From an uncultured Pseudomonadota bacterium (GTDB lineage Bacteria > Pseudomonadota > Gammaproteobacteria > Ga0077536), in NCBI GenBank assembly GCA_903825645.1, contig CAIKBL010000034.1, positions 1 through 43,132 of the forward strand: a stretch of 43,132 bases of DNA, read 5' to 3'. Positions 1 to 43,132 of this stretch are shown here, in pieces (the stretch's first letter is position 1; every line of letters begins with the position of its first letter). Made by a program: the position numbers and the translations under genes. Under the pieces are notes generated by a model, which did no database searches, was not told the DNA's origin, and saw only the letters and a list, made by a program, of their open reading frames with translations.

Positions 1-278
1 GCATGGACCGCAAAGGTCGGTGGGTGGACAACGTATTCGTCGAGCGGCTCTGGCGCAGCGTCAAGTACGAAAATGTATACTTGCACGCCTACGAGACGCC
101 GGCGGCCCTGCGTGCCGGACTGGCCCAATACTTCGCGTTCTGCAACACCAGGCGTCGTCACAGCGCACTGGACAGACGCACCCCGGATACGGTGTACTTC
201 GAACAGGCCGCAGGTAAACTGGCGGCCTGAAATCCTACGAAGATTTCACTTATGCCGCTGTCCAATTTCCTGGGTCCA
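1..278 (+). mobile_element. IS3-family insertion sequence, right end (cut by window edge)
   Basis: The end of an OrfB transposase gene is followed after about 30 bases by TGTCCAATTTCCTGGGTCCA (259-278). Its reverse complement starts TGGACC, as IS3-family terminal repeats often do, so 278 is the likely right boundary. The left end lies outside the window. The next reading frame opens within six bases of this boundary, so the element probably landed at the 5' end of that gene. Only one end is visible, so a target duplication cannot be tested. Confidence 0.7.
3..230 (+). CDS. IS3-family transposase OrfB, C-terminal part
   Basis: This is the C-terminal 75 residues of a DDE integrase-core transposase (IS3 OrfB). 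The diagnostic strings are WVDNVFVERLWRSVKYE, followed by LHAYE and CNTRRRHSALDRRTPD. The first segment normally carries the last catalytic Glu (the E of VERLWRS) of the DDE triad. The ATG at position 3 is internal, because family members are about 280 residues long and the frame runs off the left edge. The protein would cut and join the ends of the element whose right repeat lies just downstream. Family assignment is firm; the exact IS name cannot be given. Confidence 0.85.
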   Translation: MDRKGRWVDNVFVERLWRSVKYENVYLHAYETPAALRAGLAQYFAFCNTRRRHSALDRRTPDTVYFEQAAGKLAA

Positions 279-283
279 TTTCT

Positions 284-1855
284 TTGTTTAGCCGCATCAC
301 CGTATTAAGCATTAGTCTCCTCATGCTGACGCACTTGGCCATGCGCTCACCAGAGTTCCCTTTTGTTCCTGATAGCGCAAGTTATATAGAGCAAGCCCGC
401 TCCCTTTTTGAAAAAGGTAGCGCTCTCGAAAGATCCTACAGTATGGATGGCGGCGATAAGGAACCGTCCAAACTATTCCCTATTGGATTTCCAGCGACCC
501 TCGCATTATTCGAATTCGTCGGGGTAGATGCTTCAAAAGCTTCCATTGCGGTGAACTGGCTATCCTCAAGCCTGCTGCCAATCCTGTTCTTTCTGAGTTT
601 CCGTGGCGCCCTTGGGGAATCCTACGCTGCGATTGTGGCCGCGCTGAGCGTTTTTTCACCTGGCATTGTAACGTATTCCGGAATGGGGGCGACTGATATT
701 TTTTCGCTGGCCTTCACGGCCTGCTCAATCGCGCTGGTTATCAACACCACATCCGGCCGGCACTTGGCGGCGGCCGGAATATTCGCCGGGATTGCCTATT
801 CCATTAGAAATGCGCATCTCGCTCTATTACTCTCGTCTGGCCTATATTTTTTTTCGCTGTCTATTCTGGATAAAAAAAACCAGCACGCGACTGCCGTTCA
901 TGCCTCCATTTTTCTTTCAGGGGCTTTGCTTATTTTGTTACCGGTGCTGGCAAGAAATCTGATTCTCTTCGGTTCGTTAAATCCCTACCAAATGGAGCCG
1001 TCTACCATTGGCCTTGCCGTCAACATCAGGACATTTATACAAGAGTTTCTATATGACATTACGGCCAATCGGCATTTTGCACGCGCCTTGGCATGGTCTT
1101 TCACCGGATTGATATCGCTTGGGGTTTCCTCGCTATTTCTCGGCTGGACTGCCGTTTCATCCTGGACTCGACTCGATAGCAAACAAAAAAACCTACTTCT
1201 CTTTGGCTCGATTTACTCGCTTGTCGGCGCTTGTATCGTCATTACAGCGAGAACCCGCTATCAGTGGGGCGAACCCATTAACGTGCGGCATACTCTGCAA
1301 TATGCCCCTTATTTCCTAGCTGCTTCGTTCGTGCTGGTCTCTCTTCGGACAAAGATCGCACCGCGGCCAACCGTACGCTACTTATTGATGCTTGCTGTTG
1401 CGGCAATTACCGTGCTGCACGGCGCCTATGCGATCAACCTCGACGCGTAATCGCGCTTGGTTTACGAACGAAACGCTGCCGCATCATCGGCATACGCCAA
1501 TGGAAAAAACTATCTATGCGATTCAGGAGAGAGAGTCATACTACTTTCCAATTGGGCACACGTATTCAGAATTATGTGCAATGCGCCGGTTCGCCTTTGG
1601 TCGCCGACCGGCTCTCCAGCATCGCTAAATCTACCGTCGCGGGCGGATTTTTTTGAATCCGTCACGTCGCTATCGCGGGCACGGCCCGGCGCTCGTATAG
1701 TCGCGGGCTTATTTCCGGGCCGATCCGGAATCACCGACCAGAATCTTTCGGCATCAGAAGCCGATGTCACAAGGATGAGCAGTATGGGATGGAACATTCT
1801 TCAAAACGACCATAATGGCCTCTTGATCCAATTGCCCCAAACTGCCGAGAGATAG
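284..1855 (+). pseudogene. Polytopic membrane protein resembling PMT/ArnT-type glycosyltransferases, interrupted by a stop codon
   Basis: One frame is open from a TTG at 284 to 1447, hits TAA at 1448-1450, and is open again in the same frame to 1855. Together this makes about 523 residues. The first part is strongly hydrophobic with roughly 9-10 membrane segments. It shows features of GT-C (PMT/ArnT-like) lipid-linked sugar transferases: an acidic motif after the first segment (PDSASYIEQ), LFPIGFP and ARNLILFGS. The part after the stop is a soluble C-terminal domain (VILLSNWAHVFRI), as expected for this layout. The first in-frame ATG is at 323. The IS3 end at 278 may have removed the native start. 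It is either a fresh pseudogene or makes a truncated 388-residue product. Codon use is more AT-rich than in most neighbours. Substrate unknown. Confidence 0.7.
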
Positions 1856-1965
1856 AGAGACTCTGAAAGGCTGGCGCGATAGATGCTGCGACGGGACGCG
1901 TAGTTGATTTTCCCAGACCTCATTACTCAAATCACGCGTTCGCGGGTTTGAATTCCAGGGTATTC

Positions 1966-1988
1966 GTAAGCGCTCCACGATCTTCGTG
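1966..1988 (+). repeat. IS66-type left terminal inverted repeat
   Basis: The sequence begins GTAAGCGCTCCACGATCTTC. GTAAGCG is the usual terminal heptamer of IS66-family elements, and the tnpA start follows about 80 bases inside, the normal spacing. Confidence 0.7.
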
Positions 1989-2048
1989 ATTCCGAGGTAA
2001 CGCTAAGTTTGTCATGTTGTTTGTCTCGAAGGGGAGGAGCAACAGGGG

Positions 2049-2195
2049 ATGAAGAACGATTCATCGTTGACACCGCGGCAGCGGTATTGGCTGGGTCATT
2101 TACAGGCGTGCGAAGCCAGTGTGTTATCGGTTCTGGCGTACGCGCGGCGTGAAGGATTGAAGGCAGGCAGCTTGTATACGAGCCGTAGTCGGCTG
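2049..2195 (+). pseudogene. tnpA: IS66-family accessory protein TnpA, N-terminal fragment
   Basis: The frame from ATG 2049 gives LTPRQRYWLGHLQACEAS followed by VLAYARREGLKAGSLYT. This is the hallmark N-terminus of the small IS66 accessory protein TnpA, which helps transposition. Similarity ends near 2195, where the sequence switches to the antisense of the serine recombinase gene. The frame then closes at TGA 2220-2222. It is a remnant of about 46 codons and not functional. It explains why the recombinase frame on the other strand has an odd tail. Confidence 0.8.
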
Positions 2196-3136
2196 AGCGA
2201 GTTGAGCGCCAACTGTTGCTGATTGCGCGCGTATTCGTCCCAGCTGACGTATCCTTCGTGATGATCCTTGATAAACACTTCCCAGGTTCCGACTGGCTTG
2301 CTGTGGCCGTAGCTTCGACGGGCACGCCCTTCGGCAATAGATGTCCGCTTTTCGCTTTTGTCGTAAACGTAACCGCCTGCATAAAAGGGGTTTTTGAGCA
2401 CCGCGATCACGTTGCGGTAGCGGATCGGCAGCCAGGTAAAGCTAGTCATACGTCCTTCATCCGAAGGTCGAGGGAAGTGAACCCGATCAGCCGTCATCGA
2501 CAATAGCACCTGACGCACGCTGCCAAGCTCCCGGAAGCGCCTAAAGATGAGGCGGATCACTTCCTGCAAGCGCAGATCAGGGTCCAGCCCCAGACCTGCT
2601 TCGCGATGCCAGAGGTAACCAAACGGTACTGACAAGCGCAGCTCCCCGCGGCGCGCCTTTGACCTGGCGGCGTCGAACATCCGCGTCCTGAGCACGCCCA
2701 GTTCGAACTCGCTAATGCTGCCCTTCATACCCAGGAGCAGGCGGTCATTGGGCTGGCACGGATTGTACACGCCGTCGTGATCGATGACGCGGGCTTCGAC
2801 AAGTCCGCACAACTCCAGAAGATGGTGCCAATCACGCCCGTTACGCGCGAGCCTTGACGCGTCCAGGCACAACACAGCGCCGACCTTACCCGCGCACAGC
2901 CAGGCAACCAGACGGTCGAAGCCGGGGCGTGCCACTGTACCGCTCGCTGATCGGCCGAGATCCTCGTCGATAACCTCGACATCGGCAAAGCCGTGCTGAC
3001 GTGCGATGTCGACGAGGTCATACTGCTGGCGCTGGCTCTCCAGGTGGGTCATCACCTGAGATTGCGTCGATTGACGGACATAGACCACGGCCTTGCGCTT
3101 CAGGACCTGCGCCGGGATCAGTTCAGCGCTGGTCAT
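2096..3136 (-). CDS. Large serine recombinase (resolvase/invertase family), C-terminally truncated
   Basis: The N-terminal catalytic domain (about residues 15-155) contains VVYVRQST, where the Ser is the expected nucleophile, then DEDLGRSASGTVARPGFDR and SRLARNGRDW with the usual catalytic Arg residues. It continues into the 'recombinase' DNA-binding domain (PFGYLWHREAG, VLKNPFYAGGYVYDK). Family members are usually well over 500 residues, with a zinc ribbon and coiled coil. Here homology stops near residue 313, and the last ~33 residues are read antisense through IS66 tnpA, so this is a truncation product. The start at 3136 overlaps the upstream small gene by 14 bases, suggesting translational coupling. 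It would catalyse site-specific or transposition-type strand exchange; the missing zinc ribbon makes activity doubtful. Confidence 0.8.
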   Translation of the reverse strand: MTSAELIPAQVLKRKAVVYVRQSTQSQVMTHLESQRQQYDLVDIARQHGFADVEVIDEDLGRSASGTVARPGFDRLVAWLCAGKVGAVLCLDASRLARNGRDWHHLLELCGLVEARVIDHDGVYNPCQPNDRLLLGMKGSISEFELGVLRTRMFDAARSKARRGELRLSVPFGYLWHREAGLGLDPDLRLQEVIRLIFRRFRELGSVRQVLLSMTADRVHFPRPSDEGRMTSFTWLPIRYRNVIAVLKNPFYAGGYVYDKSEKRTSIAEGRARRSYGHSKPVGTWEVFIKDHHEGYVSWDEYARNQQQLALNSLSRLRLVYKLPAFNPSRRAYARTDNTLASHACK

Positions 3137-3302
3137 CGCCGAGCGCCTCGACCAAGAGGCCGGCGGCCCGCATTAGCATCTGGGCAAGCGTGATCACGGC
3201 CTTCGCTCGCTCCGTTTCGCTCATCCTGTCCACCTTGCGGGCCTCGAATGTCAGGCTCATCTGTTTGCCCAGGATCGGTGCGGGCACGTCGTGTTGCTTC
3301 AT
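3123..3302 (-). CDS. Small protein upstream of serine recombinase
   Basis: A 59-residue protein starting MKQHDVPAPILGKQMSLTF and ending in RAAGLLVEALGDDQR. The ATG at 3302 is preceded at good distance by AAGGAGAAAGTCG, which decides this start over a longer frame opening at 3326. Its 3' end overlaps the recombinase start. Small proteins of this kind are, as far as I remember, regular companions of this recombinase type, but no function is known to me. The sequence is predicted helical and lacks membrane segments. A role in regulating or assisting the recombinase is only inference. Confidence 0.6.
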   Translation of the reverse strand: MKQHDVPAPILGKQMSLTFEARKVDRMSETERAKAVITLAQMLMRAAGLLVEALGDDQR

Positions 3303-3621
3303 CGACTTTCTCCTTAGCGAGTCCATTTTCGCATCCGGAGTTTGTTAAAACAGCGACCGGAGTGACCAGCTTTATCAAATCAGACAGCGCCGCAATATCC
3401 ACCTGGGGCTGACCCATTATCATCTTGGCGCAGGCGACGGGATCTACTATCCAGCCCGGCATCGAGACGACAATGCCAGCTGGGCCTTCCACTTTAAGGA
3501 ATTGGCCGGTCGCTCACATTTCGACCCGCCGTACACTGACTTTCCGCCCGAAATAGGGATGCCAGCGATAATGAACTTCTCGTTTTTCGCCGACATGGGC
3601 AGAATGAACGGGTGATGGCAC
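3303..3621 (-). pseudogene. Transposon companion protein (HYRWHPYFG type), broken by in-frame TGA
   Basis: Read on the minus strand from about 3621, one frame gives REVHYRWHPYFGRKVSV, RRVEM, then TGA (3516-3514). The same frame continues ATGQFLKVEGPAGIVV, GWIVDPVACAKM and QPQVDIAALSDLIKLV. The two halves are typical of one short protein that accompanies certain serine recombinases and transposases. The stop is in frame, so this is a nonsense mutation and not a frameshift. With the 59-residue gene and the recombinase it forms a three-gene, same-strand module. Its biochemical role is unknown to me. Confidence 0.6.
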
Positions 3622-3920
3622 TCGGTCGGAAAAATTGGATGTTCAGTGACACGGTGAAAGGCGCGCAATCGCGCGCCAATCTTTATGCCTTAATTGAAAC
3701 TGCCAAGGCAAATGGGCTCGAGCCCTATGCGTGTTTGCGCCGCGTGTTCACCTTGCTGCCGCAAGCCACCGCGGTCGCCGACATCGAAGCCCTGCTGCCC
3801 AGGCACCCGCACAAAGACTCAACCGAAAGCTCGTTCGCCCCTTGCTTCCTCGTCAATGACGGGGTTGCTGGATCGCTTGCGAAGATCCCACACAAGCGCA
3901 GGTTCGATACGCGGCGTTGA
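3612..3920 (+). pseudogene. tnpC: IS66-family transposase TnpC, C-terminal fragment
   Basis: The frame gives LGRKNWMFSDTVKGAQ, NLYALIETAKANGLEPY and LLPQATAVADIEALLP. These are the standard last ~65 residues of IS66 transposases. The segment starts abruptly at the junction with the recombinase module (about 3612) and has no upstream catalytic region, so it is a remnant. The frame runs on over the right terminal repeat to a stop at 3920, but residues after ~67 are not family sequence. Confidence 0.8.
3862..3880 (-). repeat. IS66-type right terminal inverted repeat
   Basis: On the minus strand from 3880 the sequence reads GCAAGCGATCCAGCAACCC. It matches the left end at 1966 in GNAAGCGNTCCA. 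It differs from the canonical GTAAGCG by one base. Confidence 0.6.
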
Positions 3921-4206
3921 TTACCGATTTGGATCTTCCGGCACTCGAAGTGTGACGCATTTATCGCGGCCGCACAGGCTGACCCTGCCCTCAGTTCAGG
4001 GTCGTCCGGGCACGTAATATTGCACGGCACGAAAATAAAAGTCGCGGGTTGCCGCGACAAGTACACCCCTTTCGGTTAAGCCCTTGTCGAGGCCCACGGG
4101 GTGCGGCTATGGTCCTCACGCTGATGGCAGAACCCGCTGGGCGCCAGTTTTGAGGGGCTGGGAGGGCTAACCGACGCTTTGCGCACGACAGATCGCACGA
4201 ACTAAG
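3921..4206. other. Intergenic, no feature recognised
   Basis: Between the IS66 remnant and the next gene I see no convincing reading frame, repeat or RNA. Short open frames on the minus strand have no recognisable similarity and poor starts. Confidence 0.4.
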
Positions 4207-4218
4207 GTGTCGCTGCGC

Positions 4219-4757
4219 ATGAAGAATCACGGCACAAACCTGTCAGGACTCCCGCGACGAATGGTGCGCAGGATCATCCGGCGCTGCCTCGCTAACGCGC
4301 GGAGCTCTGCCCGGGATTTAGGGCGGCTGGACCAGGACTTCCCGGCAAGGCGCGACCTGCACCGGCTAGTGGTTCAGGAAGGCCTTGTGATTGACGTCTT
4401 CTGGAAATCGCGCGCTATCGGCAAGGGACCAGCCCTGTCCGTATTCGTCTGCGGTGATGAGTTCGCAACATGTGACTGCTTCGGACCTCGCAAGGGACAT
4501 TTTTATCTGGCACTACTTTCCCCTGGCCCGCCCAGACATCAGCGGCTCGAGTTTGTGGAAGCGTCGGTTAGCGACCAAATTAGGCGCACGATGGCGGAGA
4601 TTGAACAGAATCTTGGATACTATGTAGAAAGCGCCGGAAACCCGGCGATCCGAAAATTCCAGGTGGGGCAGGGCGTCTGCGCGCGGTGTTGCCGGAAGCG
4701 GAATCTCGGTTACGCATTTTTCTGCGCAAGCAGCCGGAACTGCGCGATCTCTGTTGA
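4219..4757 (+). pseudogene. Conserved-looking hypothetical protein, probably frameshifted near its 3' end
   Basis: From ATG 4219 the frame encodes a soluble, basic protein with GLPRRMVRRIIRRCL, RRDLHRLVVQEGLVIDVFWK and FVCGDEFATCDCFG. It looks like a real, structured protein, but I do not recognise a named family. Near 4665 the frame continues as a Cys-rich tail to a stop at 4812. The neighbouring frame then reads LRAVLPEAESRLRIFLRK followed by QPELRDLC and TGA at 4755-4757, a much more protein-like ending. A single lost base in the CAGGTGGGGCAGGGC stretch would explain this. Without the shift the protein would be about 180 residues. A sequencing error cannot be excluded. Confidence 0.5.
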
Positions 4758-4812
4758 GTCTCGACATTTGATCGCGGGCGTACGAATCACCGACTTCGTG
4801 CCTATTGCATAG

Positions 4813-5075
4813 GGGCTACATCGATCGGCTTGACGGTGTCGAGCGGCAGAGTGGGGTCACGCGCTTTGCCTGCGTCGAAAGCGCACGCCCGTTCTGGATC
4901 CTCCGCTAACGAACGTCGCGTCGCTGTGCATGTGCCGGCTCTGCGTTTGGCCACACGACTCGCGGTCGTCGGAGCGTTGCCAGGTTGCGGTCGAGACGAG
5001 AATTAAGTAGCTTTAAAATCGAGAGTTACCCGGGTGGCGGTGTCGTCAAGAGACTACGGGCCTGGGAGGGACGGT
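4813..5075. other. Intergenic region upstream of the catabolic operon
   Basis: No gene is seen. This stretch must hold the promoter of the operon that starts at 5076 if the operon has its own. An AT-richer patch (AATTAAGTAGCTTTAAAATC, about 5000-5020) is the best place to look, but I cannot name -35/-10 boxes with confidence. Confidence 0.35.
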
Positions 5076-5615
5076 GTGAAGCGAAGTGAGATTGGCGCGC
5101 TGACGTGCGCACTGGCCGACGCTTTAGCCGAAGTCGGTGATCCTTGGAGCCTGTTGATTATTCAGGAGCTGACGCTTCGTAACCGCCGTTTCGATGGGAT
5201 CGCAGCACAGACCAAGATGTCCGAGAGTTCGCTTGCCGCCAGCCTGAAGCGGCTCGAAAAGGTCGGCGTCGTTGGGCGACGGCCCTATCAGGCCCACCCG
5301 CCTCGATACGAGTACCGACTGACGTCAAAAGGGGCTGATCTCTGGTCGACCCTTGTCGCGCTCACCGGCTGGGGCGATCGATGGCAGGGACGCCAGACCG
5401 CACCGCGCTCCCTTTGTTGTACGGCATGCGGCGCGGCAGCACATCCCCGATTGGCCTGCGCCAGCTGTGGGGCGGCGCTTAACCCACGCGCCGTTAACGC
5501 GGTGCCGTCAGCGGGAAATGCAGGCAGGGCGCGCCACGCGCGCCTCGTCCAAATGATGCGCAGGGCACGCAGCGCGGGCAGCCGCCGAGTGCGCGAAGGA
5601 GTCAGGAAGCCGTGA
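5076..5615 (+). CDS. HxlR/MarR-like winged-helix regulator with C-terminal Cys-rich tail
   Basis: A 179-residue protein with the HxlR-type winged helix in residues ~5-105: ADALAEVGDPWSLLIIQEL, RRFDGIAAQTKMSESSLAAS, LKRLEKVGVVGRR, YRLTSKGADLW. GTG at 5076 is preferred over the GTG at 5034 because GGGAGG sits six bases before it. After the wing lies CTAC...CASC, a possible zinc ribbon, then an Arg-rich tail. Typical HxlR proteins are 100-160 residues, and the CxxC pairs suggest a metal or redox-linked add-on. It is the first gene of a co-directional unit and overlaps the next start by four bases (GTGA), so it probably controls the operon it sits in. Ligand unknown. Confidence 0.8.
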   Translation: MKRSEIGALTCALADALAEVGDPWSLLIIQELTLRNRRFDGIAAQTKMSESSLAASLKRLEKVGVVGRRPYQAHPPRYEYRLTSKGADLWSTLVALTGWGDRWQGRQTAPRSLCCTACGAAAHPRLACASCGAALNPRAVNAVPSAGNAGRARHARLVQMMRRARSAGSRRVREGVRKP

Positions 5616-7471
5616 ATCATTCAAGTCCGTTCGCCAGTCTACCCCGGGGCCTCTTAGTGGAGGCAGAGGATTTCGACGACTACGGTGGGTGGATCCTCGA
5701 CTCTCAGTTTGAGACGCAGATGGGCTCGCCGTACCTGCTTGCCCATGGCCTCGGTCGGCCTGTCGCCGACGCGAAGACCCGGCTCGCCATCGCTGCACCG
5801 GGCGCGTATGGCGTGTGGGTCCGGGCGAAGGACTGGGTACCGTTGCACCATCCCGGACGCTTCACGTTGGCGATTAATGGCATGACGCTCGAAAAGGTTT
5901 TTGGTGCCCATGATCAGGACTGGTCATGGGAGTACGGTGGACAGGTTTCGCTGCCCCAGGGCGACGTGACGCTGGCGCTGCACGATCTGACCGGTTTCGA
6001 GGGCCGCTGTGACGCCATCTACCTGAGTCAGGACGGCCTGCCACCGCCTAACGCTATCAACGAGGCCACGCGCGCCTGGCGAAGGGCGCTGCGCGGGCTA
6101 CCGGCGCAGCCGGTTACCGCAGGGGATTACGATGTGGTGGTCATCGGGGGGGGCATCTCCGGGTGCGCGGCCGCCTTGACGGTTGCTCGCCTCGGCCAAC
6201 GCGTCGTCTTGATTCATGACCGACCCGTGCTCGGCGGCAATGCCAGCCTGGAAATCGGCCTGATGCCGCGCGGTACGCAGGGCGCGCTTCTCCGCGAGCT
6301 GTCGGCGCGGAGCGCCACGGGCGATCTCCAAGCGTTATCGCTGCTCAACGCCGAGCCGACCGCTTCGGTCTTCCTGGAACATCGGCTCGTCAGCGCTGTC
6401 ACGGCCGATGCGAAAATAGTCTCAGTCGATGCCGTCGAGGCGCGCGGCGGGCTTACGCGTCGTTTCACGGGGCGCGTATTTATCGACACCAGCGGCGTCG
6501 CCATGCTTGGTGTCCTCGCGGGCGGGGAGACGCGCTTCGGCCGCGAGGCGCGGGCGGACTTTAACGAGCCTTACGCGCCGGATGAGGCCGACCAGATGCA
6601 TCATGGCAACACGCTGTTCTTCCGCACGCGAATGGCCGCGCAACCGGTGCCGTTCCCTGATGTGCCGTGGGCGCTCGAGGTGTCGAAGGATTATGCCAAC
6701 CTGAGCGGACAGCTGATTAAATCAGGACAGGAGAACGGTCCGGGTCCGCGCGTCGGCGATAATCCGGCCACCCCGGCGTTCCGGTTTGGCCGGAAAGCGG
6801 ATGTCTTCCCGGCGACGCATTTCTGGGAGTATGGGCAATGGCTCGATCCCTATCTTTCTGGCGAGCACGTCCGCGATTACCTCATGCGCGCGCTGTACGG
6901 GACCTTTTCGAACGTCAAGCGTCTGGCGCCTGAGGCGTACGCCAATCTTGAGTTTGAGTGGATGGCCCATGTCGCGGCCCAGGGCGAGTTTCGACGCTAC
7001 CAGGGCGACTACCTATTGACGGAAAACGACATCAGAAATCACACCCGTTTCGATGACACGCTCGTTGTGAACGATGGTGCGTTCTGTATTCACTGCGCGT
7101 GGCAGCCGGGCGAAGGTAAATATGACTTTCGTCTCAAGGATTGGATTTGGGACGAACGGGACAAATTAGCCTATGACATTCCGTTCCGCTGCCTCTATTC
7201 GGCCAATATCATGAACCTGCTGATGGCCGGCAAGCATATCAGCGTCACCCACGTCGCCGCCTCGGCGACTAAGTTTATGGGCAATGGGGCGCAACATGGT
7301 CTCGCCGTGGGTGCCGCTGCGGTCTTGTGTAATCAGCACCAAACAACACCCCGCGGACTCTATGAGACACATCTCAGCGAACTGAAAGATCTGGTGGATA
7401 CCCTCACGCGCTGTGATCACGGGCTGTCCAGTCCTTCGTCTGCACGCGAAGGGGCGTCGGCTGCGGGTTAA
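5612..7471 (+). CDS. FAD-dependent oxidoreductase (PF12831 type) with N-terminal beta-rich domain
   Basis: A 619-residue protein. Residues ~13-145 form a beta-rich module (LLVEAEDFDDYGGW, GAYGVWVRAKDWVP, ALHDLTGF, GRCDAIYLSQDG) resembling carbohydrate-binding-like domains attached to such oxidoreductases. Residues ~172-205 carry the FAD Rossmann motif (DYDVVVIGGGISGCAAAL, GxGxxG at 178-184), followed by VLGGNASLEIGL. The C-terminal part has the conserved YSANIMNLLMAGKHISVTH and the final GNGAQHGLAVGAAA cofactor contact. GTG 5612 overlaps the regulator stop, with AAGGAG upstream. The family is FAD_oxidored; substrates are mostly unknown, and the added domain hints at a glycosylated or polyol-like substrate. 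It probably performs the first oxidation in the operon's pathway. Confidence 0.85.
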   Translation: MNHSSPFASLPRGLLVEAEDFDDYGGWILDSQFETQMGSPYLLAHGLGRPVADAKTRLAIAAPGAYGVWVRAKDWVPLHHPGRFTLAINGMTLEKVFGAHDQDWSWEYGGQVSLPQGDVTLALHDLTGFEGRCDAIYLSQDGLPPPNAINEATRAWRRALRGLPAQPVTAGDYDVVVIGGGISGCAAALTVARLGQRVVLIHDRPVLGGNASLEIGLMPRGTQGALLRELSARSATGDLQALSLLNAEPTASVFLEHRLVSAVTADAKIVSVDAVEARGGLTRRFTGRVFIDTSGVAMLGVLAGGETRFGREARADFNEPYAPDEADQMHHGNTLFFRTRMAAQPVPFPDVPWALEVSKDYANLSGQLIKSGQENGPGPRVGDNPATPAFRFGRKADVFPATHFWEYGQWLDPYLSGEHVRDYLMRALYGTFSNVKRLAPEAYANLEFEWMAHVAAQGEFRRYQGDYLLTENDIRNHTRFDDTLVVNDGAFCIHCAWQPGEGKYDFRLKDWIWDERDKLAYDIPFRCLYSANIMNLLMAGKHISVTHVAASATKFMGNGAQHGLAVGAAAVLCNQHQTTPRGLYETHLSELKDLVDTLTRCDHGLSSPSSAREGASAAG

Positions 7472-7623
7472 CCCGCGGATGCGCCGCGACTCGATGGCTG
7501 ACGGCGCCCTATTTTCGGGCATCAGCGAGGAGACAAGCCAGGCGCCGAGTCGCACCGTGGTGCGGCCTCTGCGGCGGCCCTTGGCGGTGAGGTAGGCCTT
7601 GACACATTTACCAGGAATAGCCC

Positions 7624-8406
7624 ATGAGCCAATCAGTCTGTCTTGTTATCGGCGCCGGCGCGGGCATCGGTGGCCACGTGGCCAAACGCTTTGCGCAAGC
7701 AGGCTTCCATGCTTGTCTTGCCAGGCGCAGCGATCGCCCAGGCCTCGATCGCTGGGTGGAAGAAATTAAAAGCGTCGGCGGCGCTGCGAGTGGGTTCCTG
7801 CTCAACGCGGTCGAGCCCGATAGCCTCGAGGCGTTGGTTGAAAATATCGAAGCCCAGGTGGGTCCGATCACGGTGGCGGTCTACAACCTCGGCGCCCAGG
7901 TGGGCGATCGCGCACTCACGGCGACCTCGCTCAAAACCTTTGAGATGGGTTGGCGGCTAGCCACTTTCGGCTTGTTTCGTTTCGCCTCGGCACTCTTGCC
8001 GCGCATGGAACAACGCGGCGAGGGCACGCTACTGGTCACGGCGGCGACGGCCTCGATGCGTGGCAACGCCGGTCAGCATTCCCACGCGGCGGCCATGGGG
8101 GGACGCCGTTTGCTGTGCCAGAGTCTCAATGCACAGTTTGCGCCCAAAGGCATTCACGTCGCGCACATTGTGATCGACGGTGCAGTCGATGCGCCGGATA
8201 CGCTTGGCAAAATGCTGGGGCCGGCACGTTACCAGGCGCTACGGGAACAAAAAGGCTTGGGGAAAGACGGGCTGCTGCTGCCGGCCGCGATAGCGGACAC
8301 CTATTATCATCTGGCGATGCAACATCGCTCGGCGTGGACCTTCGAGATGGATCTGCGTGCGCACTCGGACATGCCGTGGTGGAACCACGCGGGATTATCG
8401 TTATGA
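7624..8406 (+). CDS. SDR-fold protein lacking the catalytic Tyr and Lys
   Basis: A 260-residue Rossmann-fold protein of the short-chain dehydrogenase/reductase superfamily, with VIGAGAGIGGHVAKRFAQAG (nucleotide binding, residues 8-27) and VYNLGAQVGD at the NNAG position. In classical SDRs a YxxxK motif follows. Here the aligned stretch is HSHAAAM, giving His154 and Met158 where Tyr and Lys belong. The tail GIHVAHIVIDGAVD is shared with the second SDR of the operon. It may bind NAD(P) without classical reductase chemistry, or use another mechanism. ATG 7624 follows an AGGAA at suitable distance. The 152-base gap before it holds no gene. Family assignment firm, activity uncertain. Confidence 0.8.
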   Translation: MSQSVCLVIGAGAGIGGHVAKRFAQAGFHACLARRSDRPGLDRWVEEIKSVGGAASGFLLNAVEPDSLEALVENIEAQVGPITVAVYNLGAQVGDRALTATSLKTFEMGWRLATFGLFRFASALLPRMEQRGEGTLLVTAATASMRGNAGQHSHAAAMGGRRLLCQSLNAQFAPKGIHVAHIVIDGAVDAPDTLGKMLGPARYQALREQKGLGKDGLLLPAAIADTYYHLAMQHRSAWTFEMDLRAHSDMPWWNHAGLSL

Positions 8407-8434
8407 GTAAGCCCACGGACCCGGGCGAGAAGTC

Positions 8435-9646
8435 ATGATCTTGTCCTATCGGATGCCCTGGCTGACGGTGATCGCCGCAACCTTGATTGTGATGATCACC
8501 ATGGGCGGGCGACAGATCAGTGGCTTGTTGATGGCACCTTTACACACCGCCACCGGACTCGGGCTTGTCGCCATCAGTTTCGCCCTGGCGATTGGTCAGT
8601 TCACTTGGGGCTTGTCACAACCGGTATTCGGCGCGTTGGCAGATCGCTACGGGCCGAGTCCGGTGATCGCGGTGGGCGGCGTGATGATTGCCGCCGGCAT
8701 GATGCTCACGCCGCACGTGTCCTCTCAATGGGCGTTGATCTTATCAATGGGGATTTTGAGTGCGGTCGGGGCGGGTGCAGGTAGCCTCTCTATTTTAATC
8801 GGCGCGGCGTCGCGCGCCATTCCGATTGAGCGCCGGACCTTGGCCGTGAGTATCATTTCCTCGGGAGGCTCACTCGGCCAGTTCGTGTTCGCGCCCGTGA
8901 CCCAGTTGTTGATCGTGACGCTCGGGTGGCGTAGCGCGATGTGGGGGTTGGCAGCGGCCGCATTGACGACTCTGCCGCTGGCTTGGCTGCTGCGGCAACG
9001 CGCAGCGCCGCCGGCGAGCGCGCAGGCGCCGATGACCGACGGAATCGGCTTTCGCGCGCAGCTTCGCGCCGCCGCAGGTGATGCCAGCTACCGGTGGTTA
9101 CTGCTCGGTTTTACGACCTGTGGTTTTCATGTCGCCTTCCTCGTCACCCATATGCCCGGCGTGGTGCAACTCTGTGGGCTGCCGGCCTCCGTGGCGGCGA
9201 CCTCGATCGGTCTTATCGGTATCGCGAACCTTGTCGGCACACTCACCGCAGGCTGGCTTAGTGTGCGCGTGCGGCTAAAATCGATTCTGTTTTGGGTCTA
9301 TCTCGGGCGTGCCGTGATTTTGGCCGCCTATCTCTTGCTGCCCAAAACGGCCCTCACGCTCTACGCATTCTCGATCGCCTTGGGACTCCTCTGGCTGGCT
9401 AATGTGCCCGCGACGGCCGGCCTGGTCGGCAAGCTCTTCGGGACGCGTTATCTGTCCACCTTGTTTGGGATCGCCATGCTCGCCCATCAGATCGGTGCGT
9501 TCTTTGGTGCCTGGCTCGGGGGGTATGCGGTCACGCGTTTTGGCGATTACTCCTGGATGTTTATCGCCGATGCCGCGCTCGCCGTACTCGCCGCTGCGGT
9601 TACCTTGCCGGTGCGAGAGAGCCGGCTCTCAGCGGTGATCGCCTAA
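8435..9646 (+). CDS. MFS transporter
   Basis: A 403-residue, strongly hydrophobic protein with about 12 predicted membrane helices in two halves. After helix 2 it has GALADRYGPSPVIAVGG, the MFS motif A (GxLaDrxGxxxxl). The sixth and seventh helices are separated by a cytoplasmic loop (about residues 185-210), and a motif-A-like GWLSVRVRLK follows in the second half. It resembles the oxalate/monocarboxylate-type branch of the major facilitator superfamily. It sits 28 bases after the SDR gene in an operon of oxidoreductases and CoA enzymes, so it most likely imports the pathway's substrate, though export cannot be excluded. Substrate not inferable from sequence alone. Confidence 0.85.
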   Translation: MILSYRMPWLTVIAATLIVMITMGGRQISGLLMAPLHTATGLGLVAISFALAIGQFTWGLSQPVFGALADRYGPSPVIAVGGVMIAAGMMLTPHVSSQWALILSMGILSAVGAGAGSLSILIGAASRAIPIERRTLAVSIISSGGSLGQFVFAPVTQLLIVTLGWRSAMWGLAAAALTTLPLAWLLRQRAAPPASAQAPMTDGIGFRAQLRAAAGDASYRWLLLGFTTCGFHVAFLVTHMPGVVQLCGLPASVAATSIGLIGIANLVGTLTAGWLSVRVRLKSILFWVYLGRAVILAAYLLLPKTALTLYAFSIALGLLWLANVPATAGLVGKLFGTRYLSTLFGIAMLAHQIGAFFGAWLGGYAVTRFGDYSWMFIADAALAVLAAAVTLPVRESRLSAVIA

Positions 9647-9688
9647 GCATGTCCCGCGGCATCTCACGATAAAACAGAGGATGACGGC

Positions 9689-10297
9689 ATGAAAATCTAC
9701 TACGCCCCGAATACCCGTGCGGTTCGCATCGTGTGGTTGTGCCAGGAACTCGGCCTACCGTTCGAGATTGAACGCTTTCAACTGGGTGACCGAAAAATGC
9801 GTGCGCCGGAATACCGGGCGATTCATCCGCTGGGCCGGGTACCGGTGCTGGAAGACGACGAGGGTACGCGTCTCTATGAATCGGGGGCCATCGTGCAATA
9901 CGTGCTGGCCAAATACGGCGCGGGTCGTCTGGTGCCCGCGGCATCATCAGCCGATTTTGCCGCCTATCTCCAGTGGCTCCACTACGCCGAAGGCATGATC
10001 ATGCCACCGGTTAATACGGTGGTTGTTGAAACATTTTTGCTGCCCCCGGAGCGCCGCAATCAATCGAATGTCGATCGCGCCGTGAAGCTGCTCGGGCGCA
10101 TGCTGGAGGCCGTCGAGGCTCAGTTGGTGGGGCGCACGTTCCTGGCGGGCGAGTTCAGCGGCGCGGATATCATGACCGGGCACGCCACGATTGTCGCCGC
10201 TAAGCTCGGCGCGGATATCGCGGACAAGCCGAACGTACAGGCCTATATCGAACGACTGACGGCGCGGCCTGCCTTGCAGAGCGCATGGGATGCCTGA
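9689..10297 (+). CDS. Glutathione S-transferase-like protein
   Basis: A 202-residue two-domain GST. The N-terminal thioredoxin-like domain (residues 1-78) has the cis-Pro motif GRVPVLEDD and the gamma-glutamyl-contact YESGAIVQY. The helical C-terminal domain includes VGRTFLAGEFSGADIMTGHA, the N-capping box region seen in active GSTs. The start ATG has AGAGGATG upstream. It conjugates or thiolytically cleaves electrophilic substrates with glutathione, or acts as a glutathione-dependent isomerase; several GSTs in aromatic and ether catabolism do this. It is related to the GST at 14922 (both have a VVxTFxxPxExRN segment). Its place inside the operon suggests a pathway enzyme and not general detoxification. 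Confidence 0.85.
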   Translation: MKIYYAPNTRAVRIVWLCQELGLPFEIERFQLGDRKMRAPEYRAIHPLGRVPVLEDDEGTRLYESGAIVQYVLAKYGAGRLVPAASSADFAAYLQWLHYAEGMIMPPVNTVVVETFLLPPERRNQSNVDRAVKLLGRMLEAVEAQLVGRTFLAGEFSGADIMTGHATIVAAKLGADIADKPNVQAYIERLTARPALQSAWDA

Positions 10298-10346
10298 TCG
10301 TGGGGTAACGGATTTTTCTTTTAATTTCGCATCTTGAGGAATCGTC

Positions 10347-11072
10347 ATGACTAAAACGGCCATCATCAGTGGCGTCGGCCCCGACCAGGGCATGGGTGCC
10401 CAACTCGCACGACGCTTCGCTCGGCGCGGCCTGCACGTATTCGTTGCCGGACGCACGGGGGAGAGTCTGGACACCGTGGTGGCCACCATCGTGCGTGAAG
10501 GTGGCACGGCGACCGCGGTGGTGGCGGATGCAGTTGACGAAGCGGCGACGATCGAATTGTTCGCGCGCGCGCGCGCCGTCGGTCCTGTTGATCTCGTGAT
10601 TTATAACACGGGCAACAACACGCCCGGGCGTATCGAAGACATGAGTGCGGCCTATTTTGAAAATAGCTGGCGAGTGGGGTGTTTGGGCGGCTTCCTCTAT
10701 GGCCGCGAGGCGGTCAAGTACATGAAGCGTGATGGGGGGGGCACCCTCTTATTCACGGGTGCCAGTGCTTCTCTGCGCGGTCGTGCGAATTTCGGGGCGT
10801 TCAATTCAGCCAAAGGGGCACTGCGCTTGCTCGCGCAGGCGATGGCCAAAGAATACGGTGCGGATGGCATCCACGTCGGGCATGTGGTGATTGACGGGGC
10901 GATCGGGGGCGAAAAAATCCGCGCACGCTACCCCGAGTATGCCGCGAAACTAGGTGAAGACGGGCTTGTCGATATCCAGGCCATTGTCGATGCCTACGAA
11001 TACCTCTACCAACAGCCTCGCCGGGGTTGGACTTTCGAAGTGGATGTGCGCACGGCCATCGAGGCCTGGTAG
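10347..11072 (+). CDS. SDR-fold protein with Phe replacing the catalytic Tyr
   Basis: A 241-residue SDR-superfamily protein. The nucleotide-binding segment is IISGVGPDQGMGAQLARRF, an extended form of TGxxxGxG. IYNTGNN stands at the NNAG position. At the active site the YxxxK motif reads FNSAK (Phe152, Lys156), so the proton-donating Tyr hydroxyl is missing. GIHVGHVVIDGAIG matches the companion SDR at 7624, so the two are diverged paralogues of one subfamily. The start is set by GAGGAATCGTC before ATG 10347. Such Tyr-less SDRs may act as isomerases, or use a substrate- or glutathione-assisted mechanism, but this is inference. Confidence 0.8.
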   Translation: MTKTAIISGVGPDQGMGAQLARRFARRGLHVFVAGRTGESLDTVVATIVREGGTATAVVADAVDEAATIELFARARAVGPVDLVIYNTGNNTPGRIEDMSAAYFENSWRVGCLGGFLYGREAVKYMKRDGGGTLLFTGASASLRGRANFGAFNSAKGALRLLAQAMAKEYGADGIHVGHVVIDGAIGGEKIRARYPEYAAKLGEDGLVDIQAIVDAYEYLYQQPRRGWTFEVDVRTAIEAW

Positions 11073-11167
11073 CGAGACCCTGCGGGTAGCCGGTTGGCTC
11101 GCGGGGCGCGGCCAGACTGAGACCGGCGCCGCGGGACAATTGACGAGGTTTTTTTAGGGAGCACGTC

Positions 11168-11842
11168 ATGCACGACAAGTTGATTTACGAACAGGACGGC
11201 GAGGTTGCGGTCATCACCCTCGACGACGGCAAAGCCAATGCCTGTGGCTTCGCCATGCTCGAGGCCATCAATGGCGCTTTCGACCGCGCGGAGGCGGAGG
11301 CGCGCGCCGTGGTGTTGCTCGGACGCCCGGGTGTTCTCAGCGGCGGCTTTGATTTGAAGGTCATCAACGGGGGCGATCCGGGCGAGGTGGTGCGGTTACT
11401 GAATCTCGGGGTGCGCACCTTGATGCGTCTGTACGGCCATCCGCAACCCTTGATCACGGTGGCGACTGGGCATGCGGTGGCACTCGGCGCGTTTATCTTA
11501 CTGGCGAGCGACTATCGCTTCGGCATCGCCGGCGCATTCAAGATTGGTTTGAATGAGACCGCCATTGGCCTGACGCTGCCGGCCTTTGGTATCGAACTCG
11601 CCGAAGCGCGGTTATCACGTCGACATTTGACCCAGGCGACCCTTTTGGCACGCCTATACGCGCCGCCCGCGGCGGTCGATGTCGGCTTTCTCGATGAAGT
11701 GGTCACAGGCGCTGACGGGCGGCTGGCCGCGATCACCAAGGCGCGCGAACTGGCTGCGCTCGATAGCGGGGCCTTCGCTGCGACCAAGCAGGGCTTTCGC
11801 GGCGCGGCCATCGAACGGGTGCTCGTCGGGCTCGCGGGCTGA
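11168..11842 (+). CDS. Crotonase-fold enoyl-CoA hydratase/isomerase family protein
   Basis: A 224-residue protein of the crotonase superfamily. The oxyanion-hole strands are GVLSGGFDLKVI (residues ~56-67) and GHAVALGAFILLASDYRFG (~99-117). The NETAIGLTLPAFG region takes the place of the usual E-containing helix. The protein is shorter than typical family members (about 260), lacking part of the C-terminal trimerisation helices. It would act on a CoA thioester (hydration, isomerisation, C-C bond cleavage or hydrolysis). It directly precedes the CoA-transferase gene by four bases, so substrate activation and processing are probably coupled. AGGGAG lies before the ATG. Confidence 0.85.
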   Translation: MHDKLIYEQDGEVAVITLDDGKANACGFAMLEAINGAFDRAEAEARAVVLLGRPGVLSGGFDLKVINGGDPGEVVRLLNLGVRTLMRLYGHPQPLITVATGHAVALGAFILLASDYRFGIAGAFKIGLNETAIGLTLPAFGIELAEARLSRRHLTQATLLARLYAPPAAVDVGFLDEVVTGADGRLAAITKARELAALDSGAFAATKQGFRGAAIERVLVGLAG

Positions 11843-11846
11843 GCCC

Positions 11847-13058
11847 ATGGCGAGCGCATCGCAGGTTGGACAAGAAGGACCGCTGGCCGGCTATCGCATT
11901 ATCGATCTCAGTCGGGTCCTCTCAGGACCTGCGGCGACGATGTTACTGGCAGATCAGGGTGCCGATGTCATCAAAGTTGAGCCACTGGAGGGGGATATCA
12001 CCCGGATGATGGGGCCGGGGCATGATGGACTGACGGCGGGCTTTCTGAACATGAACCGCGGCAAGCGCAGTCTCGCGCTTGATCTGCACAGCGCCGCGGG
12101 GATCGAAGTCGTGCACCGACTGGTCCAGACCGCGGATGTGTTTGTGCAAAATTTTCGCCCCGGCGCGGCGGCTCAACTAGGGCTTGGCGTGGACGTGATC
12201 CGCGCACTCAAGCCCGACATCATCTACGTCTCGATTAGTGGTTTTGGCGACGTGGGCCCCTATGTGGGCAAGCGGGTATACGATCCCGTCATCCAGGCCC
12301 TGTCAGGTTTGACGGATATCCAGGCCGACAGCGACACGGGTCGTCCGCGCATGATGCGGACGGTGATCCCGGACAAGACCACCGCGCTCACCGCCGCACA
12401 GGCGATCACCGCAGCGCTGCTGGGTCGGACACGGCATGGTCGTGGCCAACACGTGGAGCTGGCGATGCTCGACGCGACGATCGCCTATCTGTGGCCGGAA
12501 GGCATGATTAATTTTACGTTGGTCGAGGGTTCGCAGGAAGTCCGTGTCGGTCAGCTCGCCCAAGATTTGGTCTTCAAGACCCTGGATGGCTATATCACGG
12601 CGGGTGCGATGTCCGATGCCGAATGGCGCGGGTTATGCACGGTTCTCGAACAACCTGCCTGGATAGAAGATCCGCGTTTCAGGACCACCGCCGCACGCTT
12701 CGCTAATGCGCGTGAGCGCATCGCGGCCACTGCGACTATCCTGGCAACGCGGTCCAGCGCCGAATGGCTCGGTGCCCTCGATCAGCATGGCGTCCCCTGC
12801 GCACCGATTCTGAGTCGCGCGGAGGCGATTCAACATGCGCAGGTGGTGGCGAACGATTTGATTAGGGAGTACGAACATCCCGGGCTCGGCCGGGTGCGTC
12901 AGCCGCGGCCAGCGGCGCGCTTTGAGGGCGTGGGCTTTGATCGGCAGCCGCTGGCGCCGCGACTCGGCGAGCATAATGCGGCGTTGCTGGCGGAGCTCGG
13001 CTACAGCACGGCGCAGATCGAGGCGCTGATGCAGGGTGCGGTTATTACGCATGGTTAG
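11847..13058 (+). CDS. Family III CoA-transferase (CaiB/BaiF type)
   Basis: A 403-residue class III CoA-transferase. The N-terminal CoA-binding region reads GYRIIDLSRVLSGPAATMLL, then DVIKVEPLEGD. The catalytic Asp is the D of VYDPVIQALSGL (about residue 155-160), which forms the acyl-aspartyl anhydride in this family. The C-terminal part has the usual HGVPCAPILSRAEA and RQPRPAARF. It moves CoA from an acyl-CoA donor to a carboxylate, activating it for the crotonase encoded just upstream. ATG 11847 starts five bases after the crotonase stop; upstream in-frame codons overlap that gene and are not family sequence. It is the last gene of the unit, and a non-coding gap of about 180 bases follows. 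Confidence 0.9.
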   Translation: MASASQVGQEGPLAGYRIIDLSRVLSGPAATMLLADQGADVIKVEPLEGDITRMMGPGHDGLTAGFLNMNRGKRSLALDLHSAAGIEVVHRLVQTADVFVQNFRPGAAAQLGLGVDVIRALKPDIIYVSISGFGDVGPYVGKRVYDPVIQALSGLTDIQADSDTGRPRMMRTVIPDKTTALTAAQAITAALLGRTRHGRGQHVELAMLDATIAYLWPEGMINFTLVEGSQEVRVGQLAQDLVFKTLDGYITAGAMSDAEWRGLCTVLEQPAWIEDPRFRTTAARFANARERIAATATILATRSSAEWLGALDQHGVPCAPILSRAEAIQHAQVVANDLIREYEHPGLGRVRQPRPAARFEGVGFDRQPLAPRLGEHNAALLAELGYSTAQIEALMQGAVITHG

Positions 13059-13241
13059 CGTCGGGGTGACTGCGCGAAGTGCGACAGGCCTTCGTCACAG
13101 TCGCCGGCGCGTGGGACCCGCGGGCTGAGATCCGGGCGGCAGCATCGCGGCCGCGCATGAAGCGACGTTACCCGGCACGGCTTAAACACCCGTCGTCGAT
13201 CAATTTCGAGGCTAGTCTCGAATTGTTTCGTTGATTTTTTA

Positions 13242-13545
13242 ATGCAGGTCAACACAATAAATAAATTCACGCGCTTCAGCTTTGACCCGGCGAAGGACGC
13301 TGCCAACCGAGTAAAGCAGGGACTGTCGCTGGCCGAAGCGCGGCTTGTGTTCGAGGCGCTGGATAAGTTGACGTTCTCGTCAACCTGGGTCGACGGACGA
13401 GCGACGATTCATCGATTTGGCCGTCGTGGAAGCCGCCGGCGTGGCGCTCGTGTTGGGGTATGCACGACGAAGAGGGGACGAGGTACGAGCCATTTCATTA
13501 CGCTGCGCGTTGAAACAGGAGAGAAAGTCGTATGCAACCTGGCAC
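13242..13545 (+). pseudogene. brnT: BrnT-type toxin, frameshifted
   Basis: From ATG 13242 the first frame gives RFSFDPAKDAANRVKQGLSL followed by EARLVFEALDKLTFS, the standard N-terminal half of BrnT-family RelE-like ribonuclease toxins. After about 13405 this frame becomes Arg-rich noise. The neighbouring frame from 13415 gives VALVLGYARRRGDEVRAISL and ALKQERKSYATW, the standard C-terminal half. A single-base indel therefore splits the gene. It lies directly upstream of and overlaps brnA, the normal BrnTA order. Active toxin is unlikely unless the shift is a sequencing error. Confidence 0.7.
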
Positions 13546-13852
13546 GAAACGCCCTGTGCGCAAGTCCTCGGCTACCGACTGGGATCGCGTCAAGCGAGAG
13601 GCCACAATCGACGTGCTCGTGCCCTTCGATGCCGCCGATGCAGGCATCGAGCCCTACGATCCGAACGATGCGGCCGCTGTCGCGGGCTATGGGCAAGAGG
13701 CGACCATCAAACGCGGCCGTGGCCGCCCGCCGCTGAATAGGCGTGTCGACGCGGAGGTGCTGCCAGCGTTCAAGGCGACCGGACCGGGTTGGCAAACCCG
13801 AATCAATGCGTTACTGCGCGCGGCCGCAAAGCGTGGCTTAGTGCAGGCTTGA
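13532..13852 (+). CDS. brnA: BrnA-family antitoxin
   Basis: A 106-residue protein. The C-terminal third carries the BrnA signature: VDAEVLPAFKATGPGWQTRI followed by NALLRAAAKRG, a ribbon-helix-helix-type DNA-binding and dimerisation region. The N-terminal part (to ~residue 70) should hold the toxin-binding segment and includes RGRGRPPLNRR. The gene overlaps the 3' end of the broken brnT and has an intact frame. BrnA normally neutralises BrnT and represses the operon; here it would be an antitoxin without an active cognate toxin. Confidence 0.8.
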   Translation: MQPGTKRPVRKSSATDWDRVKREATIDVLVPFDAADAGIEPYDPNDAAAVAGYGQEATIKRGRGRPPLNRRVDAEVLPAFKATGPGWQTRINALLRAAAKRGLVQA

Positions 13853-13953
13853 GCAGGAGGCGCGGTCTCCCACGCCCCTACGTACCTGGGCGAGTTGCGC
13901 GCTTAATCTTTACGATGTGCCGGGTCATGCACGACAGCATACGGAGCCGATCG

Positions 13954-14652
13954 TTAAGGCGCCCGCTGTGGGCGAATAACGATTTCCGTCGGGCAACAAC
14001 GTGGTGACGAGGCCAATACAAAGTCCACGCAGGTCGCTACGTCCTGCGGGCTAATCATGCGGGTATCGCGTTTGCCAAGCTGTGCGGTCAGAGCGGTCTC
14101 GACGAAGCCCGGCATGATGCTGGAGACCTTGATGCCGAATTCGCGGACGTCTTCGAACAGGCTCGCCGTAAAGCCGTTCAAGGCATGCTTGCTGGCTGCA
14201 TAGATGGCGTCATTGCCGGCGCTGTGGCGTGCGCTGATAGATGAAATGTTGATGATCGCTCCCCGGCGCCGCTCGATCATCGCGGGCACCACGCCTCGGG
14301 TGAGCGCAATCGCCGCCCATAAGTTGAGGTCGAGTACTGCACGCCAGCCGTCGAGATCGGCGTCTTGCACCGTGCCACGGGCGGCTGTGCCGGCGTTGTT
14401 GATGAGTACGTCAATGTGGCCAAGACGCGCATGGGCAGCGTCCAGGGCCGCAGCAATGTCGTGCACATGGCACAAATCACCTACCAAGAAGTCGGCAGCG
14501 CCCGCCTGCGCAATGCACGCTGCCGCCACGCTTGCCAGCGCCTCGCCGTCGCGTCCCAGCAGAAAGACATGATAGCCACCGGCCGCGAGTTGCTGTGCGA
14601 TCGCGCGCCCGATACCCCGGCCCGCGCCGCTGATCAGTGCTGTTTGTCTCAT
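13954..14652 (-). CDS. Classical short-chain dehydrogenase/reductase
   Basis: A 232-residue SDR with a complete active site: ISGAGRGIGRAIA (NAD(P) binding, residues ~7-19), LINNAG, NISSISA (catalytic Ser) and YAASK (Tyr and Lys). PGFVETALTAQ follows as in classical reductases. It is thus unlike the two Tyr-less SDRs of the neighbouring operon. It is transcribed from the minus strand, divergently from the glutathione transferase at 14922, with about 270 bases between them for shared control. GAGGATCC precedes the ATG. It reduces or oxidises a carbonyl/alcohol; substrate unknown. Confidence 0.85.
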   Translation of the reverse strand: MRQTALISGAGRGIGRAIAQQLAAGGYHVFLLGRDGEALASVAAACIAQAGAADFLVGDLCHVHDIAAALDAAHARLGHIDVLINNAGTAARGTVQDADLDGWRAVLDLNLWAAIALTRGVVPAMIERRRGAIINISSISARHSAGNDAIYAASKHALNGFTASLFEDVREFGIKVSSIMPGFVETALTAQLGKRDTRMISPQDVATCVDFVLASSPRCCPTEIVIRPQRAP

Positions 14653-14921
14653 CCAGGATCCTCATTAATCAGGGAGTCAGGTGCTGCGTACAATTTAAAC
14701 GTGCTGTGCCTGCACAGCAGGTAGGCGGTTGGCCCGCCGGGTCATCGCTCGCGCGAACACCTTATGCCAGCCATCGCTCAGAAGTCTATGCTAACGAATA
14801 GAGCGGGTACGGTTGTTTGGACTGAGGCGTCGCGTTAGATTGTGGACGCCGCATGTCGACGGAGCGGGTAGCCGCCACACACCGCACCGCCCCGTTTTAC
14901 CCGTTAAGGTGGAAAGAAAAA

Positions 14922-15536
14922 ATGAGTGAGAAGCCAAAATTATTCGGTATTTCGGGATCACGTGCGCTGCGCTCGTTGTGGGCGATCGAGGAAGTCGGGA
15001 TTGATTACGAGCAGGTGCCGGTGAGCTACGGCGCCGATTCCAAGGCGGCGGATTTTACAGCAATCAACCCCAATGGGCGGATCCCCGCGTTGGTGGATGG
15101 CGATCTGCAGATCTTCGAGTCGATGGCGATTAACTTGTATCTGGCCAAAACCTACGGGGGGGGGCTCTACCCGAGCACGGCGGCGCACGAAGCGCAGGCC
15201 TGGCAGTGGTCGGTGTGGGGGATCAGTGAAATTGAACCCCTTCAGATGCAGATAGTGGTGCAAACTTTTTTTACGCCAGAAGAAAAACGCAACCCCAAAG
15301 TCGTCGACGGGGCTACGCGCGGGTTGCTGCGCCCACTTAAAGTGCTCGACGCGGCGCTCGCGGGGCGCGACTGGCTGGTCGGAGCGCACTTTTCAGTGGC
15401 CGATCTCAACCTCGCCGGCGTCATGTTGCTCCTGCAAATGATTAAATTTGACTACCGTGAATTCAGCCAGGTGCAGCGCTGGGCTGACGCCTGCTATGCC
15501 CGTCCCGCGCTTGCGCGGGCCAAGGCAAGACCATGA
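14922..15536 (+). CDS. Glutathione S-transferase-like protein
   Basis: A 204-residue GST with LRSLWAIEEVGIDYE (N-terminal domain), NPNGRIPALVDGD (cis-Pro) and IFESMAINLYLAK (Glu-Ser glutathione contact). The helical domain includes LAGRDWLVGAHFSVADLNLA. ATG 14922 is chosen over an upstream in-frame ATG at 14853 because AAGGTGGA stands at the right distance and family homology starts there. It is a paralogue of the GST at 9689. The next gene, a CmcJ/NvfI-type oxidoreductase, starts 11 bases after its stop, so the two are co-transcribed and probably work together. Confidence 0.85.
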   Translation: MSEKPKLFGISGSRALRSLWAIEEVGIDYEQVPVSYGADSKAADFTAINPNGRIPALVDGDLQIFESMAINLYLAKTYGGGLYPSTAAHEAQAWQWSVWGISEIEPLQMQIVVQTFFTPEEKRNPKVVDGATRGLLRPLKVLDAALAGRDWLVGAHFSVADLNLAGVMLLLQMIKFDYREFSQVQRWADACYARPALARAKARP

Positions 15537-15546
15537 GGCACGTACG

Positions 15547-16545
15547 ATGACTGATTGCGTGATAGCGCAGGAGGCCATTCACCCAACCTTGGGTTATGTG
15601 AAATACCTCGACCCCGCTGTGCAGCCCTCGCTTTACCGCAATGGCAAAGTACTTACCCGGCGCGACCCGGACGGCAGCGACGCCGGTACCGAGGGCGTGG
15701 TCCTATCGCCTCGCCAGGTGTCCGTTGTGGATGCCCGCGAGGGCCGCGGGGCCACACGCTGTACGCTGGAGAAAAATGGCTTCGAACTCCTGACACGATC
15801 ACGCGCGAACCTGACCGTTGATTTCTTAGACCACGTACGGGTGGTCAGTGACTACTACGACGAATGCGCCCGGCTGGTGACGGAATTTACCGGCGCACAG
15901 GCCTTTGCCTTTGACCACAACGTGCGGTCGGCACGCGGCAAGAAAAGCGGTCATCGCATCAAAGGCGGGCAGCAGGTACAGGGCCCCGCCCAGGTGGTGC
16001 ACGGCGATTACACCTTGACCAGCGCCCCACAACGGCTGCGCGATCTCACACAGCAACCCCGCGGGAATGATACGCTGCGAGGCTCTTCGCTTGCCGGCAG
16101 TCCTTTAATCGCCCCCGCGCTGGCGGCACCGGCGTTAGCGCACGGCAGTCGCTTTGCGATCATTAATGTATGGCGCAATATTGCCCCTGAGCCGGTGGCG
16201 ACTTATCCACTCGCCTTATGCGACGGCCAAAGTGTTGCCCCTGAAGAACTCGTCGTGTTCGAAATTCATTATCAGGATCGTATCGGTGAAAATTATTTCG
16301 CCCTGCCGTCCGCGCAACATCGCTGGTACTACTATCCGGCGATGACGGCCGACGAAGCGCTGCTGATCAAGCAATGGGATTCTGCCGGTGCCTTAGCGCG
16401 CTCTGGCGGTCGTGACCGCGACGCGGCGGATGTGGCGGGGCCCTGCACCTTCAGTTTCCACACCGCCTTTGAAGATCCCGCGACGCCACCCGATGCCCCG
16501 GATCGCTTGAGTATCGAAGTACGTTGCATGGTGCTCTACACCTGA
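15547..16545 (+). CDS. CmcJ/NvfI-family oxidoreductase
   Basis: A 332-residue protein of the CmcJ/NvfI (AsaB/GA4-like) family, best known from cephamycin methoxylation partners and fungal meroterpenoid enzymes. Visible family marks are FAFDHNVR, VVHGDYT (a possible metal-binding His-x-Asp), RFAIINVWRN, then HRWYYYPAMTADEALLIKQW, and the C-terminal CTFSFHTAFEDP with RLSIEVRCMV. The bacterial substrates are not established. ATG 15547 lies 11 bases after the GST stop, so this is a two-gene unit. A hairpin 12 bases after the stop codon may end transcription. It most likely acts on a small hydrophobic molecule, possibly one first handled by the GST. Confidence 0.8.
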   Translation: MTDCVIAQEAIHPTLGYVKYLDPAVQPSLYRNGKVLTRRDPDGSDAGTEGVVLSPRQVSVVDAREGRGATRCTLEKNGFELLTRSRANLTVDFLDHVRVVSDYYDECARLVTEFTGAQAFAFDHNVRSARGKKSGHRIKGGQQVQGPAQVVHGDYTLTSAPQRLRDLTQQPRGNDTLRGSSLAGSPLIAPALAAPALAHGSRFAIINVWRNIAPEPVATYPLALCDGQSVAPEELVVFEIHYQDRIGENYFALPSAQHRWYYYPAMTADEALLIKQWDSAGALARSGGRDRDAADVAGPCTFSFHTAFEDPATPPDAPDRLSIEVRCMVLYT

Positions 16546-16556
16546 TCGCATGAGGA

Positions 16557-16581
16557 AGGAGCGGGGTATCTGGCCGCTCCT
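16557..16581 (+). terminator. Hairpin after the CmcJ-type gene
   Basis: AGGAGCGG (16557-16564) pairs perfectly with CCGCTCCT (16574-16581) around a 9-base loop. No T-run follows, so it is only terminator-like. Confidence 0.4.
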
Positions 16582-17160
16582 GGGACGCCTTGCGCGCTGT
16601 AAGTGCCTCACGACTGTCCCGGGAGATCGCGGATAGAACGTGCGCAGAAAGCCGAGAGAATAGGGGTGGATTTGCGGTGCCAGGGAGCGCGCTGCCAGCG
16701 CCCGTGAGCTGATCTCCCGACCACCGTCCGTCCTTTGAGGCGGGAAGCGCGTCATCGCTGGCGATGGCGCAGGGGTGTCCGCGCTTCCACGCTGCGCGAT
16801 CGGCCTCGTGCCCAAATAAAAAGCGCCACCGTCGTCACAAAACGCGGCTTCCTGCTGACGGCGGGCACGGTACTGGCGCGCTGCACCACGCGGGGTGCGG
16901 CGTTGGTTGTGGTCCGATGTGTAAAGCGGGCTTTACACGCCAGGGATGATTTTGAGGTGTTTTATCTTATTAATTTTACAGTCCGGCGCACACGGCAAAG
17001 AGGGTTGTATATTAATCTTAATTTAATCATAAGGTTAGAAAAAAAAATAACTTCGGCTCGAATTTTGCATCGCATCGCCCGATACCCGTGTGACAGATCA
17101 TCCGGTATCGGCACAAGACTTAAGCGGAAATCAGTCCGCCAACCTTCGAAAGGAAAACAT
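16582..17160. other. Long intergenic region with an AT-rich stretch
   Basis: I see no gene. From about 16955 to 17065 the sequence becomes strikingly AT-rich (for example TTAATTTTACA, ATATTAATCTTAATTTAATC and a run of A), in contrast to the GC-rich surroundings. This is the natural place for the promoter of the PEP-CTERM gene. GGCAC...TT near 17110-17121 weakly recalls a sigma-54 -24/-12 site, which is known to drive some PEP-CTERM genes, but it lacks the -12 GC. Confidence 0.4.
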
Positions 17161-17313
17161 ATGCGTACGAATATTATCGCAGGGATCACCCTCTGCCTGC
17201 TGATCTCGAATGCGTGGGCCGGGGCCAGGGTACCCGAACCTGAGTCCCTTGCGCTGCTCGCAGCCGGAGCCGTCGCGGCAGGTCTGGTCCGCTGGCTGCG
17301 CAAGCGAAAGTAA
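17161..17313 (+). CDS. Minimal PEP-CTERM sorting-signal peptide
   Basis: A 50-residue protein made almost entirely of targeting signals. Residues 1-20 are a signal peptide (MRTNIIAGITLCLLISNAWA, ending in an AxA-type cleavage site). Residues 24-50 are a PEP-CTERM signal: VPEPESLALLAAG, a hydrophobic segment, then basic RKRK. Only about three residues lie between. ATG 17161 is preceded by GAAAGGAAAACAT, a good ribosome site, and by an AT-rich region. PEP-CTERM signals are recognised by exosortase in EPS-producing proteobacteria; no exosortase is encoded here. It could be a deletion relic of a longer secreted protein, or a real tiny substrate. Confidence 0.7.
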   Translation: MRTNIIAGITLCLLISNAWAGARVPEPESLALLAAGAVAAGLVRWLRKRK

Positions 17314-17583
17314 CCCGGTTTGCGCCAAGCCGTCAGGGCGCGCGCGTGAGCACGCGCCCGACGCGTGGACGCCGCCGTTGTCTGCGCCTCGATGACCGAT
17401 GCGGGGATGGCGCTCGGCGACGCCCGGGGGGGGGCTGGGCGACCGTCGGACACGTGCCGAGTCAGCGCCCTGTGCGCTGCCGCGGCAGGGGTCTACCCCG
17501 ACTGGCAGGGCACGGCGACGTCTGTCATCGAACACGAGATCTGGCCGCGCGGTTCGCGGCGGGTGGGCTGCGGTAGACGCGCG

Positions 17584-18396
17584 ATGCCCGAGGCAATACC
17601 CACGTTTGTTTTCGCGTCGTTCCTGCTCTTCTCCTGCTTGTTGATTGCCGGTGAGCTTTGGCCCCGACGATCCCATCGGCTGCCCTGGTCCCAGCGCTGG
17701 TTACCGAACCTGAGTCTTTTCGGGATCGAAACGGGGATCACGCGGGTGCTGGCGGCCAGCGGCGTCATCGGCTTTGCAGCAGAAATCGGCGGAGCCGATG
17801 CGAGTCTCCTGCCTGTGATCAAATTTCCGCCCCTGATGGCGGCCATCGTCACGTTGCTCACGCTCGACGTATTCCTGTATTTCACGCATCGACTGTGGCA
17901 TCACGTGCCCTGGCTGTGGCGCATTCACGCCATTCACCACAGCGATGCCGAATTCGATACGACAACCCACTATCGCCACCATCCGATTGACGTCGTTATC
18001 CAGATGGCGTTCCAGCTTGTTTTTGTCTGGTGCGTCGGACCCGATCCGGTCACGCTCACCGGTGTCCTGGTGGCGCATCATTTCAGTTCGCTCTGCAACC
18101 ACTCCAATATTGCCCTGCCGCCGGGCTTGGAGCGATCGCTTCGGCGACTGTGGGTGACACCCGATATGCACCGCATCCATCATTCAGTGTGCCGCACCGA
18201 ACACGACCGTAACTTCGGTAATTTGTTGTCCTGTTGGGATCGTATTTTTCACACCTATACGGCTGTCCCCGTGGGGGGGCAAGAGAATTTCAAGGTGGGG
18301 TTAGACGACTATCTCAACCCGAGCACACGCACGCTGTGGGGGCAGCTTACAGGCCCCTTCCGTCGCTATGCCAGTTCCCCGGTGTCCAGCCGCTGA
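17584..18396 (+). CDS. Sterol desaturase / fatty acid hydroxylase superfamily protein
   Basis: A 270-residue membrane protein with four or more hydrophobic segments. It carries the full di-iron histidine pattern of the family: HRLWH (HxxxH), HAIHHSD (HxxHH), HYRHHP, HHFSSLCNHSN and HRIHHS. Two His clusters sit on the cytoplasmic face in family members and bind the iron pair that activates oxygen. ATG 17584 begins just before the first membrane segment (TFVFASFLLFSCLLIAG); upstream in-frame codons lack family character. It would hydroxylate or desaturate a lipid-like or terpenoid substrate in the inner membrane. The 270 bases between the PEP-CTERM gene and this one hold no other gene. Confidence 0.85.
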   Translation: MPEAIPTFVFASFLLFSCLLIAGELWPRRSHRLPWSQRWLPNLSLFGIETGITRVLAASGVIGFAAEIGGADASLLPVIKFPPLMAAIVTLLTLDVFLYFTHRLWHHVPWLWRIHAIHHSDAEFDTTTHYRHHPIDVVIQMAFQLVFVWCVGPDPVTLTGVLVAHHFSSLCNHSNIALPPGLERSLRRLWVTPDMHRIHHSVCRTEHDRNFGNLLSCWDRIFHTYTAVPVGGQENFKVGLDDYLNPSTRTLWGQLTGPFRRYASSPVSSR

Positions 18397-18529
18397 ACGG
18401 GCGAAACCCATCGCTACCCAGGATGGCCTGAGGCGCGACGTTCGTCACGCCCGAGGGCGGCGTGGCTGAAGCGGTGCAGGCGGGCGTTCGTAGGACGCCC
18501 GGCCCACAAAAGCGCCTCCAGTGCAGTCT

Positions 18530-18778
18530 TTACGCGGGGCGCGCGCACCCGCGAGGGTGGTGCACGCGCGTTGCCGATGGGGGGCTATTGGCGAGCTTGT
18601 CCCTTGGACGTCGTGGACGCCGAACTAACTCGCCACTGCAATTGGGACACTGACCTGCTAAGACGCCGTCTGCGCACGACGCGCAAAACGTACATTCAAA
18701 AGAACAGATGCGCGCGGCCATCGATTCAGGCGCGAGATCGGTGTCGCAACATTCGCAGTTAGGTCTGAGCCGCAGCAT
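18530..18778 (-). CDS. DUF1272 family zinc-ribbon-like protein
   Basis: An 82-residue Cys-rich protein starting MLRLRPNCECCDTDL. It continues ICSFECTFCASCADG and CPNCSGELVRRPRRP, the conserved pattern of DUF1272, where several CxxC pairs probably bind zinc. The ATG at 18778 is preceded by GGAGATTAAA on the minus strand, which fixes the start; longer frames upstream are not family sequence. The tail after the RRP segment is unusually long and poorly conserved. Function unknown. It stands alone, convergent with the sterol-desaturase gene. Confidence 0.8.
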   Translation of the reverse strand: MLRLRPNCECCDTDLAPESMAARICSFECTFCASCADGVLAGQCPNCSGELVRRPRRPRDKLANSPPSATRVHHPRGCARPA

Positions 18779-19364
18779 TTTAATCTCCTCATTCGACCGC
18801 TCGGGGGGGTGACCGGGTCGGGACTGTGGCGCCGGTTGCGACCTGCCTTCGCTTGCCGACGATCGCCGTCCCACGCCGCCCTTCAGGACCATGCGTCAGA
18901 CGCGCGGCCGCCTTGTCGCGCACGCGCGCGCCACGCTGATCTGTCTTGTCCTCTTCATGACCTTGCGCGGCGACGGGTGCGGACCGTCGCGGGCGTTAGC
19001 CGTTCGCATGTCCGAACACATTCCGCGTGGCGGCGATGAATTGATTGTGATCGTCGCCTGCAGCTTGCGCAAGGGGATCGTCCGGGGCTCAAGTTCAGTC
19101 CGGGTGCACGCGGACATGATAAGACTCGGTGCACCGGGTCGCGCTTCGCCTCGGTCGCGGGCCAGGGCGGCCTTGGGATCAGCCCATCGCATGGTCTCGC
19201 CGACTCGAACAGGTGTTTCGTTCACGCCTGTTAGCTGCCGCGGCAGTCTTCGGTCGGCAGGAAAATTTCCCGCGTGGGGTGTCGACATGATCTTTTTATC
19301 GCCACTTTCCTTACCGTTCTCGTTTCCGTCCCTTAGGGGAAATAAAAAAAAGAGAGGGGATGGG
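18779..19364. other. Intergenic, no gene recognised
   Basis: About 590 bases between the divergent DUF1272 gene and the sigma-factor gene. Open frames exist on both strands but have no recognisable protein character. Regulatory DNA for both flanking genes must lie here. I see no clear -35/-10 pair or RNA structure. Confidence 0.4.
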
Positions 19365-19955
19365 ATGGCAAGCACACCGGGCGCCGGTTTCATGCAATGG
19401 GAAATCGCGGGGACACGCAAACTGGTCGGCGAATTTCGTCGACGCTCCAGGAATCTCGCGCGTGAGGATTTTGATGATCTGATTCAGGATTGTCTCGTCC
19501 ACTGGCTCATGGTGCGCGGACGACTCATCAGTGAACCCGACAAGCCGCCGATTGCCTTTTTGGCGCGGGTGATTCGGAACAAGCTGACCGACAGGGTGCG
19601 CGGTCAAATCTCAGGCAAGCGCGGCGGCGGTCTTGATGCGGTCTCGCTGGATACTCTGATAGCAGAGGGCGGGGAGGGGCGCGCTTTGGATGATTGTCGT
19701 GCGATGTTCGCATTGGCCCCGGAAGGCGAGGTGTATGGCGTTGATGATCGACATGTTTGCCTGGATGTCTCGCGGGTTTTTGCGCGGCTCACCCCGGCAC
19801 AACAACGACTCTCGCTTTTATTGAGCGAAGAGGGACTGTCGATTACGGAGGCCGGGGCGCGACTCAACCTTTCGCGCGGCAAGCTTTATACGGAAATTAA
19901 GCGCATCCGAAAAATATTTACCGCGCAGGGTCTGGCGGATTATTTCAAGACCTGA
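19365..19955 (+). CDS. RNA polymerase sigma-70 family factor (ECF-like)
   Basis: A 196-residue protein with region-2-like sequence (AREDFDDLIQDCLVHWLM, then PPIAFLARVIRNKLTDRVR). Its region-4-like helix-turn-helix is LTPAQQRLSLLLSEEGLSI followed by TEAGARLNLSRGKLYTEIKR. The two domains are joined by an acidic linker, as in ECF sigma factors. Two nearby ATGs exist (19360 and 19365); 19365 is in frame and follows GAGAGGGG. It would direct RNA polymerase to specific promoters, but no anti-sigma gene is adjacent. It is followed by the integrative-element block and may belong to it, for instance as its regulator. That link is inference. Confidence 0.7.
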   Translation: MASTPGAGFMQWEIAGTRKLVGEFRRRSRNLAREDFDDLIQDCLVHWLMVRGRLISEPDKPPIAFLARVIRNKLTDRVRGQISGKRGGGLDAVSLDTLIAEGGEGRALDDCRAMFALAPEGEVYGVDDRHVCLDVSRVFARLTPAQQRLSLLLSEEGLSITEAGARLNLSRGKLYTEIKRIRKIFTAQGLADYFKT

Positions 19956-20193
19956 GCGGGCACGTCACTGTGCGACATGACCGCGATAGAGGCTCGTTAT
20001 CGCGGGAAGTGTGCGACGGCGTCAACCTTGTAACAGATATCGTTCGCGATGCGGGTGCGGCGCCAAAGCCGCGCGTGTTATTGCGGGGATGCACTCGACA
20101 AGGTACGACCGATTTACGTATTCCTATTCACAGGATCGGAGGAGACCGACGCATGATCACCCGTCTGCGCACCTGTGCGGGCCTGACACGTTG

Positions 20194-20736
20194 ATGTTTG
20201 CGCTCCAAGATCCAGCGCTGCGCCTGGCACTGCTGGGTCATGTGACGAGCGGTATGGGCGCCACCCGCGCGCAAAAGATCGAGGAGTCCGGTGTGTTAGC
20301 CGCTCAACGGCGGGCGTTGCGTCAACTCTCCGCCGCCGAGCTTTGCGAGTTGGCAGCTATGCGCGGGGTGACTATCGACGTGGTGCTGGACAGCGAGAGC
20401 CTCACAAGGGGGCTTCGTGCGCTCCGTGCCGCGCAGACCCAGCGCGCCATCGAAACCTATTTTATTCAGCACGGCGCCTCCACGCGGCTAATCCGGCAAC
20501 TGTTTAAAATTCGACGGAGCGTCACTTTGGCCCGTCGCCGGGAGCTCGCGGCAGCGCGGCCGATGGGTCGCGTGGCGCTGCCCAATCACGCAACGCGCGA
20601 CAAAATTCACCAGGTCTGGCATGCCTTGGGTGCCTCGGCACCGCTTGCTCGTTACTACGCCTTGCACCAGGCGTTCCCACACTGCGCGATTGCGGCATTA
20701 GAGACGGTTATTCGCGAATTCGAGCAAGGCCCCTGA
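20194..20736 (+). CDS. DUF2857-type integrative-element protein
   Basis: A 180-residue soluble protein with RAIETYFIQHGASTRLIRQL followed by FKIRRSVTLARRREL, which recalls the DUF2857 domain of proteins next to replication genes in PFGI-1/SPI-7-type integrative elements. The ATG at 20194 follows a TTG and has no strong ribosome site; upstream frame codons are not convincing. It lies 50 bases before the STY4528-like gene, the usual order in these elements (DUF2857, then STY4528, then TIGR03761). The part around residues 95-120 may be a helix-turn-helix. Biochemical role unknown. Confidence 0.65.
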   Translation: MFALQDPALRLALLGHVTSGMGATRAQKIEESGVLAAQRRALRQLSAAELCELAAMRGVTIDVVLDSESLTRGLRALRAAQTQRAIETYFIQHGASTRLIRQLFKIRRSVTLARRRELAAARPMGRVALPNHATRDKIHQVWHALGASAPLARYYALHQAFPHCAIAALETVIREFEQGP

Positions 20737-20786
20737 GGGACATCCGTGCGTATCGTCCCCCCCATCTTGAACACAGGAGGATCTGG

Positions 20787-22133
20787 ATGACTGAGGATCG
20801 CGTAGCTGATTCGCTGGCGACTATCCGGCCGATGCTCGGGCGCCACCTCGCGTTCCATCGGCGTCTGGTCGACGTCACGCAGCATGTGAAAGCGACGCTT
20901 TTACTCTCCCAGTGTCTGTACTGGACGCGGCGTGGCCGGGATCTGGCCGGCGCGGGCGGTTGGTTCTACAAAACTGCCGCACAATGGACGCTGGAAACGG
21001 GGCTTTCGCTGAAAGAGCAGGCGGCAGCGCGCGACTGTCTGCGCGCGCGCGGGCTCCTGGACGAGCGACGGGCCGGGATCCCGGCTCGTCTGTATTTTCG
21101 GGTAAATCTGGCCGGGCTGCACGCCCGGCTGGCGCGTGCGCCACAGGCGTTAGGGACCGGGCGTGCCGCACTCGACGCCGTATTGGCCTTGCTCGGACCA
21201 CCGGTGGCCTATTACCGGGGCCTGTGCGACATCGCGGGTGGCGTGCATCCCGGTCTGTTGCTGTCCGCGGCCGTGCAGCGGAGTCACAGCCGGATGCCGC
21301 CAGACGGGGCCGGCTGGCTGCCCAATTCAGCCGCGCACTGGCACGGCACACTGGGTTTTAGCCGACGGGAACAGGAAACGGCACGCCGGCGTCTGATGGC
21401 ACTGGGCTTCTGGGAGGAGCGCCTGCAGGGCGTGCCGGCGCGTCTCATCGGTCGGATCCGGCCCACACAGATCGCGCTGCAATTGCGGCATGCCAGCGCC
21501 GGCGCGCGACGCGCGCCGGCGCCTGGTGCTGCGCACCCTGACACCGTGGCCGCGTCGGGCGATGTCGAGGCGCACGATCCCGGCGCGTCTGGTCGTCCAG
21601 ATAGGGTCCAGCCTGGCTGGTCCGATCCGCCCATCTGGGGTTGCGCCAAGCGCCAAACTTCTTATAACAATATTACAGCTAAGACATTACCACTACTGCG
21701 TCATGGCCTAACGCCGCACCAGATTAGTCGCTCTGTTGAGGGGGACGGGTTGATTTTTCCTGCCCAACTTCTGCCTCAAGAGCAAGTGGCCATTCTGCAA
21801 TGGCTCCCTGTCTGTCGCGAGCAGGCCCAGTGTCTGCTGGACGAGTTGGCCGGACGCCTCAGGATGACCAACGGCTGCCGCAGTCCGGTCGCTTATCTGC
21901 GTGGACTCGCGCATCGTGCAGCGGCGGGGCGTTTCCATCCCGAACTTGCGCCGCGCATTGCCGCCGAGCGGCATCGGCGCGCGCAGGACGCAGCGCTGCA
22001 AATCACACGACATCGCGACGTCCACCCGCCCGCGGTGGCCGGCTCCGCGGCGAGCAAGGTCGCCCACCGCGAAAAACTCAGTCAACTGCGCGAGCGCTTG
22101 ATGCGTTGTGTCGGCGTGCCCGGTCAGCCCTGA
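20787..22133 (+). CDS. STY4528-like pathogenicity-island replication protein
   Basis: A 448-residue protein with two winged-helix-like repeats in its first half: VKATLLLSQCLYWTRRGRD, WFYKTAAQWTLETGLSLKEQ, then AARDCLRARGLLDERR, and the parallel ...WLPNSAAHWHGTLGFSRREQ. These are hallmarks of the STY4528 family, assumed to act in replication or partition of integrative conjugative elements. A low-complexity linker (residues ~230-280) leads to a C-terminal domain with LDELAGRLRMTN and SPVAYLRGLAHRAAAGRFHP. ATG 20787 has ACAGGAGGATCTGG before it, a very strong ribosome site. It is followed by the TIGR03761-like gene. Confidence 0.75.
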   Translation: MTEDRVADSLATIRPMLGRHLAFHRRLVDVTQHVKATLLLSQCLYWTRRGRDLAGAGGWFYKTAAQWTLETGLSLKEQAAARDCLRARGLLDERRAGIPARLYFRVNLAGLHARLARAPQALGTGRAALDAVLALLGPPVAYYRGLCDIAGGVHPGLLLSAAVQRSHSRMPPDGAGWLPNSAAHWHGTLGFSRREQETARRRLMALGFWEERLQGVPARLIGRIRPTQIALQLRHASAGARRAPAPGAAHPDTVAASGDVEAHDPGASGRPDRVQPGWSDPPIWGCAKRQTSYNNITAKTLPLLRHGLTPHQISRSVEGDGLIFPAQLLPQEQVAILQWLPVCREQAQCLLDELAGRLRMTNGCRSPVAYLRGLAHRAAAGRFHPELAPRIAAERHRRAQDAALQITRHRDVHPPAVAGSAASKVAHREKLSQLRERLMRCVGVPGQP

Positions 22134-22181
22134 GCCCCGTGCGGCATTTTTTGCTTTACTGCCAACCCTACCGGAGGACGT

Positions 22182-23012
22182 ATGCCAAACACCGAACTTT
22201 CAAGCCCCGCGTTACCGCCCCGTAGTCAACTCACCGAAGACACCGGCGATGTCATGGTCCTCCACACCCAGGATGCCTACCGACTGTTTACCGGCCAGTC
22301 GGGAGATCTCGACGCTGGGGTGCCCGCGATTTCGGGGGGGCGTCGCTTCGCCGCGGTGATGAAGTCGATTTGGTATCTCTCCGCGAATGACAATCCCTAT
22401 GCGGATTGGATCCTCCTTCGAGCCTATCAGACGTTGCTGGAGATCCGTACACAGATGGCCGCCGCCGTCGCCGCACGTGAAGCGGAGCTTGCGTTGTTAC
22501 GCGACAAAGGCTTGCGACTATCTGTGCTCAGTGCGCAGCGTCCTGCGATCGTGTCGCTGGATTTTCGGAGTCCCTATGGTTATGCGACGGCAGAGGCGAT
22601 TGTCGAGTTCGATCACTACGTGCGCTTGGTCAGGACGCTGGTGGGCAAAGATCGGGTGAGCGATGTAGAGGGCCGTGCGGCTATCCGCACGACTGGACGT
22701 CGCTTGCGCAGGCTGTTCCTGGAGCCGGTCCGCTGGGAGCGCCATCTGCGCAGTGAGGCCTTGCGGTCGCTGAGCCGACACGATTTTCTACCAGAGGCAG
22801 ACGCCGCAGAAAAGCAGCGTGTCCGCGCGGCGGTGGCACTTTTCGGTGAGGTGCCAAGCGCGGTGTTGCGCGGGTCTGAAGCGCCGCGCCACTCACAACG
22901 TCGTGCTGCCGCCACGTGGCCGCTGCCGCTACGTCTGCCTGACGTACGGGGAGCGACCAGCGCGGATGGCGATTTGGCGGCGGGATCGCGCGCGGCCCTG
23001 TCGATGGGGTAG
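22182..23012 (+). CDS. TIGR03761-like integrative conjugative element protein
   Basis: A 276-residue protein with VMVLHTQDAYRLFTGQ, IWYLSANDNPYADWILLRAY and FRSPYGYATAEAIVEFDHYV, which match the PFL_4669/TIGR03761 family found in PFGI-1-like elements. ATG 22182 follows ACCGGAGGACGT. The normal neighbours downstream in such elements (DUF3158, single-strand binding protein, topoisomerase) are absent; a 250-base gap leads directly to DUF3577. The last ~40 residues are weakly conserved and may be altered by a deletion that removed those neighbours. Molecular role unknown. Confidence 0.75.
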   Translation: MPNTELSSPALPPRSQLTEDTGDVMVLHTQDAYRLFTGQSGDLDAGVPAISGGRRFAAVMKSIWYLSANDNPYADWILLRAYQTLLEIRTQMAAAVAAREAELALLRDKGLRLSVLSAQRPAIVSLDFRSPYGYATAEAIVEFDHYVRLVRTLVGKDRVSDVEGRAAIRTTGRRLRRLFLEPVRWERHLRSEALRSLSRHDFLPEADAAEKQRVRAAVALFGEVPSAVLRGSEAPRHSQRRAAATWPLPLRLPDVRGATSADGDLAAGSRAALSMG

Positions 23013-23190
23013 ATCCCCCCAAGGTCCTGCCGGACAAGTCGCTTTTATGGGAGGTGAAAGCGGGAGAGATTTCGCGTTTTTCGCTGGCTGTGTCAGCCCG
23101 ATCGATGCACGTCACGCATCGCCCCAAACCGGTCAAATTTCCTGCAAGCCGGAGACCGCAAGGTCTGGAGATAGTGTCCGTTGTTTAAAC

Positions 23191-23225
23191 CCACTCGGGG
23201 AGTCTCCTCCCCGTTTAGGGCAGGT
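23191..23225 (+). promoter_or_regulatory. GGGGAG/CTCCCC hairpin upstream of the DUF3577 gene (copy 1 of 3)
   Basis: CGGGGAG (23196-23202) pairs with CTCCCCG (23207-23213) around a 4-base loop, 52 bases before the start codon at 23266. The same core occurs before the next two genes. It may be a leader or attenuator structure. Confidence 0.6.
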
Positions 23226-23265
23226 GATCTCCTCTTCCCTTGTTCAATTTTTACAGGAGATCGTT

Positions 23266-23706
23266 ATGTTCGAGTCAGATCAAGACAATCAGCAGCCGTC
23301 TTTCTTCAACCTGCAGGTTGACGGTATCGGCTATCTCAATCGCGTGCGGACCATCCACGCGCAGAAGGGACAGGCGTTCATGGCCTGCACCGTCTCAGCG
23401 CTGCGCGGGATGGGCAGTGAGGTTGGTTATACGAAGTTCGATTGCCGTGTCAGCGGTGAGGATGCGCAGTTGATAATCAGTCGTCTGGAAGGCGATATCG
23501 CGGCCGACAAGGCCGTGCTTATCGGGTTTCGGATCGTGGATATTTATCCCGAGCTATTTACCTTCGAGAAAGGGGATAAAAAGGGTCAGCCCGGGATCAG
23601 TATCAAAGGACGTTTGCTACGCATCAAGTTTGCCAAGGTCAATGGTGAGCCCATCGCACTGCCACCGCCGGTGTGGCTGCGCGAGCGCGATATCAATCCG
23701 TTCTAG
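23266..23706 (+). CDS. DUF3577 / STY4534-type integrative-element protein
   Basis: A 146-residue soluble protein with [20 protein letters not shown] followed by [20 protein letters not shown], and [20 protein letters not shown]. This is the conserved core of DUF3577, a single-strand-binding-like (OB-fold-like) protein that travels with integrative conjugative elements. ATG 23266 is preceded by CAGGAGATCGTT, which fixes the start. The gene sits between two hairpins of the repeated GGGGAG type. It probably binds DNA during element replication or transfer; this is inferred from family context. Confidence 0.8.
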
Positions 23707-23732
23707 GCGCACGCCCACCGTTCTTACGTTAA

Positions 23733-23760
23733 CCCCCGGGGAGTCACTTCTCCCCGGGGG
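23733..23760 (+). promoter_or_regulatory. GGGGAG/CTCCCC hairpin upstream of the RadC-like gene (copy 2 of 3)
   Basis: CCCCCGGGGAG (23733-23743) pairs perfectly with CTCCCCGGGGG (23750-23760) around a 6-base loop. It is the strongest of the three. It lies 26 bases after the DUF3577 stop and 34 bases before the RadC start, so it could end one transcript and lead the next. Confidence 0.65.
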
Positions 23761-23794
23761 GAAAGGGCTCCCCTGCTGTGTAGAGGAGCCTGTC

Positions 23795-24388
23795 ATGAGT
23801 CAGAAAATAGAATCGATGTCGGATGTCGATGTGCTCGGTTTGCTGGTCGGTAGCCGGCATGCCGGCCATCTCTTGCGGGATATGCGCGGTAGCCTGTCCC
23901 GATTGCTGCATGATCCGTTGCCGGCCGCCTACGCTTCCCCCTTAATTGCGGCGAAGCTGCAGGCGGCCAGAGAGTTGGTGCGCCGCGCGCTCACCGAGGC
24001 GATGGCACAGCGCGAAGTGCTGAGCTGTCCGGAAGTCGTGCGGGCGTTTCTGCAGCTTACGCTGGCCAGCAACGACCACGAAATCTTCCTGGCGCTTTTC
24101 CTCGATGCGCAGAGCCGACTGATCGCGACCGAAGCGCTGTTTCGCGGCACCCTGGCTCAGACCAGCGTGTATCCGCGGGAAGTGGTCAAACGCACGTTGG
24201 TGCATAACGCGGCCTCCGTCATTTTTGCACACAACCATCCGTCCGGCGTCGGCGAGCCCAGCCGGGCTGATGAGTTGATGACGCGGACCTTGCGTGAGGC
24301 GTTGGCGCTGATTGATGTCCAGGTACTCGATCACTTTATCGTCGCCGGCAACGAGGTGGTGTCGTTTGCCGAGCGCGGTTTGTTGTAG
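23795..24388 (+). CDS. RadC-like JAB-domain protein
   Basis: A 197-residue protein. The C-terminal half carries the RadC/JAMM metal motif [20 protein letters not shown], with two His, a Ser and an Asp in the expected spacing (HxHPSGxxxxSxxD). The supporting Glu lies upstream in [10 protein letters not shown]. The N-terminal ~75 residues look like the usual helical RadC lead domain. ATG 23795 follows AGAGGAGCCTGTC. RadC-like proteins are common on integrative elements, and their role, possibly in DNA repair or regulation, is unsettled. It is flanked by a repeated hairpin upstream and a long terminator-like hairpin downstream. Confidence 0.85.
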
Positions 24389-24397
24389 TCGTTCACG

Positions 24398-24430
24398 GCG
24401 GCAGATGAGGGGTCCCCCCGCATCTGCCGC
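24398..24430 (+). terminator. Long hairpin after the RadC-like gene
   Basis: GCGGCAGATG (24398-24407) pairs with CATCTGCCGC (24421-24430), ten perfect pairs, with GGGG/CCCC extending the stem inward. It begins ten bases after the stop codon. No T-run follows. Confidence 0.5.
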
Positions 24431-24499
24431 CCACGTTTCCGGCGCGGCCTGCGCCGCGTCATCCATCCGGTCCCGAAATGCTTCGGTCCGGTTTTTTTA

Positions 24500-24530
24500 C
24501 CCTGCGGGGAGGTGCCTCCCCGTGTTGGGG
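24500..24530 (+). promoter_or_regulatory. GGGGAG/CTCCCC hairpin upstream of the DUF932 gene (copy 3 of 3)
   Basis: CGGGGAGG (24505-24512) faces CCTCCCCG (24515-24522), 45 bases before the start at 24568. It shares the CGGGGAG-N-CTCCCCG core with the hairpins at 23196 and 23733. Confidence 0.6.
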
Positions 24531-24567
24531 AGCGCTGTCTTCCGCTTTTATCGTGAGGAAAATTTCC

Positions 24568-25644
24568 ATGAAAAACGGACGTTCCCTGGTTGATCTGGCC
24601 CACGAGCTTGAGCGTCAAGTTGCGGTCAGACAAGATCTGATCGTGCCCTCGTCGCTGCTGCGATGTCGTACCAACGAACTGGGCAATCTACAGTTGCATG
24701 TCGGCGCCGGCGGCCACGCCGGTCACGGCGTGGAAGGTTACGGCGTCAACGGTCTCGCGCGGCGGCAACTCGCTGAGAAGCTGAAGATTCCATTCACTTA
24801 CTTCGAGCGTATGCGGCGTACACAGCCGACGCTGCTCGATCGCAACCTCAACACCTGGCTACAGGTCGAAGAGGAGCGCCGGATGCTCCGTATCCTGGAT
24901 GGTGAGGTGAGGGCGGTGCTGTCAGACCGTTATCGACGACTGGATAATTTCGAGCTAGCACAGAGCGTGCTACCCCTCCTGTCGCGACTGGAAGGTGCCT
25001 GCTTCGAATCGGTGGAACTCACCGAGACGAAGCTGTATCTGAAAGTCATCACGCCGCGTCTAGCCTACGAAGTAGCCCCGGGCGACATCGTGCAAGCCGG
25101 GATCGTGATTACCAACTCGGAGGTCGGTTGCGGCACCCTGTCGGTGCAGCCACTCCTTTACCGGTTGGTGTGCAGGAATGGGCTTATCGCCTCGGATGGC
25201 GCCTTGCGCAAAACGCATGTTGGTCGTGCTTTACAGTCGGGTGAGACGTCAAACATCGTCTTCCGGGATGACACCCTGATGGCGGACGATCGTGCCTTCT
25301 TCCTGAAGGTGCGCGATGTGGTTGAGGCTGCCGTGTCGGAACCTGTATTTCGGCAAATTGCGTCGAAATTGCGGAAAACACGCGACATCCCCTTGTCTGG
25401 CGATCCGACGAAGACGGTCGAAGTGTTGGCTAGCCGCTACACGCTCAACGATACTGAGCGGGTCGGGGTCTTGCGGCATCTCATCGTCGCAGGTGATCTG
25501 TCGGGTTACGGTTTAGTTAACGCCGTCACCCATTACTCGCAGGATGTTGAGGACTACGATCGGGCGACCGAGTTAGAGGCGCTGGGCGGGAAGCTCATCG
25601 ATCTCGGACCCGGTGATTGGAAAGCGTTGTCACACGCGGCCTGA
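24568..25644 (+). CDS. DUF932 family integrative-element protein
   Basis: A 358-residue protein with VNGLARRQLAEKLKIPFTYF, NLNTWLQVEEERRMLRILDG, then EVRAVLSDRYRRLDN and SEVGCGTLSVQPLLYRLVCR. These are hallmarks of DUF932, a phage/plasmid/ICE-associated family of unknown function. ATG 24568 follows GTGAGGAAAATTTCC. The ATG is preferred because family homology begins shortly after it. It is the last gene of the element block and is followed after 23 bases by a strong intrinsic terminator. No cellular role can be assigned from sequence. Confidence 0.8.
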   Translation: MKNGRSLVDLAHELERQVAVRQDLIVPSSLLRCRTNELGNLQLHVGAGGHAGHGVEGYGVNGLARRQLAEKLKIPFTYFERMRRTQPTLLDRNLNTWLQVEEERRMLRILDGEVRAVLSDRYRRLDNFELAQSVLPLLSRLEGACFESVELTETKLYLKVITPRLAYEVAPGDIVQAGIVITNSEVGCGTLSVQPLLYRLVCRNGLIASDGALRKTHVGRALQSGETSNIVFRDDTLMADDRAFFLKVRDVVEAAVSEPVFRQIASKLRKTRDIPLSGDPTKTVEVLASRYTLNDTERVGVLRHLIVAGDLSGYGLVNAVTHYSQDVEDYDRATELEALGGKLIDLGPGDWKALSHAA

Positions 25645-25667
25645 TTTCTGCGGGATCTTTCTGCCAT

Positions 25668-25702
25668 GCCCGGAGCAGCCCAACGGCTGCCCGGGCCTTT
25701 CT
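25668..25702 (+). terminator. Intrinsic terminator after the DUF932 gene
   Basis: GCCCGG and GCAGCC (25668-25680, one A bulge) pair with GGCTGC and CCGGGC (25685-25696) around CAAC, followed by CTTTCT. It closes the integrative-element gene block. Confidence 0.7.
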
Positions 25703-25862
25703 GCTGAGGCGCGCGTGCCGTTGACTGTTGGCGACAGCCAGTCGAACGACCTGAAGCGCTTCGAGCAGCGGATTGGCGGGCGCGAACCCATCAGATTCGC
25801 GACCAGCACCACGTTATTGCTCGGTTTCTCGCGGTTGCTCAGCGCAGGTCAGATGTCCGACA

Positions 25863-26174
25863 TCAAAGACCCGCTTCGACCGTTTGGGTGTCCGCGCGGG
25901 TCAATTTGCCTATTTGCCCACGCAACCGTGATTTGTCGACCATGCGCATCTGATCTATACGGGCGTTGGACTCTTCGCCAGCCGACGGCACCGACACCCT
26001 CAAGGGGGGGCGAGGGATGCCTCGCGAGGACAACGGGATCACAATCACCGTGTTGCGGCGTTCGTTGAAGATGTTCAGCGAAAGAACGATGCCAGAACGT
26101 CCTTTGCTGGTTTCGCTGCCAACGGGAGAGTCAAGTTCCACTCAGTAGATTTGGCCGCGTTTCGGGTGACGCAT
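25863..26174 (-). pseudogene. MazF/PemK-type toxin with a nonsense codon
   Basis: On the minus strand, ATG 26174 starts MRHPKRGQIY, then TGA (26144-26142). The same frame continues VELDSPVGSETSKGRSGIVL, NTVIVIPLSS and RMVDKSRLRGQIGKL to a stop at 25863. MazF proteins read RGxIYWVxLDxPxGSE at this place, so the TGA replaces the conserved Trp. Total length with the stop read through is 103 residues, normal for the family. An internal GTG at 26141 directly after the stop could restart translation, but without the first beta strand. It overlaps the antitoxin gene upstream. MazF toxins are mRNA endonucleases; this one is probably inactive. Confidence 0.75.
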
Positions 26175-26440
26175 CCTTGGTTATTAAGCCGATCAGCAAT
26201 CGTCGAAGTCCCCCAAGCGGAAAGCTCGCGGCGGATGAGATCATCTTGGCGCTCGTCGGCGGTGACGGCATCCGCAATCTGCCCTAACGCACGCTCGCGA
26301 TCGGCCAGCGCTTTTTCGACCAACTGGGCAACGAAGCGGTTACGCTGACGTGGGGGAACAGCCGCCTTGAGGCGGTTTGCAATCTCTTCAGGGAGACGTA
26401 TAAGGATTTGTGCAGCCACGTTTTCTCTCGTGAGATCCAC
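26075..26440 (-). CDS. MazE/CopG-like antitoxin, possibly extended by stop-codon loss
   Basis: A 121-residue frame starting with GTG at 26440. The core ILIRLPEEIANRLKAAVPPR followed by QRNRFVAQLVEKALADRERA is the ribbon-helix-helix DNA-binding and dimerisation region of MazE-like antitoxins. Then comes the toxin-binding ELSAWGTSTIADRLNNQG. Such antitoxins usually end near this point. Here the frame runs on for about 33 residues over the start of mazF, and a CAA in AACCAAGGATG sits where a TAA stop next to the toxin's start would be expected. A second GTG at 26419 is a possible alternative start. The gene precedes the broken toxin in normal order. Confidence 0.65.
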   Translation of the reverse strand: MDLTRENVAAQILIRLPEEIANRLKAAVPPRQRNRFVAQLVEKALADRERALGQIADAVTADERQDDLIRRELSAWGTSTIADRLNNQGCVTRNAAKSTEWNLTLPLAAKPAKDVLASFFR

Positions 26441-26874
26441 AGTATCTGTAGCTTGATATCATGTATAAATAGATGACAACACCATGCCAGCCATCCCTAT
26501 CGCCATTGCTAATCAGATTGTACTCGTCCGCAGGTAGGCCGCTGCGCTGCGCAAACCCGCCGCTGTAGCAGAAGTCACGGTAGCCGGCGATCTTCCCGAA
26601 CAACGTGGTCTGACTTTCCGGGCCACGGTCACGCCCCCGTATCGTTACGGCGCATCATCCGCAAATAGCGATCAGGCCCGATGATCGCTGGCTTGGTGCC
26701 CATGCTGCCCACAACCGTCGGCACGTTCGCCTGAAATTCGTGCAGCTTCGGCCAGGTAGCAAACTCAGCGCACGAAAAACCCGCTTTCCGTCTGCTCAGC
26801 GAGACTGTCGTTGAAAATTTATTTTCAGGACCTACCCTGCCGAGGGCAGGATAGTGACGCGACGACGAGTGCGC
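26441..26874. other. Coding debris, family not identified
   Basis: On the minus strand, roughly 26765-26633, a frame reads TWPKLHEFQANVPTVVGSMG and continues PAIIGPDRYLRMMRRND to a stop. From about 26629 another reads TTLFGKIAGYRDFCYSGG and ADEYNLISNGDRDGWHG. Both look like real protein sequence but lack starts and do not join. I cannot name the family. They are probably remains of one or two genes lost when this stretch was rearranged. Confidence 0.35.
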
Positions 26875-28011
26875 TTAGTTTGTCTTTTCGCTTGGCGGAA
26901 CCTGCCAGACTTTCAGGAATTCACGTTTGTAGTCGTCGCCGAAACCCCTGTCATAATCGGCCGGCACGCCCGCTTCAGCGGCGTTCTCCTGCGTGAAGAT
27001 CCGGAACGGCAAGGCAAGGGCTTTGACTGTGCCCTGGCCCGCTAAGATTCGCATCTCGGCATCCGCAATGGCATAACCCGCCCACTCAAGTCCCTCGCCC
27101 ACGACCATTTCAGCCTTACCTGCTCGCACGAGATCGATCGCGTCCGGTGTGCCGTTGAAGCCGATGACTTTGACGCGTCCATCGGCATGGTTTTTTTCGA
27201 GTGCGGACACGATAAATTTCGCCATGGCGTCATAGATGCCGATGACATAAGTCAGCCGGGCGTCACCTGCCAGCGCCGTGGCCACCGCTGGGGGGATCCC
27301 TTTTTCCCACCCGTTCAAGGGGACAATCACGAACTTATAGTGAATATCGGGGCCACCATACTGACCGAATTCATCGATGATCCCCTTTTTCATCGCGGTG
27401 GTAGAGCCCATATCCTCAGAAATCACAACGAGCACGTGGGCGTGGAGATCTTTGGTAATAATCCAATCAGCCAGCAAGCGTCCGGCCCGCTGGTAATCAA
27501 GCGGGAGGGTATAACTCACATGGGGTGCCTTTATCCCCACCCCGTAATCGTGGGAATTCACGACGGGCATGCCCGCTTTTTTAGCGGCGTCGATCTCTGG
27601 TTTAAGGTCCTCCGAATTGGGGCCTGCCAGTAAATCGATGAGCGCGGGCTTGGTGGTGAGCGCACTGGCCATCCCTTGCTTATACTCGGACAGAAGCCCC
27701 GTATTTATCCACACCGAGAAGGGATATCCCACCGCCTCGGAGGCCTCCTTCATCCCCAGCAGCACATGGGCGTAAAAGGGAATATGGGTCGGCCCAGGAA
27801 TAGACAGGATACTTTTTTTCGCCATGACACGCCGCGCGTCGAAGGAGGGGCCGGGGTTAATAAACTGGGGTTCCGCCATGAGGCCCTCCAGCGCGTGTCG
27901 CGCATGCGCCTGATCGGCGACTTTCTCGCCAGCGGTGGCCGGTAGTACGCAGCATACCAGGGGGAGACTCACGAACAGTCCGATGAGGGGGAACGGACGC
28001 GAGCGTTTCAT
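26875..28011 (-). CDS. Periplasmic substrate-binding protein (sugar-type ABC transporter, orphan)
   Basis: A 378-residue protein with an N-terminal signal peptide (basic MKRSRPF, hydrophobic core, cleavage near LPATAG). The fold matches type-1 periplasmic binding proteins (Peripla_BP_4): SIPGPTHIPFYAHVLLGM, then VVISEDMGSTTAM in the hinge, GPDIHYKF, and VKVIGFNGTPDAIDLVRAG in the second lobe. ATG 28011 is preceded by AAAAGGAAACTGTACAA. These proteins deliver a ligand to an ABC importer in the inner membrane. No permease or ATPase gene is present anywhere in the window, so it must serve a transporter elsewhere, a chemoreceptor or sensor, or be a leftover. Confidence 0.85.
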   Translation of the reverse strand: MKRSRPFPLIGLFVSLPLVCCVLPATAGEKVADQAHARHALEGLMAEPQFINPGPSFDARRVMAKKSILSIPGPTHIPFYAHVLLGMKEASEAVGYPFSVWINTGLLSEYKQGMASALTTKPALIDLLAGPNSEDLKPEIDAAKKAGMPVVNSHDYGVGIKAPHVSYTLPLDYQRAGRLLADWIITKDLHAHVLVVISEDMGSTTAMKKGIIDEFGQYGGPDIHYKFVIVPLNGWEKGIPPAVATALAGDARLTYVIGIYDAMAKFIVSALEKNHADGRVKVIGFNGTPDAIDLVRAGKAEMVVGEGLEWAGYAIADAEMRILAGQGTVKALALPFRIFTQENAAEAGVPADYDRGFGDDYKREFLKVWQVPPSEKTN

Positions 28012-28824
28012 TTGTACAGTTTCCTTTTTCGACCTGGCCCGCCGCGGCGCGCGAGCGACAGTGGGCAGGCGCATGTGGAGGCGCGCTGGATTGCAAGAAC
28101 CGAGCACGCGCCGGCTACTTAAGACGATCCGATCAGGAACCGCAAAAACATTCGGCTTGAAAGGGTGACGACGGGGGCCAAAGCCCACGCGGACCGATGC
28201 TGATGGGCTGGCTGCGATTCGGACTGATCCAGAAGCGTCGCCTTTCAGTGACGAAGGGCATCGCAAGGTTCGCGCACGGTTGCGTATCCTAAAGGACATT
28301 TTTCAGCCTGCGATGCCCGCCCCAGGATCCCGATCAATCTGCGTGTCCGGGGGGCATGATCGGCGATCGCGACGCTGGCGTAAAGCCCATCGCCGCCGCT
28401 ACCTTGGTCATGATGTGTGCCTGCTTATGGGCAATAGTCAGGTACCGCGACTGCATCGGCACCAACGTCGCGGGACAATACAAGTCTGCTGATAGCCATT
28501 TCCGCCCTCGATCGACAGGGCACAATAATCGCCAGCGACAGACTAGTATCCACGGCGTGGCCTGCGGGCATCGATGCCTGCTGCGGGCGACGCGCACAGC
28601 CAGGATTGTCCACGGCTGCGCTGTATTGGCTTGTGCCGCGCAAGGCACGCGACGTGCGGGCGGAAATGCCGCCTAATCGAGAGGCGTGGGCTATTCAGCC
28701 AGGTTCCGTGCGCCACGCCGTCGAACGCCGCGCGCTTAACCCTGGGTTTGGCCGTGTGCTCGGCGCCTGTTGACAGCGGGACACCGTGTCTGCATCCCCG
28801 CCCTGAGGTTCATGCTTAACGGTA
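28012..28824. other. Intergenic, no gene recognised
   Basis: About 810 bases between the divergently oriented binding-protein and VOC-protein genes. No frame has recognisable protein character on either strand, and I see no repeats or RNA. Regulatory sites for the binding-protein gene should lie within the first ~150 bases. Confidence 0.4.
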
Positions 28825-28853
28825 TTGTCATCACGATAGCTCTATACTTGATA
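28825..28853 (+). promoter_or_regulatory. Possible sigma-70 promoter of the VOC-protein gene
   Basis: TTGTCA (28825-28830) is followed after 17 bases by TTGATA (28848-28853), and a better -10 match, TATACT, lies at 28843-28848 with shorter spacing. Both are 45-55 bases before the start codon. By-eye call only. Confidence 0.3.
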
Positions 28854-28898
28854 CGTTACACCGAACCCCACAACCACCACACTAAAAAGGGCTAACAG

Positions 28899-29273
28899 AT
28901 GATTGCTTATGCGACACTCGGCACGAATGATTTAGAACGGTCTGGAAAATTTTACGACGCGCTGCTCGGCGAAATCGGTGCCAGTCGCGGGATGGACAAC
29001 GCGCGCGTCATTCTTTGGGCAACCGGGGCAGGTCAGCCCATGCTCGGCGTGATTAAGCCGATCGATGAAAAGCCCGCCACGGTAGGCAACGGCTCCATGA
29101 TTTCCCTCGGGGCGGAAAATCCTGCGGCGGTCGACAGGCTCTATGCCAAGGCCATCGCGCTGGGTGCAACCGACGAGGGCAAGCCAGGCCCGCGTGGTGA
29201 CGGCGCCTTCTACGTGGGTTATTTTCGTGATCTGGACGGCAATAAGCTGAATTTCTTCTGCATGAACGCCTGA
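28899..29273 (+). CDS. VOC-family (glyoxalase/bleomycin resistance-like) protein
   Basis: A 124-residue single-domain protein of the vicinal-oxygen-chelate fold: IAYATLGTNDLERSGKFYDA at the start, LGATDEGKPGPRG in the middle, and YFRDLDGNKLNFFCMNA at the end. These are typical of the glyoxalase-like group that works as a dimer. The usual metal ligands at the first strand (His) and the last strand (Glu) are replaced (YATLG, LNFFC), so it may be a metal-free binding or isomerase variant. It starts at ATG 28899 with AAAGGG nearby. It is monocistronic, with a hairpin after the stop. Function unspecified; detoxification or a pathway isomerase are options. Confidence 0.8.
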   Translation: MIAYATLGTNDLERSGKFYDALLGEIGASRGMDNARVILWATGAGQPMLGVIKPIDEKPATVGNGSMISLGAENPAAVDRLYAKAIALGATDEGKPGPRGDGAFYVGYFRDLDGNKLNFFCMNA

Positions 29274-29295
29274 TCCGGCACTGACCATCGTACCT

Positions 29296-29328
29296 ACCTG
29301 CCAGTGCCGCTTAGGGGCGCTGGCAGGT
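29296..29328. terminator. Hairpin after the VOC gene
   Basis: ACCTGCCAG (29296-29304) pairs perfectly with CTGGCAGGT (29320-29328), 22 bases after the stop codon. It is near-palindromic and lacks a T-run, so it could serve either strand. Confidence 0.5.
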
Positions 29329-29823
29329 CTCGAATAGGTGTGCCGTCACCCAGCGGAGCGGTGCTGCATGGGTTTTGGTGGGGCGTGCGCTGTTTTACCC
29401 ACTGGATTACAGATCGATGCCGCGTGGGCGCGGCGAGGCGCGCAGACGTTTGCGGTGCGCAGAGCGGCCCTTTTTCGACGACGCGCGGGGAAAACGGAGC
29501 CCCGAAAATCGTCACGTACAAGTCCCCCGCACGCGCCTTCGGCGCTCAGACCAAGGCCACGGCTGCGCAAGCACGGCGTTCTTGAGGCGACGCGACTCGG
29601 CCTCGGGTGCGTCCCGCGCCGCTTACTCCCTGCCCGCGAGGTCCCGACGCCGGGGTGTGAGTCGCCAGGCGTTCTCAAGCGAAACATCCCGCGTAAGCGC
29701 ACGCGTTCGGCCCCCTGCATGGTGCCCCGTCTTTGGTGGCTTGAATGGCCTGTGATTTCCGCGTAGACGGAGACGGTACCCCTGCGTCTGCGACGCGCTT
29801 GGGGTGTCCACCCCAACGCATTG
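29329..29823. other. Non-coding stretch upstream of the nitrile hydratase remnant
   Basis: I searched by eye for a nitrile hydratase alpha subunit (its CxLCSC metal-binding motif) and found none on either strand. No other gene is recognisable. The alpha gene is either lost or decayed beyond recognition. Confidence 0.4.
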
Positions 29824-30439
29824 ATGACGTATGACCGAGGCCGTGTGCCGTTTGCGTGCGACGAGCCGGCATTCCACCACGCATGGGAACGCCGGATGTG
29901 GGGGCTCATGCGGGCAACTACGCCGCCAGCGGGCGCGACGCGCGACAGCTCGCGCCATCGCATCGAAAAAAATCCCGCCTGCGCTTTATCTCGGTTTTAG
30001 TGACTTCGAGCGCTGGCATTACTCTCGGGCTGTGGCCATGTGGTCGAGCGGGGCGGTCACGCGCGCGGCGTTAAAAACCGGACAGGTCGCCGTGGATGCC
30101 CCAGTCAGAACGGACGCGGCTGCCGGGCAGGGGTTAATCCTTACGCTGTGTTTGACTTTCGCCGTGAAGTTGATGGCTCACCTCGCTTTAAGCGCGGTCA
30201 CAAGGGGAGGACGGCGAGCGTTCATCCTGCCGGACATCCGCGCCGGCCACGTGACGCGCGGGCGCGGATCGGCGGGGTGTGTTTACACCCTGGCGCGCAT
30301 GGTCTCGGCGAGTCGCCAAAACCGTTTGTACCCGGTGCGTGGCGCTGCGCAGGCGCTGCGGGGCGCGGAAGCCGCACCCAGGGATGTGATGCATCTGGAC
30401 GTTTGGGGGGAGTGTCATCTTGAATTCGCCGCCCCATAA
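29824..30439 (+). pseudogene. Nitrile hydratase beta subunit, multiply frameshifted
   Basis: Pieces of a nitrile hydratase beta subunit occur in the right order but in different frames. ATG 29824 begins MTYDRGRVPFACDEPAFHHA with WERRMWGL (family: EPxFHxxWExR). A second frame gives IPPALYLGFSDFERWHY (family: IPPAxYLxxSYYExW). The first frame again gives MVERGGHARGV, then SVHPAGHPRRPRDARARIG and HPGAHGLGESPKP (family: HPxGHTRLPRYxRGxxG, GAHxxGExPQP). Finally LYPVR and APRDVMHLDVWGE close the protein at TAA 30439 (family: LYxVRF, VxVDLWE). At least three shifts are needed, so this is a true pseudogene. The alpha subunit, with the metal site, is absent. Confidence 0.75.
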
Positions 30440-30696
30440 GCCGCTGTTTCAGGCGCCATGGCGGGCCGAAGCGTCGGCGACAGCGATGGGCTTGCAAGAG
30501 GCCGGCGTATTCAGCGCCCGCGTCGGGGGATCCCGATGCGGGCGATAGCACCTATCGCCACGTGCTGGATGCACTCGAAATTTTGCTCAGTGCAAAGGGT
30601 CTTCTCGGTGCGCGGGATCGGGCTGTGCGTAAAGCGCAGTGGATTGACGCCTATGAAACAACTGCGCATGGCCAGCCCGTCACCTTGAAAAGCTAA
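30420..30696 (+). pseudogene. Nitrile hydratase accessory (activator) protein, frameshifted
   Basis: A frame beginning near TTG 30420 reads KPLFQAPWRAEASATAMGLQ and EAGVFSA, matching the N-terminus of small nitrile hydratase accessory proteins (family: PxFxxPWxAxAFALAVxLxExGxFxW). It closes at TAG 30548. The neighbouring frame from ~30530 gives DSTYRHVLDALEILLSAKGL, then WIDAYETTAHGQPVTLKS and TAA at 30696, the family's C-terminus (family: AxxATPHGQPIxL). About 15 codons between the halves are gone. It follows the beta-subunit remnant directly, the usual operon order, and precedes the intact amidase by 500 bases. Confidence 0.75.
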
Positions 30697-31197
30697 TCAG
30701 GCAGGCCCAAGCGGACGACAGGATTCGGCCTCTCGCGAGTTGACTCGAAAGCAGACGCGGGACGGCAACGAGGCCGACGACCGGTCCATTCGCCAAGACA
30801 TCACAGCGTCCCGTACCGTGCCTGCCGGCATGGTGATCATCCGCGTGGCCGTCTATTGCTGCCCCACGGAGAGCGCCTGAGACCCGCCCGGCCGGGCTAC
30901 CGCCGTTGCTGCGCCTGGCCATGACGGTGGCCGGCAGCGCGCCCGCGTTAATGAAACGGGCTATCTGAGGTCATCTCCTCCTGCTTGCGATGGACGCGAT
31001 AATGGGCACGCGTGGGTGTGCGCCTCCCCGCGACGAAGCCCCCGCATGGCACAGGCCGGATCATCAACGCGCCGAAGCGCGTGATAAAGGGTGCCTTCCG
31101 GTTGCGCCGCATGTTGCGACGATCCCTCAATCGGCTCTACGATTGTTGGCGTACACGCAAGTCGTTAATCCGACGTCATCACCGAGGAGGCCGTTCC
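30697..31197. other. Gap between accessory-protein remnant and amidase
   Basis: No gene is recognisable in these 500 bases. The final part carries the amidase ribosome site (GAGGAGGCC). The region may contain unrecognisable remains of the old operon. Confidence 0.4.
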
Positions 31198-32721
31198 ATG
31201 ACTGTTCCCACCCTGACCCCAGACCAATTGCTGGATGCCGCCGACCGCGTCGGGTTATCCCTGACCCCGGACGATGTCGATTCCTATCTTGGGCTCCTTG
31301 CGCCCTACATGAATGCCTACAATCTGGTTGATTCGATGCCGGATAATCTGCCGGTCGTGAAGTACCCCCGTACGCCGGGCGTGTTCCCACCCGCGGCGGA
31401 AAACGTACACAACGCCTGGTATGTCAAAACGTCCATCAAGGGTGCCCCGCAAGGGGCGCTGGCAGGCAAGCGCGTCGCCATCAAAGACAACGTCATGGTG
31501 GCCGGGGTGCCGATGATGAACGGCAACGCGATTCTGGAAGGCTATGTACCCGATATCGATGCGACGGTCGTGACGCGCATTTTGGACGCGGGTGGTGAAA
31601 TCGCGGGCAAGACCCACTGCGAAAATTATTGCATTTCGGGCGGCAGCCACACCAACGCAAAAGGGCCTGTTCATAACCCTTACAAGCGGGGGTATTCGTC
31701 CGGCGGCTCCTCTTCAGGCAGCGCGGTTGTGGTGTCGCTCGGTGAGGTCGATATGGCGATCGGTGGCGATCAGGGCGGCTCCATCCGCATGCCCGCTGCG
31801 TGGTGCGGTATCGTCGGCATGAAGGCAACGCACGGGCTAGTCCCTTATTCCGGCATTATGCCGATTGAAATCACGGTCGATCACACCGGGCCGATGACGA
31901 AAAATGTCCGTGACAATGCGCTGTTGCTTGAGGTGATTGCGGGCGTTGATGGATACGATCCGCGCCAGTTCCATGAGCGACAACCCGGTACCCTCGATTA
32001 CACCACCGGGATTGACGGGGGCGTGAAGGGCATGCGGATTGGGATCGTCAAAGAAGGCTTTGGCCATCGGGGCGCGGAGGCCGATGTGGAGGCGTGCGTA
32101 CAGCGCGCCGGGGAGCGTTTCCGCGCGCTGGGCGCGATCGTGGAAGAGATCTCGATCCCCGAACATCTGGTTGGGCCTGCGCTGTGGGTGCCGATTGGCG
32201 CTGAAGGCCTGACGCAGACCATGATGTTGGGCGACGGTTACGGTGCGTCGCGTCGAGACCTTTACGTCACCAGCCTGATCGATAAGTTGCACGGCTGGGA
32301 GCTGCGTGCCGATCAGCTCTCGGAAACGACCAAGCTTTTGACGGTGCTGGGCGTCCACATGCAAAAATATTACGGCACGCGTTTTTACGGCAAGGCGACG
32401 AATATCGCCCGGCGACTGACCGCCGCCTATGACGCCCAATTGGCTCAATACGACGTATTAATGATGCCGACGATGCTCATGAAGGCGACGCCCATTCCGC
32501 CGGCCGATGCGCCACGGGAGCTCTACGTGCGGCGTGCAATGGAGATGATTAGCAACACCTCGCCGTTCGACATCAGTCACCATCCGGCGTTAACGGTGCC
32601 GTGCGGGATGTCCGAAGGTTTGCCGATTGGCATGATGTTGATCGGGCGTCATTTTGATGAGGCGAAGGTTTACCGCGTCGGCTATGCGTTCGAGCAATCG
32701 GGCGACTGGCAAGGGATGTAG
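31198..32721 (+). CDS. Amidase of the nitrile-hydratase-associated type (amidase signature family)
   Basis: A 507-residue amidase signature enzyme with all catalytic residues: Lys96 in VAIKDNV, Ser171 in SSGGSSSGSA (the cis-Ser) and Ser195 in GGDQGGSIRMPAAWCG (the nucleophile). As I recall, this numbering is identical to the enantioselective amidase of Rhodococcus nitrile-degradation operons. The N-terminal ~90 residues form the helical extension of that subgroup (YNLVDSMPDNLP). ATG 31198 follows GAGGAGGCCGTTCC. It hydrolyses amides to carboxylic acid and ammonia in the cytoplasm, the second step after nitrile hydratase. The hydratase genes just upstream are broken, so the amidase must now work on amides from another source. 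Confidence 0.9.
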   Translation: MTVPTLTPDQLLDAADRVGLSLTPDDVDSYLGLLAPYMNAYNLVDSMPDNLPVVKYPRTPGVFPPAAENVHNAWYVKTSIKGAPQGALAGKRVAIKDNVMVAGVPMMNGNAILEGYVPDIDATVVTRILDAGGEIAGKTHCENYCISGGSHTNAKGPVHNPYKRGYSSGGSSSGSAVVVSLGEVDMAIGGDQGGSIRMPAAWCGIVGMKATHGLVPYSGIMPIEITVDHTGPMTKNVRDNALLLEVIAGVDGYDPRQFHERQPGTLDYTTGIDGGVKGMRIGIVKEGFGHRGAEADVEACVQRAGERFRALGAIVEEISIPEHLVGPALWVPIGAEGLTQTMMLGDGYGASRRDLYVTSLIDKLHGWELRADQLSETTKLLTVLGVHMQKYYGTRFYGKATNIARRLTAAYDAQLAQYDVLMMPTMLMKATPIPPADAPRELYVRRAMEMISNTSPFDISHHPALTVPCGMSEGLPIGMMLIGRHFDEAKVYRVGYAFEQSGDWQGM

Positions 32722-32736
32722 CGGCAAATAACGGTC

Positions 32737-32768
32737 GCGCCCGCTGACGGTTTGGACCGAGCGGGCGC
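32737..32768 (+). terminator. Terminator-like hairpin after the amidase
   Basis: GCGCCCGCT (32737-32745) pairs with AGCGGGCGC (32760-32768), 15 bases after the stop codon, followed by CTTCTT. The following ~280 bases hold no gene. Confidence 0.6.
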
Positions 32769-33051
32769 CTTCTTGGCAGGCTTCGCGCAGGCGCCGACCG
32801 AGATGTCGGCGTGTTCGTGACGGGTAAATATCTGAAGATGCGGCGCATCCGCGCGCGGTGCGGACAAGGGCCTTCGGGACCCGCCGAAGATCTCCGTGAC
32901 GGGCTGCGCAAGCGCTGAGATCCACGGTGGGTTCTGAAGCGCGGCTGAATTTTATCGCCCATCGTGCGCGCGCGACCGCCCTGTCTGCGCGTGGGTCCGG
33001 CGTGGGCGCGTCGACGCCCCGTGGTTAACGTTCACACGGAGCAGGTACCTC

Positions 33052-33864
33052 ATGAATGTACTCGAAGTCGACATCACTGATCATATCGCCGTCGTGCGAC
33101 TGAACCGGCCCGAGAGCCGAAATGCGCTTAATCCCGAACTCGTCGTGCGTCTGGCCGAGACCTGGGCGCGTCTCGGCAGCGATGAGGCGGTGCGCGTGAT
33201 TGTGCTGACGGGGACGGGGGAGTCGACTTTCTGCGCTGGATTCGATTTGGCGAGTTTTATTCCGCTGATCACCGGCACGCGTCCACCGGCAGATCGCTGG
33301 GATGAGGCGGTACAGGCAGGCGGGGGTCTTGCCCTGGCTGGGCGGGCGACTTTGCGGGATTACGATCCGGGTCCGCCCCTCATCGTCGCGGCCAATGGAC
33401 ATGCCGTGGCGGGTGGTTTTGAAATGCTCCTTGCCGGGGATATCCGAATCGTCGCGCGCGGCGCGCGGTTGGGTCTGTCCGAGGTCCGGTTGGGCCTCAT
33501 TCCGGCGATGGGGGGGACTGCACGGCTCGCGCGTCAGCTGTCACCTGCCCTGGCCGCTGAAATGCTGCTGACGGGTAATCCGGTAGCTGCCGAGCGCGCC
33601 CTGGCCGCTGGATTCCTGAATCAGATTGTTCCGGTAGCCGAGCTGATGACGAGCGCGATGGCCTGCGCACGGGTCATCGCGGCCAACGCGCCACTGGCCG
33701 TGCGGGCTGCGCGTGAGGTGATGCGGCGATCGGCGGAGCTGACCGAGCGCGAAGCGCTTGATCTGGAAAACGCGCACTGCGTGGCGCTCGCGCGCACCCA
33801 AGATGCGGTCGAAGGACCCCGTGCGTTCCTGGAGAAGCGACCGCCTATCTTCCGGGGCTGCTGA
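33052..33864 (+). CDS. Enoyl-CoA hydratase/isomerase
   Basis: A 270-residue crotonase of normal length. ESTFCAGFDLASF supplies the first oxyanion-hole NH. ANGHAVAGGFEMLLAGDIRI followed by VARGARLGLSEVRLGLIPAM has both the second oxyanion glycine and a conserved Glu (SEVRLG). GTARLARQLSPALAAEMLLT follows as in classical hydratases. The acidic residue normally found after IPA is replaced by Met (PAMGG), so isomerase or another crotonase chemistry is possible. ATG 33052 follows GGAGCAGGTACCTC. It would act on an unsaturated acyl-CoA. It is monocistronic with a hairpin at its end. It is only distantly similar to the shorter crotonase at 11168. Confidence 0.85.
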   Translation: MNVLEVDITDHIAVVRLNRPESRNALNPELVVRLAETWARLGSDEAVRVIVLTGTGESTFCAGFDLASFIPLITGTRPPADRWDEAVQAGGGLALAGRATLRDYDPGPPLIVAANGHAVAGGFEMLLAGDIRIVARGARLGLSEVRLGLIPAMGGTARLARQLSPALAAEMLLTGNPVAAERALAAGFLNQIVPVAELMTSAMACARVIAANAPLAVRAAREVMRRSAELTEREALDLENAHCVALARTQDAVEGPRAFLEKRPPIFRGC

Positions 33865-33874
33865 GGGACGCGGG

Positions 33875-33896
33875 CGCGCGCCATTTGTGGCGCGCG
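33875..33896 (+). terminator. Hairpin after the enoyl-CoA hydratase
   Basis: CGCGCGCC (33875-33882) pairs with GGCGCGCG (33889-33896) around ATTTGT, eleven bases after the stop. No T-run. Confidence 0.45.
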
Positions 33897-34740
33897 GAGA
33901 CCGCTGCCGCCTGCTAGAGCTTGCCCGGCTGGAGATCAGAAAATTCGAGACACGCGACGAACAGGAAGTCGCCGGCCACGCCGAGATCATGGGAACCGAG
34001 TTCCCTGCCTGGGCCAACATCTCCATCAACAAGAACCACCTAAAGCAACTGCACCGCGACCTGCTGCGCTACAGCGCCAAGGACGAGCGGCATCGGGGCG
34101 GGGACAAGACGTTGCGTAATGACGTTGGCGCGTTTGACGCCGATGTCAAAATGATCGGCATCTTGTTCGAGACGGCCACACCGTTCGACACGCCGCGCCG
34201 CATGACCGATCGGGTCGCCTGGCGGGAGCAGGCGCGTGACCTGCGCCGTCTGCCCCCGCGGCTGATCGTCGCCGTCTTCACCCCTTCCCGGGCGGCAACG
34301 GTCGTCTGCGCCGTATCCTGACGACTCTCTTGCTGTTACAGGCCGGCTATGCCCATGCGCCCTACAGCTCCCGAGAGAGGATCATCGAACACAGCAAGGA
34401 GGGCGATTACTTTGCCGTTCGCCAGACACAGACAACCCGCCACACCGATAAGCCGAACTGGCAGCCTTGCCTGTTGTTTTTTCTGCGTGCCTTGCAGCAG
34501 CAGAAGCGACGCTTGGCCGAGAAGATCGAGCGCGAGAAGCGTGCCCTCGGAACCTTGCCCGAGCTGGCCGTGCAAATCCCGGACTACGCCCAGGCGCCAA
34601 GCCGAGTCACGAGCCGCGATAGGGTCCGCGAGCATGGCGCAAGCCCGAACACGGTCAAGGCGACGTTCCGCACTATAGTGACCAATGAGCTGCTGGTCCG
34701 GCAGGGTGCCGGACGCTCGATTGGGTACAGCCTGCCGTAA
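33897..34740 (+). pseudogene. Fic-family protein, 5'-truncated and frameshifted, active-site residue changed
   Basis: One frame reads RLEIRKFETRDEQEV, WANISINKNHLKQLHRDLLR with YSAKDERHRG, and IGILFETATPFDTPRRM, the middle part of Fic-domain proteins with an N-terminal Fic_N-like region. Near 34278 the coding frame changes. The new frame reads HPFPGGNGRLRRILTTLLLL (34279 on), then LQAGYAHAPYSS, WQPCLLFFLRALQQQKRRLA and a C-terminal winged-helix-like end at TAA 34740. The Fic motif is HxFx(D/E)GNGRxxR; here Gly replaces the acidic residue that binds Mg2+. No proper start is visible upstream. Fic enzymes AMPylate targets; this one is dead both by frame and by motif. Confidence 0.75.
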
Positions 34741-34792
34741 ATGCGGGGAAAGTCATGCCAGGCATGCTAACGAACAAAAACAGGAGCGCCGA

Positions 34793-35116
34793 ATGACAGC
34801 GGGAGCGCCGCGCATCCTCACGACGCAAGGCGAGTTGAATGAAGGGGAACACCTCAACATCGTCCAGGGCGAGCATTGGGCACGCCAGCAGCGCCAGGAA
34901 GTCCTCAACGAAGCCTTCGTGCGCCAGTTGCACCAGCGTATGTTCAGCGAAACATGGCAGTGGGCAGGAGAGTTTCGCAGATCAGACAAAAACATCGGTG
35001 TCGAGTGGCACCACCTCGGCATCGCACTGAAAAAGCGACTCGACGGCGCCCACTTCCCGCGTGGGCACGCCAGTTATCCGCCCGAACCTTCGATGTGCCC
35101 GTCCCTTTCTCCGTGA
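34793..35116 (+). pseudogene. Fic/DOC-type 'mobile mystery protein B', N-terminal fragment
   Basis: ATG 34793 opens a frame with ILTTQGELNEGEHLNIVQGE and HWARQQRQEVLNEAFVRQL, then HQRMFSETWQWAGEFRRSDK followed by NIGVEWHHLGIALKK. This is the N-terminal ~85 residues of the mobile-mystery-protein-B group of Fic proteins. Family sequence fades after HASYPPE, and the catalytic HPFxxGNGR segment never follows. The frame ends at 35116. The usual partner gene (mobile mystery protein A, an HTH protein) is not present upstream; the other Fic remnant is. Non-functional fragment. Confidence 0.7.
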
Positions 35117-35294
35117 AGTTTTCGCCCTCCATTACGTCCTCATGGAAAATCCCGGTTGAATGGAACCGCAAGGCCGCCCCGCCACCCATGCTGTTACCCA
35201 CAGGGCAAGCGGCGCGCGCGGGCACTCAGGGCCGCGGCGCGAGGTGATATAGTCGTGTCGACGCACGTGAGGCAAGCTTAGAGGAGATGATGCA

Positions 35295-36722
35295 ATGGAG
35301 ACCGTGGCGCCACAGACCGTGAAGGAGGATTGGTTAGCGCAGCGCGCTTGGTGCCTCAGCGGTAATAAAATCCTCATGACTGGCAGCGCGCGCCCCGCGA
35401 CCAGCTTGGCCCGACAGATCTATCTGCCCGAATCGGCCGAGGAAATCGCCAGTCTGGTCAAATCCTTGCCGGCGACTACGCCTGTGGCGTGCGTGTGTGG
35501 CGGTCACGAATCGTCGAACGCCGCGTTGTTTGCCAGCCGTGACGCGGTTGTCTTCGACTTGGCGCGCCTGAAAGCCATCGATTTTCATCGCGACAGTGAA
35601 GGCCTGCTGGTCACAGTCGGCGCGGGTGTCGTTTTCCGTGAACTCGTGGAGGCACTTCGAGATCAGCAAGGGGCGCTGCCGGTCGGCACGGGGCCGGGGG
35701 TCGGCGTGGTCGGCTATCTCCTCAACGGTGGCTTGAGCGGTTATTTCTCCCGGCGACTGGGTTTGTTGGGGCAGCGCGTGGTCAAACTGACCTTGGTGAC
35801 GCCAGCGGGTGATCTGCGCACTATTACGCCTGGTGATGAGCTGTTCGATGCCATGCTAGGCGCGGGCAGTGCGCTCGCTATCGTGGTCGATGCGACGTTT
35901 AGGGTGGAATCATCGCGTGCCATCCAGGGCGCGGAGCAGCGCGTCATCGTGTTCGAGACGCGCACGCAGGCGGTCAAGTACGCGCGGGGTGCCCTGCGCT
36001 TCATGCGAGACTATGCCTTTGCGAACGACGCGGTGTCGATGGAGTTGGTGGTCACGGGCACGAAGGCGCTCGTCGCGACCGTGGTTTTTGACGACGCCTT
36101 TGCGGGAAGCACGGCTGATTTCGTCAAACCGCTTGAGGATCTGGCCGCTAGTCTGCAGCTTCCCGTGGTGATGGCAGCCCATTGGGGCTCTTGGTATGAG
36201 ACGGCGGCCGCCTTGTGGCCGGTGATTGCGGATCAGACGGGCGACCCGCTCGCCACGCTCCAACACTGCTTAGGCACCAAAGACATTCCGGAGGATCAAA
36301 TCCTGGATTTCATCTGCGACACCTTGGTGGCCGAAGCGCCACTGGATGAGGCAGCGTTGTCGCTGGTGGAAATCCGGACGCTGGGTGGCGCCGCGCTATC
36401 AGGAAGACGTCTCCCCACCGGCAATTGCCATCATACGTTGTTCGTCGATCTCATTACGCTCTACGACGCCAAGCCGAAGACCGATGCCGAGCGGCAGGCA
36501 ATCGTTGACCTGACCCAGCACGTCCTCGACAAAGCACGGCAGGTCAACGGCCTGACGGTTGATTTCAGTGGGACGCACTCGCAGCCCGACGATGTGGATT
36601 ATGCGGTCTCGGCGTCCGACATGTTCGGGACGCAGGCTATGGCGGAAACCGTCAAGGCGCTGAAAAAAAAGATGGACCCGAACAACCGTCTCAGATTCCA
36701 CCCGTTCGCAAAGCTCCTCTGA
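35295..36722 (+). CDS. FAD-linked oxidase (PCMH/BBE-like)
   Basis: A 475-residue protein with an FAD-binding PCMH domain in residues ~35-210: IYLPESAEEIASLVKSL, VCGGHESSNAALF (His71 is at the position used for covalent FAD attachment in the berberine-bridge group), VTVGAGVVFRELVEAL and PGVGVVGYLLNGGLSGYFSR. The C-terminal half is a substrate domain and ends in KKKMDPNNRLRFHPFAKLL, the usual BBE end motif. No Cys stands at the second covalent site, so flavin would be singly attached at most. ATG 35295 follows TTAGAGGAGATGATGCA. It oxidises alcohols, lactones or benzylisoquinoline-like substrates in the wider family; substrate here unknown. It stands alone between the Fic remnants and a gap. 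Confidence 0.85.
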   Translation: METVAPQTVKEDWLAQRAWCLSGNKILMTGSARPATSLARQIYLPESAEEIASLVKSLPATTPVACVCGGHESSNAALFASRDAVVFDLARLKAIDFHRDSEGLLVTVGAGVVFRELVEALRDQQGALPVGTGPGVGVVGYLLNGGLSGYFSRRLGLLGQRVVKLTLVTPAGDLRTITPGDELFDAMLGAGSALAIVVDATFRVESSRAIQGAEQRVIVFETRTQAVKYARGALRFMRDYAFANDAVSMELVVTGTKALVATVVFDDAFAGSTADFVKPLEDLAASLQLPVVMAAHWGSWYETAAALWPVIADQTGDPLATLQHCLGTKDIPEDQILDFICDTLVAEAPLDEAALSLVEIRTLGGAALSGRRLPTGNCHHTLFVDLITLYDAKPKTDAERQAIVDLTQHVLDKARQVNGLTVDFSGTHSQPDDVDYAVSASDMFGTQAMAETVKALKKKMDPNNRLRFHPFAKLL

Positions 36723-37162
36723 CCGTCGGGGTGGCGTCGATACTGCTGATCTGAAGGTATTCAGCGGTACCGGGCGCAGCGCCGTGATGGCACTCGAAAG
36801 ATGGAGCAGAAGGGAGGGTCGTCGTGGTCGTCGACAGGCAAACTTTGAGCCCATACCGATACTGAGTGGAGGCGTCCGCGCAAAGAAAATGCCGCGTCGG
36901 GGCTGACTGGGCGATTACACCAGCGTTCGGTGGTGGTCAGAAAACAACCCTGTTGGGCCGCATACGACCAAGCCACCTCAGTCCGCGCTTGCCGTGGTTG
37001 TCTACGCATCGTTGGGCACCCGCCCCGAGGGCGACCGGAAGGCTATTTTGGGCTTCTATCGGTCGCCAGACAGGCGAGCGGGCACGCACACTCGCCGATT
37101 TTCCGCGACAGAAGGATTGCGGGGTTCGCCTTGCGCGTACCCCCGAATCACGCGAAAGCCGG
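36723..37162. other. Convergent intergenic region, no gene recognised
   Basis: These 440 bases separate the convergent FAD-oxidase and selD genes. Open frames (for example one on + from 36866) show no recognisable family. No clear terminator is seen for either gene. Confidence 0.4.
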
Positions 37163-38215
37163 TCAGACCACGGTCAGTCCGCTTGGACCAGCGGAAAAAG
37201 CGCCAATCTTGCGCGCCCGCTCAAAGCCGCCGCGTTTAAAAACGTCGAGCACCTCCGCTTCGCTTTCGGGCGCGCACGCCACCAGTAAACCTCCACTGGT
37301 CTGTGGATCGCTCAGTAATTGCTGCTGCCAATCGGTCACCGTGGGCGCGAGCGTCACTTCCTGGCCATAAGCCGCCCAGTTTCTGGTGGACGCGCCCGTG
37401 AAAACGCCGGCCTTGGCGTGGGTCACGGCCTCGTCGATCAGCGGCACTTGCGCCCAATCAATCCGGGCGTGCAGGCGGGCGCCGCGACACATCTCGAGCA
37501 GATGTCCGGCGAGACCAAATCCGGTGACATCGGTGAGCGCGTGGACACCCGCCATCGCGGCTAGCGCCACGCCGGGCCGGTTAAGCTGCGTGGTGTAGCG
37601 CAGCATGTGCGCATATCCGGCAGGCGTGAGTTTCTCTTGTTTAAGGGCTGCACTGAGGATCCCCACGCCAATCGGCTTGCCGAGAATCAGACTATCGCCG
37701 GGCTGAGCGGCACTGTTGCGCTTGAACCGGTCCGGATGCACCAGACCCAACACCACCAGGCCATAGATCGGTTCGACCGTGTCGATTGAATGCCCACCGA
37801 CGATCGCAATGCCCGCTTCGGCACACACCGATTCGCCACCGGCCGTGATGCGCCTGATCACCTCTGCCGGCAACACGTTAATGGGCATGCCCAGTAGGGC
37901 CAGGGCGAATATTGGCTGCCCGCCCATCGAATAGACGTCCGAGATAGCGTTGGTCGCGGCGATGCGGCCGAAATCCCAGGGATCGTCCACGATCGGCATG
38001 AAAAAATCGGTGGTCGCGACGATCGCCTGATGCTCGTTGAGCTGGTAGACCGCTGCATCTTCATTGTTTTCCCGCCCGGCGAGCAAGGCAGCCGGCAGGT
38101 TGTGCAGGGGGGAGGCCTTCAGGATGTCTGCCAGCATGCCGGGCGCAATCTTGCAGCCGCAGCCACCGCCATGGGCCAGCGATGTGAGTCGGGCGGGTGT
38201 CAAGGTCGTGGTCAT
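37163..38215 (-). CDS. selD: Selenide, water dikinase (selenophosphate synthase)
   Basis: A 350-residue SelD. The N-terminal HGGGCGCKIAPGMLADIL has the catalytic Cys19 and Lys22 (Cys17/Lys20 in E. coli numbering); Cys and not selenocysteine is encoded. NNEDAAVYQL and ATTDFFMPIVDDPWDFGRIA form the ATP-binding AIRS-like half, followed by AISDVYSMGG and GGHSIDTVEPIYGLVV. The C-terminal half has DVTGFGLAGHLLEM and LLSDPQTSGGLLVA. The ATG at 38215 gives the standard length. It makes selenophosphate from selenide and ATP for selenocysteine and selenouridine tRNA modification. No selA, selB, selenouridine synthase or selenoprotein gene is nearby, so the reason for its place here is unclear. Confidence 0.95.
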   Translation of the reverse strand: MTTTLTPARLTSLAHGGGCGCKIAPGMLADILKASPLHNLPAALLAGRENNEDAAVYQLNEHQAIVATTDFFMPIVDDPWDFGRIAATNAISDVYSMGGQPIFALALLGMPINVLPAEVIRRITAGGESVCAEAGIAIVGGHSIDTVEPIYGLVVLGLVHPDRFKRNSAAQPGDSLILGKPIGVGILSAALKQEKLTPAGYAHMLRYTTQLNRPGVALAAMAGVHALTDVTGFGLAGHLLEMCRGARLHARIDWAQVPLIDEAVTHAKAGVFTGASTRNWAAYGQEVTLAPTVTDWQQQLLSDPQTSGGLLVACAPESEAEVLDVFKRGGFERARKIGAFSAGPSGLTVV

Positions 38216-39024
38216 GGCGCTTTTGCTCCAGCGGGTAGGGCGGATAACGTCCCATTTTAGGCGTAAACGGGGTGCGAAGTCCGGGCTTGACGGACGTTCG
38301 TAAGGTGTTCGTCGCTGTCCGGTTGAAACGGCCGATTGCCCGTCGCGCGGTCTAGGACGCCGGGCTTCGCCAGCCACGGTCAACGCGACCAGGGGCAACC
38401 GCGCAGGGGAGCGGAGCAGATAGATGCCGAATCTGCCGGCGCGGCCCGATACGGGGCGGTGAACGACGGGGCGCTCTGCCGCCTACCCGCGTCAAAAAAA
38501 GGCCCCGGTGGCAGCGTGTGGCGTAACGCGCGACAATCATCGAATGTTCCGAAGCGTCATGCAGGCACCCAGCTGTCGAGTGCTCTTTTCGCGCGGGCAT
38601 ACCCGGCGGGACCTGCGCCGCAGCCGCCATGCGCCTGGCGGGGCCACTGTTTGCGCCGGATGCGACCGGCATGCCCTCCGGCGCGGTCGGTATGAACGGT
38701 CACGGGCGTTTTATCTTGGCGTCTGAAGCGGGCGATGCCCTGCGGGTTGACGATCAGAATGATCCCTGAGGTGCCTATGCATTCCCCGTTCAAGTCCGCC
38801 CCTCCCGGTCTGACGTGTCGAGATGACATCCCGCCCGCGTTGAATCTTCCGGTCGACGGATCCGCCGACCCGTGGGGCGCGGACCGGGCCACGCTTGATG
38901 TCAACTTGGGTAGTCGCGACAAACGGTCAAAGCAAACAGAGCCCACGCAGGCATCGAGCTACTCAGCCGTCAGCCGCCTCGAGCCTCACCTAACTTCCTC
39001 CTCTGCTTGGCGATAAAGGACTGC
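38216..39024. other. Long intergenic region with possible gene debris
   Basis: No complete gene is recognised in about 810 bases. Around 38640-38860 on the + strand a frame reads LFAPDATGMPSGAVGMNGHG, then RFILASEAGDALRVDDQNDP, a TGA, and in the same frame GAYAFPVQVRPSRSDV. It looks like the eroded end of a real protein, family unknown. Confidence 0.35.
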
Positions 39025-40050
39025 ATGAATACTCTGCACACGCGTTTCACCCGCGCCTTTGACCTACAAACGCCCATCGCACTGGCGCCAATGGCGCTTG
39101 CGAGCGGTGGCGCGCTGGCCGCGGCCTGTGTCCACGCCGGCGCCCTGGGTCTGGTGGGCGGCGGCTATGGCGAGCTGGCCTGGACCCAACGCGAATACCA
39201 GCTCGCGCTGGATGCAGTCGGCGTTGAGCAGCGCAAGCGACTGGGGCTGGGCTTTATCACGTGGAAACTCGATGAAGACGCGAGCGCCTTGGCATGGGCC
39301 CTGAACCTGCCGGTCGATCAGCGACCGCGTGCAGTCATGCTGTCGTTTGGCGATCCGCGACCCTACGCGCAACGCATTGCTGCGAGCGGCGCCAAGTTGC
39401 TGTGTCAGGTTCAGCGACTTGCGCAACTAGCCCCAGCGCTGGAAGCGGGTGCGCAGATCATCATCGCGCAGGGCGCCGAGGCCGGCGGACATGGCGCCAA
39501 TGCCCTGGAAGGGCGCGCCACCTTTACCCTGGTGCCTGAAATCTCCGACCACCTCGCACGCCATGCGCCACAAACGTTGCTGCTCGCCGCCGGTGGCGTT
39601 GCCGACGGGCGCGGTCTGGCAGCTGCCCTATCGCTGGGTGCAGACGGCGTATTAGTTGGTTCGCGGTTATGGGCCAGTACCGAGAGCTTGGCGGTCGCCG
39701 GCGCGGTGGCCGCCGCGCTGGCCGCCAGTGGTGATGACACCGCACGCAGTGCGGTCTTTGATATTTTGCGTCGCAAGCACTGGCCCGCACCCTACGACTT
39801 TCGCGCGCTGCGTAACGCCCTACACCGCCAGTGGGAAACGTGCCTTGATGATCTGCGCAGCGATCCGCAAGCCGCGCGCGCTGACTACGACGCGGGTGTG
39901 GCGGCGGGCGACTTCAGTCGCGCACACACCACCGTCGGTGAGGCAGTCGGTTTGATGTCGGATGTGTCGGGCGCGCAAGATCTCATCGCACGCATGACCC
40001 ATGAGGCGCGCGCCAGACTTCTCCAGACGTCTGCAGCGCTGGGCGCTTGA
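39025..40050 (+). CDS. Nitronate monooxygenase family protein
   Basis: A 341-residue FMN-dependent TIM-barrel protein of the NMO (2-nitropropane dioxygenase) family: TPIALAPMALASGGALAAAC at the start, then GGYGELAW, and IIIAQGAEAGGHGANALEGR with the conserved His (GGHG) used as base in NMOs. The phosphate-binding end is LLAAGGVADGRGLAAALSLG followed by ADGVLVGSRLWASTES. ATG 39025 follows AAAGGACTGC and is preferred over an in-frame ATG six codons upstream. It oxidises alkyl nitronates to carbonyl compounds and nitrite, or acts on a related substrate. It adds to the nitrogen-compound theme of the region (amidase, nitrile hydratase remains). Confidence 0.85.
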   Translation: MNTLHTRFTRAFDLQTPIALAPMALASGGALAAACVHAGALGLVGGGYGELAWTQREYQLALDAVGVEQRKRLGLGFITWKLDEDASALAWALNLPVDQRPRAVMLSFGDPRPYAQRIAASGAKLLCQVQRLAQLAPALEAGAQIIIAQGAEAGGHGANALEGRATFTLVPEISDHLARHAPQTLLLAAGGVADGRGLAAALSLGADGVLVGSRLWASTESLAVAGAVAAALAASGDDTARSAVFDILRRKHWPAPYDFRALRNALHRQWETCLDDLRSDPQAARADYDAGVAAGDFSRAHTTVGEAVGLMSDVSGAQDLIARMTHEARARLLQTSAALGA

Positions 40051-40350
40051 AGGCGGCTGTCCGGGCCCGGTGTGGGGCATACCTGCTCGCTTTTATACAA
40101 AACGGCGAGATTACCCGTAACGCGCCATTCAACCGCCCTGTCAGTCACGCTTCGGCGAAATTACCGGTCAGGATGACGCGAAATATGGCGATCGCCACGG
40201 TCCTGTTTTCGGATAGCCCAGTCCGTGTCTTTCGCTGGCTGTCGCGTGAGCATTGGGCATGCTCCACTCGCTCGACTTGGCTTGTCGGGCTGGACTGGCA
40301 GCACCCATCAGCGCAGACACGAATCTTGCCAAACCGACCAATCTTGAACC
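40051..40350. other. Intergenic region upstream of parDE
   Basis: No gene or repeat recognised. It must contain the operator at which ParD would bind. I see no clear palindrome next to the parD start. Confidence 0.35.
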
Positions 40351-40602
40351 ATGAGCACAATGAATATATCCCTGCCCGACACGCTCAAGTCCTTCGTGGA
40401 TGAGCAGGTCAATCAAGGCAGCTACGGCACCAGCAGCGAATACGTGCGTAAGCTGATCCGCAAGGATGAGGATCGCCTGCACCTGCGCAGCCTCCTGCTC
40501 GCGGGCGCGGCGTCTGCACCGGCAGCCCCCGTCGAGCCGGCCTACTTTGAAGGGCTGCGTGACCGGGTGCGCAAGGCGGCCAAAGGCGGCGCTCGCGGGT
40601 GA
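40351..40602 (+). CDS. parD: ParD-family antitoxin
   Basis: An 83-residue protein with MNISLPDTLKSFVDEQVNQG and SYGTSSEYVRKLIRKDEDRL, the ribbon-helix-helix DNA-binding half of ParD antitoxins, followed by the toxin-wrapping tail PAYFEGLRDRVRKAAKGG. Two ATGs (40351, 40360) are possible. Its TGA overlaps the GTG start of the parE remnant (GTGA), the usual coupling. It should still bind DNA and repress its promoter. The partner toxin is frameshifted. Confidence 0.85.
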   Translation: MSTMNISLPDTLKSFVDEQVNQGSYGTSSEYVRKLIRKDEDRLHLRSLLLAGAASAPAAPVEPAYFEGLRDRVRKAAKGGARG

Positions 40603-40896
40603 CGGCCAAGCCTGTCGTTCCGCGTGAGCTGGCCAACCGTGACAGCGACGACGCGATTGCCGACTACCTTAGCGAAGGCGCTGAACCCGCGGCGCTCGGC
40701 TTCATTGATGCCTTGGAGCAGGCGTATGCGCACATCGGTTGCCATCCGGCTACCGGATCGCCACGTTACACCCACGTTTCTGGCCGCTGGCGCACTATCC
40801 CCCCTGGTGTTTTACGTCGAGCGCCCAGAGCACATTGATGTCTGGCGCGTGCTGCACGGCCAGCGCGACATCCCGGCGTGGATGCGGGAACCGGAA
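40599..40896 (+). pseudogene. parE: ParE-family toxin, at least two indels
   Basis: Frame 1 from GTG 40599: AIADYLSEGAEPAALGFIDA followed by LEQAYAHIGCHPATGSPRYT, the first half of ParE. Then a second frame gives FWPLAHYPP, and a third gives LVFYVERPEHIDVWRVLHGQ and RDIPAWMREPE, the ParE C-terminus. The LNLPGLR-type linker between them is mostly lost. Two frame changes within about 30 bases plus a short deletion rule out a simple read error. ParE poisons DNA gyrase; this copy cannot be made as one chain. Confidence 0.8.
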
Positions 40897-41020
40897 GCCC
40901 TCTGCGTCTCGCCCAGGCGAAAGGGATCCTTCCTGGCGAGATTCCAATACGAGGGGCGACAGCGCGGCATTGCGCCATGATTCGTGTACGTACGCGGTGT
41001 CACTGCGCGGCAGACTCCCA

Positions 41021-41051
41021 GAAAAACGACGGTGGCTTGCGCCACCGTCGT
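41021..41051 (-). terminator. Intrinsic terminator of the katG remnant
   Basis: ACGACGGTGGC (41026-41036) pairs perfectly with GCCACCGTCGT (41041-41051) around a 4-base loop. On the minus strand it is followed by TTTTTC. It sits 55 bases after the katG stop, so this is the gene's original terminator, kept although the gene is truncated. Confidence 0.8.
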
Positions 41052-41106
41052 CAGCGACAAGGCTGTGTCAGGGCCTTGTTTTGTAGGGCCGACGCGGCCC
41101 CACCGC

Positions 41107-41715
41107 TCAGCGATGCAGGTCGAAGCGGTCCAGATTCGTCACCTTGACCCACGCCGCCACGAACTGTTGCACGAACCGCTTTTGGCCGTCTGCTTCAGCA
41201 TAGGCCTCGGCGACTGCGCGCAATTCGGCATTGGAGCCGAACACCAGATCTACGGGTGTCGCCGTCCACTTGAGCTTACCCGTTTTGCGGTCATGCCCTT
41301 CGTATAGCCCCGGTGTGACCGCTGATTTGGTCCAAAGCGTCGACATGTCGAGCAGGTTGACGAAGAAGTCGTTACTTAACGCGCCGGGATGGTTCGTGAA
41401 CACCCCCTGAGGTGACTGGCCCTCATTGGCATTCAATACCCGCAAGCCGCCCACCAACGCCGTCATCTCCGGCACTGAAAGCGTCAACAGATTTGCCCGG
41501 TCTACCATCAACTCAGCGGGCGAACGTGTTTTTCCGTTCGCAAAATAGTTACGGAAAGCATCGGCTGTCGGTTCCAGCACCGCGAAAGAATTGACATCGG
41601 TCTGGTCCTGCATCGCATCGACGCGGCCCGGCGTGAAGGCCACGTGCACGCCGTGCCCTGCGGCCTTTTCGATCGCGGCGTCACCGCCGAGGAAGATCAA
41701 TCCTATTGCCAACCT
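41107..41715 (-). pseudogene. katG: Catalase-peroxidase KatG, C-terminal fragment
   Basis: The minus-strand frame reads [14 protein letters not shown], then [55 protein letters not shown] and [20 protein letters not shown], ending at LDRFDLHR. This is about the last 200 of the ~730 residues of KatG. It is the C-terminal, non-haem domain only, with no haem-binding or catalytic residues. Homology begins abruptly near 41715, so the rest was lost by deletion or recombination at that point. The fragment still has its normal 3' end and terminator. It cannot act as a catalase. Confidence 0.85.
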
Positions 41716-42060
41716 GATAACCATAGTTGATTCAGTGCGATAGCTTGCCGTGAATCTGCTGTCCTGTCTGCAATGCACCTTCTGGCACGCTCAGGAACGC
41801 CCTGGCGGAGCCGTCACATAGACTCCTATCTCAGCGGCTTTAAGCGTCCCGTTGCTGGACGGTCGACCAACTCAAGGATTCCTTCTCCTTGTGTTCGTGG
41901 GTTTTGCTACGGCACACCGTCTAGTTGCTGAACGGCGTTAATACATTCGAACGGGTTGGACTCCGCAGTCGCAAAAATGATTATGAGAAATGGCTGCTAT
42001 GTTATGTTTTTCCGTAAGAACCTGATTTAACAGACGCAGTATAGAAAAGGAAATCAGATT
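41716..42060. other. Intergenic, transition to AT-richer DNA
   Basis: No gene seen. GC content falls along this stretch into the SIR2-like gene, a likely junction of imported DNA. TTGGAC (41956-41961) with TTATGA or GATTAT about 17-19 bases downstream is a weak promoter candidate for that gene. Confidence 0.4.
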
Positions 42061-43104
42061 ATGCCAATTCAGAAAACAATGTTGATCGGTAATGGTGTCA
42101 ATCGAATCAATTTCGCGGAAGGCTCCAAATCAAAAAAAGGGCCGCCATCTTGGAAAGACTCATTAGAACTTCTGGCGAAGTTCGCTGAACGGCCGGTCTG
42201 GAACATTGATAAGAAACCACTGACCTTGGTGTTTGATGAAATCGCCTATCACTCCAGAGACTCAGATATCTCCAAGTTCGCGTTGCAAAAGTATATTGCC
42301 GACATCGCAAAACTTGAGCACAACCCTATTGCTGATCTTTTGTATTCATTGACGAGGAATGTGCTTACGACTAACTATTCAACGCACCATGTGGCGCAAT
42401 TCGATAAAAGGAATAGGGCAACAATACCTGTAAGGCAAATACAAGAAAATACTTTTTCCCTTTTTCGTCACTACGCGACACCAGAAGACAGGAGACTTTG
42501 GTTCATTCATGGCTCATCTGACCAGCCCACCTCACTAACGCTTGGGTATCGGCAGTATGCAAAGTATCAAGCTCAAATAAAAAGTTATCTAAACAGTGGT
42601 TTGGCCTACAGTGGAAAAAAGATCAAAAACTCGCCGCTGTTTCGAAAAAATCCAGTATTCGATTTTGAAAAGCGGCGCGATCATTACTCATGGATTGACA
42701 TATTTTTAAGGGATGAAATTCATGTGGTCGGGCTTGGACTAGATTACACAGAAACAATCCTTTGGTGGCTTTTGCTTGAGAAGCTTTACCTCAAAGCAAA
42801 ATACCCAAAACACATTGGTGATTTTATCTACCATCACATAGAAACAACTAATAAGAGAATGAGCGAACGAGAAGAAAACAAATTAGACATGCTGCATAGT
42901 TTTGGAATAACTGTGAAATACTCCGTTGCTGATAGCTACCGAGAGGGGTACCTAGATATTGCTGAGAAAATCAAATCGGGCTCAAAGGCAAAATATGAAA
43001 AGCAGCAGCAAGCAAAACTCGCAAAAGATGCAAGTTCACTTGATGGAAGATCAGTCAAGCCGAAGCAAAACCCGTCGCTGATAATGCCTGCTGACCAGCT
43101 TTAA
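42061..43104 (+). CDS. SIR2-like domain protein, candidate defence gene
   Basis: A 347-residue, AT-rich gene product. MLIGNGVNRI is the nucleotide-binding start of SIR2_2-type domains. NVLTTNYSTHH matches the conserved TTNYD strand with Ser for Asp. LWFIHGSSDQP supplies the catalytic-type His (xxHG). IHVVGLGLDYTETILWWLLL matches the late SIR2 helix. The Lys-rich C-terminal tail (from ~residue 300) is disordered-looking. ATG 42061 follows AAAAGGAAATCAGATT. SIR2-like proteins in bacterial defence degrade NAD+ when a phage is sensed, and stand-alone versions exist. No partner gene is visible before the window ends, so the call is by domain and by foreign base composition. Other roles are possible. 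Confidence 0.65.
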   Translation: MPIQKTMLIGNGVNRINFAEGSKSKKGPPSWKDSLELLAKFAERPVWNIDKKPLTLVFDEIAYHSRDSDISKFALQKYIADIAKLEHNPIADLLYSLTRNVLTTNYSTHHVAQFDKRNRATIPVRQIQENTFSLFRHYATPEDRRLWFIHGSSDQPTSLTLGYRQYAKYQAQIKSYLNSGLAYSGKKIKNSPLFRKNPVFDFEKRRDHYSWIDIFLRDEIHVVGLGLDYTETILWWLLLEKLYLKAKYPKHIGDFIYHHIETTNKRMSEREENKLDMLHSFGITVKYSVADSYREGYLDIAEKIKSGSKAKYEKQQQAKLAKDASSLDGRSVKPKQNPSLIMPADQL

Positions 43105-43132
43105 CCTTCTGTCTAGCTCGCTCTGCTTTGAC

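Follow-up and report, generated by a model that had tools for sequence, protein, structure and literature searches.

Probable pseudogenised second nitrile hydratase locus beside an intact amidase in a gammaproteobacterial draft genome with a complete predicted Co-type nitrile hydratase gene set

The metal site of nitrile hydratase (NHase) lies in the alpha subunit, and nitrile hydration is not expected of beta by itself. Thiocyanate hydrolase is a three-subunit NHase-like enzyme in which beta is split in two. The PDB entries 3a1i and 3a1k and the NCBIfam model NF005565 are taken here to represent the Rhodococcus NHase-linked amidase. The stretch of DNA analysed, referred to below as the window, is contig C34 (43,132 bases) of a draft genome of 4.13 Mb in 90 contigs, which is 99.51% complete with 0.14% contamination by the tool's figures. 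A small literature search on NHase pseudogenes, three-subunit forms and amidase residues found no published description of this locus. The window contains remnants of NHase beta and accessory genes, in that order and broken in frame, followed by an open amidase gene, and open NHase genes are found on another contig of the genome, C76 (locus L006). The features are as follows.

Window, 29839-30091, + strand: remnant of the N-terminal half of NHase beta (betaN), with one frame switch near 29970, from frameshift-tolerant profile alignment
Window, 30160-30406, + strand: remnant of the C-terminal half of NHase beta (betaC), with one frame switch near 30326, from frameshift-tolerant profile alignment
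Window, 30441-30669, + strand: remnant of the NHase accessory (activator) protein, with one frame switch near 30520, from frameshift-tolerant profile alignment
Window, 31198-32721, + strand: intact amidase of the amidase-signature family, 507 aa, from PF01425, NF005565 and catalytic residues
C76, 6525-7127: NHase alpha, open
C76, 7139-7450: NHase beta N-half, open
C76, 7450-7797: NHase beta C-half, open
C76, 7770-8174: NHase accessory protein, open

We consider it very probable that the window locus is a pseudogenised, redundant second NHase locus in a genome that keeps a complete Co-type NHase on C76 and an intact amidase.

The remnant alignments were fitted to profiles built from NHase genes of related genomes together with those of C76. 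Compared with 40 first-order Markov shuffles of 28300-31197, the betaC remnant scored 177 (shuffle mean 40.5, maximum 51.8) and the accessory remnant 131 (mean 37.0, maximum 48.1). The betaN profile set contains accessory proteins too, and its best match in the whole of 28300-31197 is the homologous accessory gene (99.1); a run restricted to part of the region scored 81.8 at 29839-30091. For this profile the shuffles of 28300-31197 reached 44.9 at most. In an in-window control of 56 tile-strands (bases 1-42500, both strands), the top scores outside the remnant tiles were 43.6 for betaN, 48.6 for betaC and 44.9 for the accessory protein. The preliminary description, which had read beta and accessory pieces in order but in several frames, is borne out: the scores exceed those of the shuffles and of the rest of the window, and the matches of a frameshift-aware search against the two families tile in order over 29839-30669. 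The frame path is f0-f1-f0-f1 through beta, so that three switches are required to read it and no open beta is present at the locus as assembled, and f2-f0, with one switch, through the accessory gene.

Six-frame Pfam searches gave PF21006 at 29833-29970 (E 9.8e-5, above the curated cut-off), PF21006 at 29960-30100 (E 0.018, below it) and PF02211 at 30160-30303 (E 1.5e-4, below its cut-off). Sub-cut-off matches also occur in control genomes, for PF02211 in 9 of 14 (E<=10) and for PF21006 in 2 of 14 (E<=1), and the Pfam matches by themselves are therefore weak. Automatic annotation would miss the remnants according to the preliminary description, a prediction to which one piece may be an exception, as it exceeds its Pfam cut-off in the six-frame search. 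Further matches were obtained by tblastn with the C76 betaN protein (29803-29970, E 6e-8), by tblastn for betaC (two pieces, E 2e-7) and by family HMM for the two accessory pieces (E 2.8e-3 and 1.9e-4). The case for an NHase remnant is carried by the order of the pieces and the profile scores rather than by Pfam alone, and this ordered beta and accessory homology above chance is what an NHase pseudogene would present.

No recognisable alpha subunit is present at the window locus, in agreement with the preliminary description; frameshift alignment, the PF02979 search and the family HMM are all without signal there. Over 28300-31197 the best alpha frameshift alignment scored 46.6, lay on the accessory remnant and stayed under the shuffle maximum of 51.2, and the flanks gave 36.7 (28300-29830) and 31.6 (30660-31197). 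The whole-genome PF02979 search (E<=10) returned no alpha match on C34, and the alpha family HMM, applied to the stop-to-stop frames of 20 aa or more that the window contains, reached E 0.37 at best, away from the locus. The top alpha alignment score of the window, 60.1, comes from tiles around 6-9.5 kb (family-HMM E 0.37). An alpha with the metal-binding Cys motif, which a functional NHase requires, was likewise not found at the locus. Upstream, a glyoxalase-like ORF ends at 29273, leaving 565 bases to beta, compared with the 603 bases of the C76 alpha gene. A beta-alpha-accessory order, known from three loci (G012:C106, G019:C265 and G030:C29), was considered for the window and rejected, as beta ends at 30406 and the accessory remnant begins at 30441, with no space for alpha. 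The alpha gene has been wholly or partly deleted, is unrecognisable, or was never present.

The last of these cases would allow the alpha-less state to predate the decay, with beta lacking alpha beside an amidase forming a working unit. Two species of one genus, another genus of the family, offer a parallel: in G019:C133 (L141:2425-4750) an amidase, 56% identical to that of the window, directly precedes an intact NHase beta of full length, alpha being absent there, and in G012:C12 (L142:5496-6546) the same arrangement occurs on a contig that ends inside the amidase. The betaN remnant is 41% and 40% identical to these betas, as close as to any other. Neither is among the six nearest to the betaC remnant, and, unlike in the window, no accessory gene lies within the DNA examined at either locus. 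We regard such an ancestral unit as improbable.

In C76, the alpha translation scored 301.9 bits with PF02979 and 313.4 bits with TIGR01323 (equivalog cut-off 249.85), and 188.9 bits with the thiocyanate hydrolase gamma model, below the cut-off of 291.45. It was filed as NHase because it exceeds the NHase alpha cut-off and falls below that of thiocyanate hydrolase gamma. The accessory protein reached 66.6 bits with TIGR03889 (cut-off 46), and PF02211 matched with E 8.4e-32. Either half of a split gene should by itself fall short of the whole-beta cut-off (152.2), and the beta halves indeed scored 131.6 and 127.2 bits. The two beta ORFs overlap by one base (TAATG); betaN frames are similarly short in several related genomes, and others have a single full-length beta. 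The alpha translation contains a CTLCSC motif, which we take to mark Co-type NHase, and the nearest PDB chains are Co-type NHase alpha subunits; motif and chains together point to a Co-type enzyme. Full-length alpha with CTLCSC, both beta halves and the accessory gene are all open. With C34 and C76 as binned, the genome keeps a complete predicted NHase gene set on C76. Two same-genus operons (L019, L022) have alphas that share 85% and 80% identity with that of C76, which therefore fits the lineage. The GC contents of the window (0.606) and L006 (0.602) are similar, in keeping with a single genome, though this proves little.

These data bear on the conclusion of the preliminary description that the cell had lost nitrile hydration and retained amide hydrolysis only. 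The lack of a detectable alpha at the window locus beside an intact amidase is what such a loss would leave, but the same genome carries an uninterrupted, complete Co-type NHase operon on C76 whose alpha has same-genus relatives at 80-85% identity, and the conclusion is scarcely credible. The most likely reading of the window locus is ordinary decay of genes rather than loss of a pathway.

The case for decay rests on the frame breaks, the missing alpha and a raised GC content at codon position 2. For the latter, the six remnant pieces span 0.50-0.65 and seven intact genes 0.37-0.52 (the amidase, the enoyl-CoA hydratase, the glyoxalase-like gene and the four C76 genes), two ranges that touch, the remnant pieces being short; the increase fits relaxed protein constraint, as expected. 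The remnant retains 32 of the 46 columns conserved at 90% or more and 19 of the 112 conserved at less than 60%. The lowest conserved-column share among intact homologues is 0.64-0.70 (on 9-23 columns), and since some of these retain equally little, the column count alone is no proof of decay. The partial retention of conserved columns could be read, in a draft genome of 90 contigs, as a sign of working genes broken by sequencing or assembly indels. Such errors would have to place four switches in 831 bases while sparing all 1521 bases of the amidase, which has seven orthologues at 79-85% identity, and they would account neither for the missing alpha nor for the raised codon-position-2 GC, which makes an artefact very unlikely.

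The remnant is 31% (betaN), 39% (betaC) and 28% (accessory) identical to the C76 genes, which rank 19th of 50, 19th of 30 and 25th of 27, respectively, in identity to it among intact homologues. These values rule out a recent duplicate of C76, and the remnant represents a distinct NHase line rather than a fresh copy. Its nearest intact homologues, each at a different locus, are 41% (betaN), 48% (betaC) and 41% (accessory) identical. A closer relationship to single-gene than to split betas was considered and not adopted: full-length betas are the nearest relatives of the betaN remnant, whereas the closest locus for betaC is L068, in which the betaN frame has the short form of a split gene. The read-through beta found matches in 14 of 369 genomes of the class, its own included, the best foreign one being a full-length beta in G012:C22 (36%, E 8e-26). 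Related genomes were examined for the intact operon: when 36 genomes of the family were searched by DNA with 29280-31190, only 8 first-look candidates being scored for most of them, nothing longer than matches of 29-58 bases was obtained, and decay in place was thus judged without an intact ancestral locus. One of these matches, in G033:C91, covers the betaN remnant; the 6 kb stretch that holds it has no NHase matches. Within 30881-30946, short segments of about 29-36 bases are found again, with 89-93% identity, on contig C42 and in G018.

The amidase lies on the same strand as the accessory remnant, with 528 bases between them. Its start is likely the ATG at 31198 rather than that of the longer ORF at 31012. 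As the preliminary description had stated, it is intact: Lys96, Ser171 and Ser195 are all present in a single open frame, giving the Lys and two Ser of the amidase signature family in a full-length match. It matched PF01425 with E 3e-86 (longer ORF as query) and NF005565 with 757 bits (cut-off 545), and its best PDB sequence matches are 3a1k and 3a1i (query 5-500). It can presumably hydrolyse amides. At E<=1e-60, amidase matches occur in 33 of 58 genomes searched, own genome counted, where the window amidase is the sole member of its class. Orthologues at 79-85% identity are found in seven other genomes of the 58, and all remaining matches are at 58% or less.

No NHase gene lies beside these closest amidases in any of the seven fetched loci (L037-L043), which cover at least 2.1 kb upstream each, with downstream coverage as short as 0.25 kb (L038) and 1 kb (L041); the neighbourhood in the window may therefore not be an inherited operon. 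NHase alpha and beta directly follow the amidase in 11 of the 29 loci L008-L036, whose amidases in these cases are 54-58% identical to that of the window. In a scan of named genomes yielding 24 amidase loci, seven of them on contigs already covered, an NHase alpha is present in six. NHase is divergent at a distance of about 5 kb in L122, L125 and L135 (75-79% amidases), with branched-chain-amino-acid-type ABC transporter genes between amidase and NHase in L122 and L135, and is adjacent and divergent in L129, L130 and L136 (59-60% amidases). The order beta-accessory-amidase in one direction, as in the window, occurs in none of 31 loci (seven orthologue and 24 scan loci).

Across the six genomes of the genus, a stand-alone amidase class, with no second match at E<=1e-60, occurs in G000, G001 and G003, and a 55-56% amidase beside NHase in G002, G004 and G005. 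In G001, no amidase (E<=1e-20) is present in 12 kb of DNA surrounding the NHase. G003, at 90% completeness, has no match to PF21006 or PF02979 and is a better candidate than the window for an amidase without NHase. The pattern is not strict, because G008 and G032, of another genus, hold both classes.

The amidase neighbourhoods raise the possibility that remnant and amidase never formed one operon, and that an NHase fragment came to lie beside a stand-alone amidase independently, either brought in or left stranded, perhaps through a mobile element. Besides the seven orthologue loci lacking NHase and the distance of the remnant from the C76 NHase, matches to DUF2857, AcaB, DUF3577 and DUF932 genes at 20011-25644 of the window would agree with this, such genes being presumably typical of integrative conjugative elements. 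Set against it are the shared strand and the 528-base spacing, and the NHase-amidase pairing common among relatives in other arrangements (the 11 of 29 loci above). A separate arrival is less probable than not, though a substantial possibility; it is compatible with pseudogenisation and differs in origin only. Of the decayed operon beside the amidase that was originally proposed, the adjoining decayed NHase locus stands, and membership of the same operon need not follow from it. In a Pfam scan, ten ORFs in 28337-31328 yielded nothing beyond the NHase_beta_C piece, a zinc finger at E 0.08 and a weak match to the small subunit of phage terminase (PF05119, 28337-28648, - strand, E 0.0022, below cut-off), the last possibly another remnant. 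For the enoyl-CoA hydratase downstream, a search of 40 genomes gave no foreign relative exceeding 58%. R. rhodochrous ATCC BAA-870 is reported to carry a Co-type NHase operon on a genomic island, with the cluster located on the plasmid (PMC6941271), and NHase loci on mobile DNA are therefore not new.

Under the preferred reading, that of a pseudogenised second locus at 29839-30669, the DNA would formerly have encoded beta and then directly the accessory protein, as in an alpha-beta-accessory NHase operon, with alpha since deleted or past recognition, and the remnant should now yield no enzyme. Retention of the C76 NHase may have rendered this second locus redundant and free to decay. The amidase would hydrolyse amides, plausibly among them those from the C76 enzyme in a shared pathway. 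More generally, a decayed catabolic locus should not be taken to show the loss of a trait before the remainder of the genome has been searched. If the observation on the two loci of the sister genus holds, the intact alpha-less betas beside amidases in the sister genus may merit attention, since beta alone is not expected to act on nitriles.

Compared with known systems, the window resembles a Co-type NHase operon in having betaN, betaC and accessory sequences in that order; it differs in lacking alpha and in its several frame breaks, and should make no enzyme. The C76 NHase resembles thiocyanate hydrolase in that beta is encoded as two ORFs, whereas its alpha sets it apart, with 313.4 bits to NHase alpha and 188.9 bits to the gamma subunit. 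The window amidase is a near full-length match to 3a1i/3a1k and NF005565 without notable difference, and is an ordinary member of that group.
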